Of a DNA stretch of 64,000 nucleotides, positions 1-64,000 are shown one piece after another. Both the position numbers and the translations under genes were made by a program. Source of the stretch: an uncultured Pelagibacteraceae bacterium (lineage in GTDB: Bacteria > Pseudomonadota > Alphaproteobacteria > Pelagibacterales > Pelagibacteraceae); NCBI GenBank assembly GCA_902520685.1, contig CABYPE010000003.1:1-64000 (forward strand). Reading direction: 5' to 3'. Position 1 is the first letter of the stretch. Each line of letters starts with the position of its first letter. The notes beneath the pieces are model-generated. The model saw nothing but the letters and a program-made list of their open reading frames with translations. It was not told the DNA's origin and made no database searches.

Positions 1-371
1 TTAGCCACACCAAGTTGACCATTATAATTTTGCCAAACTGTTGAAAAATTTATAAATTTTTTAACTCTCATTATTTTTAAATTCTCGAGTAAAATTATAC
101 CAAATTCAATATTAGCTTTTATTAGTTTGTGTATGTCCGAAAAATTATGATTTTTTACGTAGTGTGTGCCGCAATGAATTATCATATCGATTCTAATTTT
201 TTTTAGCTTGTCGTTTAAATCATCATGATTTTTAAAATAGATTTTTGTTACATTTTTCTGTTTAAATGATTTTCGTCTTGATGTAACAAAAATATTGTAA
301 TTTTTTAATAAACTATTTAGGATATTTGAGCCTATGAAACCTGTAGAGCCAGTAATTAATAAATTTTTCAT
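1..371 (-). CDS. NAD-dependent epimerase/dehydratase family protein (partial, runs off window start)
   Basis: Reverse strand reads MKNLLITGSTGFIGSNILNSLLKN..., an N-terminal Rossmann GxTGFIG motif; open to the window edge. Confidence 0.75.
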   Translation of the reverse strand, partial: MKNLLITGSTGFIGSNILNSLLKNYNIFVTSRRKSFKQKNVTKIYFKNHDDLNDKLKKIRIDMIIHCGTHYVKNHNFSDIHKLIKANIEFGIILLENLKIMRVKKFINFSTVWQNYNGQLGVA

Positions 372-405
372 ATTTGATAGTTTGTTAGATATGTATAATA
401 ACTAA

Positions 406-1290
406 ATGAAAAATGTAAATAATACTGAATCACTCACAATAGTTATAGTTCTTTTCAAAGAACCTTTTGATCTAATAAATGAAACGTTACAGAATATAAG
501 TGGTTTTGACATAATAATAATTGATAATGATGATAATCATCAACTTAAAAAAAAGATTTTAAAAGAATTTAAAATCCATAAGTATATTTTAAATAAAAAA
601 AATAATGGTTTTTCAGCAGGATATAACCAAGGTATAAAACTTAGTACTACAAAGTTTACATTAGTCCTAGGACCAGACTGTTTAATATCCCCAAAAGATA
701 TAAATGTTTTAGTTAAAAAAATTTCTTTATATCAAGATGCATTGATCGTATCGCCTACAGCATATGATAAGAAAAATGAACTAACTTATTCAGGAGGACC
801 ATTGCCTGAAAATGGAAAGATGGATAAATTTTTAGAATTAGAAGGTGATGTTTGTGTTGAAAGTGCACTTGGTGCATGCATGTTATTCAGAACATTAGAT
901 ATTCAAAAATATGATTTACTTTTTGATGAAAATTTTTTTTTATATTTTTCAGATGTAGACTTATGTAGAAAAATTAAAATACTTAATAAATCAATAATAC
1001 AGACAAAAGAAGCAATTTGTATTCACCAACACGGTAATATTAAAGTAAAAAATAAGTTTAAAAAGATTTATATTAGAGAATTTAACTATACTCACGACAT
1101 GCTTTATTATTTTTTTAAAATCAAAAATAAGCAAAATTTGGAAATCATTAAAAATTTTCAAAAAAAAATTAAAAGCCTGTATATTTTGCTAGGATTAAGG
1201 TTTTTTACTTTCAAATATTTCGATTTTATCAAGATTTATTCTAGAATATCTGGATATAACAAATTCAAATCACGGTATTTAAATAAGTAA
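406..1290 (+). CDS. Glycosyltransferase family 2 (rhamnosyltransferase-like)
   Basis: TIVIVLFKEP..., NNGFSAGYNQGI, FDENFFLYFSDVDLCRKI motifs typical of GT2 rhamnosyltransferases. Confidence 0.8.
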   Translation: MKNVNNTESLTIVIVLFKEPFDLINETLQNISGFDIIIIDNDDNHQLKKKILKEFKIHKYILNKKNNGFSAGYNQGIKLSTTKFTLVLGPDCLISPKDINVLVKKISLYQDALIVSPTAYDKKNELTYSGGPLPENGKMDKFLELEGDVCVESALGACMLFRTLDIQKYDLLFDENFFLYFSDVDLCRKIKILNKSIIQTKEAICIHQHGNIKVKNKFKKIYIREFNYTHDMLYYFFKIKNKQNLEIIKNFQKKIKSLYILLGLRFFTFKYFDFIKIYSRISGYNKFKSRYLNK

Positions 1291-1326
1291 TTTTTAAAAA
1301 AAAATGCTATAAAGTTTTTTTCCTAA

Positions 1327-3393
<2,067 letters not shown>

Positions 3394-3394
3394 A

Positions 3395-4675
3395 ATGAAG
3401 TTTTTTGAAACTTCAAATTATCATTTTTTTAAAAAATCAACTTATGTCAGCTTAAGATGGATTGGTATAATTGGTCAATTCATATCAGTGTATTTTGTTT
3501 ATTTTTTTTTAAATTTTGAATTTGATTTTTTAATCTCAAATTTGATAATTTCTTTTGGAATTCTCAGTAATTTATATCTGATTTTTGTTTATACTAAAAC
3601 TCAACTATCAGATAGATCAGCTTTTATTTTTTTATTAATAGACATTTTTCAATTAGGGGCATTACTTTATTTAACGGGTGGTGTCACAAACCCATTTGCA
3701 ATTTTTTTATTGATTCCAAGTGTTTTCTCATCGTCTAATCTTAGTTTTAGAACAAATTTTTTACTTGTAGCACTTACAATTATTATAATTTTTATTTTAA
3801 CATTTTATTCATTAGATTTACCTTTTCCCATTAGTAGTCATTTTCATGTAAGCCCTTACTATTTTTATGCTATCCCTATAGCATTAATAATTGCATTAAT
3901 TTTTTTAAATTACTTAGCAATGACCTTCGGAAAACAATCTAGATTAAGAAGAGAAGCATTAGCGAAAATGGAGGAAGTAATGGCCACTGAACATGAGCTT
4001 TTGTCATTAGGTGGTCAAGCAGCAGCAGCAGCTCATTCATTAGGAACACCCTTATCAACAATAAAAATAATTACGCAAGATCTTGTTAAACAATTTAAGG
4101 GAAATAAAGATATTGAAAAAGATATAATATTATTATCAAGTCAAGTTGAGCGGTGTAATGAAATTTTAAAAAGTTTAACATTGAATCCAGTTGAAGAAGA
4201 TAACTTTATTGATAAAGATCTTTCAATGAGAGAATATTTAAGTGAAATTATCTCATCTTTTAAAGAAATTAGTAAAAGAAATTTTATTTTTAATTTTGAT
4301 CAAAATTCAAACACAAAAAAAATAACAAAATCAATTGAAATAGTTTATGGATTAAGAAATTTTATTGGGAATGCAAATAAATTTTCAAAAGAAAATGTCT
4401 ATATCAATTTGAAAAGTGACAATGAGATTACAGAAATTATCATTGAGGATGATGGAAATGGCTATCCAAGAGATATTTTATCAAAAATTGGAGAACCATA
4501 TTTAAAATCTAGTTATGTTATTGAAAAATCTAAAGTAGGCCTTGGCCTTGGACTGTTTATTGGTAAAACTTTATTAGAAAAAAATTTTGCCAATGTGAAT
4601 TGTAGAAATTCTAAGACTAGAAGTGGTGCTGAAGTAATTATTAAGTGGAAAAATAAGGACTTATTTAATATTTAG
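3395..4675 (+). CDS. regB: RegB/PrrB/ActS-type redox sensor histidine kinase
   Basis: Six-TM N-terminus with GGVTNPF (RegB GGxxNPF quinone motif), H-box [21 protein letters not shown] (redox Cys region), HATPase motifs. Confidence 0.85.
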
Positions 4676-6477
4676 TGTAGTTTTTTTTTTGCATCAAATA
4701 ATGAACCTAATTGTGAAATCATTACATCGCCTAATTCATTTACATCAGTTATCTTAATTGCTCGATTATAATATCTTGAGACGTCATGACCAATTCCAAT
4801 TGCTAAAACTTCAATTTCAGTTTTTTCTTCTATAAAATTAACCATTTTTTTTAGATGTTTTTCTAAAAAATCTCCAGAATTTACTGATAAAGTTGAATCG
4901 TCAACTGGTGCACCATCAGAAATTACCATTAAAATTTTTCTCTCTTCTCTTCTTTTCTTTAATCTGGAAAAAGCCCAACTTATTGCTTCTCCATCTATAT
5001 TTTCTTTAAGCAAACCTTCTTTTAACATTAATCCAAGATTATTTTTTGCTTGCCGCCAATGGGTATCTGCACCTTTATAAATAATATGTCTCAAATCATT
5101 TAATCTACCAGGTGTCTTAGGCTTTTCTTGTTTATTCCAAAACTCTCTACTTTGCCCACCTTTCCAATTCTTTGTTGTAAAACCTAATATTTCTACTTTA
5201 ACAGAACATCTCTCTAAGGTTCTAGACAAAATGTCAGCACATATAGCAGCAATAGTAATTGGTCTTCCTCTCATAGAACCTGAATTATCAATTAATAATG
5301 TCACAATTGTATCTTTAAATTCTAAATCTTTTTCTTTTTTGAAAGATAAAGAATTATAAGGATCCATGATTATCCTGGGAAGTTTTGAGCTATCTAAAAG
5401 TCCTTCTTCCAAATCAAATTCCCAAGTTCTATTTTGCTTAGCCAACAGTTGTCTTTGTAATTTATTTGCAAGTTTAGTCACAACATCTTGAAAACTAACC
5501 AGTTGTTGATCTAGAGTTTTTCTTAGTTTGTTTGCCTCATCTATTTTTTCTAAATTTTCTGCTTTGATAATCTCATCAAATTTTGTTGTAAAAATTTTAT
5601 ATTCTAGACTTAACTCATTTATATTTTTTTTTTGAATTACCTGTTCTGAACTCTGCTGATCGGAATCTGTGTCTACTAATTGTTCATCTAACTTATATTC
5701 ATCAATATCATAATCAGACTCTAGACTGGCTTCGGTTTCTTGTTCTTTATTTTTATCCTTTTGATCTTCAGTATCATTCTCTTGATCATCATTTGAGGGA
5801 TTATCTTGACCTTCATTTTGGTTATCTTCTTTAGTCTCATCGTTATCTTCAGATTGAAAAATATCCATATCTTGCAATATTTTTGAAAACTTAGAACTAT
5901 ATGCATTTTGATCTTCAAAGTTATTTTTTAAAAAATTTATATGCTTGCTTATTGATTGATCAAATTCTTTCTCCCAATAATTTAACATTTTTGATGAAAG
6001 TGAATTTAATTTTATATTATAAAAATTTTTAAGCATATAAAGTTCAAACGCTTCTGCTACAGGCACATCTTCTTTAGTTTTAAGCTGATCTTTTTTTTTT
6101 AAACTGATTTCCTGTTTGTAATTATTCTCAAGATTTTTTTTAATACCTTTAAGCATATTGCTTCCAAGAGTTTCATATCTGATCTTTTCTGCTATTGCAT
6201 ACAAAGATTTACAACTAGAATTGTTTGGTAAATTTTTTTTATAGATTTCATTATTTGAAAATTTTTTTTTTAAAGCTGATGAGTCTGCTTCTGCTCTTGC
6301 TCTTATGAAATCAATTTTATTATTTAAACTATCAGATTCAAAAAGATCAAATTTTTTTGAACTTTTATTAGATTTGTTATTTTGTTTGATTTCTAGATCA
6401 TCAGAAATTACTCTTATTGTAGATGTTAAAGCCTGTCTTAACTTTTCTTTTAAATTTGCTTCTTTGTCACTCATCAA
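4672..6477 (-). CDS. cobT: CobT-like cobaltochelatase subunit (VWA domain)
   Basis: Acidic central region, C-terminal VWA domain ([19 protein letters not shown]), pair with CobS. Confidence 0.85.
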
Positions 6478-7448
6478 ACTTGAATATTAAGTAAAGACTC
6501 TGGTAAATCATCTCCAAAACATCTTTGATAATATTCTGCAATTGTATTCTTTTCCATATCATCACACTTATTCAAAAAAGTAACTCTAAAAGCATAACCT
6601 GTATCTTTGAATATTTCAGCATTTTCAACCCAGTGTAAAACTGTTCTTGGACTCATAACCGTTGATATGTCACCTGCTATAAATCCTTTTCTTGTAAGAG
6701 ATGCAACCTTAATCATGTTTGCAATTTTTTCTTTATCTTTTGGATTATTTAAATTTTTATTTTTAGCTAAGATAATTTCCATCTCTCTCTCTAGACTTAA
6801 ATAATTGAGAGTAGTAACTATATTCCATCTATCCATTTGACCTTGGTTTATTTGTTGGGTTCCATGATAAAGCCCTGTTGTATCACCTAAACCAACTGTA
6901 TTTGTGGTAGCAAATAATCTGAAATATTTGTTTTGTTTAATTACTTTATTCTTATCTAATAATGTAAAGTTTCCTTCAGCTTCTAATACTCTTTGAATAA
7001 CAAACATTACATCTGGTCTCCCAGCGTCATACTCATCAAATACAAGTGCTACAGGATTTTGAATTGACCAAGGTAAAATACCTTCTTTAAATTGAGTTAT
7101 TTGTTGTCCATCTTTTAAAACAATCGCATCTTTACCAATAAGATCGATTCTACTTATATGGCTATCTAAATTTACCCTGACACATGGCCAATTTAATCTT
7201 GCTGCTATTTGTTCTATGTGAGTAGATTTTCCTGTTCCATGATAACCCTGAACTAAAACTCTTTTATTAAATGCAAATCCTGAGATTATAGCAAGCGTAG
7301 TATCTCTATCAAATTTATAAGTCTTATCAATTTCAGGGACATATTCACTTTTTTTTGAAAAAGCATCTATTTCCATATTAGAATCAATACCGAAAGTTTG
7401 TTTAACAGAAATTTTTATGTCTGGTTGTGAATTAAGGTTAGGTGTCAA
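6474..7448 (-). CDS. cobS: CobS-like cobaltochelatase AAA+ ATPase subunit
   Basis: [62 protein letters not shown]. Confidence 0.9.
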
Positions 7449-7965
7449 TTTTTTCTCTATAAGTATTTTTTAGTTGAGTATAAGCTAAGGTAATTTGTTT
7501 AAGTTTTTCCTCGTATTTTTTATTACCAGCATTTATATCGGGGTGAAATTTTTTGACAAGGACTTTGAATTTATCTTGGATTTTTTTCCATCTTAAACCT
7601 ACAGAAACTCCCAAAATACTAAAAGCTTTGATATCTTTATGGTCAAATTTAAATTGACGCATATGATCATAATCACCCTTAAATTTGTCTTTATCTTGTT
7701 CATCTCTGAGTGTGTTGTTCCATAAAACTTTAAAGAAATTATCTGAGGAACTAAAGCTTTGAGTTGGCTTATGCCATAGCATATCTGATTTCAAAAAATC
7801 CATGACTTGATCATCATTCATACCAGAAAAATAATTCCAATTTTTGTTGAATTCTTTTACATGTTCTAAACATAACATACGATATTTTTTGCTGTTATCT
7901 TTTTCAACAGGTGCTTTATATTCACCAATTTTTTTACAATTATTCCAGTCACAAATATTTTTCAT
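7438..7965 (-). CDS. DnaJ-domain protein of the cobST/bolA locus (start trimmed to MKNICDWNNCK)
   Basis: C-terminal J-domain (LGVSVGLRWKKIQDKFKVLVKKFHPDINAG, HPD motif). The ORF-track start at 8067 overlaps divergent bolA; the internal ATG at 7965 fits better. Confidence 0.8.
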   Translation of the reverse strand: MKNICDWNNCKKIGEYKAPVEKDNSKKYRMLCLEHVKEFNKNWNYFSGMNDDQVMDFLKSDMLWHKPTQSFSSSDNFFKVLWNNTLRDEQDKDKFKGDYDHMRQFKFDHKDIKAFSILGVSVGLRWKKIQDKFKVLVKKFHPDINAGNKKYEEKLKQITLAYTQLKNTYREKIDT

Positions 7966-7984
7966 GATATAATAAATAATATTT

Positions 7985-8245
7985 ATGAATATAAATGATT
8001 TAATTGCAATCGTAAAAAAAAAATTAATTAGTGAAATTGTAATTGAGAAAATTGATATTAAAGACAAGTCTTTTTTACATAAAAATCATTCTGGACATCA
8101 AGAGGGAAAGTTTCATTTAAAACTTACAATACAATCAAAAGAATTAAAAGTTCTTAATAGAATTGAAAGTGATAAAAAAATTTATAAAATTTTAGGTCAA
8201 GAGATAAAAGAACACATTCATTCTTTACAAATTTTAATAAATTAG
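7985..8245 (+). CDS. bolA: BolA family protein
   Basis: 86 aa; KSFLHKNHSGHQEGKFHLKLTIQSKELKVLNRIESDKKIYKILGQEIKEHIHSLQI. Confidence 0.8.
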   Translation: MNINDLIAIVKKKLISEIVIEKIDIKDKSFLHKNHSGHQEGKFHLKLTIQSKELKVLNRIESDKKIYKILGQEIKEHIHSLQILIN

Positions 8246-9349
8246 TTCTTTTCTTAAAAATTTATTAATTTCTAATTTATTATATTCATTATTAATTACA
8301 GTTGAACCAATTTTTTTTAGCAATATTAAGTTAATTTTTTGAGAAATATTCTTTTTATCTATCGACATAAATTTTAATATTTTGTTTAAATCTTTTTTTG
8401 AAAAATAATTTTTAATATTAGCTGGTAACCTAGCATCGATTATATGCTTCAATATTTTGTTATAATCTTTAGAAGTTATTAATTTTTTATTAAGACTAAA
8501 TTTAAGTGCTGCAACAATTCCAAGAATTACGGCTTCACCATGATTTAATTTTTTTGAGTACCCAAGTGTTGCTTCAAAAGCATGAGCAAAAGTATGCCCA
8601 AAATTTAATATTTTTCTTATTCCTTTCTCTTTTTCATCTTTCTGCACAACTGATTTTTTAATCTTACAACTTTCATAAATTGCCTTTTCAATAAATGGAC
8701 TTTTTAAATTTAATATTTTTGTAAAATTAGTTTTCAGATATTCAAAAAATTCTTTGTTTAAGATTAATGAGTGTTTGAGAATTTCACCATAACCACAAAT
8801 AATTTCTCTTTTTGGCAATGATTTTAAAAAATCTATATCACTAATAACCATTTTAGGTTGATAGAAACTTCCTAAAAGATTTTTTCCCTCTTTTGTATTA
8901 ATGCCAGTTTTACCACCAATAGAGGAGTCAACCTGAGATAATAACGTTGTTGGAATATTAACAAAATTTAAACCTCTTTTATATAAACTTGCTGCAAAAC
9001 CCCCAACATCTCCAGTAATACCTCCTCCAATTGTAATTAAACAATCTTGTCTTGAAAAGTTTTTGCTTAGTAAAATTTGTAAAACTTTACTTATGTGATG
9101 GATATTTTTATTTTTTTCACTAGCTTCAAATTTAAATTGATAAATTTTCTTTTTATTTAAAGATTTGGTTATTTTTGAAATTAATTGATTTGGAACATTT
9201 TTATCAATTACTAATAGACATTGGTTAAAAATAATTGAATTTTTTATAAAATATGAATTTAGATTATTAATTAATTTTGAACCAATAATTATTGGATAAT
9301 TTTCTAACTTTGTATTTATATTCAACTTAACTTTTTTCATAAATTTCAA
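8234..9349 (-). CDS. aroB: 3-dehydroquinate synthase
   Basis: GGGITGDVGGFAASLYKRGLNFVNIPTTLLSQVDSSIGGKTGIN; GHTFAHAFE. Confidence 0.95.
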   Translation of the reverse strand: MKFMKKVKLNINTKLENYPIIIGSKLINNLNSYFIKNSIIFNQCLLVIDKNVPNQLISKITKSLNKKKIYQFKFEASEKNKNIHHISKVLQILLSKNFSRQDCLITIGGGITGDVGGFAASLYKRGLNFVNIPTTLLSQVDSSIGGKTGINTKEGKNLLGSFYQPKMVISDIDFLKSLPKREIICGYGEILKHSLILNKEFFEYLKTNFTKILNLKSPFIEKAIYESCKIKKSVVQKDEKEKGIRKILNFGHTFAHAFEATLGYSKKLNHGEAVILGIVAALKFSLNKKLITSKDYNKILKHIIDARLPANIKNYFSKKDLNKILKFMSIDKKNISQKINLILLKKIGSTVINNEYNKLEINKFLRKELIY

Positions 9350-9839
9350 TTATTTTTTTTACAATTTCATTTTTAGTAAGATTTTCGCAATCAATTTTAT
9401 ACATAGCTTTTGAATAAATAATAGATCGTTTTTTAATTAACTCCTCGATTTCATTTCTAGAAGATTTGTGTACAATAGGTCTTTTTTTGCTATCTTTAAT
9501 TCGATTAACTAATGTTTTAACATCCCAGTTTAACCAAAATGAAATATGATTATCTAATATTTCTTTTTTAATTTTGTTATTTAAAAAGGCACCACCACCT
9601 AACGAAATCACAGTTTTTTTATTTTTTAAAGATTTAAGTGTTTCAATTTCCTCAATTTCCCTAAAGTATTTTTCTCCATTTTTATCAAAGATTTTTGAAA
9701 TTTTTAAACCTATTCTTTTTTCAATTTTTTTATCAATATCTATAAAATCTATATTTAGCTTTTTTGATACTAAAGAGCCAATTGATGACTTTCCTGAACC
9801 CATCATGCCTAAAAAAACTAAATTTTCTTTTGAATTCAT
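9327..9839 (-). CDS. aroK: Shikimate kinase (start at MNSKENLVFLG)
   Basis: P-loop GMMGSGKSSIG, DIDKKIE, FREIEEIE, SLGGGAF. ORF-track start at 9902 is an extension. Confidence 0.92.
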   Translation of the reverse strand: MNSKENLVFLGMMGSGKSSIGSLVSKKLNIDFIDIDKKIEKRIGLKISKIFDKNGEKYFREIEEIETLKSLKNKKTVISLGGGAFLNNKIKKEILDNHISFWLNWDVKTLVNRIKDSKKRPIVHKSSRNEIEELIKKRSIIYSKAMYKIDCENLTKNEIVKKIIEIYEKS

Positions 9840-9896
9840 AAGTTTCTGTATTGAAAAAACACAATTATGTCTTAATTTGATTTTAACCAACGTTAT

Positions 9897-10076
9897 ATGC
9901 AATTTACAAGAAATACAAGATCAGGTAAAGATGCTATTAGTCTAATTATTAAGTTAGGCTTAGTTTTAGTTTTGTTTCTTGTTACAATTTTTCTTTTAAG
10001 TAAAGTAGATTTTCCAGCCCCAAAAAAAGAAATAGAAAAAATTATTCCTAATGAAAATTTTAAAATTGTTAAATAA
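9897..10076 (+). CDS. Small single-TM protein (59 aa), missed by the ORF track
   Basis: ATG at 9897: MQFTRNTRSGKDAISLIIKLGLVLVLFLVTIFLLSKVDFPAPKKEIEKIIPNENFKIVK*. Strong TM helix; overlaps the next start by 26 nt. Confidence 0.65.
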   Translation: MQFTRNTRSGKDAISLIIKLGLVLVLFLVTIFLLSKVDFPAPKKEIEKIIPNENFKIVK

Positions 10077-11823
10077 CATTTATTTATCAATTATATTAAT
10101 TATTTTTTTTATCGCTTTTAATGTCAAAGCAGAAGATGAACCAATTGATATATGGAATATCGATAAAGATAAAATTGAGGAAACCCAATTAAATACTGAT
10201 CAAAATAGTTTAGAAAACAATAATACAGAACTACCCAAAACTAGTATTTTTGACTTACAATTAGAAAATCAAACTGAATCAGTACAAGTAAGTACATCGT
10301 TAAATTCACAAGAGATAAAAATTATTGGTCTTTATGATCCTGAGGATTATGATCTTAAAATTGATTTATGGTCAAATTCAAATGGTGATCAGCTTAAATA
10401 TCTTTTTTCAAATATAAATAAAATGCAATTATCTAAAGATGCATCAGAATTAATGAATATATTATTATTAACAAACTCTTACAATCCAGAAATAAATATG
10501 ACTGAGGATGAATTTTTAAAGATCAGATCAAATTGGCTTATTAAAAATAAAGATAGAGAGTTAATTGAGGAGTATTTGATAAAAAATCAAATTCTTAATT
10601 TACACCCAAAGCTAAGTAGATATTTTGCTGATCAATATTTATCAGAAGCAAATATAGAAAAGGCTTGTGAAATATTTTTAGAAAATTCAGAAATAATTGA
10701 TGATGAATATCTCTTTAAGTTTAATCTTTATTGTTTGATAAACTCTGGAAAAACTGAAGAAGCTCAATTAATTTTAGACCTTAAGAAAGAACTGGGTTTC
10801 AATGATGAATATTTTGAAAAAAAACTTAATTATTTATTAGGATATTCTCAAGATCCTGAGTTAACGATTTCTGAGACCTCACTTTTAGATTTTCACCTTG
10901 CTCATAGAACTAACCCAGACTTTGCTTTCGAACCAAAAAAAAATACTAATCCACAAATTTGGAAATACTTATCAGCAGCAAATTTATTATATAATATTGA
11001 GGAGATTGACATTGTTGAGGAAGAAAAAATTTCTTTAATAGAGCAAGCTACACATGATAAAAATTATTTAGAGAAAGATTTATTTTCATTATATAAAAGA
11101 TTCCAATTCAATATTAATCAGTTATTAAATGCATCAGAATCTTATAAATCATTATCAAATATTGAAGCTAGAGCCTTAGTTTATCAAAGAATACTATTAG
11201 AATCTGATATTGATAAAAAATTAGGTTTAATAAAACTCTTAAAGAATTTATTTATAAAAGAAGGGTATGCAAACGCGTTTGATACAGAATTAAAAGAATT
11301 TTTAGTAAATATAAACCCCGATGATGTACCATCTAATTTTACAACATTTTACTCAGACTACACTAAAGAGAAAAGCAAAGAATTAAGTGACATTAAATTT
11401 AGTAAAGATATTTTACATCAATCAAGATTAATTAATTATTTTAATGGAGATTTTGCAAAATCAAAAATTGAAAAAGATTTAAACAATTTTTTAAAAAAAA
11501 TTAAAAAAGATAAAAAATACTCTTTTTCTAAAAAAGATATAATATTTTTAGAGTCAATAAAATCTGATGGGATCAAAATTTCTAAAAAATACCAAAATCT
11601 TTATGAGATTAATAATGATGAAATGCCAACTGATATTCAAGTTATGATTAATAACAATGAAGTAGGCTCAGCTGTTTTACGAATAGTTGAGGTAATAGGA
11701 CAAGACGATCTTGAAGCTTTAGATCAAGATACACTATATTTTATTATAAGTGCGTTAAATCAACTGAATATTGATTATATTAGAAATAAAATTTTATTAA
11801 AAGTTCTACCTTTAAAAGTTTAG
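10051..11823 (+). CDS. Secreted/envelope protein of unknown function, helical repeat-like
   Basis: Signal peptide-like N-terminus (NNIYLSIILIIFFIAFNVKA), long acidic alpha-helical body, upstream of def. Confidence 0.7.
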   Translation: MKILKLLNNIYLSIILIIFFIAFNVKAEDEPIDIWNIDKDKIEETQLNTDQNSLENNNTELPKTSIFDLQLENQTESVQVSTSLNSQEIKIIGLYDPEDYDLKIDLWSNSNGDQLKYLFSNINKMQLSKDASELMNILLLTNSYNPEINMTEDEFLKIRSNWLIKNKDRELIEEYLIKNQILNLHPKLSRYFADQYLSEANIEKACEIFLENSEIIDDEYLFKFNLYCLINSGKTEEAQLILDLKKELGFNDEYFEKKLNYLLGYSQDPELTISETSLLDFHLAHRTNPDFAFEPKKNTNPQIWKYLSAANLLYNIEEIDIVEEEKISLIEQATHDKNYLEKDLFSLYKRFQFNINQLLNASESYKSLSNIEARALVYQRILLESDIDKKLGLIKLLKNLFIKEGYANAFDTELKEFLVNINPDDVPSNFTTFYSDYTKEKSKELSDIKFSKDILHQSRLINYFNGDFAKSKIEKDLNNFLKKIKKDKKYSFSKKDIIFLESIKSDGIKISKKYQNLYEINNDEMPTDIQVMINNNEVGSAVLRIVEVIGQDDLEALDQDTLYFIISALNQLNIDYIRNKILLKVLPLKV

Positions 11824-11846
11824 AAATTAGTTTATCTATTTAAATC

Positions 11847-12371
11847 ATGAGTATAAGAGAGATAATAACTGTACCGAATGAAATATTAAAAGAAATTTCA
11901 GAACCTATAGAAAAATTTGGAATTAATGAAAAAAAATTAATTAATGATTTATTTGAAACTATGTATGATTCTAATGGAATCGGCCTTGCAGCTGTACAAG
12001 TGGGTATATTAAAAAGAGTTATAGTTGTTGACGTTTCATCAAAAGAAGAGGAAAAAAAACCAATTTGTTTTGTGAATCCTGTTATTAAAAAAGTTAGCGA
12101 TGAAATGTCTTTATATGAAGAGGGATGTTTGTCTATTCCAGATACTTTTATTGAAATTGAGAGACCAAAAATTTGTGAGGTTGAGTATGTGGATATTAAC
12201 GGAAAAATTAAAACCCAAGAATTTGATGGTCTTCTATCAACTTGTGTTCAACATGAAATAAATCATTTAGACGGAAAACTTATAATAGATCACTTGTCAA
12301 AGTTAAAGAAAGATATGATTATCAAGAAAATTTCAAAGTTTAAAAAAAATCCAGACAGAATAATAGTTTGA
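11847..12371 (+). CDS. def: Peptide deformylase
   Basis: GIGLAAVQVG, EEGCLSIP, QHEINHLDG. Confidence 0.95.
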   Translation: MSIREIITVPNEILKEISEPIEKFGINEKKLINDLFETMYDSNGIGLAAVQVGILKRVIVVDVSSKEEEKKPICFVNPVIKKVSDEMSLYEEGCLSIPDTFIEIERPKICEVEYVDINGKIKTQEFDGLLSTCVQHEINHLDGKLIIDHLSKLKKDMIIKKISKFKKNPDRIIV

Positions 12372-12372
12372 A

Positions 12373-13296
12373 ATGGCCAATAAAATTATTTTTATGGGTA
12401 CGCCAATGTTTGCAGTACCTATTTTAAAATCTTTATATCAAAATGGATATCCAATTTCACATGTTTATACTCAACCTCCTCAAAAATCTCAAAGAGGACA
12501 AAAGATAAATAAGTCCCCCATTCAAGGTATTGCTGAAACCTTAAATTTAGAATTTAGAGCACCAAAGCACCTAAAAGATAACAAAGAAGAATACGAATAT
12601 TTTAAAAGTATAGATGCTGATCTTGCTATAGTTGTAGCTTATGGTCAAATAATTCCAAAGGAATTTTTAAATTTAACAAAAAAAGGATTCATAAATATTC
12701 ACGCATCCTTACTTCCAAAATGGAGAGGAGCAGCACCTATACAAAGATCAATAATGAATCTTGATAAGGAAATAGGTTTTAGCATAATGAAAATAGCCGA
12801 ACAATTAGATACTGGCCCAGTATGTAATGCTTATAAAATAGATTTAAAAAATGATTTAAATGCTAGTGATGTTGCCGATAAAATATCCTTAATAGCAGCT
12901 GAAAAAATATTAGATAATATTGATAATATATTAGAAGATAAAGCAAACTTTATTGAACAAGATCATTCAAAAGCGACTTATGCACCTAAAATTCAAAAAA
13001 TAGAGGGTGAAATTAATTGGAACAATAATTCTAAAAATATCATTGGAAAAATAAATGGGCTGTATCCTGTGCCAGGTGCTTTTTTTATTTACAAAGGGGA
13101 AAGATACAAAATTTTAAAAGCAGAACCTGGAAATGGCATCGGTAAGACAGGTGAAGTTATTTCAGATTATTTGGAAATTGCTTGTGGAGATAAGCAATCA
13201 ATTAAAATTAAAGAAATTCAGAGACAAGGAAAAAAACCACAAAATATTGGAGAATTTATGCTTGGGTCTCAAATAAAAAAAGGAATAATTATTTAA
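12373..13296 (+). CDS. fmt: Methionyl-tRNA formyltransferase
   Basis: IFMGTPMFAVPIL; INIHASLLPKWRGAAPIQRSI. Confidence 0.95.
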   Translation: MANKIIFMGTPMFAVPILKSLYQNGYPISHVYTQPPQKSQRGQKINKSPIQGIAETLNLEFRAPKHLKDNKEEYEYFKSIDADLAIVVAYGQIIPKEFLNLTKKGFINIHASLLPKWRGAAPIQRSIMNLDKEIGFSIMKIAEQLDTGPVCNAYKIDLKNDLNASDVADKISLIAAEKILDNIDNILEDKANFIEQDHSKATYAPKIQKIEGEINWNNNSKNIIGKINGLYPVPGAFFIYKGERYKILKAEPGNGIGKTGEVISDYLEIACGDKQSIKIKEIQRQGKKPQNIGEFMLGSQIKKGIII

Positions 13297-13297
13297 A

Positions 13298-14038
13298 ATG
13301 TTTAGATATCAATTGTTGATTGAGTATGAGGGAACAACCTTTAGAGGTTGGCAAATTCAAAAAAAAGGAAAAACTATTCAAGGACTCATTCAAGAAAAAA
13401 TTTCTATAATATTGAAAGAAAAAATTATTTTATCTGGATCTGGAAGGACAGATACAGGTGTTCATGCATTAGAACAATCTGCTCATTTTGAATGTAAAAA
13501 AAGAATCGCAAATTATGATAAATTTTTAAAATCCATAAATCATTTTTTGAATAAAGATTTAGTTACTATCCTTAAAATAAAAAAAAAGAATCAGAATTTC
13601 CATTCAAGATTTTCTGCAAAAATGCGAATATACAAGTATATTATTATTAATCGATTGAGCAGACCTGTATTAGATAAAAATAGAGGTTGGCATATCATGA
13701 ATGAGTTAGATTTGAAAATCATGAAAAAAGCAGCAAAAAAATTAGTTGGTACAAATGATTTTTCTACATTTAGAGCCTCAAGCTGTAGAGCTAAAAGTCC
13801 AATTAAGACTATGAAATTGGTTAAGATTAAATCTAAAAATAATAAGATAGAAATAGAATTTCAATCTCAATCTTTTTTACAAAAGCAAGTCCGTTCAATG
13901 GTAGGTTGTCTAAAATATGTAGGTGAGAAGAAATGGACTTTAAAAAAGTTTATAAGTGTAATGAATTCAAAAAAAAGAATTTTATGTGCACCACCAGCTC
14001 CTCCTGAAGGTCTTTATTTAGCGAGAGTTATTTATTAA
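13298..14038 (+). CDS. truA: tRNA pseudouridine synthase A
   Basis: YEGTTFRGWQ; GSGRTDTGVHAL; SFLQKQVRSMVG. Confidence 0.95.
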   Translation: MFRYQLLIEYEGTTFRGWQIQKKGKTIQGLIQEKISIILKEKIILSGSGRTDTGVHALEQSAHFECKKRIANYDKFLKSINHFLNKDLVTILKIKKKNQNFHSRFSAKMRIYKYIIINRLSRPVLDKNRGWHIMNELDLKIMKKAAKKLVGTNDFSTFRASSCRAKSPIKTMKLVKIKSKNNKIEIEFQSQSFLQKQVRSMVGCLKYVGEKKWTLKKFISVMNSKKRILCAPPAPPEGLYLARVIY

Positions 14039-14509
14039 TCTTTTTTTATTACTCATTGCAAATTTTTTATTAATTCGCCATCGAGATTCTGCTCTTACAA
14101 TATAACCACAACAGATTTTAGATTTACATTTACAAGGAAATTGTTTGTAATTTTCATCAAAACCAAAACCGTAATCACAAGTAAACTCCTCTCCTTTTTT
14201 AATATCTTTTATTGCTTTGACCCAAATTTTTAGTCCTTTACCATCATAATCACAATTATTATCACATGAATGATTAATTAAACCTGCTGTATTCCATGGA
14301 AAGTCTCCATCAAGATCATATCTTTTATTAATAGTGAATAAGTAAATTGGCTTTCCGTTATCGTATTTATCTGACTCTTCAGTTTGTTTCTTAGTAATTA
14401 GTTTACCCAAATAATCTATTATTTTTGTTCCTTCTTTTATATCTCTAGTGGCATAAAGTCCTCTACCTTTTTTATCAATAGCTGATTTTTTAATTCTATA
14501 TGATTTCAT
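14018..14509 (-). CDS. SET-domain protein lysine methyltransferase-like
   Basis: GRGLYATRDIKEGTKI; LINHSCDNNC; KGEEFTCDYG; post-SET Cys cluster CKCKSKICCGYI. Confidence 0.88.
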   Translation of the reverse strand: MKSYRIKKSAIDKKGRGLYATRDIKEGTKIIDYLGKLITKKQTEESDKYDNGKPIYLFTINKRYDLDGDFPWNTAGLINHSCDNNCDYDGKGLKIWVKAIKDIKKGEEFTCDYGFGFDENYKQFPCKCKSKICCGYIVRAESRWRINKKFAMSNKKRLINNSR

Positions 14510-14539
14510 GAGAGTGATTTATCTTGAACTATATATTAA

Positions 14540-15463
14540 TCAATTAAATTCTATTAGTGCATTAACGTGTTCATTAGCGCTTTCAGCTAGAGCATTTAAA
14601 TCATATCCACCTTCAAGTATAGAAACAACTTTACCTTTAGTAAATTTATTAGTAGCTGATAAAGTTCTTCTAGTTATCTCATAGAAATCTTTTGAGTTTA
14701 ATTGAAATTGAGCTAATGGATCATCTCTATGTGCATCAAAACCTGCTGAGAACAATAGAAAATCAGGCTTATATTCAACTAATCTTTCTAAAACTCTATC
14801 AAACGCGTTAAAGTATTGTTCTGAGTTTGTACCCGCCGGCAAGGGAATATTTAGTGAATTATTAAAATCACCTTTATCTTTATCAGTTCCTCCTCCAGGA
14901 TAAAAAGGATATTGATGTGTAGAAATGTATAATGAATTTTTATTGTGACGCATTACGTCATAATTACCGTTACCCCAGTGAACATCAAAATCCACACATG
15001 CGATTCTTTGATATTTGTATTTACTAATTAAATAGTTTGTAGCCACCCCAGCATTTGAGATGCAACAAAATCCCATTGCTTTATCTTTTTCCGCATGATG
15101 CCCAGGAGGCCTCGCTAAACAAAATGCATTTTGAAATTGATTATTTTCTATGCCATCTATTGCTTTAATTGTTGAACCTGCTGCTTCAAAGACAGCTTTT
15201 TTACTTTCAGGTGATACTACAGTATCGCCATCTAAAAACTTGAGACCTTTTTGAGGAAAAGAATTTTTTAAATTGTCTATATAGTTTTTTGAATGTGTCA
15301 TAGACAATATATCTTCAGGTAAATTACTTGGTTTTTCCCAAACTAAGTCTTTTCTTTTTTTTAATTTTTCTTTTATGGCAATTACTCTTTTGGGTTGTTC
15401 CGGATGACCATCTCCAGTGTTGTGTTTTTCAAAAGAATCAGAACTTATGATTGCAGTTTTCAT
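14540..15463 (-). CDS. Histone deacetylase family / acetylpolyamine aminohydrolase-like
   Basis: ARPPGHHAE, CVDFDVHWGNGN, SAGFDAHRDDPL, LEGGYD. Confidence 0.9.
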   Translation of the reverse strand: MKTAIISSDSFEKHNTGDGHPEQPKRVIAIKEKLKKRKDLVWEKPSNLPEDILSMTHSKNYIDNLKNSFPQKGLKFLDGDTVVSPESKKAVFEAAGSTIKAIDGIENNQFQNAFCLARPPGHHAEKDKAMGFCCISNAGVATNYLISKYKYQRIACVDFDVHWGNGNYDVMRHNKNSLYISTHQYPFYPGGGTDKDKGDFNNSLNIPLPAGTNSEQYFNAFDRVLERLVEYKPDFLLFSAGFDAHRDDPLAQFQLNSKDFYEITRRTLSATNKFTKGKVVSILEGGYDLNALAESANEHVNALIEFN

Positions 15464-16617
15464 TTAAAATAATTTTGCAGAATAATTGTATAAATCTTTG
15501 TTAAATTTTTTAAATCTTTTATAGATACCGCCTCATCAACTTTATGCATAGTCTTTCCTACCAAACCAAACTCTAAACCTGGTGATATTTTTCTTATAAA
15601 TCTTAAATCTGACGTTCCTCCAGTAGTAGATAATTTTGGTTTTATTTTAGTAATTTTTTTTATAATGTTTTGTATCATATATGTTGTTTCGTTAGGTTTT
15701 GTTAAAAAAGCTTCTCCAGAAATTCTATAATTAACTTTAAATTTTGATTTATTCTTTTTATTTATTTTAACAAAAATTTTGTTAAGTTTTCTTTTAATAG
15801 AAGTTGAAGAATGTTTGTTATTAAACCTTATATTAAACGTTGCTTCAGCTTTTGCTGGAATAATATTATCAGCAGTGTTATTAATATTAATTTTAGTCAC
15901 TTCTAAGTTTGTGGGCTGAAAATTTTTTGTACCTTTATCAAATATAATTTCTTTTAATTCTTTTAAAATTTTAACAATTATAGTTGAAGGATTAATTGCT
16001 CTTTGAGGATATGCCACATGTCCCTGTAATCCAAACACAGTCAAATTACCAGTTAAACTCCCCCTGCGACCAATTTTTATCATCTCACCTAATTTATTTG
16101 GATTTGTTGGCTCACCCACTAAACAGAAATTAATTTTTTCCCTCTTTTTTTTGAGGTATTCGACTACTTTTTTCGTTCCATTAACTGCATCACCTTCTTC
16201 GTCTCCGGTAATTAATAAACTAATTGATCCATTGAATTTTTTATTTTTTGATAAAAAAAGGCTTAGGGCAGAAACAAAAGCTGCAATAGAACTTTTCATA
16301 TCATTTGCACCTCTTCCAATTAAATATCCCTTTTTAACAGAAGGTTTAAATGGATTAATTGTCCAGTTTTCTGTATTTCCTGGAGGAACAATATCGACAT
16401 GACCTGCAAACATAAAATTTGGTTCTTTATTCCCTAATCTTGCATATAAATTTTTTACAGGTTTATAACCTTTTTCTGTAAATTCTAATATTTTTGTTTT
16501 GAAACCTAACTTTTTTAATTTTTTTTCTAAAAATTTCATTATGCCTGCATCAACCGGAGTAATAGATGGAAACCTAATCAGCTCTTTAGCTAATTGAAGT
16601 TCATTAATTTTTTGCAT
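15460..16617 (-). CDS. dapE: Succinyl-diaminopimelate desuccinylase
   Basis: FAGHVDIVPPG; GDEEGDAVNGT; TTGGTSDLRFI. Confidence 0.93.
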   Translation of the reverse strand: MQKINELQLAKELIRFPSITPVDAGIMKFLEKKLKKLGFKTKILEFTEKGYKPVKNLYARLGNKEPNFMFAGHVDIVPPGNTENWTINPFKPSVKKGYLIGRGANDMKSSIAAFVSALSLFLSKNKKFNGSISLLITGDEEGDAVNGTKKVVEYLKKKREKINFCLVGEPTNPNKLGEMIKIGRRGSLTGNLTVFGLQGHVAYPQRAINPSTIIVKILKELKEIIFDKGTKNFQPTNLEVTKININNTADNIIPAKAEATFNIRFNNKHSSTSIKRKLNKIFVKINKKNKSKFKVNYRISGEAFLTKPNETTYMIQNIIKKITKIKPKLSTTGGTSDLRFIRKISPGLEFGLVGKTMHKVDEAVSIKDLKNLTKIYTIILQNYFK

Positions 16618-16618
16618 T

Positions 16619-17446
16619 TTATTCTCTTAAAAGATCATTTACTGATGTTTTTGATCTTGTTTTTTCATCAACTTGCTTAATAATTACGGCACAATATAAA
16701 GATGGTTTTGAAGGATCGTTTTTATCTGGTAGTGAACCCGGAACTACTACAGAATAAGGTGGAATTTTACCATAAGAAATTACACCAGTTTTCCTATCAA
16801 CTATTTTTGTTGATTGACCAATATACATCCCCATACTTAAAACGGATCCTTCGCCTACAATTACTCCTTCTACTACTTCAGACATAGCTCCTAAAAAAAC
16901 ATTGTCCTCAATTATTGTTGGTAAAGCTTGAGCAGGTTCTAACACACCACCAACACCTGAACCAGCTGATATATGGCAGTTCTTTCCAATTTGACAACAG
17001 CTGCCCGCTCTTGCAAAAGTGTCAATCATTGTGCCCTCATCAATATATGCGCCTATATTTACATAACACGGCATAAGTACAGCATTCTTACCAACGAAAG
17101 ATCCTTTTCTTACAGGTGAGTTAGGAACCATTCTAAACCCAGCTTTCTCATGATCTTTTTTTGACCACCCAGCTGTTTTACCTTTTAACAAATGAGATTT
17201 ATCGTACCAACTGCTATATGGACCATTCAAATTTTCCATTGGATAAATTCGGAAACTTAACATAATTGCTTTCTTTAGATGTTGGTGCGTAATCCATTTA
17301 TCATTTATTTTTTCAGCAACACGAGATTTGCCACTATCCAAATCACTTATTACCTGATTGATGGCATCTTTTAATGATTTATCTGAATTTTGATTTACCT
17401 GATCTTTATTTTCCCAAGCATCATTTATAACTTTTTCTATAGACAT
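16619..17446 (-). CDS. dapD: 2,3,4,5-tetrahydropyridine-2,6-dicarboxylate N-succinyltransferase
   Basis: Hexapeptide-repeat protein; VRKGSFVGKNAVLMPCYVNIGAYIDEGTMIDTFARAGSCCQIGKNCHIS. Confidence 0.95.
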   Translation of the reverse strand: MSIEKVINDAWENKDQVNQNSDKSLKDAINQVISDLDSGKSRVAEKINDKWITHQHLKKAIMLSFRIYPMENLNGPYSSWYDKSHLLKGKTAGWSKKDHEKAGFRMVPNSPVRKGSFVGKNAVLMPCYVNIGAYIDEGTMIDTFARAGSCCQIGKNCHISAGSGVGGVLEPAQALPTIIEDNVFLGAMSEVVEGVIVGEGSVLSMGMYIGQSTKIVDRKTGVISYGKIPPYSVVVPGSLPDKNDPSKPSLYCAVIIKQVDEKTRSKTSVNDLLRE

Positions 17447-17449
17447 AAT

Positions 17450-18139
17450 TTACTGGCTTTTTAATAACCTTATTTCTTTTAGAAATAAAGACAGATTTTC
17501 AATTTTATGGGAAATATAATCTTTATCTGAGTCAATCTTTCCAAAATGTTCATCATTGATTAACCAAACAGTTATACATCCTCTTTCATGCCCAATTCTT
17601 AGATTTTTGGCAATATCTTCAATATAGACCGTTTCTTTAGGATCAATACCAAATTTTTTTACCATTAAGTCAAAGGTTTTTGCTTCTGGTTTTGGAACAT
17701 ATCCAGCATCTTGGATATCAAAAACTTTGTCTCTTCCAAATAAATCATACACACCAAGGTGAGTTAAAATATTTTTTGCATGGTCAGCACTGCCATTGGT
17801 AAAAATAAATTTTTCCATATCTAATTGCTCAAGTTCATTTCTCATAATCTTATCCTCTTTCATAAATGAAAGATCAATATTATGGACATATTGTAAGAAT
17901 TCTTGAGGCGGTATATCATGATGAATCATCAAACCATTCAAACTTGTATTATATTTATAAAAATAATTTGTCTGAAGTTCTTTTGCTTCATTCATATTTA
18001 TTTTTAGTCTTTCTGAAATAAACTCTGTCATTTTCTTTGATACTTGGCCAAATACTTTTTCTAAAGAGTAGTTGTTATGTTTTCCATAGCAGACACCATC
18101 AAGATCTAATAAAAGATATTTTTTTTCTTTTATATTCAT
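17450..18139 (-). CDS. HAD-family pyrimidine 5'-nucleotidase-like hydrolase
   Basis: LLLDLDGVCYG; FTNGSADHAKNIL; KPEAKTFDLMV; VYIEDIAKN. Confidence 0.82.
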   Translation of the reverse strand: MNIKEKKYLLLDLDGVCYGKHNNYSLEKVFGQVSKKMTEFISERLKINMNEAKELQTNYFYKYNTSLNGLMIHHDIPPQEFLQYVHNIDLSFMKEDKIMRNELEQLDMEKFIFTNGSADHAKNILTHLGVYDLFGRDKVFDIQDAGYVPKPEAKTFDLMVKKFGIDPKETVYIEDIAKNLRIGHERGCITVWLINDEHFGKIDSDKDYISHKIENLSLFLKEIRLLKSQ

Positions 18140-19002
18140 TTTCTTATTAGAGTGCCTGACCCTTTGTCTGAAAGTAATTCAAATAATATTGAATGATTTT
18201 TTCTTCCATCAATAATTACAACTCCTTTGACACCATTATTTGCAACATCTAAACAATTTTTAATTTTTGGTATCATTCCACCAAATATTGACTCATTTTT
18301 TATTAATTCATTAACTTTATTAGTATTGATTTCAGATATTAATTTATTATCATTATTCAAAACACCCTCAATATCGCTCATTATTATTAATCTTCTAGCT
18401 TTAAGTTTTTTTGCTATAGCACCAGCAGCTGTGTCTGCATTAATATTGAAAACTTGATTATTTTTATCTAACCCTAAAGGAGCTACAACAGGAACCTTTT
18501 TTTCTTTTACTATTTGTTCAATAACTGATTGGTGTATTTCTTTCGGAGTACCAACATATCCAAGCTTTTCGTTCTCTTGCTCAACTATTAGAATATTAGT
18601 TTGTTGATTTGTTATTCCTTGACTATCACAATTATTGTTTTTAAGTGCATCTGTTATTTCTTTGTTAAAAATATTTAAAACTTCCTCAACAATGATAATA
18701 GATTTTTCATCTGTAACTCTTAATCCATCAATGAAATTACTTTTAATTCCTGCTTCTTTTAATTTGATTGATATTCTTTTTCCACCTCCATGAATTATAA
18801 TAGGGATAAAGCCTAATTTATTTAGTATTGAAATGTCATTGATAAAATTATTAAATAAATCCTGATTAACCAAAACACTACCACCACATTTAATAACAAT
18901 ATATTCATCATTATATTTTTCTAAATAATTTTTTACTTCTTCAAAAGAAGGGCCTTTTACTGGTAAGATTTTTTTAATTTCTTCCTCTGTAATCTTTGAC
19001 AT
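18136..19002 (-). CDS. argB: Acetylglutamate kinase
   Basis: VIKCGGSVLV; PIIIHGGGKRISIKLKEAGI; NINADTAAGAIA. Confidence 0.94.
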   Translation of the reverse strand: MSKITEEEIKKILPVKGPSFEEVKNYLEKYNDEYIVIKCGGSVLVNQDLFNNFINDISILNKLGFIPIIIHGGGKRISIKLKEAGIKSNFIDGLRVTDEKSIIIVEEVLNIFNKEITDALKNNNCDSQGITNQQTNILIVEQENEKLGYVGTPKEIHQSVIEQIVKEKKVPVVAPLGLDKNNQVFNINADTAAGAIAKKLKARRLIIMSDIEGVLNNDNKLISEINTNKVNELIKNESIFGGMIPKIKNCLDVANNGVKGVVIIDGRKNHSILFELLSDKGSGTLIRK

Positions 19003-20684
19003 TAAGTTACAGTTTTAACTGTTGTTCTTTTCATTATAAAGAGTTGTTGCGCCATAGTTAAAATATTATTTACTGTCCAATAAATTACTAATCCACTAGG
19101 GAATGGTGCAAGGATTACAGTTAAGAAAAGTGGAAAAAATTGGAAAATCTTAGCCTGCATAGCGTCAGTTGGCGCTGGATTTAGTTTTTGTTGAATCCAC
19201 ATTGATACACCCATAGCTACTGGCCATGCACCAATGACTAAGAAAGATGGAACATCGTAAGGTAATAAACCAAATAGATTAAATAAACTTGTAGGATCAC
19301 GTTCACTTAAATCATGTATCCATCCATAGAAAGGCATTTGTCTCATCTCAATTGTTACAAATAAAACTTTGTATAATGCAAAAAAAACAGGGATTTGTAC
19401 TAATATTGGTAAACATCCAGACATAGGATTTACACCCTCTTTTTTGTACAAAGACATCATAGATTTTTGGAGTTCCATTTTATCATTTTTATGAAGCTCT
19501 TTAAGTCTCACCATCTCTGGCTGAAGTGCTTTCATCTTGGCCATGCTCCTAAATGAAAAATTAGCTAGTGGAAAGAAAGCTAATCTAATACAAATTGTGA
19601 TAGCTATAATTGCTAACCCATAATTTCCGAGCAATTTAAAAAAATAATCAATTCCATAAAATAAGGGCTTTGTAATAAAATATAAAAATCCCCAATCAAT
19701 AACTAAATCAAATTTATCTATTTTTAATTGTTCAGCATAACCATCAACAACATCTACTCTTTTAGCAGCAATAATGATCTGCATTTCGTCTTCAATTGAT
19801 GAGTTACCTTCAAGCTCAAAAGGTTGAGTTGCTATATAATTTGCTCTAAATTTATCTTTGTAGTCAAAAGTAACTTTAAATTCTTTGTCTCTTGGGGGAA
19901 TTATAGAGCTTATCCAGTACTTATCTCCAATACCAAACCATCCTTTGTTAGCATTTTTACTAAATTTTTCCTCCTCAATATCATCATAGTCTTCTTCAAT
20001 GAGCTCTCCATCAAGTGCTGCCAACATTCCTTCATGTAAAATATAAAAATTTGAAATACCTTCAGGAATTTTATTTCTAATAATTTGACCATATGAATAA
20101 AAATCAAATTTTTTATCTGTAGAATTGACTACTTTTTGCTTAATTGTAAATAAAAACTGACTATCTAGTGAAATTTCTTTCACAAATGTAATCCCTTGTT
20201 TATTTGCCCATGATAATTTTATAGGAGCTTGTTCAGTTAGTTTATTATTCCCCTCAAGCGACCATACTGAGTCTGAATTTGGAATATCAATATTTTTATC
20301 AGAGGTTACAAATCCACTTTCAATAAAATATCCATCTTCTATATTTCTTGGATTTAATAAAACTACATTTTCATTACTTTCTAATTCTGTATTATATTTT
20401 TTAAATGTTAAGTCATCTATGACTGCACCTTTTAGAGATATAGAACCTTGAATATTGTTATTTTCAAAATTCACTCTTTTATTTTGAATTATAGATTCAT
20501 CTCTTGAAATCTGAACTAAATTTTCTTTTTGATCTAAACTAGGTGCATCAGAATTTTTTTCTATTTTATTTTTTTCAGATAAATTTTCTGTTCTTTGAAC
20601 AGGCTCTGGTGCAAAAAATAGTGAATATAAAACTATAATAGCTGTTGAGAGAGAAATTGCTGCAATTATGTTTTTTGTATCCAT
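19002..20684 (-). CDS. yidC: Membrane protein insertase YidC
   Basis: N-terminal TM plus periplasmic domain; FFPLANFSFRSMAKMKALQPEMVRLKE; NPMSGCLPILVQIPVFFALYKVL. Confidence 0.95.
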   Translation of the reverse strand: MDTKNIIAAISLSTAIIVLYSLFFAPEPVQRTENLSEKNKIEKNSDAPSLDQKENLVQISRDESIIQNKRVNFENNNIQGSISLKGAVIDDLTFKKYNTELESNENVVLLNPRNIEDGYFIESGFVTSDKNIDIPNSDSVWSLEGNNKLTEQAPIKLSWANKQGITFVKEISLDSQFLFTIKQKVVNSTDKKFDFYSYGQIIRNKIPEGISNFYILHEGMLAALDGELIEEDYDDIEEEKFSKNANKGWFGIGDKYWISSIIPPRDKEFKVTFDYKDKFRANYIATQPFELEGNSSIEDEMQIIIAAKRVDVVDGYAEQLKIDKFDLVIDWGFLYFITKPLFYGIDYFFKLLGNYGLAIIAITICIRLAFFPLANFSFRSMAKMKALQPEMVRLKELHKNDKMELQKSMMSLYKKEGVNPMSGCLPILVQIPVFFALYKVLFVTIEMRQMPFYGWIHDLSERDPTSLFNLFGLLPYDVPSFLVIGAWPVAMGVSMWIQQKLNPAPTDAMQAKIFQFFPLFLTVILAPFPSGLVIYWTVNNILTMAQQLFIMKRTTVKTVT

Positions 20685-20935
20685 TATCTTTTAATATTTT
20701 TTTTTTTATTAACTGGATCAAATCCCTCACCACCACCAAGGAATTTTATTGGATGACAGGAAAGAATTCTTTTTATACTTATTAGAAGACCTTTGAAAAA
20801 ACCAAAAGTTTTTAATGCTTCAATGCTATATTCTGAGCATGTTGGCAAATATCGACATGAGTGCCCAAGCAATGGGCTAATCAAAAATCTGTATCCCTTA
20901 ATTAATTTTATTAAGATTGTTGTCAAAATATTCAT
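20684..20935 (-). CDS. yidD: Membrane protein insertion efficiency factor YidD
   Basis: [32 protein letters not shown]. Confidence 0.93.
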
Positions 20936-20937
20936 AA

Positions 20938-21276
20938 TTATATTCTCTCTAAATCTCTAAATAAGGTTTCTTTTATAATTGTATAATTGTTGTTTAACAT
21001 AGTTGGCTTAGCAATAACAAGGTATGAATAATCAAATCTTAAAGTTATATTTTTTATTGCATCATTTACTATATTTCTCAAACGTCTTTTAATCTTATTT
21101 CTCTTGACTGCGTTGCCTATTTTTTTTTTAGTCACAAAACTAATATTAAATTTATTCTTATTTTTATTTGCAAGTTTTCCAAAAAAAATAGTTACATATT
21201 TATTTGAAATCTTTTTTTTTTTAAGAAGGTTTTTGAATTCTTCGTTTTTTGAAAGAGCAAGTATTTTGCTTTTCAT
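20938..21276 (-). CDS. rnpA: Ribonuclease P protein component
   Basis: Position between rpmH and yid[18 protein letters not shown] motif. Confidence 0.93.
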
Positions 21277-21287
21277 TTTAAATTAAA

Positions 21288-21443
21288 TTACTTTTTTTTT
21301 ACAGTTGATGAAACAGTCAAATTTTTTCTTCCTCTAGCTCGTCTTCTTTTTAGTAGCTTTCGACCACCTTTAGTTTTCATCTTTGATCGAAATCCGTGCT
21401 TTTTTAATCTTTTGCCTTTCTTAGGCTGATAAGTTCTTTTCAT
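21288..21443 (-). CDS. rpmH: 50S ribosomal protein L34 (absent from ORF track, 51 aa)
   Basis: Reverse strand reads [51 protein letters not shown]. Confidence 0.96.
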
Positions 21444-21475
21444 AAAAGTTGTTAAATTTTTATTAAATTTGGCTC

Positions 21476-21504
21476 TTTATAGTAATTAAATATATAAATA
21501 GCAA
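21476..21504 (-). promoter_or_regulatory. Putative sigma-70 promoter for the rpmH operon
   Basis: Reverse strand TTGCTA-N17-TATAAA upstream of rpmH ATG (21443). Confidence 0.5.
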
Positions 21505-21535
21505 ATAGAAGATTTTATTATTAACATCTAAATCA

Positions 21536-22255
21536 ATGGCAAAATCTAAAAAAATTAAATTATTTATCGGTCTATTTTATGTCTCAGTAGTAAGTTTATT
21601 TTTATACTTCATATTAACTAAATTTAGCTTTCAAGAAATAACTAGTTATGAGTTTATTAAAAATAACCGAAATTATTTTTTTGAACTTAAACAATCTAAT
21701 ATATTTTCATTAGGTATATTATTTATTTTATTTGCAACCATATGGGTTTTTGCGGCTGGTTTTGGTTCGCCTTTAGCATTGTTTGCAGGTTTTGTTTTTG
21801 GTAAATGGTTTGGTCTATTGTTTGCTGTTATAGGAATGACTTTAGGTGCAACTTTACTTTATATATTTGCAAATTATTTTTTGAAAGAAATGATAAGAGA
21901 CAAATTCTTGAATCGGTTCAAAAAACTTGAGGAAAAATTTAGGAAATCTGAATTTATGTATTTATTAATATATAGGTTTGTTGGGGGTATTCCATTTCAA
22001 ATACAAAATGTTTTACCATGTATCTTTGATGTAAAAGTTTTTAATTTTTTTTGGTCAACTTTAATAGGAATGGTTCCATCACTATTTTTAGTAATTTCTA
22101 TCGGCAGTGGACTTGAAGAAATAATTGATAAAAACTTACAAGCACCAAGTATGTTCGATTTAATAACCTCATCATCAATCTATATTCCTATGATTGCTTT
22201 TTTTGCCTTGTTAGGTATCACAATTTTTTTTAGAAAAATATTTTATAAGGACTAG
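21536..22255 (+). CDS. TVP38/TMEM64 (VTT/DedA-like) family membrane protein
   Basis: FGSPLALFAGFVFGKWFGLLFAVIGMTLGATLLYIFANYFLKE; RFVGGIPFQIQNVLPCIFDV. Confidence 0.85.
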   Translation: MAKSKKIKLFIGLFYVSVVSLFLYFILTKFSFQEITSYEFIKNNRNYFFELKQSNIFSLGILFILFATIWVFAAGFGSPLALFAGFVFGKWFGLLFAVIGMTLGATLLYIFANYFLKEMIRDKFLNRFKKLEEKFRKSEFMYLLIYRFVGGIPFQIQNVLPCIFDVKVFNFFWSTLIGMVPSLFLVISIGSGLEEIIDKNLQAPSMFDLITSSSIYIPMIAFFALLGITIFFRKIFYKD

Positions 22256-22330
22256 TGGTGCTCCCACCCTGTACTGACCAGGGAACTAGTCATTACCAAT
22301 GACTTGTTATGCCATTTAACTACAGGAGCA
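22256..22330 (-). tRNA. tRNA-Thr (GGT anticodon), genome-encoded CCA
   Basis: Reverse strand GCTCCTG-TA-GTTA..TAAC-A-AGTCA-TTGGTAA-TGACT-...-CCCTG-GTCAGTA-CAGGG-TGGGAGC-A-CCA; full cloverleaf, but T-loop atypical. Confidence 0.8.
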
Positions 22331-22428
22331 TAAGTAAAAAATTGTATTTCATTGATAATAAAGCATTTTTTTCAAATTATTGCCTTAATTTTTTTATTAA
22401 TATGCTTTATATACATTTAGGATTCTTT

Positions 22429-22629
22429 ATGGGCATTCATTATGATTATAAATCTACTAAAAGTGCAAAGCTAATGGAGAAGCAAGCTAAGAGAGAAAAA
22501 AAGCTTGCTGAAAAAAAAGCAAAAAGATTAGCTAAGGATGGTCCAAAAAAAGATGAGACTAAAGCACCAACTCTAGATACTTCTAAACCAATTACACTGG
22601 ATTTTCTAACTAATCCCAACAAAGAATGA
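22429..22629 (+). CDS. Small Lys-rich protein of unknown function (66 aa, start trimmed)
   Basis: MGIHYDYKSTKSAKLMEKQAKREKKLAEKKAKRLAKDG...; the longer ORF start at 22309 lies inside the tRNA-Thr gene. Confidence 0.6.
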   Translation: MGIHYDYKSTKSAKLMEKQAKREKKLAEKKAKRLAKDGPKKDETKAPTLDTSKPITLDFLTNPNKE

Positions 22630-22727
22630 GCACTAAAGAAAAGAACGAGCGATTGAGTTTGGCTCTTAGAAAAAATCTAAAAAAAAGAAAGCTTTTTCAA
22701 AAAAAAATTAAAAAGAAAAATAAATAA
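22626..22727 (+). CDS. Conserved-looking basic microprotein (33 aa)
   Basis: ATGA overlap with the upstream stop and TAATG overlap with dcd: [33 protein letters not shown]. Confidence 0.5.
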
Positions 22728-23281
22728 TGTCAGTTCTTTCAGACAAATGGATTAGAAAAATGTCTACTGAAGAAGAAATGATTTCTCCTTTTGAGGAAAA
22801 ACAGGTAAGAGGAGATAGCATTTCTTATGGGCTGTCCTCTTTTGGTTATGACGCAAGAGTGTCAGATGAATTTAAGATTTTTACGAATGTTAATTCTGAA
22901 ATTGTTGACCCCAAAAATTTTAAACCAACTAACTTTGTAACTAAAAATGTTTCAGAGTGTATTATTCCACCTAATTCGTTCGTATTAGCGAGAACAGTTG
23001 AAAAATTTAAAATTCCAAATGACATACTTGTTATTTGTCTTGGAAAATCAACATATGCAAGATGTGGAATAATAGTTAATGTTACTCCGCTAGAGCCAGG
23101 TTGGGAGGGCTATGTTACATTAGAATTTTCAAATACCACCCCTTTACCTGCAAAGATATATGCAAACGAAGGAGTAGCCCAATTTATATTCTTAAAAGGT
23201 AACGAAAAGCCAGAAATTACTTATGCAGATAGAGATGGTAAATATATGGGGCAAACTGGAGTAACTTTACCTAAAGTTTAA
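22727..23281 (+). CDS. dcd: dCTP deaminase
   Basis: [50 protein letters not shown]. Confidence 0.95.
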
Positions 23282-23283
23282 TC

Positions 23284-24537
23284 ATGCAAAAACTAGAAGT
23301 CTTTGGAGCAAATAAGCTCAGAGGGCAAATAAAAATTTCGGGTTCTAAAAATGCTTCATTGCCAATTCTTGCAGCCACTCTTTTAACCAACAAAAAAATT
23401 ATTCTTAAAAATCTTCCAAAAGTTCGAGATATTGAAACAATGCTATCATTGCTTCAATCATTGGGTTCTGAAATTAAATTTGATAAAAATAGAACTATAA
23501 TAAATAATTTCCAACAAAACAAAAAATTTGCTTCATATAACTTGGTAAAAACTATGAGAGCTGGAATTTTAGTTTTAGGACCTTTGCTAGCTAAACATAA
23601 ATCAGCCAAGGTATCTTTGCCTGGTGGATGTGCAATTGGGACTCGCCCTGTGGATATTCACCTTAAAGCGCTATCAAAATTAGGAGTTAAATACAAAATT
23701 GATCAAGGCTATGTAATTGCTAGTGCCCCAAAAGGACTAAAGGGAAATAAAATTAAATTTCCAAAAATTTCAGTTGGCGCAACTGAAAATTTAATTATTG
23801 CAGCAAACTTTGCTAGAGGTATCACTATATTATCAAATTGCGCAATTGAGCCCGAAATTAAAGATTTAGTAAATTTTTTAAATGAAATGGGATGTAATAT
23901 TAAATGGATATCCAAAAGAAAAATTAAAATTGTTGGTGTTAGTGAAATTAGAGAAATTTCTTACAAGGTAATGTTTGATCGAATAGAAGCAGGAACATAT
24001 TTGATAGCTGCTGCAGTTACTGAAGGCAATTTAAAAATTAGCAATATCATTCCAGAGATTTTAAAGACAGAAATTGATGTCCTTAAAAGGCTGGGTTCAA
24101 AAATAATCATTAAGAAAAAAGAGTTACAAATTATCGGAAACAAAAAGATTAAAAGTACAAAAATAAAAACATCTCCTTATCCTGGATTTCCAACAGATCT
24201 ACAGGCACAAATTATGGTTTTACTGTGTAAGGCAAATAAAAGTTCTGTAATTAAAGAGGATATATTTGAAAATAGATTTATGCATGTAGCCGAATTAAAT
24301 AGGATGGGGGCAAAAATTTTAATCACAGGTAATAAAGCAGTTATCCAAGGAAATATTAATTTTGCTCCAGCAGAATTAATGGCAACTGATTTAAGAGCCT
24401 CTGTTTCCTTAATTTTGGCAGCATTAACAGCAAAAGGAAAATCAGTTATTAATAGGATCTATCATCTTGATAGAGGCTATGAAAATATTGAAAAAAAATT
24501 AAAAAAAGTAGGAGCAAAAATTAGAAGAATCAACTGA
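23284..24537 (+). CDS. murA: UDP-N-acetylglucosamine 1-carboxyvinyltransferase
   Basis: KISGSKNASLPILAATLL; LPGGCAIGTRPVDIHL (catalytic Cys loop). Confidence 0.96.
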   Translation: MQKLEVFGANKLRGQIKISGSKNASLPILAATLLTNKKIILKNLPKVRDIETMLSLLQSLGSEIKFDKNRTIINNFQQNKKFASYNLVKTMRAGILVLGPLLAKHKSAKVSLPGGCAIGTRPVDIHLKALSKLGVKYKIDQGYVIASAPKGLKGNKIKFPKISVGATENLIIAANFARGITILSNCAIEPEIKDLVNFLNEMGCNIKWISKRKIKIVGVSEIREISYKVMFDRIEAGTYLIAAAVTEGNLKISNIIPEILKTEIDVLKRLGSKIIIKKKELQIIGNKKIKSTKIKTSPYPGFPTDLQAQIMVLLCKANKSSVIKEDIFENRFMHVAELNRMGAKILITGNKAVIQGNINFAPAELMATDLRASVSLILAALTAKGKSVINRIYHLDRGYENIEKKLKKVGAKIRRIN

Positions 24538-24932
24538 TGGACAAAAAGTATTTAGCAAAAATTATTGCAACAGATAATGAGGGTCTTCAAATGATATCAG
24601 CCTGTTGTGGAGGTGCAAAAGTAAAAATTTCAGATATAAAATTTTTGCAATCTAGTAAGATATTCTTACTTTCTATCGAAAGACTGAAAATTGAGTCTAG
24701 TCAAAATGATAAAAAAATTAATAGCATTTGTAAATTTGATTTTATTGATGAAGTAAAATCGAAAAATATTGATCAAAAAAATAAAAATTTAACATTAGAA
24801 TTAATTGGTATTGATTACCTTAAAAATAAAGATGACTATGAGATTAATTTAATGTTCAATAACAATGCCCATATTTCATTGAAGTCAGAAACAATTGAAG
24901 TAAGACTAGAGGACCAAAACGAGATAAAATAA
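24537..24932 (+). CDS. DUF2948 family protein
   Basis: Alphaproteobacterial small protein between murA and hisD (ISACCGGAKVKISDIKFL...RLEDQNEI). Confidence 0.7.
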   Translation: MDKKYLAKIIATDNEGLQMISACCGGAKVKISDIKFLQSSKIFLLSIERLKIESSQNDKKINSICKFDFIDEVKSKNIDQKNKNLTLELIGIDYLKNKDDYEINLMFNNNAHISLKSETIEVRLEDQNEIK

Positions 24933-26218
24933 TGGTTAAGATATTAAATAGTAACAATAGAAACTTTGATCGTGAATTAGATAGATTATTATCTAATAGA
25001 AAGAGCAAAATTCAGTCTGGATCAGTATCAGTCACTAGTATTATTAAAGATGTAAAAAAAAATGGTGATAAAGCTTTATTAAAATATGAAAAAAAATTTA
25101 ATAGTAACTCAACCATAGTTCCAACTCAAAAACAAATATCTAAATCAATTAAAAGTTTAGATAAAAAAGTAAAACAAGCAATAGATACTGCTTATAATCG
25201 TATTTACAAATTCCATTCATTACAGAAATTTAATAACATCTCATACACTGATAAATTTAAAAATAAACTTGAGTATAAATATTTACCAATTAATTCTGTT
25301 GCAATATATGTCCCGGGATCTACTGCCGCTTATCCATCAAGTGTTCTAATGAATGCTATTCCAGCAATCGTTGCAGGAGTAAAGAGAATAGTCATGATTA
25401 ATCCTGGTTATAAGGGCAAACAGAATCCAGCAGTCTTATATGCGGCAAAGAAATGTAAAATTAAGGAAATTTATTCCATTGGTGGGCCTTCAGCAATCGC
25501 AGCAGCTGCATATGGAACTAGAAAAATTAAATCAGTTAATAAAATAGTTGGACCAGGTAATATTTATGTTGCTGCAGCCAAAAAAGAAGTTTTTGGAGAT
25601 GTTGGAATTGAAAGCATGACGGCGGGGCCATCTGAAGTAACTATTGTTTGTGATAAACATTCAAATCCAGTTTGGGTAGCTAGTGATTTAATTGGTCAGG
25701 CAGAACATGATCCTTTAGCACAATGTATTTTAATCTCTAAAGACAAAAACTTAATTTCTAAAGTTAAATTTGAAATTTTTAGACAACTTAAAAAAATTCC
25801 AAGACAATCAATTGCAAGAAAAAGTTTAATGAATAACGGAATTTTAATGCAAATTGTATCTGATAAAAAAATCATAGATATTGTTAACAAAATTGCACCT
25901 GAACATTTGGAATTAAATATTAAGAATTTTAAATCATTAATTCCAAAAATTTATAATGCTGGATCAATTTGTTTAGGCAAGTATGCAGTTATGGCAATGA
26001 CAGATTATAATGTTGGATCAAACCATATATTGCCAACCAATGGTTCTGCAAAATATTCTTCAGGAATTAGTGTAAATGAATTTTATAAAAGAATTTCATA
26101 TATTAACTTATCAAAAAAGGGTATTGAAAGTCTTGGACCATCAGTTATAACTCTTGCAAATTATGAAGGGTTAATAGGTCATGCTCATTCAGTAAAAAAA
26201 AGAATTAGGAGAAAATAA
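24932..26218 (+). CDS. hisD: Histidinol dehydrogenase
   Basis: [44 protein letters not shown]. Confidence 0.96.
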
Positions 26219-26220
26219 AT

Positions 26221-26436
26221 TTGGCAAAACAAGATTTACTTGAATTTAAAGGCAAAGTAATTGACTTGCTTCCAAACGCAATGTTCAGAGTTGAGTTGGA
26301 AAATGGAGTAAAAGTTACTGCGCACACTGCTGGTAAATTAAGAAAGAATAGAATTAGAGTTTTACAAGGTGACAGTGTAACTGTAGAAATGACACCTTAT
26401 GACCTTACAAAAGGCAGAATAATCTTTAGAGGTTAA
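26221..26436 (+). CDS. infA: Translation initiation factor IF-1 (TTG start)
   Basis: [74 protein letters not shown] at 26207-26211. Confidence 0.95.
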
Positions 26437-26442
26437 TCTTTT

Positions 26443-26517
26443 GCCTCGGTAGCTCAGGAGTAGAGCAGAGCCCTGAAAAGGCTTGTGTCGGAGGTGCGAA
26501 TCCTTCCCGAGGCACCA
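26443..26517 (+). tRNA. tRNA-Phe (GAA anticodon), genome-encoded CCA
   Basis: GCCTCGG-TA-GCTC..GAGC-A-GAGCC-CTGAAAA-GGCTT-GTGTC-GGAGG-TGCGAAT-CCTTC-CCGAGGC-A-CCA. Confidence 0.92.
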
Positions 26518-26592
26518 TCAAAATATCTTGAAAATTCTTATAATAAAAATTAACATCATAGGATAATAATAATAAAAGGACTAAGAAATAAG

Positions 26593-26805
26593 ATGAGTAC
26601 ATTAAAAGGAACAGTTAAATGGTTCAACGGCAAGAAGGGCTTTGGATTCATTGAAAGAGAAGATAAAGAAAAAGATGCTTTTGTCCATGCGAGTGCAGTT
26701 AAAGCAGCTGGTATGAGATACCTCAATGAAGGTGACAAAATAGAATTTACTCTTGAAGATGGTCCAAAAGGTCCATCAGCTGTAAATTTAAAAAAATTAG
26801 ACTAA
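26593..26805 (+). CDS. cspA: Cold-shock domain protein
   Basis: GTVKWFNGKKGFGFIEREDKEKDAFVHASAV. Confidence 0.95.
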   Translation: MSTLKGTVKWFNGKKGFGFIEREDKEKDAFVHASAVKAAGMRYLNEGDKIEFTLEDGPKGPSAVNLKKLD

Positions 26806-26817
26806 TACTAAAATTAT

Positions 26818-26860
26818 AAAAGAACGTTATTCTCAGAAGTAGAATAATGTTCTTTTCTTT
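26818..26860 (+). terminator. Intrinsic terminator after cspA
   Basis: AGAACGTTATTCT-cagaagt-AGAATAATGTTCT (13-bp stem, one G-T) followed by TTTCTTTT. Confidence 0.85.
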
Positions 26861-27028
26861 TAAGGGTTGAATAATTTAAATATTTATCATAAAAGACCCG
26901 CATGATTATAAATAATATATTAATGATGTCTTCAAACAGTACTCACAGAATCTGTTTCCATAGCCTATAGGCTATTTATTTATAATATAATTTTAAATCC
27001 ACACAAAAATAATATAAAAACAAGGAAT

Positions 27029-27103
27029 GCCTGGGTGGTGTAACGGTTAGCACGAAAGTTTGTGGAACTTTAAGTTTGAGTTCGATTCTCAGCCCGGGTA
27101 CCA
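27029..27103 (+). tRNA. tRNA-His (GTG anticodon), genome-encoded CCA
   Basis: GCCTGGG-TG-GTG..CAC-..-AAAGT-TTGTGGA-ACTTT-..-TTGAG-TTCGATT-CTCAG-CCCGGGT-A-CCA. Confidence 0.92.
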
Positions 27104-27107
27104 AAAA

Positions 27108-28502
27108 ATGAATAAAGAAAATAAACTAGTTCCTGGATTACCTCCAGGATTTGAAGATCGTTGGGATAAAAAAATTCTTCTCAAAAAAAAGCTTTTAGAA
27201 GCTATTGAGAATAATTTTATAAAATTCGGAGCAGAAGCACTAGAAACTCCTTCGTTCGAAATTGCAGAAAATATTGGATCTTTTTTGGCAGAGGATGAAG
27301 CTAATCCTATGTCTGATGTATTCTCATTTAAGGATGGTGATAAGAATATAACTCTTCGTTATGATCTCTCAAGTCCTCTTGCAAGATTTTATGCTCAAAA
27401 CAACCAGGAACTTCCATCAATCTTCAAGCGATATCAAATTCAAAATGTATTCAGAAATGAAAAAGCTGGAAATGGTCGATACAGAGAATTTACGCAAGCA
27501 GATTTTGATATTGTTGGAAATGTTAATCCTGCACAAGCAAATGCAGAGCTTTGTTATTTAATATCGAGCACACTAGCAGATTGTGGATTAAAGAATGATC
27601 AATTTACCATCAATGTAAGCAATAGAAAAATAGTCCAAGGTCTGATTAATGAATTAAAAATTTCTAAAGAAAAACAAACTAAAGTCATTCGAGCTATTGA
27701 TAAACTCGATAAACCAGGATTCGGCCTTAAAGGAGTTGAAGATTTGCTCAAAAAGGAGAGAAAAGACAAAAGTGGTGCTATAACTAAAGGAGCTAATTTA
27801 TCAGATGATCAAGCAACACAAATATTAAATTTTTTAAAAATAAGAGATTTAAAAGAATTAAAAGAAACTTTAAAAAACCCTATATCTCAAGAGGGAATAA
27901 AAGAATTAGAAGATGTATTTGAAATTCTTGGATACGGATCAAATTTAAAGCAAGTTAAAACAAATTTTACTATAGTTAGGGGACTTGCTTATTATTCAGA
28001 TTTTATTGTTGAGACCAACTTAAATTTTAAAGTTACTAACAACAAAGGTAAAGAGATTGAGTTGGGCAGCATTTGTTCAGGAGGTTCATATGCCAAACTT
28101 ATTTCAAGATTTAGAGGGGTTGATGTTCCTGGGACAGGAATTAGTTTTGGAGTTGATCGATTACTATTTGCATTAATTCAGTTGAATCAAATTAAAGTAG
28201 AAGATCAAAAACCAGTTTTAGTTTGTGTAATGGATCAAAAATTTTTGAAGAATTATTATGAGATAGTCAATTTATTAAGAGAAAATAATATAAATGCTGA
28301 GGTATTTTTAAGTGTCAAAAAAAATCTAGGAAAACAACTTGAACTAGCGAATAAACGTGAGTTACCAATGGCGGTCATTTGTGGAGAAAATGAATTTAAA
28401 GATAATACAGTAACTATTAAAGATCTTAGAGGTGTTAAGGGTGAAAACAGCCAAATAATTCCAAAATCAAATTTGATAAATGAAATCAAAAAACTTATCT
28501 GA
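27108..28502 (+). CDS. hisS: Histidyl-tRNA synthetase (start trimmed to the ATG just 3' of tRNA-His)
   Basis: LPPGFEDRWDKK; TLRYDLSSPLARF; RNEKAGNGRYREFTQADFDIVG; ORF-track start lies inside the tRNA. Confidence 0.92.
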   Translation: MNKENKLVPGLPPGFEDRWDKKILLKKKLLEAIENNFIKFGAEALETPSFEIAENIGSFLAEDEANPMSDVFSFKDGDKNITLRYDLSSPLARFYAQNNQELPSIFKRYQIQNVFRNEKAGNGRYREFTQADFDIVGNVNPAQANAELCYLISSTLADCGLKNDQFTINVSNRKIVQGLINELKISKEKQTKVIRAIDKLDKPGFGLKGVEDLLKKERKDKSGAITKGANLSDDQATQILNFLKIRDLKELKETLKNPISQEGIKELEDVFEILGYGSNLKQVKTNFTIVRGLAYYSDFIVETNLNFKVTNNKGKEIELGSICSGGSYAKLISRFRGVDVPGTGISFGVDRLLFALIQLNQIKVEDQKPVLVCVMDQKFLKNYYEIVNLLRENNINAEVFLSVKKNLGKQLELANKRELPMAVICGENEFKDNTVTIKDLRGVKGENSQIIPKSNLINEIKKLI

Positions 28503-29532
28503 AAAAATCCTTAGATCTGTAAAGTCTAAAGGATTTAAGTACATTCAATTACCTTCTGTAATTGAGACAAATCATATTGTACAAAGGTCAGGCGAGAACT
28601 TTAGAAAATTTATCTTTTCATTTACTGATCAAAATGGAAATGAGCTATGTTTGCGCCCTGACTTAACAATAGCCTCATGTCTCAGATATTTAGAAAATAA
28701 TTTCAAAGGAAAGGAAAAAATATTTTATAGTGGTCAGGCTTATAGAAAATCTCTAAATAAAAAAAATTCTATTATTAGAGATCAAATAGGATTTGAAATT
28801 ATTGGCTCAAAAAGCGAAAAAATTGACGATAAAGAAATAATAAATACATCTTTAAATTCTTTAAAAAAATTAAAATACTCTTCAGGAAAATTAACACTTG
28901 GAAATGTTGAAATTTTTAATCTTTTAATATCAAAATTAGATATTCCAAAAAGATGGAAGTTAAGACTATACAGACACTTTTGGAGAGAAGATTATTTTAG
29001 CGATTTATTAAAAAGATTAGAGTCAAATTCAGATGTAGATCCAACTATAGTTGAAATTGATAAGAAACGTTATCTGAAAATGCTAAAGGAGGATAAATCA
29101 TTAGTCATAGCCGGTAGATCTATCGAAGAAATCTTAAGTAGGTTTGATAATAAAATTAAAGATCCAAGACGTGCAAGTAAGGGGAAAAATGTATCTAAAA
29201 TTATTAAAGAGTTTTTAAAAATTAAATGTCCAATAAATAAAGCTGCTAAAGAACTAAATAGATTTTTTAAAAAAAACCAAATTAATTTGGTGGTAGATCA
29301 AAAATATTTTCCAATATCAAACAATAGAGTATCAAAACTAAATGTGATTTTTTCAACTTCTTTTGGACGACAACTTGAATATTACACAGGAATGGTTTTT
29401 AAAATTGATATTAAATCTAATAATAGAATTAAGAATATTATTAATGGTGGCAGATACGATCAATTAATTTTTGATCTAGGCTCTAAAACACAAGTCCCAG
29501 CAGTAGGAGCTGCCTTAAACTTAAATTATTAA
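28480..29532 (+). CDS. hisZ: ATP phosphoribosyltransferase regulatory subunit HisZ
   Basis: HisRS-like paralog (LCLRPDLTIASCLRYLE; ISNNRVSKLNVIFSTSFGRQLEYYTGMVFKI) between hisS and short-form hisG. Confidence 0.88.
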   Translation: MKSKNLSEKILRSVKSKGFKYIQLPSVIETNHIVQRSGENFRKFIFSFTDQNGNELCLRPDLTIASCLRYLENNFKGKEKIFYSGQAYRKSLNKKNSIIRDQIGFEIIGSKSEKIDDKEIINTSLNSLKKLKYSSGKLTLGNVEIFNLLISKLDIPKRWKLRLYRHFWREDYFSDLLKRLESNSDVDPTIVEIDKKRYLKMLKEDKSLVIAGRSIEEILSRFDNKIKDPRRASKGKNVSKIIKEFLKIKCPINKAAKELNRFFKKNQINLVVDQKYFPISNNRVSKLNVIFSTSFGRQLEYYTGMVFKIDIKSNNRIKNIINGGRYDQLIFDLGSKTQVPAVGAALNLNY

Positions 29533-29534
29533 TC

Positions 29535-30221
29535 ATGAATGATATAATAAACATAGGAATTCCAAGTAAAGGTAGATTAAAAAAAGACATTTTAAAGATT
29601 TTTAAAAAGAAAAAATTAAATCTTATTTCAGAAAGAGGAGAGAGAGATTTAATTGGCTCAATCAAAAATAAAACAAATATAAAAATATTGTATTTACATG
29701 CTAGAGAAATTATAGAAAGACTAGGCGACAATTCTTTGGATATTGGTTTTTCAGGGCTTGATCTATTTAAAGAAAGTGAAATTAATATTCAAAAGAAAAT
29801 TAATGTAAATAAAAAGTTAAGTTTTGGAAAAGCTGATTTAGTTGTTGCTATCCCAGATCCTTGGATTGATGTTCAAACAGTAGCTGATCTTGAGGAAATA
29901 GCATTTGAATTTAGAGATAAAAAGAAAAAAAGATTAAGAGTTGCAACTAAATATCCTAATTTAACAAAAGAATTTTTATTTTCAAAAGGAGTCACCCAAT
30001 TTAGATTGGTTGAAAGTCTTGGGGCAACTGAAGCTTATCCTTTTACAGGATCAGCAGAATTAATTACTGATATCAGTTCTACTGGTGAAACATTAAAAGC
30101 TAATAATTTGAGAGTTTTAAAAGATGGCGAAATTCTCAAGTCTCAAGCATGCATTTTTACATCAAAGAAAAATTTAAAAAAAAAGGGATTAAAAAAATTA
30201 ATTAATTTACTTTCCAAATAA
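29535..30221 (+). CDS. hisG: ATP phosphoribosyltransferase, short form
   Basis: NIGIPSKGRLKKDI; DIGFSGLDL; RVATKYPNLTKEFL; 228 aa short form. Confidence 0.93.
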   Translation: MNDIINIGIPSKGRLKKDILKIFKKKKLNLISERGERDLIGSIKNKTNIKILYLHAREIIERLGDNSLDIGFSGLDLFKESEINIQKKINVNKKLSFGKADLVVAIPDPWIDVQTVADLEEIAFEFRDKKKKRLRVATKYPNLTKEFLFSKGVTQFRLVESLGATEAYPFTGSAELITDISSTGETLKANNLRVLKDGEILKSQACIFTSKKNLKKKGLKKLINLLSK

Positions 30222-30370
30222 TTTATCTTTAAAATAAATTAAAGTATTATTTTGATAATATCTAAATTTCTTAAAATTGCATAAACAGCCACTAAAGTTA
30301 CAACTATAAATATAATTTTCAAAATTAGATATAATTACATAAAAAACCCTTATAATACACCTTACGAATC

Positions 30371-31462
30371 ATGGACACAATTTTATTAACAATATTGGTT
30401 TTATTACTATTAGTAACTATAGCAATTTTATATTTGAATATAAGATCCGAACCAAAGAGTAATAACAAAGAGTCTGAAGAAATAGCAAATTTAAATAACG
30501 AAATAGTTCGACTGAAAGATAGTTTAAATAATACAATAAATTCATCTCTAGGTTCAATGTCCACTTCATTTAATGCACTTTCAACTGGTGTTACTAAAGA
30601 CATGACTGAAGCTTTAACAAAAGTAGATGAAAAAGTTGGTAACTTTAATCAACAAGTACAACTACTAAATCAAAGCCAAGAGGGAATTACTAAAATTTTA
30701 GCTGGTGTGAAAAAATATGGAACACTAGCAGAGTATTCTTTGGATGCATTAATTAAAGACTTATTACCTGCATCTCAATTCATGACAAATGTTAAGATGA
30801 AAGAGGATACAAGTGAAAATGTAGAATTTGCAATTAAACTACAAGGTGATGTTTTAGTTCCGGTAGATTCTCATTTTCCAGTAGAAAAATTTAAGGCGAT
30901 CACAGATGCTCATGATTTAGACGATAAAAAAGCTGTTGCTGATGCGAGAACAAAATTAGCAAGTGCATTTAAGAATAAAGCAAAAAGTGTAATGGAAAAA
31001 TATATAGTTCCACCAAAAACGACAGATTTTGCAATAGTTTATGCTCCAACCGAGAGTCTTTATAAAGAATTAACCGAATATCAGGATCCAAGCACTAAAG
31101 AATTGTTAACCCAAGAATTAATGAAAAAATATAAAATAGTAATTTGTGGCCCTAATACACTTTCGGCCTATTTACAATCCTTACATATGGGTTTTCAATC
31201 ATTGAAAGTTCAAAAAGGAGCTACAGAAATATATAATCATCTTAAAACTATCACTACTAGATTTGGAAAACATTTTGATAATATAATTATATTAAGAAAA
31301 AAATTAGAAGAAGCAATGACAGTTGTTGATAAATTTGGAACTGATGCAAGATCAATTAGTAGAACTCTTGAAAATATAAAAGATCCCGAGCAGGTTGAGA
31401 AAGCTGTCCAAACAGAAAATGTAGAAAAATTTGTTGAAAGAAATAAACAGCTTAAAAATTAA
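30371..31462 (+). CDS. rmuC: DNA recombination protein RmuC
   Basis: N-terminal TM plus coiled coil, RmuC domain (FAIKLQGDVLVPVDSHFPVEKF; IVICGPNTLSAYLQSL). Confidence 0.9.
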   Translation: MDTILLTILVLLLLVTIAILYLNIRSEPKSNNKESEEIANLNNEIVRLKDSLNNTINSSLGSMSTSFNALSTGVTKDMTEALTKVDEKVGNFNQQVQLLNQSQEGITKILAGVKKYGTLAEYSLDALIKDLLPASQFMTNVKMKEDTSENVEFAIKLQGDVLVPVDSHFPVEKFKAITDAHDLDDKKAVADARTKLASAFKNKAKSVMEKYIVPPKTTDFAIVYAPTESLYKELTEYQDPSTKELLTQELMKKYKIVICGPNTLSAYLQSLHMGFQSLKVQKGATEIYNHLKTITTRFGKHFDNIIILRKKLEEAMTVVDKFGTDARSISRTLENIKDPEQVEKAVQTENVEKFVERNKQLKN

Positions 31463-31499
31463 TTTCTTTTTTCCGATAATACCTATTATAAGAAATCAC

Positions 31500-32186
31500 A
31501 TGCAGTGGAATAATAAATATGTTTATCCTAAATCTACAAGGTCTATTTTACAAGGTTCAAGACATTACTCTGTAAATAATGAAAATCTTCCATCAGTTAC
31601 TACAATATTAAAAGCAACAGAATCTGAGGAAAAAAAAGTAAAATTAGCACAGTGGAGGGATAGAGTTGGGCATAAGCAAGCCGAAATTATTTCAAAAGAG
31701 GCAACAAGTCGTGGAAGTTCTATGCATGATTATTTAGAAAAATTTTTACTGGGAAAGTTGAATTTAAATTTACTTGGAGATAACTCACGCGAAAAAATGA
31801 TGGCAGAGCAAATAATAGAAAACGGATTGAGAGATAAATTAAATGAAATTTGGGGATGTGAAGCAACTTTGTACTATCCAGAAAAATATGCAGGTTCAGC
31901 AGATCTTATAGGTGTATATGAAAATCATCAGTCTATAATTGATTATAAACAAGGAAACAAAGAAAGAAGAGATGAATGGAATGAAGATTATTATTTACAG
32001 CTTGCTGCATATTCTTTAGCTCATGACAAAGTATATAGTTCAAATATAAATCAAGGTGTAATTCTTTTTTGCACTAAAGATAATGTATTTCAAAGATTCT
32101 TAATTGAAGGAGAGAGGCTAAAAGATTATCAAAATAAATTTTTAGAAAAAGTAGAACAATTCTATTCACAAAGGATGGCAAATTGA
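31500..32186 (+). CDS. PD-(D/E)XK superfamily exonuclease (phage/RecB-like)
   Basis: MQWNNKYVYPKSTRSILQGSRHYSV..LPSVTTILKAT; GSADLIGVYENHQSIIDYKQ (D...DYK core) and YYLQLAAYSLA. Confidence 0.75.
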   Translation: MQWNNKYVYPKSTRSILQGSRHYSVNNENLPSVTTILKATESEEKKVKLAQWRDRVGHKQAEIISKEATSRGSSMHDYLEKFLLGKLNLNLLGDNSREKMMAEQIIENGLRDKLNEIWGCEATLYYPEKYAGSADLIGVYENHQSIIDYKQGNKERRDEWNEDYYLQLAAYSLAHDKVYSSNINQGVILFCTKDNVFQRFLIEGERLKDYQNKFLEKVEQFYSQRMAN

Positions 32187-33631
32187 ATTATGTAGTTTGG
32201 GATATCGAAACAGACTCAGCCCAACTTGATTGGGCTACTATGATTGAGATTGGAGCAATTTTACTAGACGAAAATTTTAATGAAAAAGAGAGATTTACAG
32301 CTAGATGTAGGATGCCTCAAGATCGAGTTCCGTCTGCAACTGCTTTATGTATAAATAAATCAAATGTTGATTTGATTACAAAAGGCAACTTGAGCCATTA
32401 CCAAATGATTGCTCAAGTAGAAAAAAAATTTCGTGAATGGTCACCAGCAACATTTATGGGATTCAGCTCGGTCGGGTTCGATGATGAAATTCTTAGGCGA
32501 GAGTTTTTTAAATCATTAAGAAAACCATATTTGATTAATACGGAGGGTAATTCAAGGCATGATGCATTAAACATGATCAAAGCAGCGTTTGCTATTGATC
32601 AAAATGTTCTTAAAACTGAGCTCAATCCCAAAGGAAATAAATCTATGAAATTAGAGTCGCTAGCAAGACTTAATGGCTTTGATTCCTCGGGGGCCCATGG
32701 AGCACTTTTCGACACTGAATTAACTGTAAAGGTTCTGGGTCTATTAAAGAATAAGCAAACAGACTTGTGGCATGAATATTTAAAAACTAAAAGTAAAGTT
32801 GTAGTTGAAAATCTAATCAAACAAGAAAAAATGTTAACAATTAATGAAAATTTCTTTGGTAAAAACTATTTATTTTTAGTTGCTCCATTACATCCAAATT
32901 CATGCATACATCCAATTTATAAATGGGGGCAAGTGGTAAATTTATCTGTGAATATTGAAGAACTTCAAAAACTTAACTATCAAGATTTAAAAAAAGAAAT
33001 GAAAAAATCACCTCGTTTTTATAAAACAATTAAATCAAATAAAGCTCCTATAATTTTAGATAAAAGTTTAGGTTTGAAAGTAGATCCGTACAAAAAAATT
33101 GGAATTAATTTGCTAAACAAAAGAGCAGAATTAATGAAATCAAATGAAAAATTTTCTCGAGATATATGTAATATTTTAAAAGAAGCAGCAGAAGAAAAAA
33201 TGGAAACAGCATCGCAAGAAGATGCTGAACCAGAGGAGACAATCTATTCTGGAGGTTTTGATACATTCAACAAAGACGTTCCATTATTTGAAAAATTTCA
33301 CTCTTCAAAATGGAAAGAGCGATTAGCTTTATTAGATAAGTTTAAAGATGACAGATTGGTAACCTTTGGTCATAGTCTGATATATAATGAGGCTCCAGAA
33401 ATTTTACCAAAAGAAATTCATAAAAAAATTAAAAGAAGAATTGCATCCAGAATACTTAGTACGAATAAAGAGAAATGGTGGACAGTTTCAGCTTTTTATT
33501 CAGAGTGTGATGAAATTAGAGAAAATGATGACAAAATGTTTTCATTTAAAACAGTAGACGAAAAGCTTAAATTCCTTGATGGAATTAATGATTATGTCAT
33601 GAATTTAGAGCAAAAATATTCTGATGCTTAG
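32183..33631 (+). CDS. sbcB: Exodeoxyribonuclease I (SbcB-like), TTG start
   Basis: DEDD exonuclease VVWDIETDSAQLDWATMIEIGAILLDE; FMGFSSVGFDDEILRREFF; HGALFDTELTV. Confidence 0.85.
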   Translation: MNYVVWDIETDSAQLDWATMIEIGAILLDENFNEKERFTARCRMPQDRVPSATALCINKSNVDLITKGNLSHYQMIAQVEKKFREWSPATFMGFSSVGFDDEILRREFFKSLRKPYLINTEGNSRHDALNMIKAAFAIDQNVLKTELNPKGNKSMKLESLARLNGFDSSGAHGALFDTELTVKVLGLLKNKQTDLWHEYLKTKSKVVVENLIKQEKMLTINENFFGKNYLFLVAPLHPNSCIHPIYKWGQVVNLSVNIEELQKLNYQDLKKEMKKSPRFYKTIKSNKAPIILDKSLGLKVDPYKKIGINLLNKRAELMKSNEKFSRDICNILKEAAEEKMETASQEDAEPEETIYSGGFDTFNKDVPLFEKFHSSKWKERLALLDKFKDDRLVTFGHSLIYNEAPEILPKEIHKKIKRRIASRILSTNKEKWWTVSAFYSECDEIRENDDKMFSFKTVDEKLKFLDGINDYVMNLEQKYSDA

Positions 33632-33697
33632 TTAATAAATTCAAAAAAGATTGTTTTTGATCATTGAATATTAATCTGAATCAATTATATCCATTAT

Positions 33698-34015
33698 ATG
33701 CTTAAAGATTTCAAAGATGAAGATTTTGAAAATAAAATCAAAAATGAAGACGTATCAGTAATTCAATTTTCTGCTGCTTGGTGTGGTCCTTGTAAGGCTC
33801 TAAAACCTGTAATGGATAAATTATCAGATGAATATAAAGACAAAGCTGGTTTTTATTATGCAGATATAGAAGATGGTGGAATTAATACTGGAAGTGCTGC
33901 AGGCATTAGAGGCGTACCTACTGTAATTGTCTACAAAAAAGGTGTTGAAGTAGATAGAAAAGTAGGTGGTGTTCCCGAGGGACACATGAAGGAATTTTTA
34001 GAAAAAAATATCTAA
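33698..34015 (+). CDS. trxA: Thioredoxin
   Basis: QFSAAWCGPCKALKPV; RGVPTVIVYKKG. Confidence 0.95.
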   Translation: MLKDFKDEDFENKIKNEDVSVIQFSAAWCGPCKALKPVMDKLSDEYKDKAGFYYADIEDGGINTGSAAGIRGVPTVIVYKKGVEVDRKVGGVPEGHMKEFLEKNI

Positions 34016-35280
34016 TTTAAATTCAGTACTTCACCAGCAAGATACAAAGAACCTGTTATTAAGATTAAATCATTTTTTTTGACCGGAATTGACTTAATTG
34101 CTTCAAATATATTTTCTTTGTATTGAACATTTTCTAAGTCAATTAGCTTATTTTTTAAATCTCTTCCCCCAATTGAGTTTGGTTGATTTGGAATATCTAC
34201 TGTGGTCAAGGTCGCAATTTCTTTAAAGTAACTCATATATTCTTGATGATCTTTATTAGCCATCATTCCAAGAATGATATGTTTATTGCAATTTAAGCTC
34301 TCTAAGTAATCGTTTAGAACTTTTGCACCTAAAGGATTATGAGATCCATCTACTAATAATCTATTTTTTTTAACTAAATCTTTTAATTTTCCCTCTGTAA
34401 TTTCCTGCAGTCTCGCAATACTTTCAATTTTTGTGACTCCATTCTTAATATGTTCATCATTTATATTAATTTCTTTGACTAATCTTAGAGTTGCGATTGC
34501 TGTTGAAATATTTTCTAATTGAAATTGACCATTTACATTAGGCCTTGGAAGCTTAATTCCCCCAGACATATCTTCATAATAGAAGAAACTATTTTCACTA
34601 TCTGAATAATTATAATCTTCATTAAAGAATAATTTATTAGATCTATTATCTTTTATTGTTTTTTTAATTTGTTCTGAAATTTCATTTGAACTTTGTTTTG
34701 CAACAATAATATTAGAATTTTGTAATTTTGATGTTTTTTCAAAAATAATTTTCTCTATAGTTTGCTCTTTTTTTGGAAGCCAATCTAAATGATCTAAGCC
34801 TATTGATGTTACAACACTTGCTAGGTTTTGATTTAAAATATTAGTTGCATCAAATCTATGGAATAGTCCTGTCTCAATTAGATTAATATTATTAGGGTAT
34901 TCTGCTGATTTATAAAAATATGCAGCTGTTAAAATTTCAAAAAATGTGATTGGCTGATTATCATTAACTTTTTCAACTTGTTCTAAAAGATTAGATAATT
35001 CATTATCACTAAGCTCTTTGTTATTAAGTACAAACCGTTCATTAATTTTTTTAATATGTGGACTGGTATAAATATTACAATTAATTTTTGCTTCTTTTAG
35101 AATTGCATACATTGCCTGGATTGTTGAGTATTTACCATTAGTACCAACTACAGAAATTGCTTTAATTTTATCTTGTGGATTGTCTAATTTTTTACAAAGA
35201 TTTAATATTCGATCTAAGCTAAGATCAATTTCTTTAGGATGCAGCTTTTGTAAGCGACTGACTATTTTCTGGAGTTTCAT
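34012..35280 (-). CDS. folC: Folylpolyglutamate/dihydrofolate synthase
   Basis: KLHPKEIDLSLDRI; GTNGKYST P-loop; TSIGLDHLDWL; LVDGSHNPLGAKVL. Confidence 0.9.
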   Translation of the reverse strand: MKLQKIVSRLQKLHPKEIDLSLDRILNLCKKLDNPQDKIKAISVVGTNGKYSTIQAMYAILKEAKINCNIYTSPHIKKINERFVLNNKELSDNELSNLLEQVEKVNDNQPITFFEILTAAYFYKSAEYPNNINLIETGLFHRFDATNILNQNLASVVTSIGLDHLDWLPKKEQTIEKIIFEKTSKLQNSNIIVAKQSSNEISEQIKKTIKDNRSNKLFFNEDYNYSDSENSFFYYEDMSGGIKLPRPNVNGQFQLENISTAIATLRLVKEININDEHIKNGVTKIESIARLQEITEGKLKDLVKKNRLLVDGSHNPLGAKVLNDYLESLNCNKHIILGMMANKDHQEYMSYFKEIATLTTVDIPNQPNSIGGRDLKNKLIDLENVQYKENIFEAIKSIPVKKNDLILITGSLYLAGEVLNLN

Positions 35281-36163
35281 TTTCTTCAGTGCTTATAACA
35301 GAATTTTTCTTTAACAATATTGATAATAAAGTTCCAATTTTTTCCGATAAATCTTTTCTCTCAACTATTAAATCAACAAATCCTGTTTTTTGCACATATT
35401 CACTTGTTTGAAAGTTTTCAGGTAGTTCTTCTTTGACTGTTCCTTGTATTACTCTTTTTCCTGCAAAGGCTATCAAAGATCCTGGTTCAGCTATATGAAT
35501 ATCACCTAACATTGCATAAGAAGCGGTTATTCCACCAGCAGTCGGATCAGTTATTAATACAAGATATGGTAAGTTATTATTCTTTAATTCATTAATAGCT
35601 AATGTTGTTCTAGTCATCTGAGATAGTGATATTAAACTTTCCATCATTCTCATTCCACCACCTGCACTTACACAAATAAATGGAGTTTGATTTTCTATAG
35701 CATGCTGAATTCCATATAAAAAAGCCTCACCTTCAGCCGAGGCCATTGATGCACCTAAAAAATCAAAGTCAGATGCAACAGCAGTTATCTTAATATTATT
35801 AATATTTCCACAAGCAACCATCATTCCACAATCAAGACCAGTTTTTTTACGAGCACTTTTTAATCTATCTTTATATGTTTTTGAGTCTGTCCACTCTAAA
35901 GGATCATCTTTAGGAATTGGTGTTTTAAAAACTTCGTAGTTATCTCTCCCAAAAAGAACATCAAATCTTTGATTAGGCTTAATTCTATGATGTTTATTAC
36001 AATCTGGACAAACCCATAAATTTTTTTCTAAATCTTTTTTTAAAATTGGGCCTTTACAACATGAGGTCCAGTCGCTTTTTGCTATTTCTTCTTTAGAGGC
36101 CCTTTTATGTATAGCAGTTTTTATTTTTTCACCTGCTTTAATTATTTTTGTAATCCAATTCAT
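35234..36163 (-). CDS. accD: Acetyl-CoA carboxylase carboxyltransferase subunit beta
   Basis: LGASMASAEGEAFLYGIQHA; SAGGGMRMMESLISL; ITDPTAGGITASYAMLGDIHIAEPGSLIAFAGKRVI. Confidence 0.95.
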   Translation of the reverse strand: MNWITKIIKAGEKIKTAIHKRASKEEIAKSDWTSCCKGPILKKDLEKNLWVCPDCNKHHRIKPNQRFDVLFGRDNYEVFKTPIPKDDPLEWTDSKTYKDRLKSARKKTGLDCGMMVACGNINNIKITAVASDFDFLGASMASAEGEAFLYGIQHAIENQTPFICVSAGGGMRMMESLISLSQMTRTTLAINELKNNNLPYLVLITDPTAGGITASYAMLGDIHIAEPGSLIAFAGKRVIQGTVKEELPENFQTSEYVQKTGFVDLIVERKDLSEKIGTLLSILLKKNSVISTEENETPENSQSLTKAAS

Positions 36164-36960
36164 TTAATTTTATTTTTAAGTCTTTTGACAATACTAGTAA
36201 CATTTGTGACAGTATTTTGTCTCCTGTTAATAGAATTAGTTATTTCCTTACAAATTGCACTTCCAACAACCAAACCATCAGCTTTTTTGAGTGATTTTAT
36301 TGTTTTTTCAGTAATTCCAAATCCAATTACAACATTCTTAGATTTATTTTGGTTTTTAATTTTGCTATATCTTTCTAATATCTTTCTAGAAGAGACTTTT
36401 AATTTGCCTCCTGTAGTTGAAAGCATACTTATATAATAAACCATATCATGAGAATCTTTGATTATTTTTTTTAACCTTATCTTAGATGTAGTAGGTGAGA
36501 CTAACTGAATAAAATTAATCCCCCTTTTTTTACATTTAGTAGAAAAACTTTTGTTTTCTGGATAAGGTAAATCCACAACAATTAATCCGTCAACTTTTGA
36601 TTTTTTACATTTCTCTAAAAATTTATTTTCACTATATTGAAAAATCATATTATAGTAACCCATAAGAATAATAGGTTTATTTTTTTTTGTTTTTTTAAAA
36701 TCTTTAGCTATTGAAAATACATCATTGATTTTTATGCCATTTTTAATGGCACGATAGGCACTAGTTTGTATTTGACCACCATCTGCAATAGGTGTGTTGT
36801 GTGGAAAGCCTAGTTCGCAAATATCAGCATGATTAGAAATTGATTTTAATATTTCTAATGATTTTTTTTTAGTATTGTCCCCAGCTACTGTGTAAGTAAG
36901 TAAAGCTGGTCTATTTTCATTTCTAGCATTTTGAAATGCCTGATTAATTAAAGAACTCAT
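36160..36960 (-). CDS. trpA: Tryptophan synthase alpha chain, divergent
   Basis: CELGFPHNTPIADG; ILMGYYNMIFQY; GLIVVDLPYPE; GFGI; ADGLVVGSAI. Confidence 0.88.
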   Translation of the reverse strand: MSSLINQAFQNARNENRPALLTYTVAGDNTKKKSLEILKSISNHADICELGFPHNTPIADGGQIQTSAYRAIKNGIKINDVFSIAKDFKKTKKNKPIILMGYYNMIFQYSENKFLEKCKKSKVDGLIVVDLPYPENKSFSTKCKKRGINFIQLVSPTTSKIRLKKIIKDSHDMVYYISMLSTTGGKLKVSSRKILERYSKIKNQNKSKNVVIGFGITEKTIKSLKKADGLVVGSAICKEITNSINRRQNTVTNVTSIVKRLKNKIK

Positions 36961-38189
36961 TATTTTATACCTAGTCTTTCTCTTAAAATATCTCTGTCTT
37001 TTTTTGCATCACCACATGAGTTTACAATTATAATTGTATCTTTACTTAATTTAGGAGCTATTTTAATTGCTTCTGCAAATGCATGACTTGGTTCTAAGCT
37101 AGGATTTAAATTTTCATATTTAGTAACCATTTGATGGGCATTTAACGCCTCTTCATCTGTTGCATATGTATATCTTGCTCTTTTAGTGTCCTTCAAAAAA
37201 CAGTGCATAGGACTTACACCAGGATAGTCCAATCCAGCACTAATAGATTCAGTCTCATTTATTTGTCCTTCTTTATTTTGACATACATAAGAAGCTGCTC
37301 CATGTAATATTCCAATTTTAGTTTTACGGCTTAGTGGAGCTGCATGAAGTTTTGATTTTTTAGGTCCACCTGCCTCAACACCAATTAATTCAATCTTTTT
37401 TTTATTATAGTCAATAAACTCGCTCCAAAATCCATATGCAGAACTTCCACCCCCAACACAGTTAATTAATTTTATTTTATTCGGTATTTTTTTAAATTCT
37501 GATTTTAATTGAAGTTTTAATTCTCTAGAAATTTGCGCTGTGCTCCAGCCACAAATTTTAACAAATATATTTGGACCAACAGTGCTTCCAACACACATAT
37601 GAGTGTTGTCACAATTTGATACCCAATATCTCATACATTCACTTACAGCATCAACTAATGTTTGGCTTCCAGAAAAAACAGGAACAATTTCAGCTCCATT
37701 TTTTCTCATTGCGTCACAGTTAGGTTTTTGTCTTTTAATATCCTTTGCACCCATAAATATTTTGCATTTAAGGCCAAATTTTTTAGCTGCCATACTTAAC
37801 ATTTTTCCTGCATAGCCAGCTCCAGTATCACCAACTATATATTTTTTACCCATTGCCTTACAAATAAGAGCATGAACAGTTGCATTATATATTTTGTGTG
37901 CACCTCCATTTGCTTCAGAGACAACTTTTGCCCAAATTTGAGCGCCGCCTAGTTGATTTGTTAAATTATTAAGTTTTACAAATGAAGTAGGAGCTCCAAT
38001 ATAATTTTTGAAATAATAATCTCTCTTTTTAAGAAATTTTTTATCTTTTCTTAATTTTTTAAATTCGTTTGTTAAATCATCTACAGGTTTTTTTAAAGTT
38101 TCCGGAATAAAACTTCCTCCAAATTTTCCACCCCAAAAGCCATATTGATCATGCTGATCAATTAATGGAATTCCTCTTTTAAGTTTCAT
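36960..38189 (-). CDS. trpB: Tryptophan synthase beta chain homolog, strongly divergent at active-site motifs
   Basis: FGGSFIPETL; NGGAHKIYNATVHAL (PLP Lys); GDTGAGYAGKM; GGGSSAYG; ISAGLDYPGVSP; LEPSHAFAEAIK; VNSCGDAKKDRD. Between trpA and trpF. Confidence 0.85.
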   Translation of the reverse strand: MKLKRGIPLIDQHDQYGFWGGKFGGSFIPETLKKPVDDLTNEFKKLRKDKKFLKKRDYYFKNYIGAPTSFVKLNNLTNQLGGAQIWAKVVSEANGGAHKIYNATVHALICKAMGKKYIVGDTGAGYAGKMLSMAAKKFGLKCKIFMGAKDIKRQKPNCDAMRKNGAEIVPVFSGSQTLVDAVSECMRYWVSNCDNTHMCVGSTVGPNIFVKICGWSTAQISRELKLQLKSEFKKIPNKIKLINCVGGGSSAYGFWSEFIDYNKKKIELIGVEAGGPKKSKLHAAPLSRKTKIGILHGAASYVCQNKEGQINETESISAGLDYPGVSPMHCFLKDTKRARYTYATDEEALNAHQMVTKYENLNPSLEPSHAFAEAIKIAPKLSKDTIIIVNSCGDAKKDRDILRERLGIK

Positions 38190-38805
38190 TGTGTACCTGT
38201 TTCATCTTATTCAAAAATATATCTATTTTGGATTTATCTTTTACCCCAGAAGTTTCTAGACCCCCAGATATATCTATAATATCTGCTATTTTTTTATAAT
38301 ATTCAAGATGATCATTTATTTGTATGTCACCTGCTATCATTAGTGGTTTGTTAATCTTTATTTTTTTAATAAGTTCATGATCAAAAGTCATACTTTTTTC
38401 ATAGCCCTTACTATCAAATAAATAAATGTCAGTTACCTCAGAAAACAAAGGGTACTTTTGAACATCACTTTCGTCTGTTACAGTTAAAGCAGTAATAATC
38501 TTTCTATTATATCTCTCTTTAATTTTTTTTATTTTTTTAGGTGTACAGTCATATATTTGGTAATAATCAAAGGGAAGGTCTTTAATTTTTTCTAAGATTT
38601 CTTCATCAGGATTAACCAATACTGCTACAAAATTAGATTTCTTTTTATCTAAAGTTAATAGTTCATTTAACTTTTCAGCCTCTACATATCTTGAACTTTT
38701 TTTATAATTGCAAATGAATCCAATAAATTGAGGCGGGTATTTATGGTTAATTATAAAACTAAGAGTATCGAGATCTGAGATCCCACAAATCTTACAACCT
38801 TTCAT
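38179..38805 (-). CDS. trpF: Phosphoribosylanthranilate isomerase homolog, divergent
   Basis: CKICGISDLDTLSF; IGFICNYKKSSRYV; IYLFDSKG; DISGGLETSGVKD; adjacent to trpB. Confidence 0.75.
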   Translation of the reverse strand: MKGCKICGISDLDTLSFIINHKYPPQFIGFICNYKKSSRYVEAEKLNELLTLDKKKSNFVAVLVNPDEEILEKIKDLPFDYYQIYDCTPKKIKKIKERYNRKIITALTVTDESDVQKYPLFSEVTDIYLFDSKGYEKSMTFDHELIKKIKINKPLMIAGDIQINDHLEYYKKIADIIDISGGLETSGVKDKSKIDIFLNKMKQVHNET

Positions 38806-39476
38806 TAGTTTAAATGATTGATTAATGTTTGAATATTTTTTTTAATGTTACCTTTAGTAATTGGTCTTCCAATTACCAACCAATCACTTCCATTTTTATA
38901 TGCCTGTTTAGGGGTTAAGACTCTTTTTTGATCATTTAATTTTGAATTAAATCTTATTCCAGGTGTAATGATCTCTTTCTTAAATACTTTTCTAACTATT
39001 TTAACTTCTTGTGCACTACAAACAATAGCATCTAATTTTGCTTTATTTGCCAATCTGGCTTGTTGGTAAACTAATTTTTTAACATTTTTATTAAAACCAA
39101 TTTCCTTAAGAGCTTTATTATCCAAAGATGTTAGGATTGTTACTCCTATTAATTTAGTTCTACCAGAAGCTTGCTTTGCTGCTTTTAGCGCCTCTAATCC
39201 TGAACAAATATGTATAGTACAATAATTAAATTTAAGATCTCTAATTGCTTTTAAAGCTGAGAAACAAGTATTTGGTATATCTGAAAATTTGTAATCTCCA
39301 AAGGTTGTTTTATTTTTTAATTTTGAAATAAATTTTCTTCCATTTTTTGAATTTAAAAACTCCAATCCAAACTTGTAGCCTATTTTTAATTTAGAAGTTT
39401 TTGATTTTTTTATTATTTCTTTAATTTTTGAAATATTTGTGCTGTCACAAGCTATGAATATTTTATTCTTCTTCAT
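38805..39476 (-). CDS. pyrF: Orotidine 5'-phosphate decarboxylase
   Basis: GDYKFSDIPNT (D-K-D catalytic motif); GVTILTSLD; TPGIRF; DWLVIGRPIT. Confidence 0.9.
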   Translation of the reverse strand: MKKNKIFIACDSTNISKIKEIIKKSKTSKLKIGYKFGLEFLNSKNGRKFISKLKNKTTFGDYKFSDIPNTCFSALKAIRDLKFNYCTIHICSGLEALKAAKQASGRTKLIGVTILTSLDNKALKEIGFNKNVKKLVYQQARLANKAKLDAIVCSAQEVKIVRKVFKKEIITPGIRFNSKLNDQKRVLTPKQAYKNGSDWLVIGRPITKGNIKKNIQTLINHLN

Positions 39477-39756
39477 TGTTTAATTTATTAAACAAGTCCT
39501 TTGACATTTTAAAGTGAATTGTTTTCTTTTCAGGGGTGTGAACTTTTTCACCAGTTTTTGGGTTTCTTGAAATCCTTGCTTTTTGCTTATTTGTTGAAAA
39601 TACCCCAAAGCCTCTAAGCTCAACTCTTTCACCACGTCTTAGAGTTCTTTTTATTTCTTCAAGAATAATTTCAGTAGTTTTTAAAAGGTCTTTCTTATAA
39701 AAATTTGGGAAATTTTGTGAGAGTTGTTTTAAAAGCTTTGATTTTACAATAGCCAA
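39463..39756 (-). CDS. ihfB: Integration host factor subunit beta
   Basis: HU/IHF fold: RGERVELRGFGVFSTNKQKARISRNPKTGEKVHTPEKKTIHFK. Confidence 0.92.
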   Translation of the reverse strand: MAIVKSKLLKQLSQNFPNFYKKDLLKTTEIILEEIKRTLRRGERVELRGFGVFSTNKQKARISRNPKTGEKVHTPEKKTIHFKMSKDLFNKLNNEEE

Positions 39757-39776
39757 TTTAATCTTCTTTTTTTAAA

Positions 39777-41504
39777 TTACTCTTTTTCCTCATCTTTTTT
39801 TTTTAGATCTTCTGACAATGATGAAAAAGGAAGGTTTTTTCCTGAACCTTCTGACCCATATTTTTCTAAAGCTTCTTTTTTCTCAATTTCTTCAAGAAGT
39901 TTAATACTTAATGTTACTTTTCTTTTTTTTAAATCTATTTCTGAAATAGCACAATCTATTCTCTCACCTCCAGTGAACCTCGAGGGTCTAGCGTCTGCCG
40001 CATTTATCGCTATTTGGGATTTTTTTATTTGAAAATCCATTTCACAACCTTCTGGTCTAACAATTAGACCTTTATTATCAGTAGAAATTATTCTAACCGT
40101 AATTGTTTGGTTAGTTTTTTTGTCATTAAACCAGTCAAATGGATCTGGTTGTGTTTGTCGTAGTCCCACCCTAATTTTTTGCTCAGATGATTTTACCTCA
40201 AGGACTTTAACTTTTAATTTATCACCTTTTTTATACTTAGCTAGTTCCTCTTCTCCATTGTTTAAATATGTTAAATCGTTACAGTGCAAGAAAGCATCAA
40301 TATCAAGATCTTCTACTTTAACAAATAGAGAATATTCATTTTTATTAACTACCTCACCTTCTACAATAGAATTAATCGGAAATTTTTTCTCAAAAATTTC
40401 AAAAGGATTGTCTTGTGTCAATCTATGAGAAATTGCCACTCTCCTTTTTTCTTTATCTATTTCTGTGATTACACAATTGATTTCATCACCGACTTTAAAC
40501 ATTTTTTTTGCAGAAACATTTTTTTTAGTCCAGCTTAATTCACTTGAATGAAGTAAAGTTGTCAAACCTGGTTCTAATTCACAGAATGCTCCAAAGTCCA
40601 TGATTTTAACAACTTTAGCTTTATAAATTTTATTTAACTCGTAGTTTTCAATATGCTCAAATGGATCAGGAGACAGTTGTTTTACAGAACAACCAACTTG
40701 TAATTTTTCTTTATCTACCGATATAACTTTTAAATCATGCTTTTCACCGATATTAAATACCTCATCTGGATGATTGACTCTTGAATATGAAATTTCCTGT
40801 AAATGAACTAATACATCAAGCTCACCATTAACATTAAAGAAGCATCCAAATGAACTGTAGCCTTTAACCTCAGCACCTTTAATGATATCTCCAACTTTGT
40901 ATTTTTCTATAATTTTAGCTTTATCTTCTTTTTTAAATGAAGATATAATTTCTCTTCTTGATACGCATGCATTTCCTCTTACTTTGTCTAACTTAATTAA
41001 AGCAAATTTTTGAGGCTCATTCATTAAATGACTAATATCTTTAAGTGGTTTATCACTTATTTGAGAACCAGGTAAAAACATGAGAGAACCAGTATCAATA
41101 TGCTCAACTATGCATCCACCTTTACATTTAGAGGTAATTTTACCCATGATTGGCTCATTTTTTTCATAAGCTTCAACTAATTTATCCCATCCTTTAATTT
41201 TTTGTGCTTTGCTAGCAGAGACTAAAACCTCTCCATTTTTATCCTCAATTTTTTCTAATAATACAGGTATTGTTTCACCGACTTTAATTTTGTCTGCTAG
41301 TCCCATACTTTTTAATTCATTAATATCAAGAACAGGTTCACTTTTTAATCCCTCTACAAAAAGAAAAACAAACTTTTCAGTTATCTTATTGATTTTACCT
41401 TCAATAATGTTTCCTTCTTCAATATTGATCTTAGATAATTGACTATTTAATAACTTTTCAAATTCTTGGGAGGCTTGAGTGCTTAAATCTTTATATATTT
41501 CCAT
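39777..41504 (-). CDS. rpsA: 30S ribosomal protein S1
   Basis: Multiple S1 domains, e.g. GFGAFCELEPGLTTLLHSSELSW-like repeats; adjacent to ihfB. Confidence 0.95.
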   Translation of the reverse strand: MEIYKDLSTQASQEFEKLLNSQLSKINIEEGNIIEGKINKITEKFVFLFVEGLKSEPVLDINELKSMGLADKIKVGETIPVLLEKIEDKNGEVLVSASKAQKIKGWDKLVEAYEKNEPIMGKITSKCKGGCIVEHIDTGSLMFLPGSQISDKPLKDISHLMNEPQKFALIKLDKVRGNACVSRREIISSFKKEDKAKIIEKYKVGDIIKGAEVKGYSSFGCFFNVNGELDVLVHLQEISYSRVNHPDEVFNIGEKHDLKVISVDKEKLQVGCSVKQLSPDPFEHIENYELNKIYKAKVVKIMDFGAFCELEPGLTTLLHSSELSWTKKNVSAKKMFKVGDEINCVITEIDKEKRRVAISHRLTQDNPFEIFEKKFPINSIVEGEVVNKNEYSLFVKVEDLDIDAFLHCNDLTYLNNGEEELAKYKKGDKLKVKVLEVKSSEQKIRVGLRQTQPDPFDWFNDKKTNQTITVRIISTDNKGLIVRPEGCEMDFQIKKSQIAINAADARPSRFTGGERIDCAISEIDLKKRKVTLSIKLLEEIEKKEALEKYGSEGSGKNLPFSSLSEDLKKKDEEKE

Positions 41505-41671
41505 TAATTATATTAAATTCCTTATCTGTTTTTAAAAACACGCCCTTTTAGATAAAATTATCATTTAAATCAATAGCAAATACGCAATGATGCTAAAGGT
41601 TATTATTATTTTTTTATTATTTTACAATACTTTTAGGGGAATATTGAATAACATCTAATATATTAGAGATT

Positions 41672-42988
41672 TTATTTCCTAATACTGTTCATTATTCTAA
41701 GAAAACTTGGAAATGAGGTATTAATAGAATCTTTATCATGAATGACCCATTTACCTCCAAAAACTAGACCTGCAATAACGCTTGTCATAAATACTCTATG
41801 ATCCTTTAGGTAATTTTTAATTATAATTTTTTTATTAACCTCTAAATTTGGATTTCCGTATATTTTGATAGAATCTTTCGTAGTTTTTATTTTTATTCCC
41901 ATCATTTTTAAAATCTTTGATCCCCATTTAAGTCTTGGACTTTCCTTTTGATTTAATTCAGATAACTTTTTAAAAATAGATACACCATTTGCTTTAGCTG
42001 CAATTAAAAATATAATTAAAAATTCATCAATTGCACTACTGTTAAGATATGTAGGACAATTAATTGATTTTAAAGATTTAACACTCTTAACATATATATT
42101 AGCAATTTTTTCACCCTTGTATAATCTTATATTTTTAAAAATAATTTTTACTCCCATTTTTTTGAGAATTTTAATTATTCCAATTCTAGTCGGATTTATA
42201 TTTACATTCTTTATATATAACTTAGAATTTTTAGATAATATAGTAAGGGCTATAAAGAAAGAGCTTGAACTTATATCGGAAGGTATTCTGTAATTAAATG
42301 GTTTAATTTTTTTGCATCCGTTAATTTTAATTAAATCATAATTTTTTTCCTTAGTAATTTTTATAGGTATTCTTAAATTTTTAAATAATAATTCACTATG
42401 GTCTCTAGATTTTTTTGCTTTAATATAAGTTTTACCTTTTGTATTTAAAGCAGCAAGCATTATTGCACTTTTACACTGCGCTGATCCTTTTGACTCTTTA
42501 TAATTTATTGGTTTTGGATTGTTAGTACCTTCAATTATAATTGGTAGTTTTCCATTGCGAGTTTTAAACTTTGCACCAAATTTTCCTAATGGCTTAGTTA
42601 CTCTAAAAAAATCTCTTTTAGAAAGACTTTTATCACCAATAATCTTAATCTTTTCTTTTGAATGAATAAGTAGCCCAATAATTAATCTAGCTAAAGTTCC
42701 TGAGTTTCCGGTATTTAAAGTCATGTTTTTTTTGTAATTATAATTATTCAGACCTAATCCAAATATTTCACATTTATTTTTGTTAAATCTAAAATTAATA
42801 CCAAGTTTTCTTAATGAATTTACAGTGTGCAGAACATCTTCTGATTTAAGAAGATTTGTAATCTCAGATTTTCCATTTGCTTGCGATGCTAATAAAGCAC
42901 ATCTTATTGATAAACTTTTATCTCCTTCTATTTCAATAATTTTATTAAAAGGTTTTAAAGTTTTATTTATAATAATTTTATTACTCAT
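41672..42988 (-). CDS. aroA: 3-phosphoshikimate 1-carboxyvinyltransferase
   Basis: GDKSLSIRCALLAS; LNTGNSGTLARLIIGLL; KGSAQCKSAIMLAAL. Confidence 0.93.
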   Translation of the reverse strand: MSNKIIINKTLKPFNKIIEIEGDKSLSIRCALLASQANGKSEITNLLKSEDVLHTVNSLRKLGINFRFNKNKCEIFGLGLNNYNYKKNMTLNTGNSGTLARLIIGLLIHSKEKIKIIGDKSLSKRDFFRVTKPLGKFGAKFKTRNGKLPIIIEGTNNPKPINYKESKGSAQCKSAIMLAALNTKGKTYIKAKKSRDHSELLFKNLRIPIKITKEKNYDLIKINGCKKIKPFNYRIPSDISSSSFFIALTILSKNSKLYIKNVNINPTRIGIIKILKKMGVKIIFKNIRLYKGEKIANIYVKSVKSLKSINCPTYLNSSAIDEFLIIFLIAAKANGVSIFKKLSELNQKESPRLKWGSKILKMMGIKIKTTKDSIKIYGNPNLEVNKKIIIKNYLKDHRVFMTSVIAGLVFGGKWVIHDKDSINTSFPSFLRIMNSIRK

Positions 42989-43003
42989 GATTGAAATTAT
43001 TAA

Positions 43004-43780
43004 TTAAATTAATTTAAAAGAGTCTCCAAAATATGCATTTTTAGCAACGATATTTTGAGTTAAATTTGATGGCGTTCCAGAAGCAATTACTTTTCCATTA
43101 GATATTATCGCTGCTGAATCAACACAATTTAATAAATCTCTAGCCTGATGATCACAAAGTATTATAGAAATTCCCTTAGTACTTTGTAAATCAATAATAA
43201 TACTTTGTAGCATCTTTATTGTCATAACATCTAATGCTGCAAAAGGTTCATCTAGTAATAAAATTTTTGGATCTGAAATTAATGCTAATGCAATGACCAA
43301 TTTCTTTTTTTGACCACCAGATAATAAATTAGCTTTTATGTTCTTAAAATTACTTAATTCAAATTTAGATATAAGTGAACTTATTTTTTCCTCTCTTAAA
43401 TTTTTATCTTTAATATTAATTTCTGATACAGCTTTAAAATTTTCGTAAACTGTAAGATCATGAAAGAAACCTCCACTTTGAGGAACAAATCCAATTCTAA
43501 ATCTTAATGCTCTTTCGTAGATAGGAAATTGATTTACTATTTGAGAATTTATTTTAATAGAGCCAGAATTAGGTTTGATTAAACCAATAATTAAATTAAA
43601 TATAGTAGTTTTTCCAACACCATTAGGCCCTAACAATCCTAAAATTTGACCAGAATTTAGTTTTAAATTTAGATTGTCAAGGATGGTCATATTACCAAAT
43701 TTTAGAGATAAATTTTGAATCTCTAAAGCCTCATGACCTTTTTTATATGAAATGACTCTAAATTTTTTAATATTTGACAT
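43004..43780 (-). CDS. lptB: LPS export ABC transporter ATP-binding protein LptB
   Basis: GLLGPNGVGKTTIF; FVPQSGGFFHDLTV; LLSGGQKKKLVIALAL; LLLDEPFAALD. Confidence 0.92.
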   Translation of the reverse strand: MSNIKKFRVISYKKGHEALEIQNLSLKFGNMTILDNLNLKLNSGQILGLLGPNGVGKTTIFNLIIGLIKPNSGSIKINSQIVNQFPIYERALRFRIGFVPQSGGFFHDLTVYENFKAVSEINIKDKNLREEKISSLISKFELSNFKNIKANLLSGGQKKKLVIALALISDPKILLLDEPFAALDVMTIKMLQSIIIDLQSTKGISIILCDHQARDLLNCVDSAAIISNGKVIASGTPSNLTQNIVAKNAYFGDSFKLI

Positions 43781-44358
43781 TATTTTTTAACATTAACAGT
43801 GACTTTTTTACTAGGCTCATTCATCAAAATGTCAACATTTTTTGTTATTAAGTCAATATTAATTTTATCAGCAAATAATTTACCATTTATTCCATTATAT
43901 TCGATATTATCAAAAATAGTTATTTTTTGTTCTTCAAAATCCAAAATTAAGTTTTCTCCGGTAATTATATTATCTAAATATTTTACTTTTACGTTTTCTT
44001 TAAAATTTGTTTTATGGTTTTTAATATTATAGATTGCAGTATTAGATGTAATTGTAATATATATATTAGTGTCACTTATAAATGTACCTTCGACAATTTG
44101 CATTTTTAAAAACTCTACATTATCTTCGTAAATAACCTCACTTGACTCGGAAATAATTCTATAATAATTTTTCTCATCTATATTGACTTCATATTCAAGG
44201 TTTTGAATTGAATTGTTATCATTTTGATTTAATTCGGCTGTATCAAAATCTTTTTTATCGACCTTTAATTCCTCAGTATTCTTGAAGTATATAGCGTAAA
44301 AAAGATATATTGAAATGAATATTATAATTAAAAGAACAAGCTGTATAATCTTCTTCAT
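43780..44358 (-). CDS. lptC: LptC-like LPS export protein (single N-terminal TM)
   Basis: TM anchor plus beta-jellyroll-like repeats (TAIYNIKNHKTNFKENVKVKYLDNIITGENLILDFEEQKITIFDNIEYNG); between kdsD and lptB. Confidence 0.72.
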   Translation of the reverse strand: MKKIIQLVLLIIIFISIYLFYAIYFKNTEELKVDKKDFDTAELNQNDNNSIQNLEYEVNIDEKNYYRIISESSEVIYEDNVEFLKMQIVEGTFISDTNIYITITSNTAIYNIKNHKTNFKENVKVKYLDNIITGENLILDFEEQKITIFDNIEYNGINGKLFADKINIDLITKNVDILMNEPSKKVTVNVKK

Positions 44359-45323
44359 TTTAAAATTTTTAGTAAATGATGAATATGAATTACTCCTTTA
44401 ATTCTTTTTTTATTTTTTCTCTCATTAACGCATACACTTGTTATTTTTCTTTTATTCATTTGTTTGAGAATATCTGCCGTTAGAGTATTTTCATCCACAG
44501 TGAAAGGTTTTTTTGTCATAACATATTTAATTCTCAAATTAGTTATTGATTTTTTTCTTTGCAAAGATCTCTTTAAATCTCCATCAGTAAAAATACCTTT
44601 TGTAATACCTTCATTATTTATAATAATTACAAAGCCAAGTTTCTTTTTTTGAATTACATTTAGTGCATCTTTTGTGGTTCGATTTTCATTAATAAAGGGT
44701 ATTTTACTTTTTGTTAACATTATATCTGAAGCAGTTTTTAATTTATTTGCTAAATTACCTGAAGGATGAAATTTTTTGAAATCTAATTTACCAAAATTTT
44801 TAAATTTCATCAAAGATATTGCTAAAGCATCACCTAATGATAATTGTACGGTTGTACTAGATGTTGGTACAATTCCATAACCAGATTCTTCAACATCTGG
44901 TATCAATAGTTTAATATTTGCTTTTTGGTACAAGTAAGATCTTTTATTAGACACTATCCCAACCAAAGTGATCTTATTTAATTTTACATAATTAATAATG
45001 TTCTTTAGTTCATCAGTATTACCAGAATGACTTATCAAAATAAGAATATCTTTTTTAGTAATACTTCCTAAATCACCATGAGAACAATCATTAGCAGAAA
45101 TAGGAAAAGATGGCGTTCCAACAGATGATAATGTTGCGGAAATTTTAGATGCAATTTTTCCACTTTTTCCAACACCACAAACTATTACTTTAGATTTACA
45201 TTTACTAATAATTCTTACCGCTTTATAAAAAGACACATTATCAATTGAGTTCTTTAATTTTTTTAAAGCTTTTATTTGTAAATCTATTACATTTTTTCCA
45301 GTGAGATAAACTTGATTATTCAT
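44355..45323 (-). CDS. kdsD: Arabinose-5-phosphate isomerase (SIS + CBS domains; start at MNNQVYLTGK)
   Basis: VCGVGKSGKIASKISATLSSVGTPSFPISANDCSHGDLGSI; CBS pair ENRTTKDALNVIQ..GIFTDGDLKRSL. Confidence 0.9.
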   Translation of the reverse strand: MNNQVYLTGKNVIDLQIKALKKLKNSIDNVSFYKAVRIISKCKSKVIVCGVGKSGKIASKISATLSSVGTPSFPISANDCSHGDLGSITKKDILILISHSGNTDELKNIINYVKLNKITLVGIVSNKRSYLYQKANIKLLIPDVEESGYGIVPTSSTTVQLSLGDALAISLMKFKNFGKLDFKKFHPSGNLANKLKTASDIMLTKSKIPFINENRTTKDALNVIQKKKLGFVIIINNEGITKGIFTDGDLKRSLQRKKSITNLRIKYVMTKKPFTVDENTLTADILKQMNKRKITSVCVNERKNKKRIKGVIHIHHLLKILK

Positions 45324-45324
45324 T

Positions 45325-45936
45325 TTAATGGGACCAAATATCATCTTTAAATAATGCTAAATCAAGATCAACTCTTGTTTTTAAAAATTTTAAACAATTT
45401 TTATATAATTCTATTCTGTTCTCTCGATTGAGAATCTTAATTAGCTCATCATGGATTTTATGGAGATATATAACATCATTTGCACAATATTTTAGTTGCG
45501 CCGAAGTTAGATCACCTCCAAAATCAGAATTCTGAAATTGTTTACTTATATCAACATTGGTGAATTCTTTAATAAGTGATTTTAAAGAATGGTTATCTGA
45601 GTATGATCTAGCTAACTTAGATGCAATTTTTGTATCTAATATATTATTAGTTTCAGTTTTGAGATAAAATTTTATGTGGGCCATATCAGCTCTTCCATAA
45701 TGAAAAATCTTTGTTATGGACTGGTCTTCTAAAATTTTAACTAAATTCGGAGCATGGTAGCTAGATCTATTTAACTGAACAATATGTGCATCCAAATTTC
45801 CTGTGGAAATTTGGATAAGGCACAATGGATCTCTTTTTACATTTAGCCCCATAAACTCACCATCAACTGCTATTACATTGCCTAATTTAAGATCATCTGG
45901 TAAATCATTTTTGTGAAGTTTAATATCAATATTCAT
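45325..45936 (-). CDS. rnd: Short ribonuclease D (DEDD 3'-5' exonuclease)
   Basis: VDGEFMGLNVKRDPLCLIQIST; DTKIASKLARSYSDNHSLKSLIKEF; YCANDVIYLHKIHDEL. Confidence 0.88.
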   Translation of the reverse strand: MNIDIKLHKNDLPDDLKLGNVIAVDGEFMGLNVKRDPLCLIQISTGNLDAHIVQLNRSSYHAPNLVKILEDQSITKIFHYGRADMAHIKFYLKTETNNILDTKIASKLARSYSDNHSLKSLIKEFTNVDISKQFQNSDFGGDLTSAQLKYCANDVIYLHKIHDELIKILNRENRIELYKNCLKFLKTRVDLDLALFKDDIWSH

Positions 45937-45954
45937 TTCTAACTATATATATAT

Positions 45955-46926
45955 ATGAAACCTAAAAATTGTCTAATCTTTGGTGGAAGTGGTCAAATAG
46001 GAAGATACCTAATTAGAAAACTTACAAAAAATAATATTAGAGTTACAGTTGTTACAAGAAATATACATCAAAAAAGCTTCATCATTAAAACCCAAGGAAA
46101 TGCTGGATATATTGATATAGTAGAGGCTAATATTTATGATGAAAAAAAAATAAGAGATTTATTCTCTAAATCAGATGTTTGTATAAATTTAATAGGAATT
46201 TTATTTGAAAAAAATAAAGGGAATACATTTTATAATATTCATACTCTTTTTCCATCTTTGTTATCAAAATTAGCAAAAGAGTATAAACTTAAAAATTATA
46301 TTCACATATCAGCACTTGGAATTAATGATGCTAAAGATAGCAATTATGCAAAAAGTAAATTGGATGGAGAAAAAAATATTTTTAATGACTTTCCAATTTC
46401 AACTATTCTGAGACCTTCAATCGTATACTCGGTGGATGATAACTTTACGACAAATTTTATGACGTTATTAAACAGACTTCCAATTTTTCCTTTATATTAT
46501 TCTGGAAATACAAAATTTACTCCTATTCATTGTTCAGATTTAACCGATATAATTTATGATGTAATTACAAAAAATATTAACTCAAAAATTATTGAATGCG
46601 TCGGACCAGAGGTGATTAGTTTTAAAGAAATAATCGAGAGACTTTTAAGCTTAATAGATAAGAAAAGATTATTATTGCCTATGCCGTTACCACTTGCATC
46701 ATTAACCGCAAAAGTATTTCAATTATTACCAAACCCTATTTTAACTGAGGATCAATTGAGATTGCTAAAATATGATAATATTTTATCGGGTAAATATAAA
46801 AGTAATTCTGAAATAGGCACACCTAGTAAAAAATATTTTAATAATGAGGTAAAAAAATATGCGTATATGTGGCGAGAAGGTGGACAATTTTCAACAGAAA
46901 AATATTTAACTAAAGAAAGTAATTAG
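45955..46926 (+). CDS. NDUFA9-like atypical SDR / complex I-associated NAD(P)-binding protein
   Basis: CLIFGGSGQIGRYLIRKL; YIHISALGINDAKDSNYAKSKLDGEK; STILRPSIVY. Confidence 0.82.
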   Translation: MKPKNCLIFGGSGQIGRYLIRKLTKNNIRVTVVTRNIHQKSFIIKTQGNAGYIDIVEANIYDEKKIRDLFSKSDVCINLIGILFEKNKGNTFYNIHTLFPSLLSKLAKEYKLKNYIHISALGINDAKDSNYAKSKLDGEKNIFNDFPISTILRPSIVYSVDDNFTTNFMTLLNRLPIFPLYYSGNTKFTPIHCSDLTDIIYDVITKNINSKIIECVGPEVISFKEIIERLLSLIDKKRLLLPMPLPLASLTAKVFQLLPNPILTEDQLRLLKYDNILSGKYKSNSEIGTPSKKYFNNEVKKYAYMWREGGQFSTEKYLTKESN

Positions 46927-46934
46927 CCCTATAA

Positions 46935-47429
46935 CTATGCTGACTGTATTTTTTTTTCTATAAATTCAGGGATCTCGTCTTTGTCAGCTACATCTTCCTT
47001 TTTACCTTTTGGCTGGTAAGCATAAAGCAAGTGTAGTTTACAATATGAAAAATCTTTTAAAGATGATCTTCCACAAAAGTAAAAATTTTTTTCATCTGGG
47101 TGTCCAATAGGCCATTTACATGAATTTTCATCTAATTCTTCTAATTGTTTTGGATTTTCTGGCTCAAAATCTTTTTCAATAATTAAAGATTTGAATTTAC
47201 TTTTTCTTCCTTTTTTAGATAGGTTATTTTTCCCCTCTACATTGTTGTCGAAGTTCTTACTTGATGTAGCCGATCTAGTTTTTATTTTAGCTGATAAATT
47301 AAGTCTATGAGCTTTACCAATTACTGCGTTTCTACTTATTCCACCAATTATCTCAGCAATTTGACTAGCAGTATTTCCCTTACCCCATAACTCTTTTAAT
47401 TTTAATACTTTTTCTTCTGTCCAGCTCAT
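46935..47429 (-). CDS. gcrA: GcrA cell-cycle regulator
   Basis: MSWTEEKVLKLKELWGKGNTASQIAEIIGGISRNAVIGKAHRLNL; C-terminal CKWPIGHP..FYFCGRSSLKDFSYCKLH. Confidence 0.95.
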   Translation of the reverse strand: MSWTEEKVLKLKELWGKGNTASQIAEIIGGISRNAVIGKAHRLNLSAKIKTRSATSSKNFDNNVEGKNNLSKKGRKSKFKSLIIEKDFEPENPKQLEELDENSCKWPIGHPDEKNFYFCGRSSLKDFSYCKLHLLYAYQPKGKKEDVADKDEIPEFIEKKIQSA

Positions 47430-47611
47430 ATTTATCTATATAATGTACTAATTTTTTTTATAAACACAATATAGTGTTATAAATTCCTAATTAACAAGGA
47501 ATATTTAACATTTATTAACAATTGCTGTTATTAAATTAACTGAATTTTTCAATCGAAAATTGAATCTATTTCATTTAATTTTCATCAGTTTAGTATTAGT
47601 AAATTTTAATT

Positions 47612-48775
47612 ATGAGCTTTCTTGCAAAAAATTATAACCGAAAAAAAATTGCCTTTAAAACAGGCAAAGGTAGTTTTTTAATTTCGGATAAAGGTCAAAA
47701 GTATTTAGATTTTGTACAAGGTATTGCAGTAAATTCTTTAGGTCACGCACATCCAAAATTAATAAAAGCGTTAAATAATCAATCTAAAAAGATATGGCAT
47801 GTGTCAAATGCATTTATTATTCCTGAAGGAGAAAGATTGGCAAAAAAAATTGTTCGAAAAACATTTGCTGATTATGTTATGTTTCAAAATAGTGGTGCTG
47901 AGGCCACAGAGGCAGCAATTAAAGTTGCAAGAAGATATTTTTATTCGATAGGACAACCAAAGAAAAATAGAGTTTTATGTATAAAGAATTCCTTTCATGG
48001 AAGAACGATAGCTGCAATTTATGCTAGTGGATCAAAAAAAATGACAGAGGGTTTTGGACCTAAAATAAATGGTTTTGATCATTTTGATTTTGGTGATCAT
48101 AAATCCTTAAAGAGATCGATTAACAATAATACTGCAGCTGTGATGGTCGAAACAATTATGGGTGAAGGTGGAATTAAGGTTATACCAGATTGGTGTTTAA
48201 AGGATCTTAGAAAATTATGTAATCAAAAAAAAATTTTATTAATTCTTGATGAAGTTCAATGTGGCATAGGTAGATCCGGAGATTTTTTTGCTTTTGAAAA
48301 ATCAAAAGTTAAACCAGACATTGTTCCTATTGCAAAGGGTATAGGTGGCGGTTTTCCCATAGGTGCAGTTTTGATGAATAAAAAGGTTGCATCTGGAATG
48401 GTTGCAGGCACACATGGATCAACTTTTGGGGGAAATCCACTTGCAATGCAAGTCGGTAATACTGTTATTGATATAATTTCTAAAAAAAGTTTTTTAAATA
48501 ATGTAAAGAAAAATTCAAAATATTTTATAAATAAATTAAACGAAATAAAAAATGAATATCCACATGTAATTGAAGAAGTCAGAGGAAAAGGTTTTTTAAT
48601 TGGACTTAAACTTCGAAAAGATCAATCAAATTTTATTAAAAAATTAATGGATAATAGATTATTGACTATAAGAGCAGCAGAAAATGTTGTGAGAATTTTA
48701 CCCCCACTTAATGTTAAAAAATCAGAGCTTAATTTGTCTATAAAGATAATCAAAAAGGTTTGTTCAGAATATTAA
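47612..48775 (+). CDS. argD: Acetylornithine aminotransferase
   Basis: SGAEATEAAIKVARRYF; FHGRTIAAIYASG; LDEVQCGIGRSG; THGSTFGGNPLAM. Confidence 0.93.
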   Translation: MSFLAKNYNRKKIAFKTGKGSFLISDKGQKYLDFVQGIAVNSLGHAHPKLIKALNNQSKKIWHVSNAFIIPEGERLAKKIVRKTFADYVMFQNSGAEATEAAIKVARRYFYSIGQPKKNRVLCIKNSFHGRTIAAIYASGSKKMTEGFGPKINGFDHFDFGDHKSLKRSINNNTAAVMVETIMGEGGIKVIPDWCLKDLRKLCNQKKILLILDEVQCGIGRSGDFFAFEKSKVKPDIVPIAKGIGGGFPIGAVLMNKKVASGMVAGTHGSTFGGNPLAMQVGNTVIDIISKKSFLNNVKKNSKYFINKLNEIKNEYPHVIEEVRGKGFLIGLKLRKDQSNFIKKLMDNRLLTIRAAENVVRILPPLNVKKSELNLSIKIIKKVCSEY

Positions 48776-48779
48776 TTAT

Positions 48780-49709
48780 ATGAAACATTTTATTCATCTT
48801 AAAGATGTTCCAGCAAAAGATTTAAGAAGAATATTAATTGATGCAAAAAAAAGAAAAAAAAAAAGATCTAAATTAAGTACTTTACAGGTTGATAAGAATG
48901 CTCCTTTAAAAGGCAAATTACTAATTCAAATGTTTGAAAAATCTAGTTTACGGACTAGATTAAGCTTTTATCTAGCTATAAAACAATTAGGTGGTGGAAC
49001 AATCACATTAAGATCAAATGAACTTCATTTAGGAGAAGGGGGAGAATCTCTCGAGGATACAGCTAAAATTTTATCAACTTATGGAGACGGTTTTATGCTT
49101 CGAACTGATAGTGATGAAAAAGTTAATAATTTTAAAAGATATCTATCCATTCCAATAATCAACGGCTTATCTCCCTTATCGCATCCAACACAAGTTTTAT
49201 CTGATGTTTTTACTGTTGAGGAAATTAAAAAAAAACCAATTTCAAAATTGAATATAACTTGGATAGGTGATTCTAACAATGTTTTGAATAGTTTGATAGC
49301 AGCATCTGTTAAATTTTCTTTTAAACTTAATATTGGCTGTCCAAAAAAATATGAACCAAAAAAATTTATTTTAGATTGGGTTAAAGATCAAAATAAAAAA
49401 ATTTATATTTTTAATGATGCAAGAAAAGCAGTAATTAATGCAGATATAATATTTTCAGATAAAGTTATCTCTCTTAACGATAAAGTTAATAAAAAAAATA
49501 AGATTAAAGATTTCAAAAAATTTAAGATAAATAAAAGTTTAATGAGTTATGCAAAAAAAGATTGCACTTTTTTACATTGTTTACCTAGAGGGCTAGAAGT
49601 AGATAACTCTGTATTTAAAAGTAAAAAATCAAAAGTGTGGTTACAAGCCTTAAATAGAGTACACGTTCAGAAAAGTATTTTGTTATATTGTTTTGGTAAA
49701 TTAAGGTAA
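48780..49709 (+). CDS. argF: Ornithine carbamoyltransferase
   Basis: FEKSSLRTRLSF (SxRTR); LSPLSHPTQVLSDVFT; FLHCLPRGLE. Confidence 0.93.
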   Translation: MKHFIHLKDVPAKDLRRILIDAKKRKKKRSKLSTLQVDKNAPLKGKLLIQMFEKSSLRTRLSFYLAIKQLGGGTITLRSNELHLGEGGESLEDTAKILSTYGDGFMLRTDSDEKVNNFKRYLSIPIINGLSPLSHPTQVLSDVFTVEEIKKKPISKLNITWIGDSNNVLNSLIAASVKFSFKLNIGCPKKYEPKKFILDWVKDQNKKIYIFNDARKAVINADIIFSDKVISLNDKVNKKNKIKDFKKFKINKSLMSYAKKDCTFLHCLPRGLEVDNSVFKSKKSKVWLQALNRVHVQKSILLYCFGKLR

Positions 49710-50243
49710 CGGTGTAGGGTTGTCTGAATTTTGGTTCAGATATTTTATAACTGAAGCTCTATCTTTTTCTTTCCTTAATCCAGCAAAAGCCATTTTAGTT
49801 CCTTTAATCCATTTCGCTGGTTTAATTAAGTAACCATTTAATTCTTCAATCGTCCATTCTTTATTATAACCGGATAGAGCTTTTGAGTATTTATAGTCGC
49901 TTATAGATCCAACTTGTCTTCCAACAACATTGTATAACGCTGGTCCAATATTATTTTTGCCACCTTTCACAATTGAGTGACAAGCTGCACATTTTTTAAA
50001 AACTTTTTCACCTGTAGCTATATCTCCCATAGCCATTAATGCAGAAATATCAATTTTTTCCTCTGTTGTATTTGATTTTTGTTGTGAGTTATTTGTGGAA
50101 ACTTGCTCTACTTCCACAACATAACCTGGCGTTTCAGGTTTATCTACGTAAAATATTATATTGGAAATTTTGCTAATACCAATAATCAACAATGCAACTA
50201 AAAGAATAGCTGCAACAATTTTATTAATTTCAAATGAGTCCAT
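49701..50243 (-). CDS. Membrane-anchored class I cytochrome c (CycM-like)
   Basis: N-terminal TM, CAACH heme motif, GPALYNVVGRQVGS, KGTKMAFAGL. Confidence 0.9.
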   Translation of the reverse strand: MDSFEINKIVAAILLVALLIIGISKISNIIFYVDKPETPGYVVEVEQVSTNNSQQKSNTTEEKIDISALMAMGDIATGEKVFKKCAACHSIVKGGKNNIGPALYNVVGRQVGSISDYKYSKALSGYNKEWTIEELNGYLIKPAKWIKGTKMAFAGLRKEKDRASVIKYLNQNSDNPTPLP

Positions 50244-50352
50244 TTTTTTTGATAATTTAATAACGAACCTATAACATTATTATTTTAAAATTTCTTAAAT
50301 TTTACTGTACAATTTTGCCTCTATTTATAATCTAAAAAGATATAAATAAGCT

Positions 50353-51087
50353 ATGAAAACATTAATAATTATACCCTCTAGAATGTCAGCTTCTAGATTG
50401 CCAGGAAAACCTTTGCTTAAAATAAATGGTAAGTCTATTATTTCACATGTTTTTAAAAGAGCTGAAAGTGCTGCAATTGGTGAAGTAATAGTTGCAACAG
50501 AGGATCAAGAAATAGTAAGTGATGTTAAAAATAATGGTGGAAATGCAATTTTAACCTCAAGAAATCATCAAACAGGAACAGATAGAATATTTGAAGCACT
50601 GAATTTATTAAACAAAAAAGATATAAATTTTATAATGAATGTTCAAGGAGATGAGCCAGATATAGATATTAATGATATCAAATTATTAGATGCTCAGATG
50701 AAAAAAAATAAATCAAAGATTGGAACTTTAGCAGCTCATATTAAAGATGAAAAAATATATAAAAATAATCATGTAGTTAAAGTTAAAATTAAGGAATCTT
50801 TTGATCAAAATTCTTTCCCGCTAGCGGAAAATTTTATGAGAAATTATCAAGAACAAGAAAAAAAAAATATTTACCATCATATAGGTATTTATTGTTATGA
50901 ATTGCAGACTTTAAAAGATTTTGTCTCGTTTAAACAATCTAAAAATGAATTAGAAAATAAATTAGAACAATTAAGAGCTTTAGATAATGGTATAGATATT
51001 AATGTGGGTCTTGCGAGTAAATCACCAGTAGGTGTAGACACTAAGGAAGATTTTCTGGCTATAAAAAAAATTATGAAATATAAATAA
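50353..51087 (+). CDS. kdsB: 3-deoxy-manno-octulosonate cytidylyltransferase
   Basis: IIPSRMSASRLPGKPLLKINGKSII; HQTGTDRIFEA; NVQGDEPDID. Confidence 0.93.
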   Translation: MKTLIIIPSRMSASRLPGKPLLKINGKSIISHVFKRAESAAIGEVIVATEDQEIVSDVKNNGGNAILTSRNHQTGTDRIFEALNLLNKKDINFIMNVQGDEPDIDINDIKLLDAQMKKNKSKIGTLAAHIKDEKIYKNNHVVKVKIKESFDQNSFPLAENFMRNYQEQEKKNIYHHIGIYCYELQTLKDFVSFKQSKNELENKLEQLRALDNGIDINVGLASKSPVGVDTKEDFLAIKKIMKYK

Positions 51088-51089
51088 TT

Positions 51090-51926
51090 ATGAGTAAAAT
51101 TTATTTTCAAGGCACATATGGAGCTTATTCTCATTTAGCATCACTTGCTATTGACCGTAACGCTGAAATTATCCCATGCAAAACATTTGATGAATGTTTT
51201 TTAAACGCCAATAGTGAAAGGGATTCAAAGATTGTAATTCCAGAATCAAATAGAATTACAGGAAATATTGGAATTGAATATTTAATTTTTAAATATCGTT
51301 TAAATATTTATTCTGAATATTTCCAGAAAATAGAGCATAATTTATTGGGTCAGCCAGGTACTAAAATAAAAGATATTAAGAATGTATTTTCTCATTCTCA
51401 AGCTTTATCCCAGTGCTCTAAATTTATTAAAAAAAATAATCTTAATGAACATGTAAGAGCTGATACAGCAGGTTCTGCAAAAATGATTTCAATAAATAAA
51501 AAAAAAGATGAAGCTGCAATAGCTTCAACCTTAGGTGCTGAAATATATGGACTAGAAATAATTCAGAAAAATATTGAAAATGAGTCTGGAAATTTAACAA
51601 GATTTTTAGTTATGGGTAAAGATTTAAAACAACCAGAATTTAATAATAAAAAGTATATAACATCTTTTTTATTTAAGTTAAAAAGTAAGCCAGCAGCACT
51701 TTATCAATCTCTAGGTGGCTTTGCTATTAATGGAGTAAATTTAACTAAACTACAAAGTTATCCTGAAAAAAATTCTTTCGACTCTTTCTTTTTTTTGTGT
51801 GATCTTGACGGACATATAGAAGATAAAAAAGTTCAAAAATCACTTGAAGAGTTAGGTCTTCATTGCCAAGATTTTCATGTTCTTGGTGTTTTTGAGGCAG
51901 ATCCAGTAAGAGAGAAAAAATCATAA
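51090..51926 (+). CDS. pheA: Prephenate dehydratase
   Basis: FQGTYGAYSHLA; SHSQALSQCSKFI; NLTRFLVMGKD; ACT domain. Confidence 0.9.
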   Translation: MSKIYFQGTYGAYSHLASLAIDRNAEIIPCKTFDECFLNANSERDSKIVIPESNRITGNIGIEYLIFKYRLNIYSEYFQKIEHNLLGQPGTKIKDIKNVFSHSQALSQCSKFIKKNNLNEHVRADTAGSAKMISINKKKDEAAIASTLGAEIYGLEIIQKNIENESGNLTRFLVMGKDLKQPEFNNKKYITSFLFKLKSKPAALYQSLGGFAINGVNLTKLQSYPEKNSFDSFFFLCDLDGHIEDKKVQKSLEELGLHCQDFHVLGVFEADPVREKKS

Positions 51927-51969
51927 TCTTTTCTTGTGGATTAGAAAACAATACTGCTATAATAGTTTT

Positions 51970-52053
51970 GGAGGCTAGAGGTGGATGCTGCTTGAACCCG
52001 ACCAGATCTTAACGGAAGCAGTCGTAAAGACAGTTATTCAGGTTCTAGTCTCC
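51970..52053 (+). ncRNA. ffs: Bacterial 4.5S-type SRP RNA
   Basis: Terminal stem GGAGGCTAG/CTAGTCTCC and apical CCGACCAGATCTTAACGGAAGCAGTCG matching the conserved SRP M-domain-binding helix 8; located just upstream of dnaX. Confidence 0.85.
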
Positions 52054-52065
52054 TAAAATAATAAA

Positions 52066-53724
52066 ATGAATAAAAATACAAAAGTTTTAGCTCTAAAATA
52101 TAGACCCCAGACATTTGACGACCTCATTGGTCAAGAAGTTGTAGCAGAGACTATTAAAAATTCTATAAAGGCTGATAAAGTACCAAATGCCTATCTTTTT
52201 ACCGGCATTAGAGGAATAGGAAAAACTACAATTGCAAGAATTGTTGCAAAGTCCTTAAACTGTCTGAACGGTATAGAAAAATTATGTAAAGAAAGTTTAT
52301 GTGAAAACTGTGAAGCAATTTCTAGTTCTAGACATATTGATGTTCTTGAAATGGATGCAGCAAGCAAAACAGGTGTGGACGATGTTAGAGATTTAATTGA
52401 ATTTTCAAGATACGGACCTACTTCATCTAAATACAAAATTTTTATCATAGATGAAGTTCATATGTTGAGCAAGCAAGCTTTCAATGCGCTGTTAAAAACA
52501 TTAGAGGAGCCACCTGAATATCTCAAGTTTATATTTGCTACAACAGAAATTAAAAAAATACCAATTACCGTAGTATCTAGATGTCAAAGATTTGATCTCT
52601 CTAGAATAAAATCTACTGAATTATTAAATTTTATAAAAAAAATAAAAGATAAAGAAAATGGTAAAGTTACTAATGAAGCTTTAAAGCTTATTGTGAAAAT
52701 ATCTGAAGGATCTGTTAGAGATGCTTTATCTCTACTTGATAGAGCTCTTCTTAGTCTTGAAAGTGAAAAAGAATTAGACTTAAATGCTGCTCAAAAAATA
52801 TTTGGTTATTTTGATAAATCTCAATTAATAGATATGTTTAATTTAATTTTAAAAGGTGATGAAAATAAAGTTATTGAAATTTACAGAAATATTTATGACC
52901 AAGGAGTTGAACCAAAAATATTTATCAATGACTTTCTAGAAATTTTATACTACTTCAAAAATATTAATTCACTTACACTTGAGGGAACTAATTTTTCATT
53001 GAATGATGAGGAGTATAACAATATTAAAGAAATATCAAATAATGTAGATAATAATGTATTTACCTTATTTTGGCAGTTTACAATTCAAACACTTGGAGAA
53101 TTAGATATTGTTTCTAATCAGCATTTATCAGTTGAAATGTTTTTATTGAGATTAATTCATCTTAAAAGTTTTAAGCCTAAAAGAGAAACTTCTCTAAGTG
53201 GTGATGATTTAATTGACAAAAAAGATAGAGATCAAACTAACGTTCCTTCACAAAGAATTAATAAAGAAACCATCAATCAGATTAAAAATATTTCACAAGA
53301 AAAAAAAATAAAATTAGAATCACAAGTTGAAACAAAAACCACTAACGATTTTAGCATTAAATCATTTAGCGAACTAATTAAATTATGTTTAGAAAAAAAA
53401 GAAATGAAATTAAAATATGAACTTGAAAAAAATGTAAATTTAGTAAAATTTGAAAATGGTAGAATGGAAATTTCCTTCAATGATAATTTAGATAAAGATT
53501 TTGTTAAAAACCTATCAACGAAATTGTTAGAATGGACTAGACACAGATGGATTATAAGCTTTAGTAAAAATCAAGGAGAAATTTCTATAAGAGACAAGGA
53601 AAAAAATGAACAAAATGATTTAATTGAAAATACCAAAAAATCTGATTTGTATCAAAGTGTATTAGAGTATTTTCCAGATGCAGAATTAATCGATGTTAAA
53701 TCTTCAAAAAAGGATAATGATTAA
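52066..53724 (+). CDS. dnaX: DNA polymerase III subunit gamma/tau
   Basis: LALKYRPQTFDDLIGQE; GIRGIGKTTIARI; DEVHMLSKQAFNALLKTLEEPP. Confidence 0.95.
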   Translation: MNKNTKVLALKYRPQTFDDLIGQEVVAETIKNSIKADKVPNAYLFTGIRGIGKTTIARIVAKSLNCLNGIEKLCKESLCENCEAISSSRHIDVLEMDAASKTGVDDVRDLIEFSRYGPTSSKYKIFIIDEVHMLSKQAFNALLKTLEEPPEYLKFIFATTEIKKIPITVVSRCQRFDLSRIKSTELLNFIKKIKDKENGKVTNEALKLIVKISEGSVRDALSLLDRALLSLESEKELDLNAAQKIFGYFDKSQLIDMFNLILKGDENKVIEIYRNIYDQGVEPKIFINDFLEILYYFKNINSLTLEGTNFSLNDEEYNNIKEISNNVDNNVFTLFWQFTIQTLGELDIVSNQHLSVEMFLLRLIHLKSFKPKRETSLSGDDLIDKKDRDQTNVPSQRINKETINQIKNISQEKKIKLESQVETKTTNDFSIKSFSELIKLCLEKKEMKLKYELEKNVNLVKFENGRMEISFNDNLDKDFVKNLSTKLLEWTRHRWIISFSKNQGEISIRDKEKNEQNDLIENTKKSDLYQSVLEYFPDAELIDVKSSKKDND

Positions 53725-54041
53725 TGACAGATTTTTCAAAGATACTAGATAAGGCAAGAGAATTAGAGAATAAAATGAGAGAAAGCCAAGAAAAAATTAA
53801 AAATATTCAAGTTCAAGGTACATCAGGCTCTAATTCTGTAACAGTAACATTAGATGGAGAAGGCGAAATGCAAAAAATTGAAATATCAAATGAAATTTTA
53901 AAGGAAGAAAAATCGATTGTAGAAGATTTGATAGTTGCAGCACATAATAATGCCAAGGCTCAATTAAAATCGAAAACTACAGAAGAAATTTCCAAAGCAA
54001 CTGGTGGCTTAGGTATTCCTGGTTTTAAATGGCCTCTATAG
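53724..54041 (+). CDS. ybaB: YbaB/EbfC family nucleoid-associated protein
   Basis: 105 aa between dnaX and recR; TVTLDGEGEMQKIEIS; AAHNNAKAQ. Confidence 0.93.
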   Translation: MTDFSKILDKARELENKMRESQEKIKNIQVQGTSGSNSVTVTLDGEGEMQKIEISNEILKEEKSIVEDLIVAAHNNAKAQLKSKTTEEISKATGGLGIPGFKWPL

Positions 54042-54656
54042 TTGATGCAAAATATTACTGAAATAGAAGATTTAATTAAATTAATTTCAAAATTACCTGG
54101 TCTAGGACCAAAATCTGCAAAGCGAATAGTGTTAAAACTTATTAATAACAGAGATGAAATTATTAAACCTATGGCTAATACGTTAGCTCAAGTTTATAAA
54201 AATGTAACTCGTTGTAATTCATGTGGTTCATTAAAATCAGCTAGTGAAGGATGTATTAATTGCGAAAATGTAAAAGAAAAATTTAATAAGATTTGTGTTG
54301 TTGAGGACATAGCTGATCAATGGTCCATTGAAAACTCTAATATTTATAAAGGATATTTTCATATTCTTGGTGGAACCATTGCTTCTGCAGGCCATAGAAA
54401 AGAAGATCTTTTGGTGAATTCTTTAGTTGAAAGAGTGATTAAAGATAATATTGAAGAAGTCATTTTGGCAACAAGTGCTACTGTTGAAGGACAAACTACA
54501 GCATACTATATTCAAGATAGTTTAAAAAAAACTAAAGTTAAAATTACAAAGCTAGCTCAAGGATTACCAGTTGGAGGAGAAATTGAAAGTCTTGATGATG
54601 GCACACTTTTCTCTGCTTTTAAAAACAGATCAAATTTGAATTCTAATTCTGATTAA
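54042..54656 (+). CDS. recR: Recombination protein RecR
   Basis: LISKLPGLGPKSAKRIVL; CNSCGSLKSASEGCINC; YFHILGGTI. Confidence 0.95.
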   Translation: MMQNITEIEDLIKLISKLPGLGPKSAKRIVLKLINNRDEIIKPMANTLAQVYKNVTRCNSCGSLKSASEGCINCENVKEKFNKICVVEDIADQWSIENSNIYKGYFHILGGTIASAGHRKEDLLVNSLVERVIKDNIEEVILATSATVEGQTTAYYIQDSLKKTKVKITKLAQGLPVGGEIESLDDGTLFSAFKNRSNLNSNSD

Positions 54657-56823
54657 TTTTTCTTTTTAATCTATTTAAATGTAAAAGTGGTTCTGTATAA
54701 CCAGAAGGTTGTTCTTTAGCTTTGAAAATTAAATCACATGCAGTCTTAAATGCCCGTGATCTCTCATAATCATCACTCATATTCATGTATCTTTTGTCGT
54801 TTTTATTTTGTTTATCGACAATTTTTGCCATTTCTTTCATTATTTCTAATACTTTTTTTTTCGTAGTTATTTCATGATGAATCCAATTTGCAATATGTTG
54901 AGAAGATATTCGTAGAGTTGCTCTATCTTCCATAAGACCTACATCGTTAATATCAGGAACTTTTGAACAACCAATACCTTGATCTATCCATCGAACTACG
55001 TATCCTAATAAAGTTTGTGCAGAATTTGATATTTCTGAGATAATTTCTTTTTCAGACCAATCAGGTTTATTTGCTATTGGAATACATAAAAGATCATCTA
55101 ATTTTGCCTGAGGACGTTTTTTAATTTTTTGTTGTTCCTCAAATATATTTATTTGATGATAATGTAGTGAATGTAATGATGCTGCTGTTGGAGATGGTAC
55201 CCAAGCACAATTTGCACCTGATTTTAGATGACTTATTTTATCTTCCATCATTTCTTTCATTTTATCTGGCATCGCCCACATACCTTTTCCGATTTGAGCT
55301 TTTCCAGAAAAGCCACATTTTAAACCTACATCGACATTGTTATTTTCATATGCCGTTATCCATTTTGATGATTTCATTTCACCCTTTTTAATCATTGGTC
55401 CAGCCTCCATAGAGGTATGCATTTCATCTCCAGTTCTATCTAAAAATCCTGTATTTATAAAAAAAACTCTATTTTTCAGTGTCCTAATACATTCCTTTAG
55501 GTTTGTTGAAGTTCTTCTCTCCTCGTCCATTATTCCAATTTTACAAGTAAATTTTTTTAAACCTAGTAACTCTTCAACTTTAGAGAAGATTAAATTTGTA
55601 AAAGCTGTTTCCTCTGGACCATGCATTTTAGGTTTAACTATATAAATTGAACCAGATCTAGAATTCCTTTTTTTTCTTAAATCATGTAGTGCAGCTATTG
55701 TTGTAAAAAATGCATCCATAATACCCTCAGGTATTTCAGTTCCGTTTCTGAGAATAATAGATGGATTAGTCATAAGATGACCAACATTTCTTATTAAAAG
55801 CAAACTTCTTCCATGAAGTTTTAAACCTTTACCATCCTTAGAAATATAACTTCTATCAGGATTTAATTTTCTTTCTAAATTTTTTCCATTTTTTTCAAAT
55901 TGTATTTTCAAGTCTCCTTTCATTAAACCTAACCAATTTCTATAACAAATAATCTTGTCTTCAGAGTCTACTGCAGCGACACTATCTTCATTGTCACATA
56001 TTGTTGAAATTGCTGACTCGGCTATTACATCACTTATCCCAGCTATATCGTGTGCAGCACTAAAAGCCTTTGGATTTATTATAATCTCAAAATGAAGTTT
56101 ATTGTTTTTAATAATTATAGCTGTAGGCTTATTAACATCTCCTCGGTGACCTACAAATTTATCTTTATCTTTTAAAAAATATTCGTAGTCATCTTTTAAA
56201 ATAACTAAATTGTTTTTTTCTATTTTTAATCCAGCAATATTTTTCCAACTTGTACCATCTATTGGTATATGTTTATCAAAAAACTCTCTAACATATTTTA
56301 TGACCTCTTGTCCTCTATTAGGGTCATATCTTTCACTTCCACCTTCTTCTGACTCAATTATATTTGTTCCATACAAACTATCGTATAAACTAACCCATCT
56401 TGCATTTGCTGCGTTTAGTGTATATCTTGCGTTCATAATAGGGACTACTAGCTGAGGTCCTGCGACACTTGCGATTTCTTCATCTATATTTTCTGTTTCA
56501 ATTTTAAAGTCTTGTCCTTCTTCTTTTAAATAACCAATTTCAATTAAAAATTTTTTATATTTTGCAATTTCAATTTGTTTTCCTTTATTTTTGATATGCC
56601 AAGCATCAATTTTTTTTTGTAAATTTTCTCTAATCTGTATTAATTTTTTATTTTCAGGTGCAAGCTCGTGAACTATTTTATCAAAACCTGACCAAAATTT
56701 TTCTAAAGAAATCCCTGTGTCCTTAAGTAATTCGTTATTTACAAATGTTAATAAATCTTCAGCAACTTTTAGATTATTAACATTTTTATATGAAATCGGC
56801 ATGATACAATTTCTAAAACTCAT
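54643..56823 (-). CDS. glcB: Malate synthase G (ORF start; alternative start MPISYK at 56802)
   Basis: NAANARWVSLYDSLYGTNII; IYIVKPKMHGPEE; NTGFLDRTGDEMHTSMEAGPM; CAWVPSPTAASLHSLHYH. Confidence 0.95.
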   Translation of the reverse strand: MSFRNCIMPISYKNVNNLKVAEDLLTFVNNELLKDTGISLEKFWSGFDKIVHELAPENKKLIQIRENLQKKIDAWHIKNKGKQIEIAKYKKFLIEIGYLKEEGQDFKIETENIDEEIASVAGPQLVVPIMNARYTLNAANARWVSLYDSLYGTNIIESEEGGSERYDPNRGQEVIKYVREFFDKHIPIDGTSWKNIAGLKIEKNNLVILKDDYEYFLKDKDKFVGHRGDVNKPTAIIIKNNKLHFEIIINPKAFSAAHDIAGISDVIAESAISTICDNEDSVAAVDSEDKIICYRNWLGLMKGDLKIQFEKNGKNLERKLNPDRSYISKDGKGLKLHGRSLLLIRNVGHLMTNPSIILRNGTEIPEGIMDAFFTTIAALHDLRKKRNSRSGSIYIVKPKMHGPEETAFTNLIFSKVEELLGLKKFTCKIGIMDEERRTSTNLKECIRTLKNRVFFINTGFLDRTGDEMHTSMEAGPMIKKGEMKSSKWITAYENNNVDVGLKCGFSGKAQIGKGMWAMPDKMKEMMEDKISHLKSGANCAWVPSPTAASLHSLHYHQINIFEEQQKIKKRPQAKLDDLLCIPIANKPDWSEKEIISEISNSAQTLLGYVVRWIDQGIGCSKVPDINDVGLMEDRATLRISSQHIANWIHHEITTKKKVLEIMKEMAKIVDKQNKNDKRYMNMSDDYERSRAFKTACDLIFKAKEQPSGYTEPLLHLNRLKRKINQN

Positions 56824-56902
56824 CTAAAATTAAGTCAAATAATTAATAGAAGCACTGACATTATGTTGTCACTTTTTATTTTTATGACATAATTAAGCAT
56901 TT

Positions 56903-58003
56903 ATGAAAAACTACCTTAATTTTGAAGCTGATATAAAAAACTTAGAAAGTGAACTTGATAAATTAAAAGACCCTTACAACCAGGGGGGTCTTTCTGAAGT
57001 TGATACTAATAAAATTACCAAAACTCAGAAAGAACTTGATAAAAAATTAAAAGAAATTTACTCCTCGTTAGATCCTTGGCAAACAACAATGGTCGCAAGA
57101 CACGAAGATAGACCAAAATCAAAATTCTTTATTGATAATTTGTTTGAGGATTTTATTTCCTTATCTGGTGACAGGTATTATGGTGAGGATAAATCAGTAC
57201 TTACTGGATTTGCAAAATTTAATGGTCAATCAGTTTTAGTAATAGGACAAGAAAAAGGTGAAAATTTAGAATCTAGAATTGAGAGAAATTTTGGAATGAT
57301 GAGACCAGAGGGATATAGAAAAACAATTCGTTTAATGAAACTTGCGGAGAAATTTAATATCCCAATAATATCTTTTATAGACACACCTGGAGCATACCCT
57401 GGGGTTGGTGCTGAGGAGAGAGGTCAAGCTGAAGCAATTGCAAAATCTATTGAATGTTGCATGAAATTAAAAGTTCCAACACTGGCGATAATAATTGGAG
57501 AAGGGGGTTCTGGAGGCGCTATAGCATTGGCTTCATCTAGCAAAGTCATTATGTTAGAAAATGCAATTTATTCAGTTATATCTCCTGAAGGCTGTGCAAC
57601 TATTTTATGGAGGGATCCAAAAAAAATGCTTGATGCAGCAAAAGCAATGAAGTTGTCAGCTCAAGATTTACTTGAATTAAAAGTTATTGATGAAATAATT
57701 CCTGAACCATTGGGTGGGGCTCATCGTGATAGAAACTTAATTTTAAGTAATGTAAGAGAAACTATTTTTAAAAATCTAAATCTATTTAAAGAAATGACCT
57801 CTGAAGAAATTTTAGACCAAAGAAAAAATAAATTTTTAAAAATTGGGAGAGATAAAGGTTTTATTAGTAATCTCGAAAATTTAAGCTCATTAGATAGTAA
57901 AAAAAATAACTTAGACCATTTCTACAACAAGAATAAAAAAAATATATTCTTTACAGTTGCTTTTTTATTATTAGTAATTTTCTTAGGAATGGTTTTATTA
58001 TAA
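56903..58003 (+). CDS. accA: Acetyl-CoA carboxylase carboxyltransferase subunit alpha with C-terminal TM extension
   Basis: MMRPEGYRKTIRLMKLAEKFNIPIISFIDTPGAYPGVGAEERGQAEAIA; C-terminal NIFFTVAFLLLVIFLGMVLL. Confidence 0.95.
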   Translation: MKNYLNFEADIKNLESELDKLKDPYNQGGLSEVDTNKITKTQKELDKKLKEIYSSLDPWQTTMVARHEDRPKSKFFIDNLFEDFISLSGDRYYGEDKSVLTGFAKFNGQSVLVIGQEKGENLESRIERNFGMMRPEGYRKTIRLMKLAEKFNIPIISFIDTPGAYPGVGAEERGQAEAIAKSIECCMKLKVPTLAIIIGEGGSGGAIALASSSKVIMLENAIYSVISPEGCATILWRDPKKMLDAAKAMKLSAQDLLELKVIDEIIPEPLGGAHRDRNLILSNVRETIFKNLNLFKEMTSEEILDQRKNKFLKIGRDKGFISNLENLSSLDSKKNNLDHFYNKNKKNIFFTVAFLLLVIFLGMVLL

Positions 58004-60544
58004 TGCCCCACAACATTTTTTGAATTTTTTACCAGATCCACAAAAACAAGGTTCATTTCTACTCATTTTTTTTCCTATATATTTAGGATCAATTTTTGCA
58101 GGCTTAGTATTTTGCTCAGTTTCTTTTGGGGACTCAACAACTTTCAAATTCATTAAAATAGTTACATAATCAATTTTTAATTTTTCTAAAAGAGCCGAAA
58201 ATAAATCAAATGCTTCTTTTTTATACTCAACTAGTGGATCTCTTTGTCCGTAAGATCTTAGCCCAACAACTTGTCTTAATTGTTCTAAATATTGTATATG
58301 AGATTTCCAATTAAGATCAATTGATTGAAGTAAGATCCTTTTTTCTATTTCTTTAGATTGATTTTCACCTAACATTTTAGTTCTTTCACTTCTATTGATA
58401 TTAAAGTGATCGAATATTTTTTTTTTAAAATCATTATCTTTCAGTGAAATAAGTTCTAAAAACTCTTTTTCTTCTATGCTTTTTCCCATTAATGACTTTA
58501 ATCTATTATTAAATTCATTACTTTTAGGGTTAGCAATTTTTTGTATTTTTAATTTTATTAAATCATTTACAATTTCAGTTAGGAAATTTTCAGAATAAGA
58601 AAATATTTGATCACTGTTTATTGCATCATTTCTTTGCGAAAATATTACATGCCTTTGATCATTTAGAACATTATCAAATTTTATAAGTGTTTTTCTAATA
58701 TCAAAATTTCTAGTCTCAACCTTTTGCTGCGCTCTTTCTAAAGCTTTATTGATCCATGGATGATCGATACTTTCCCCATCTTTTAAACCAAGCTTTTGAA
58801 GAATATTGTTCATAGAATCTGAACCAAATATTCTCATTAAATCATCTTCAAGACTTACATAGAAAATCGAATTACCTTCATCGCCCTGCCTACCAGATCT
58901 TCCCCTTGCTTGATTATCAACTCTTCTCGATTCCATTCTTTCAGTTCCAATCACAAATAACCCACCTAATAATTTAATTTTGTCTTTCTGTTTTTTTAAT
59001 TGATCCTCTGTTATAGATCCTTTTTTTCCTCCTAATTGAATATCAACACCACGACCTGATATACTTGTTGTTATAATAACCGAACCCTCTTTACCTGCAT
59101 TTGCTATAATTTCTGCTTCGTTCTCATGGTTTTTAGCATTAAGAACAACATGTTTTATATTTTCTTTATCTAACAGTTTTGAATAAATCTCAGATTTATT
59201 TATGCTTGAGGTAAAAATTAATAATGGTTGACCAGTTTCGTGACATTCTTTTATTTTTTTAATTATTGCAAAATTTTTTTCTTTTTCTGTTCGAAAAATT
59301 TGATCATTATAATCTGTTCTTATCATTGGATTATTTGTTGGAACTACAACCACTGGTAAATTATAAATTTCATAAAATTCTTCAGCCTCAGTGGCAGCTG
59401 TACCAGTACAACCTGATATCTTATTATAAAGTTTGAAATAATTTTGATAAGTAATAGATGCTAAAGTATGATTTTCAGCCTGAATTTCAATTTTCTCTTT
59501 GGCTTCTAGAGCTTGATGAAGTCCGTCTCCAAACCTTCTACCTTCGAGAATTCTGCCCGTAAGTTCATCAATAATTTTTAAACTATTATCTCTTACTATA
59601 TAGTCTTTTCCTTTCTCAAATAAATGATTAGCCCTTAGTCCTTGGTTAACATGGTGAACTAAAGCTAAATTTTCTGGATCATAAAAATTATCATTTTTTA
59701 AAATTCCAGCATTCGAAAAAATTTTCTCTACATTATTAATTCCATTATTAGTTAGAAGTATATTCTTATCTTTTTCATCAATTTCATAATCTTCTTTGTT
59801 TAATTGTTTTATCAATTTATCAATCGCTAAATATTTACTTGTTTTATCTTCAGCAGCTCCTGAAATTACCAGAGGTGTTCTTGCTTCATCAATTAAACAA
59901 GAGTCTATTTCATCTACAATTGAATAATGATGATCTCTTTGAACTTTTTCATCTTGTGAATATTTCATATTATCTCTTAAATAATCAAAACCTAGTTCAC
60001 TGTTCGTGGCATATGTTATGTCACAATTATAATTTTCTTTTCTTTCAAAATCATTTTGATTATTATTGATAAACCCTGATGTTAAACCCAAAAAATTATA
60101 AATTTGACCCATTTCTTGTGAATCTCTTTTTGCCAAATAATCATTAACTGTAACTACATGAACACCTTTTTCCTCCAAAGCATTTAGATATGCTGATAAA
60201 GCAATTGTTAAGGTCTTTCCTTCACCAGTTCTCATTTCTGCAATTTTATTTTCGTGGAGAACAACACCACCAATTAACTGTACATCAAAGTGTCTCTCAT
60301 TTCTTGATCTTTTAGAAGCTTCTCTAACTAACGCAAAAGCCTCAGGTAAAATTTGATCTAAAGACTCTCCATTTTTAATTCTAATTTTTAAGTCATTTGT
60401 TTTATTTGGGAAATCTATATTATCTAAATTTTTAAAATTTTCTTCTAACGCGTTAATATTTCCCACAATTTTAGCAATTCTATCTAATTCTTTCTGATTA
60501 CCAGTTTTGATAAATTTAGAGAAAAAGCTTAAAGGATTTAACAT
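57998..60544 (-). CDS. secA: Preprotein translocase ATPase SecA
   Basis: EMRTGEGKTLTIALSAYLNAL; DEIDSCLIDEARTPLVISG; C-terminal zinc motif CFCGSGKKFKKCCG. Confidence 0.96.
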   Translation of the reverse strand: MLNPLSFFSKFIKTGNQKELDRIAKIVGNINALEENFKNLDNIDFPNKTNDLKIRIKNGESLDQILPEAFALVREASKRSRNERHFDVQLIGGVVLHENKIAEMRTGEGKTLTIALSAYLNALEEKGVHVVTVNDYLAKRDSQEMGQIYNFLGLTSGFINNNQNDFERKENYNCDITYATNSELGFDYLRDNMKYSQDEKVQRDHHYSIVDEIDSCLIDEARTPLVISGAAEDKTSKYLAIDKLIKQLNKEDYEIDEKDKNILLTNNGINNVEKIFSNAGILKNDNFYDPENLALVHHVNQGLRANHLFEKGKDYIVRDNSLKIIDELTGRILEGRRFGDGLHQALEAKEKIEIQAENHTLASITYQNYFKLYNKISGCTGTAATEAEEFYEIYNLPVVVVPTNNPMIRTDYNDQIFRTEKEKNFAIIKKIKECHETGQPLLIFTSSINKSEIYSKLLDKENIKHVVLNAKNHENEAEIIANAGKEGSVIITTSISGRGVDIQLGGKKGSITEDQLKKQKDKIKLLGGLFVIGTERMESRRVDNQARGRSGRQGDEGNSIFYVSLEDDLMRIFGSDSMNNILQKLGLKDGESIDHPWINKALERAQQKVETRNFDIRKTLIKFDNVLNDQRHVIFSQRNDAINSDQIFSYSENFLTEIVNDLIKLKIQKIANPKSNEFNNRLKSLMGKSIEEKEFLELISLKDNDFKKKIFDHFNINRSERTKMLGENQSKEIEKRILLQSIDLNWKSHIQYLEQLRQVVGLRSYGQRDPLVEYKKEAFDLFSALLEKLKIDYVTILMNLKVVESPKETEQNTKPAKIDPKYIGKKMSRNEPCFCGSGKKFKKCCGAL

Positions 60545-60606
60545 TGGTTTTGATATATAATTAATTATAAGGTTAATATAACTATTAAATAACTATTTTA
60601 AATAGC

Positions 60607-61908
60607 ATGGGAATCAATATATCCAATTTTTTAAATTCTAAATCAAAAAATCGTAAAATGATAGATTTTCAGGATTTAGATCATTTAGATGGCCTATCTA
60701 TTTCCTCGGTAAGTGCAAATCTTTATGAAACAAAAAGGGATGATTTAGTTATGTTTTATTTCAGAGAAGGAGCGAATTTTGCCTCTGTTTATACTAAATC
60801 TAAAATTTTATCCGAAAATATTAAGTGGAATTTAAATCAAAAAGCAAAAAAAATATTTTCTTTAGTAGTTAATACCAGAAATGCCAATGCTTTTACTGGT
60901 GAACAAGGTTACAAAAGTATGCAAAATATTGCTGAAGTTGTATCAGAAGAATTAACAAATAAGCAAAAAAAGGATGAAGAGGAGCCTAAAATTATAAAAA
61001 CAAAAAATATTTTATTTGGTTGCACTGGAACAATAGGAGAAATTTTTCCATTAAAAAAAATAATTTTTAAAATCCCAGACCTTATAGAAAATATAAAATA
61101 CACACAAAATAAACTTATTTGGATCAAGGCTGCATCGGGGATAATGACAACAGACACTCAGCCCAAAATGGCTATGGAAGAATGTTATATAGGAAAAACT
61201 TTGGTTAAAATCTATGGAATTGCAAAGGGATCAGGTATGATACATCCAAATTTAGCAACCACACTTGGGTACATTTTCACGGATGCAGATCTTTCAAATG
61301 ATATTCTTAAAAAACTTTTGACTAAAAATATAGACTCAACATTTAATGCTATAACTTGTGACGGAGACACCAGTACAAATGATATGGTTTCAATTTTTTC
61401 TACTGGTCATGCAAAACACATAAAAGTTAATAGTGTAAATGAAAAAAATCTAAAAGATTTTAATCAATCTCTTAATAAAGTATTATTAAACTTAGCCAAA
61501 AGAGTAGTAGCTGATGGAGAGGGGGCATCAAAGTTCATTACTATAAATATCTATGATGCAAAAACGGATGATGATGCAAAAAAAATTGCTTTTTCAATAG
61601 GAAATTCTCCGTTAGTAAAAACAGCAATCGCAGGAGAGGATCCTAATTGGGGAAGAATAATAATGGCAATTGGTAAATCACAGGCACCAATCAACCTTAA
61701 TAAGATGGCTATTAAATTTGGAAAAATAAATGTTGTTCAAGATGGGAAGATACATCAATCTTATAGCGAAGACGAAACAGCAGAATATATGAAAAATTCT
61801 GATATTGAAATTAATGTAAAAATTGGAACTGGTAATAAAAGTTTTACAGCTTACACTATGGATTTAACTAAAAAATATATAGAAATAAATGCCGACTATA
61901 GAAGTTGA
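60607..61908 (+). CDS. argJ: Bifunctional ornithine acetyltransferase/N-acetylglutamate synthase
   Basis: NTRNANAFTGEQGY; KGSGMIHPNLATTLGYIFTDA; AGEDPNWGRIIMAIG. Confidence 0.93.
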   Translation: MGINISNFLNSKSKNRKMIDFQDLDHLDGLSISSVSANLYETKRDDLVMFYFREGANFASVYTKSKILSENIKWNLNQKAKKIFSLVVNTRNANAFTGEQGYKSMQNIAEVVSEELTNKQKKDEEEPKIIKTKNILFGCTGTIGEIFPLKKIIFKIPDLIENIKYTQNKLIWIKAASGIMTTDTQPKMAMEECYIGKTLVKIYGIAKGSGMIHPNLATTLGYIFTDADLSNDILKKLLTKNIDSTFNAITCDGDTSTNDMVSIFSTGHAKHIKVNSVNEKNLKDFNQSLNKVLLNLAKRVVADGEGASKFITINIYDAKTDDDAKKIAFSIGNSPLVKTAIAGEDPNWGRIIMAIGKSQAPINLNKMAIKFGKINVVQDGKIHQSYSEDETAEYMKNSDIEINVKIGTGNKSFTAYTMDLTKKYIEINADYRS

Positions 61909-61947
61909 TAGTATTGATTTTTTTAATAGAATTACCAAATAAGTAAT

Positions 61948-62376
61948 ATGATCAGATATAGTCTTATATGTAAAGATTGTGATTTAACCTTTGAAAGTTG
62001 GTTTGCAAGCTCAAAAGAATATGAAAAATTAAAAAGTAAAAACTTTTTGAATTGCCATAAATGTAATTCTATTAAAGTAGAAAAAAACTTAATGGCCCCA
62101 AGTTTTATAAGAAAAAAAATTAATATTACGAATGATAAAAACCAAAAGAAATATAATACGATTAAAAAAACTATTACTGAATATCAAAAATTTATTAAAA
62201 AAAATTTAGAGTATGTTGGAGACAACTTTGCTTATGAGGCGAGATCTATTCACTATAATGGCAAAAAGAAACGAAAAGGTATTTATGGATCAGCATCAAG
62301 AAAAGAACTTAAGGAACTTAAAGAAGAAGGAATTGATGCTCAGATGATTCCTTGGGTTGAAGATAAAAATAATTAA
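61948..62376 (+). CDS. DUF1178 family protein (N-terminal zinc ribbon)
   Basis: MIRYSLICKDCDLTFESWFASSKEYEKL..NCHKCNS; C-terminal IPWVEDKN. Confidence 0.85.
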   Translation: MIRYSLICKDCDLTFESWFASSKEYEKLKSKNFLNCHKCNSIKVEKNLMAPSFIRKKINITNDKNQKKYNTIKKTITEYQKFIKKNLEYVGDNFAYEARSIHYNGKKKRKGIYGSASRKELKELKEEGIDAQMIPWVEDKNN

Positions 62377-63101
62377 TTTTTAATAAATTTAGCAATATAG
62401 TTTACTGATTTATCTCTACTTACTTTCCATTTATCAGTTAAAATATTGAACTGCATTCCATCTATTTTATCTAAATTAAGATTATATTTTTTTAGTGTAT
62501 AAATTAATTCTTCAGGTTTTAAAAACTTTTCCCATTCATGAGTACCTATAGGAAGCCATCGTAGTACATATTCTGCACCAACAATTGCAAAGATATAAGA
62601 TTTGAGCGTTTTATTTAAAGTAGCAACAAACATTATCCCATTTTTTTTTAAGAGTTTACTACATGACCTTAAAAAAAAATTTACATCTTGAACATGTTCT
62701 ACAATTTCCATATTTAAAATTATATCGAAATGATTATTTTTTTCCATTTTTTCTGGTGAGGTACAAATATAATTTATCTTAAGATTATTTTTTTTTGCAT
62801 GAAGTTTAGCAATCTTAATGTTCTTTTCAGATGCATCAATAGCTGTTACCTCAGCTCCCAATCTACACATGGGCTCAGATAATAAACCTCCACCACAACC
62901 TATATCTAAAACTCTAAGTTTTTTTAATGGAGTCTTTTTTTGATTAATCTTAAAGGTTTTAATTATATTATCTTTTATATAGGTAATTCTAATTGGATTG
63001 AACTTGTGCAATGGTTTAAATTTACCATTTGGATTCCACCATTCTTCAGCAATTTTTGAAAATTTTTCTATTTCTTTTTTATTTATTGTGTTATTTTTCA
63101 T
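62373..63101 (-). CDS. ubiG: Ubiquinone biosynthesis O-methyltransferase
   Basis: FSKIAEEWWNPNGKFKPLHKFNPIRI; LDIGCGGGLLSEPMCRLGAEVTAID. Confidence 0.93.
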   Translation of the reverse strand: MKNNTINKKEIEKFSKIAEEWWNPNGKFKPLHKFNPIRITYIKDNIIKTFKINQKKTPLKKLRVLDIGCGGGLLSEPMCRLGAEVTAIDASEKNIKIAKLHAKKNNLKINYICTSPEKMEKNNHFDIILNMEIVEHVQDVNFFLRSCSKLLKKNGIMFVATLNKTLKSYIFAIVGAEYVLRWLPIGTHEWEKFLKPEELIYTLKKYNLNLDKIDGMQFNILTDKWKVSRDKSVNYIAKFIKN

Positions 63102-63169
63102 TTGTAAGTTGACTTTATAATCAACATGTATTTATTCAATAATTTTTAAATTTAAGTGAATAGTTTATC

Positions 63170-64000
63170 ATGAAAATTGTAGTATTAAAATTTGGAGGCA
63201 CATCAGTAGGTACAACAAAGAAAATTAAAAAAATTGCTGAAATAATTGCCGATTATAAAAAGAAAAATTATAAAGTTATTGTAATTTCATCAGCAATGAG
63301 TGGTGTGACAAATGAGTTAATAAAAAAATCTTGTGAAATAAGTGATAATTTTTCTGACTCCGAGTATGATGTCCTAGTTTCTTCTGGAGAACAAATAGCC
63401 TGCTCCCTAATAGCAGGTAGATTAATTCATAAAGGTTATAAATCCAGGTCTTGGCTATCATGGCAAGTTCCAATTACTACATTGGGAGAGCATAAAAATT
63501 CAAGAATTAATCAAATTAATAAGAATAATATTATTAAGTATTTAAGGAAAGGTGGGATACCGATTATTACAGGATTTCAGGGAGTCAATAATGAAAATAG
63601 AATCACTACTATTGGACGAGGAGGATCTGATGCGAGTGCCATTATGGTTGCAAAATTTTTTAAAGCTGACAGGTGTATAATTTATACAGATGTTGAAGGA
63701 GTTTACACAACAGATCCAAATAAATTAAAATACGCAAAAAAAATTAAAGTAATTTCTTATGAGGAAATGTTAGAAATGGCCTCACTTGGAGCTAAAGTTA
63801 TGCAACCAGTTTCTATACAAGATGCAAGACTAAATAGAATTGATATTGAAGTAAAATCATCATTTATTAAAAAATCAGGAACATTGATTACTAAGAGAAC
63901 TAATATAATTAACAATAAGATTATTACTGGTATTTCATCAACTCAAAATGATTCAAAAGTCTCTCTAATAGGAGTTAAAGATAAGCCAGGGGTTGCCGCA
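63170..64000 (+). CDS. lysC: Aspartate kinase (partial, runs off window end)
   Basis: ATG at 63170: MKIVVLKFGGTSVGTTKKIKKIAE...; GRGGSDASAIMVAKFFKADRCIIYTDVEGVYTTDPNK. Confidence 0.92.
   Translation, partial: MKIVVLKFGGTSVGTTKKIKKIAEIIADYKKKNYKVIVISSAMSGVTNELIKKSCEISDNFSDSEYDVLVSSGEQIACSLIAGRLIHKGYKSRSWLSWQVPITTLGEHKNSRINQINKNNIIKYLRKGGIPIITGFQGVNNENRITTIGRGGSDASAIMVAKFFKADRCIIYTDVEGVYTTDPNKLKYAKKIKVISYEEMLEMASLGAKVMQPVSIQDARLNRIDIEVKSSFIKKSGTLITKRTNIINNKIITGISSTQNDSKVSLIGVKDKPGVAA

Follow-up and report, generated by a model that had tools for sequence, protein, structure and literature searches.

The trpB frame in the window (the whole 64,000-nucleotide stretch of DNA that was analysed) very probably encodes the tryptophan synthase β subunit of SAR11 bacteria, an unusual form of this enzyme rather than one with a new reaction. 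This assignment to a SAR11 TrpB1, here called the D-type, is based on its membership in the TrpB1 family, on its adjacency to and co-variation with TrpA, on the complete tryptophan pathway and the lack of any other TrpB1 in single-contig relatives, and on purifying selection. The features of the region are listed in Table 1.

Identification of the Protein as TrpB1

In a profile search, the protein matched TIGR00263 (TrpB) with 394.3 bits over residues 21–403, covering positions 4–382 of the 385 in the model and passing the curated cut-off of 392.45, a threshold that some of its close relatives just miss. It also matches solved TrpBs (LBCA and Pyrococcus TrpB) over the full length, with E values of 1e-99 to 1e-101. 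The match to TrpB is far beyond chance and bears out the sequence-only reading, which had described a full-length, collinear TrpB homolog. The comparison of TrpB with TrpB2 profiles places the protein on the TrpB1 side, since its score against TIGR01415 (TrpB2) is 89.7 bits and does not reach the cut-off of 518.85. In its own genome, it is the sole match at the TIGR00263 level. Values of dN/dS between the gene and its relatives are 0.03–0.07, which indicates strong purifying selection on the frame.

Table 1. Genes of the trpBA region and codons of key TrpB residues in the window (residue equivalents in Salmonella/E. coli numbering).
Feature	Coordinates	Strand	Evidence
folC, conserved downstream neighbour	34012..35280	-	ORF, synteny, gene order in PMC2395257
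accD, acetyl-CoA carboxylase β subunit, conserved downstream neighbour, right border of exchanged segment	35234..36163	-	synteny, alignment break
trpA, tryptophan synthase α subunit; Glu49 and Asp60 kept, Asp56 to Thr	36160..36960	-	TIGR00262 216 bits over cut-off; PF00290
trpB, tryptophan synthase β subunit, SAR11 D-type, 409 aa	36960..38189	-	profile and solved-TrpB matches
codon of Ser250 = Asn236, PLP-phosphate loop GGGSN	37440..37442	-	alignment
codon of Val179 = Lys167, subunit-interface lysine	37653..37655	-	Val in all D-type, Lys in all canonical
codons of Tyr126-Ala127 = Gln114-His115	37809..37814	-	alignment
codon of Asp121 = catalytic Glu109 position	37827..37829	-	Asp in 185/185 D-type, Glu in 29/29 canonical
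codon of Lys99 = Lys87, PLP lysine	37893..37895	-	alignment
trpF, phosphoribosylanthranilate isomerase	38179..38805	-	PF00697 78 bits
pyrF, orotidine-5'-phosphate decarboxylase, conserved upstream neighbour	38805..39476	-	TIGR01740, PF00215, synteny

Retained and Replaced Residues

A set of 137 distinct SAR11 sequences was compared with 29 canonical TrpBs (E. coli and 28 others, including alphaproteobacteria), and per-residue counts were also made over 185 D-type rows against the same 29. Residues are numbered as in Salmonella/E. coli. The window TrpB keeps Lys87, His86, Gly111–Gly113, Arg141, Asp305, Glu350, and Ser235. The PLP lysine in (G/T)GAHK, the GGGS phosphate loop, and Glu350 are conserved throughout the D-type rows, and the Arg141–Asp305 salt bridge of the closed state is likewise retained. 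Nine sites are replaced, namely Glu109 by Asp, Gln114 by Tyr, His115 by Ala, Asn236 by Ser, Lys167 by Val, Tyr186 by Met, Pro196 by Ile, Pro198 by Val, and Arg379 by Asp. These changes are fixed or nearly so in the 137 SAR11 sequences, with 97–100% fixation of Asp109, Tyr114, Ala115, Val167, Met186, and Ser236, whereas the canonical set shows little or no variation at the same nine sites. Asp is present at position 109 in every D-type row and Glu in every canonical TrpB; the ETGAGQH motif of TrpB1 is absent from the D-type, and the carboxylate is retained. Position 148 is Ala or Ser in 181 of the 185 D-type rows, Arg148 being lost together with Gln114. Altogether, the D-type retains 84 of 139 near-invariant canonical columns, and 30 canonical near-invariant positions carry a different fixed residue.

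These comparisons agree with most of what had been noted from the sequence: the PLP lysine and the glutamate of LEPSHA are kept on the alignment, and the replacements at Glu109, Gln114-His115, and the GGGSN asparagine are real. The change of Ser377 to Cys, which had been taken as a further oddity, proved ordinary, as Cys377 (26 of the 29 canonical TrpBs) and Tyr306 (28 of 29) represent the alphaproteobacterial norm.

The TrpA Partner

The D-type TrpB is encoded next to a TrpA in which Glu49 is invariant and residue 60 is acidic. In canonical pairs, Lys167 of the β subunit faces Asp56 of the α subunit. This inter-subunit pair is missing from the D-type, where both sides have switched together to Val and to Thr, Ala, or Cys, respectively. 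Indeed, β Lys167 occurs only with α Asp56 or Glu56, and β Val167 or Leu167 only with α Thr56, Ala56, or Cys56, with no exception in 234 rows (redundant loci included) that span five TrpB types, although the independent events are few, at about two losses. This co-variation, together with the invariant Glu49 and the acidic residue 60, argues that each TrpB works with its neighbouring TrpA. Of 61 relatives, 52 have TrpA as well as TrpB1, and the other nine have neither.

Two further observations concern TrpA. A family of D-type partners (f2; L007-L020, L028; motif IIECGLGH.ANIGDG) carries Gly, Asn, and Gly in place of Pro53, Pro57, and Ala59; Glu49 and Asp60 are retained there despite the replacement of these other near-invariant positions. 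In genome G052 (C5:58381-59147; see L007), the match to trpA is split into two separate parts that lie in different frames, with a stop; the gene may be broken, or the assembly may be wrong here.

Distribution and the Tryptophan Pathway

The best 80 relatives in named genomes all belong to Pelagibacteraceae (SAR11), with 88–97% identity. Of the 218 genomes in the genus that are at least 85% complete, 209 match the window protein; most full-length matches are 74–97% identical, about a dozen are other TrpB types, and a few of the matches are weak and concern other enzymes. The replaced residues of the D-type were not found outside the order, where 290 class and 399 phylum genomes gave no match above 46% identity, and the TrpBs examined among the best class matches have the canonical ETGAGQHG or nearly so. 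The D-type may have diverged in place or have entered from outside SAR11; the deep TrpB tree is unreliable because of long branches. A few SAR11 genomes have an additional TrpB2-like gene (L096, L097, L098, L099, L246). Loss of TrpB in a second set of genomes, 14 relatives of 85–96% completeness, was considered and found unsupported: with accD as an anchor, 10 of the 14 also lack accD, and in the remaining four the contig stops at or inside the trpA–accD junction, the region being absent from the assembly wherever this could be checked.

Each of seven single-contig SAR11 genomes contains exactly one TrpB1-level match, as do others of 97–99% completeness, and trpD is present in all of these. 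The single-contig relatives also encode trpE-G-D-C. In one of them (G268, 1,308,759 bp), trpE-trpG-trpD-trpC-lexA are contiguous and the D-type TrpB shares 86% identity with that of the window. We provisionally take this genome to be that of HTCC1062 and another (G061) to be that of HTCC7211; the gene order agrees with the Sargasso Sea trpB study. That study describes one trpB in HTCC1062, with split operons EGDC and FBA, and judges it necessarily functional (PMC2395257). HTCC1062 has been grown in AMS1 supplemented only with glycine, methionine, pyruvate, and vitamins (PMC8918994), and HTCC7211 likewise with glycine, methionine, pyruvate, and vitamins (PMC6775983); given these additions, no tryptophan was supplied to either strain. 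In the assembly of the window's own genome (73% complete), trpE, trpD, and trpC were not found; since they form one cluster in relatives, a single missing contig explains their absence. According to the sequence-only reading, the enzyme would be simply a divergent tryptophan synthase if the genome had trpEGDC and no other trpBA, and the novelty claim would fall if close relatives with proven tryptophan prototrophy shared its residues. The complete relatives have trpEGDC with a single TrpB1, and the residues recur in HTCC1062 and HTCC7211, both grown without added tryptophan.

Probable Exchange of trpBA as a Cassette

The gene order of the locus is constant, yet the trpBA pair does not track its neighbours. 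Between the window and G366, the flanking proteins share 38% identity and TrpF 32%, whereas TrpB shares 82% and TrpA 66%. The opposite holds between the window and G012, with 75% for the flanks, 37% for TrpB, and 26% for TrpA. The flanks of G153 and G209 are 51% identical, compared with 91% for TrpB and 87% for TrpA, while L225 and L187 share 92.6% in PyrF and 97.4% in AccD but only 35.4% in TrpB and 28.1% in TrpA. When the DNA of these two loci was aligned, the similarity stopped near the end of trpF and resumed near the start of accD, the exchanged stretch being L225 1304-3421 against L187 5879-8014. In the tree, the TrpB of G366 falls among those of the window's genus. These patterns are most simply read as a swap of trpBA as a unit by recombination in the shared flanks. 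Among SAR11 lineages, the trpF–accD slot holds five or more highly dissimilar TrpB types. No D-type gene was found among the viruses of IMG/VR, and phage records gave only canonical-level matches, up to 43%, with no D-type copy.

Exchange of the trpBA cassette was also seen at L272, L102, L274, and L275, the slot being fixed between trpF and accD. Among the other types, the CESGAGQH type (L006/L102, L084, L225, L226, L232, L234, L235) and the CETGAGAH type (L004) keep Glu109 and Lys167 and have lost the Arg141–Asp305 pair, with Arg141 replaced by Leu in the latter and Asp305 by Gln, Thr, or Asn across both. The ETGASM type (L095, L240, L241, L242), which occurs in the window's genus and likewise in this slot, is an extremely divergent TrpB–TrpA pair with a stem branch of 2.9 and about 27% identity to the D-type.

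Proposed Mechanism and Alternative Explanations

In the D-type complex, TrpA would cleave indole-3-glycerol phosphate to indole, and TrpB would condense indole with the PLP-aminoacrylate formed from L-serine. Asp109 may take the role of Glu109 in stabilising the charge on indole N1, while Gly108, Tyr114, Ala115, Ala148, Met186, and Ser236 may remodel the pocket and so bring the shorter carboxylate within reach of indole; the α–β interface would function without the Lys167–Asp56 pair. The rebuilt pocket probably still activates indole via the carboxylate of Asp109. Two points weigh against the assignment. The Salmonella E109D mutant reportedly reacts far more slowly with indole but performs better with indoline. 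Moreover, Glu109, which stabilises positive charge on N1 of indole, has been described as essential for indole activation; in the same work, His115 faces Phe306 across the indole sub-site, and Gln114 forms bonds to Asn145 and Arg148 when the enzyme is closed (PMC9512447). No assay of a SAR11 TrpB was found in the literature searched, and a structure prediction from 17 near-identical rows (pLDDT 41) was discarded. Synthesis of tryptophan from indole and L-serine by the SAR11 enzyme is indirectly supported by the growth of relatives without tryptophan.

The sequence-only reading had offered two possibilities, a PLP-dependent β-replacement enzyme with an altered nucleophile or an unusual tryptophan synthase, and it is the second that stands. 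That the changed indole pocket admits a different nucleophile, either in place of indole or as an additional physiological substrate, would be in keeping with the replacement and subsequent fixation of positions 109, 114, and 115, all of which line or support that pocket, and with the published ties of Glu109 to indole activation and of His115 to the indole sub-site (PMC9512447). However, position 109 is still a carboxylate, the complete relatives with the whole tryptophan pathway have no other TrpB1, and the coupling and co-variation with a TrpA bearing Glu49 and an acidic residue 60 are constant; we therefore regard this explanation as quite unlikely. Also improbable is the idea that a second physiological nucleophile beside indole, or an electrophile preference suited to serine-poor cells, is what maintains the circulation of divergent trpBA pairs among SAR11 bacteria.

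That the TrpB is inactive or in decay, with tryptophan being imported, might be suspected from a score barely above the family cut-off and from the 30 changed near-invariant positions. Against this, dN/dS is 0.03–0.07, nearly every relative has an intact gene, the changed residues do not vary within the clade, and SAR11 isolates grow without added tryptophan, which leaves such decay a negligible probability. Equally hard to credit is a TrpB2-type enzyme (PLP-dependent, archaeal-like, and possibly O-phosphoserine dependent). Its one point of contact with the data, a weak TIGR01415 match of 90 bits, is set against a cut-off of 519 and 394 bits for TIGR00263, and a branch of 4.5 parts the window TrpB from SAR11 TrpB2 in the tree; the profile scores refute a TrpB2 identity. 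An unusual tryptophan synthase β subunit accordingly remains the preferred reading.

Significance and Comparison with Known Systems

Glu109 is a textbook catalytic residue, and SAR11 bacteria, which rank among the ocean's most abundant cells, appear to make tryptophan with Asp in its place, Gln114 and His115 also being lost and Lys167–Asp56 replaced on both sides. Nature has thereby rewired a model allosteric enzyme and tested the result over a long time, and the D-type TrpB is a useful start for TrpB engineering. The five strongly different trpBA types that replace one another in one slot clearly exemplify the exchange of a core biosynthetic complex in one piece, by which subunit compatibility is preserved.

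The divergent SAR11 TrpB1 cluster itself was already described in 2008: the trpB_1 cluster of the Sargasso Sea metagenome has the same gene and locus order as the window and, in the trpB section of that paper, forms a distinct, early-diverging TrpB1 cluster that includes HTCC1062 (PMC2395257). Active-site residues, co-variation with the partner, and trpBA exchange are not discussed in that section, and no paper on SAR11 TrpB active-site replacements, interface co-variation, or cassette exchange was found in a search covering few subscription journals. TrpB2 (TIGR01415) resembles the D-type in fold and chemistry but keeps ETGAGQW, forms a separate clade, and, in the SAR11 loci examined, was not found next to a TrpA. 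Canonical TrpB1 (E. coli, Salmonella, and alphaproteobacteria; TIGR00263) is, like the D-type, a full-length collinear fold-type II PLP protein with trpA adjoining, and the two share Lys87, His86, the Thr110–Gly113 carboxylate loop, the GGGS loop, Arg141–Asp305, and Glu350. At about 39–45% identity, the D-type differs from it at the 30 near-invariant positions, among them Glu109Asp, Gln114Tyr, His115Ala, Lys167Val, Tyr186Met, and Asn236Ser.
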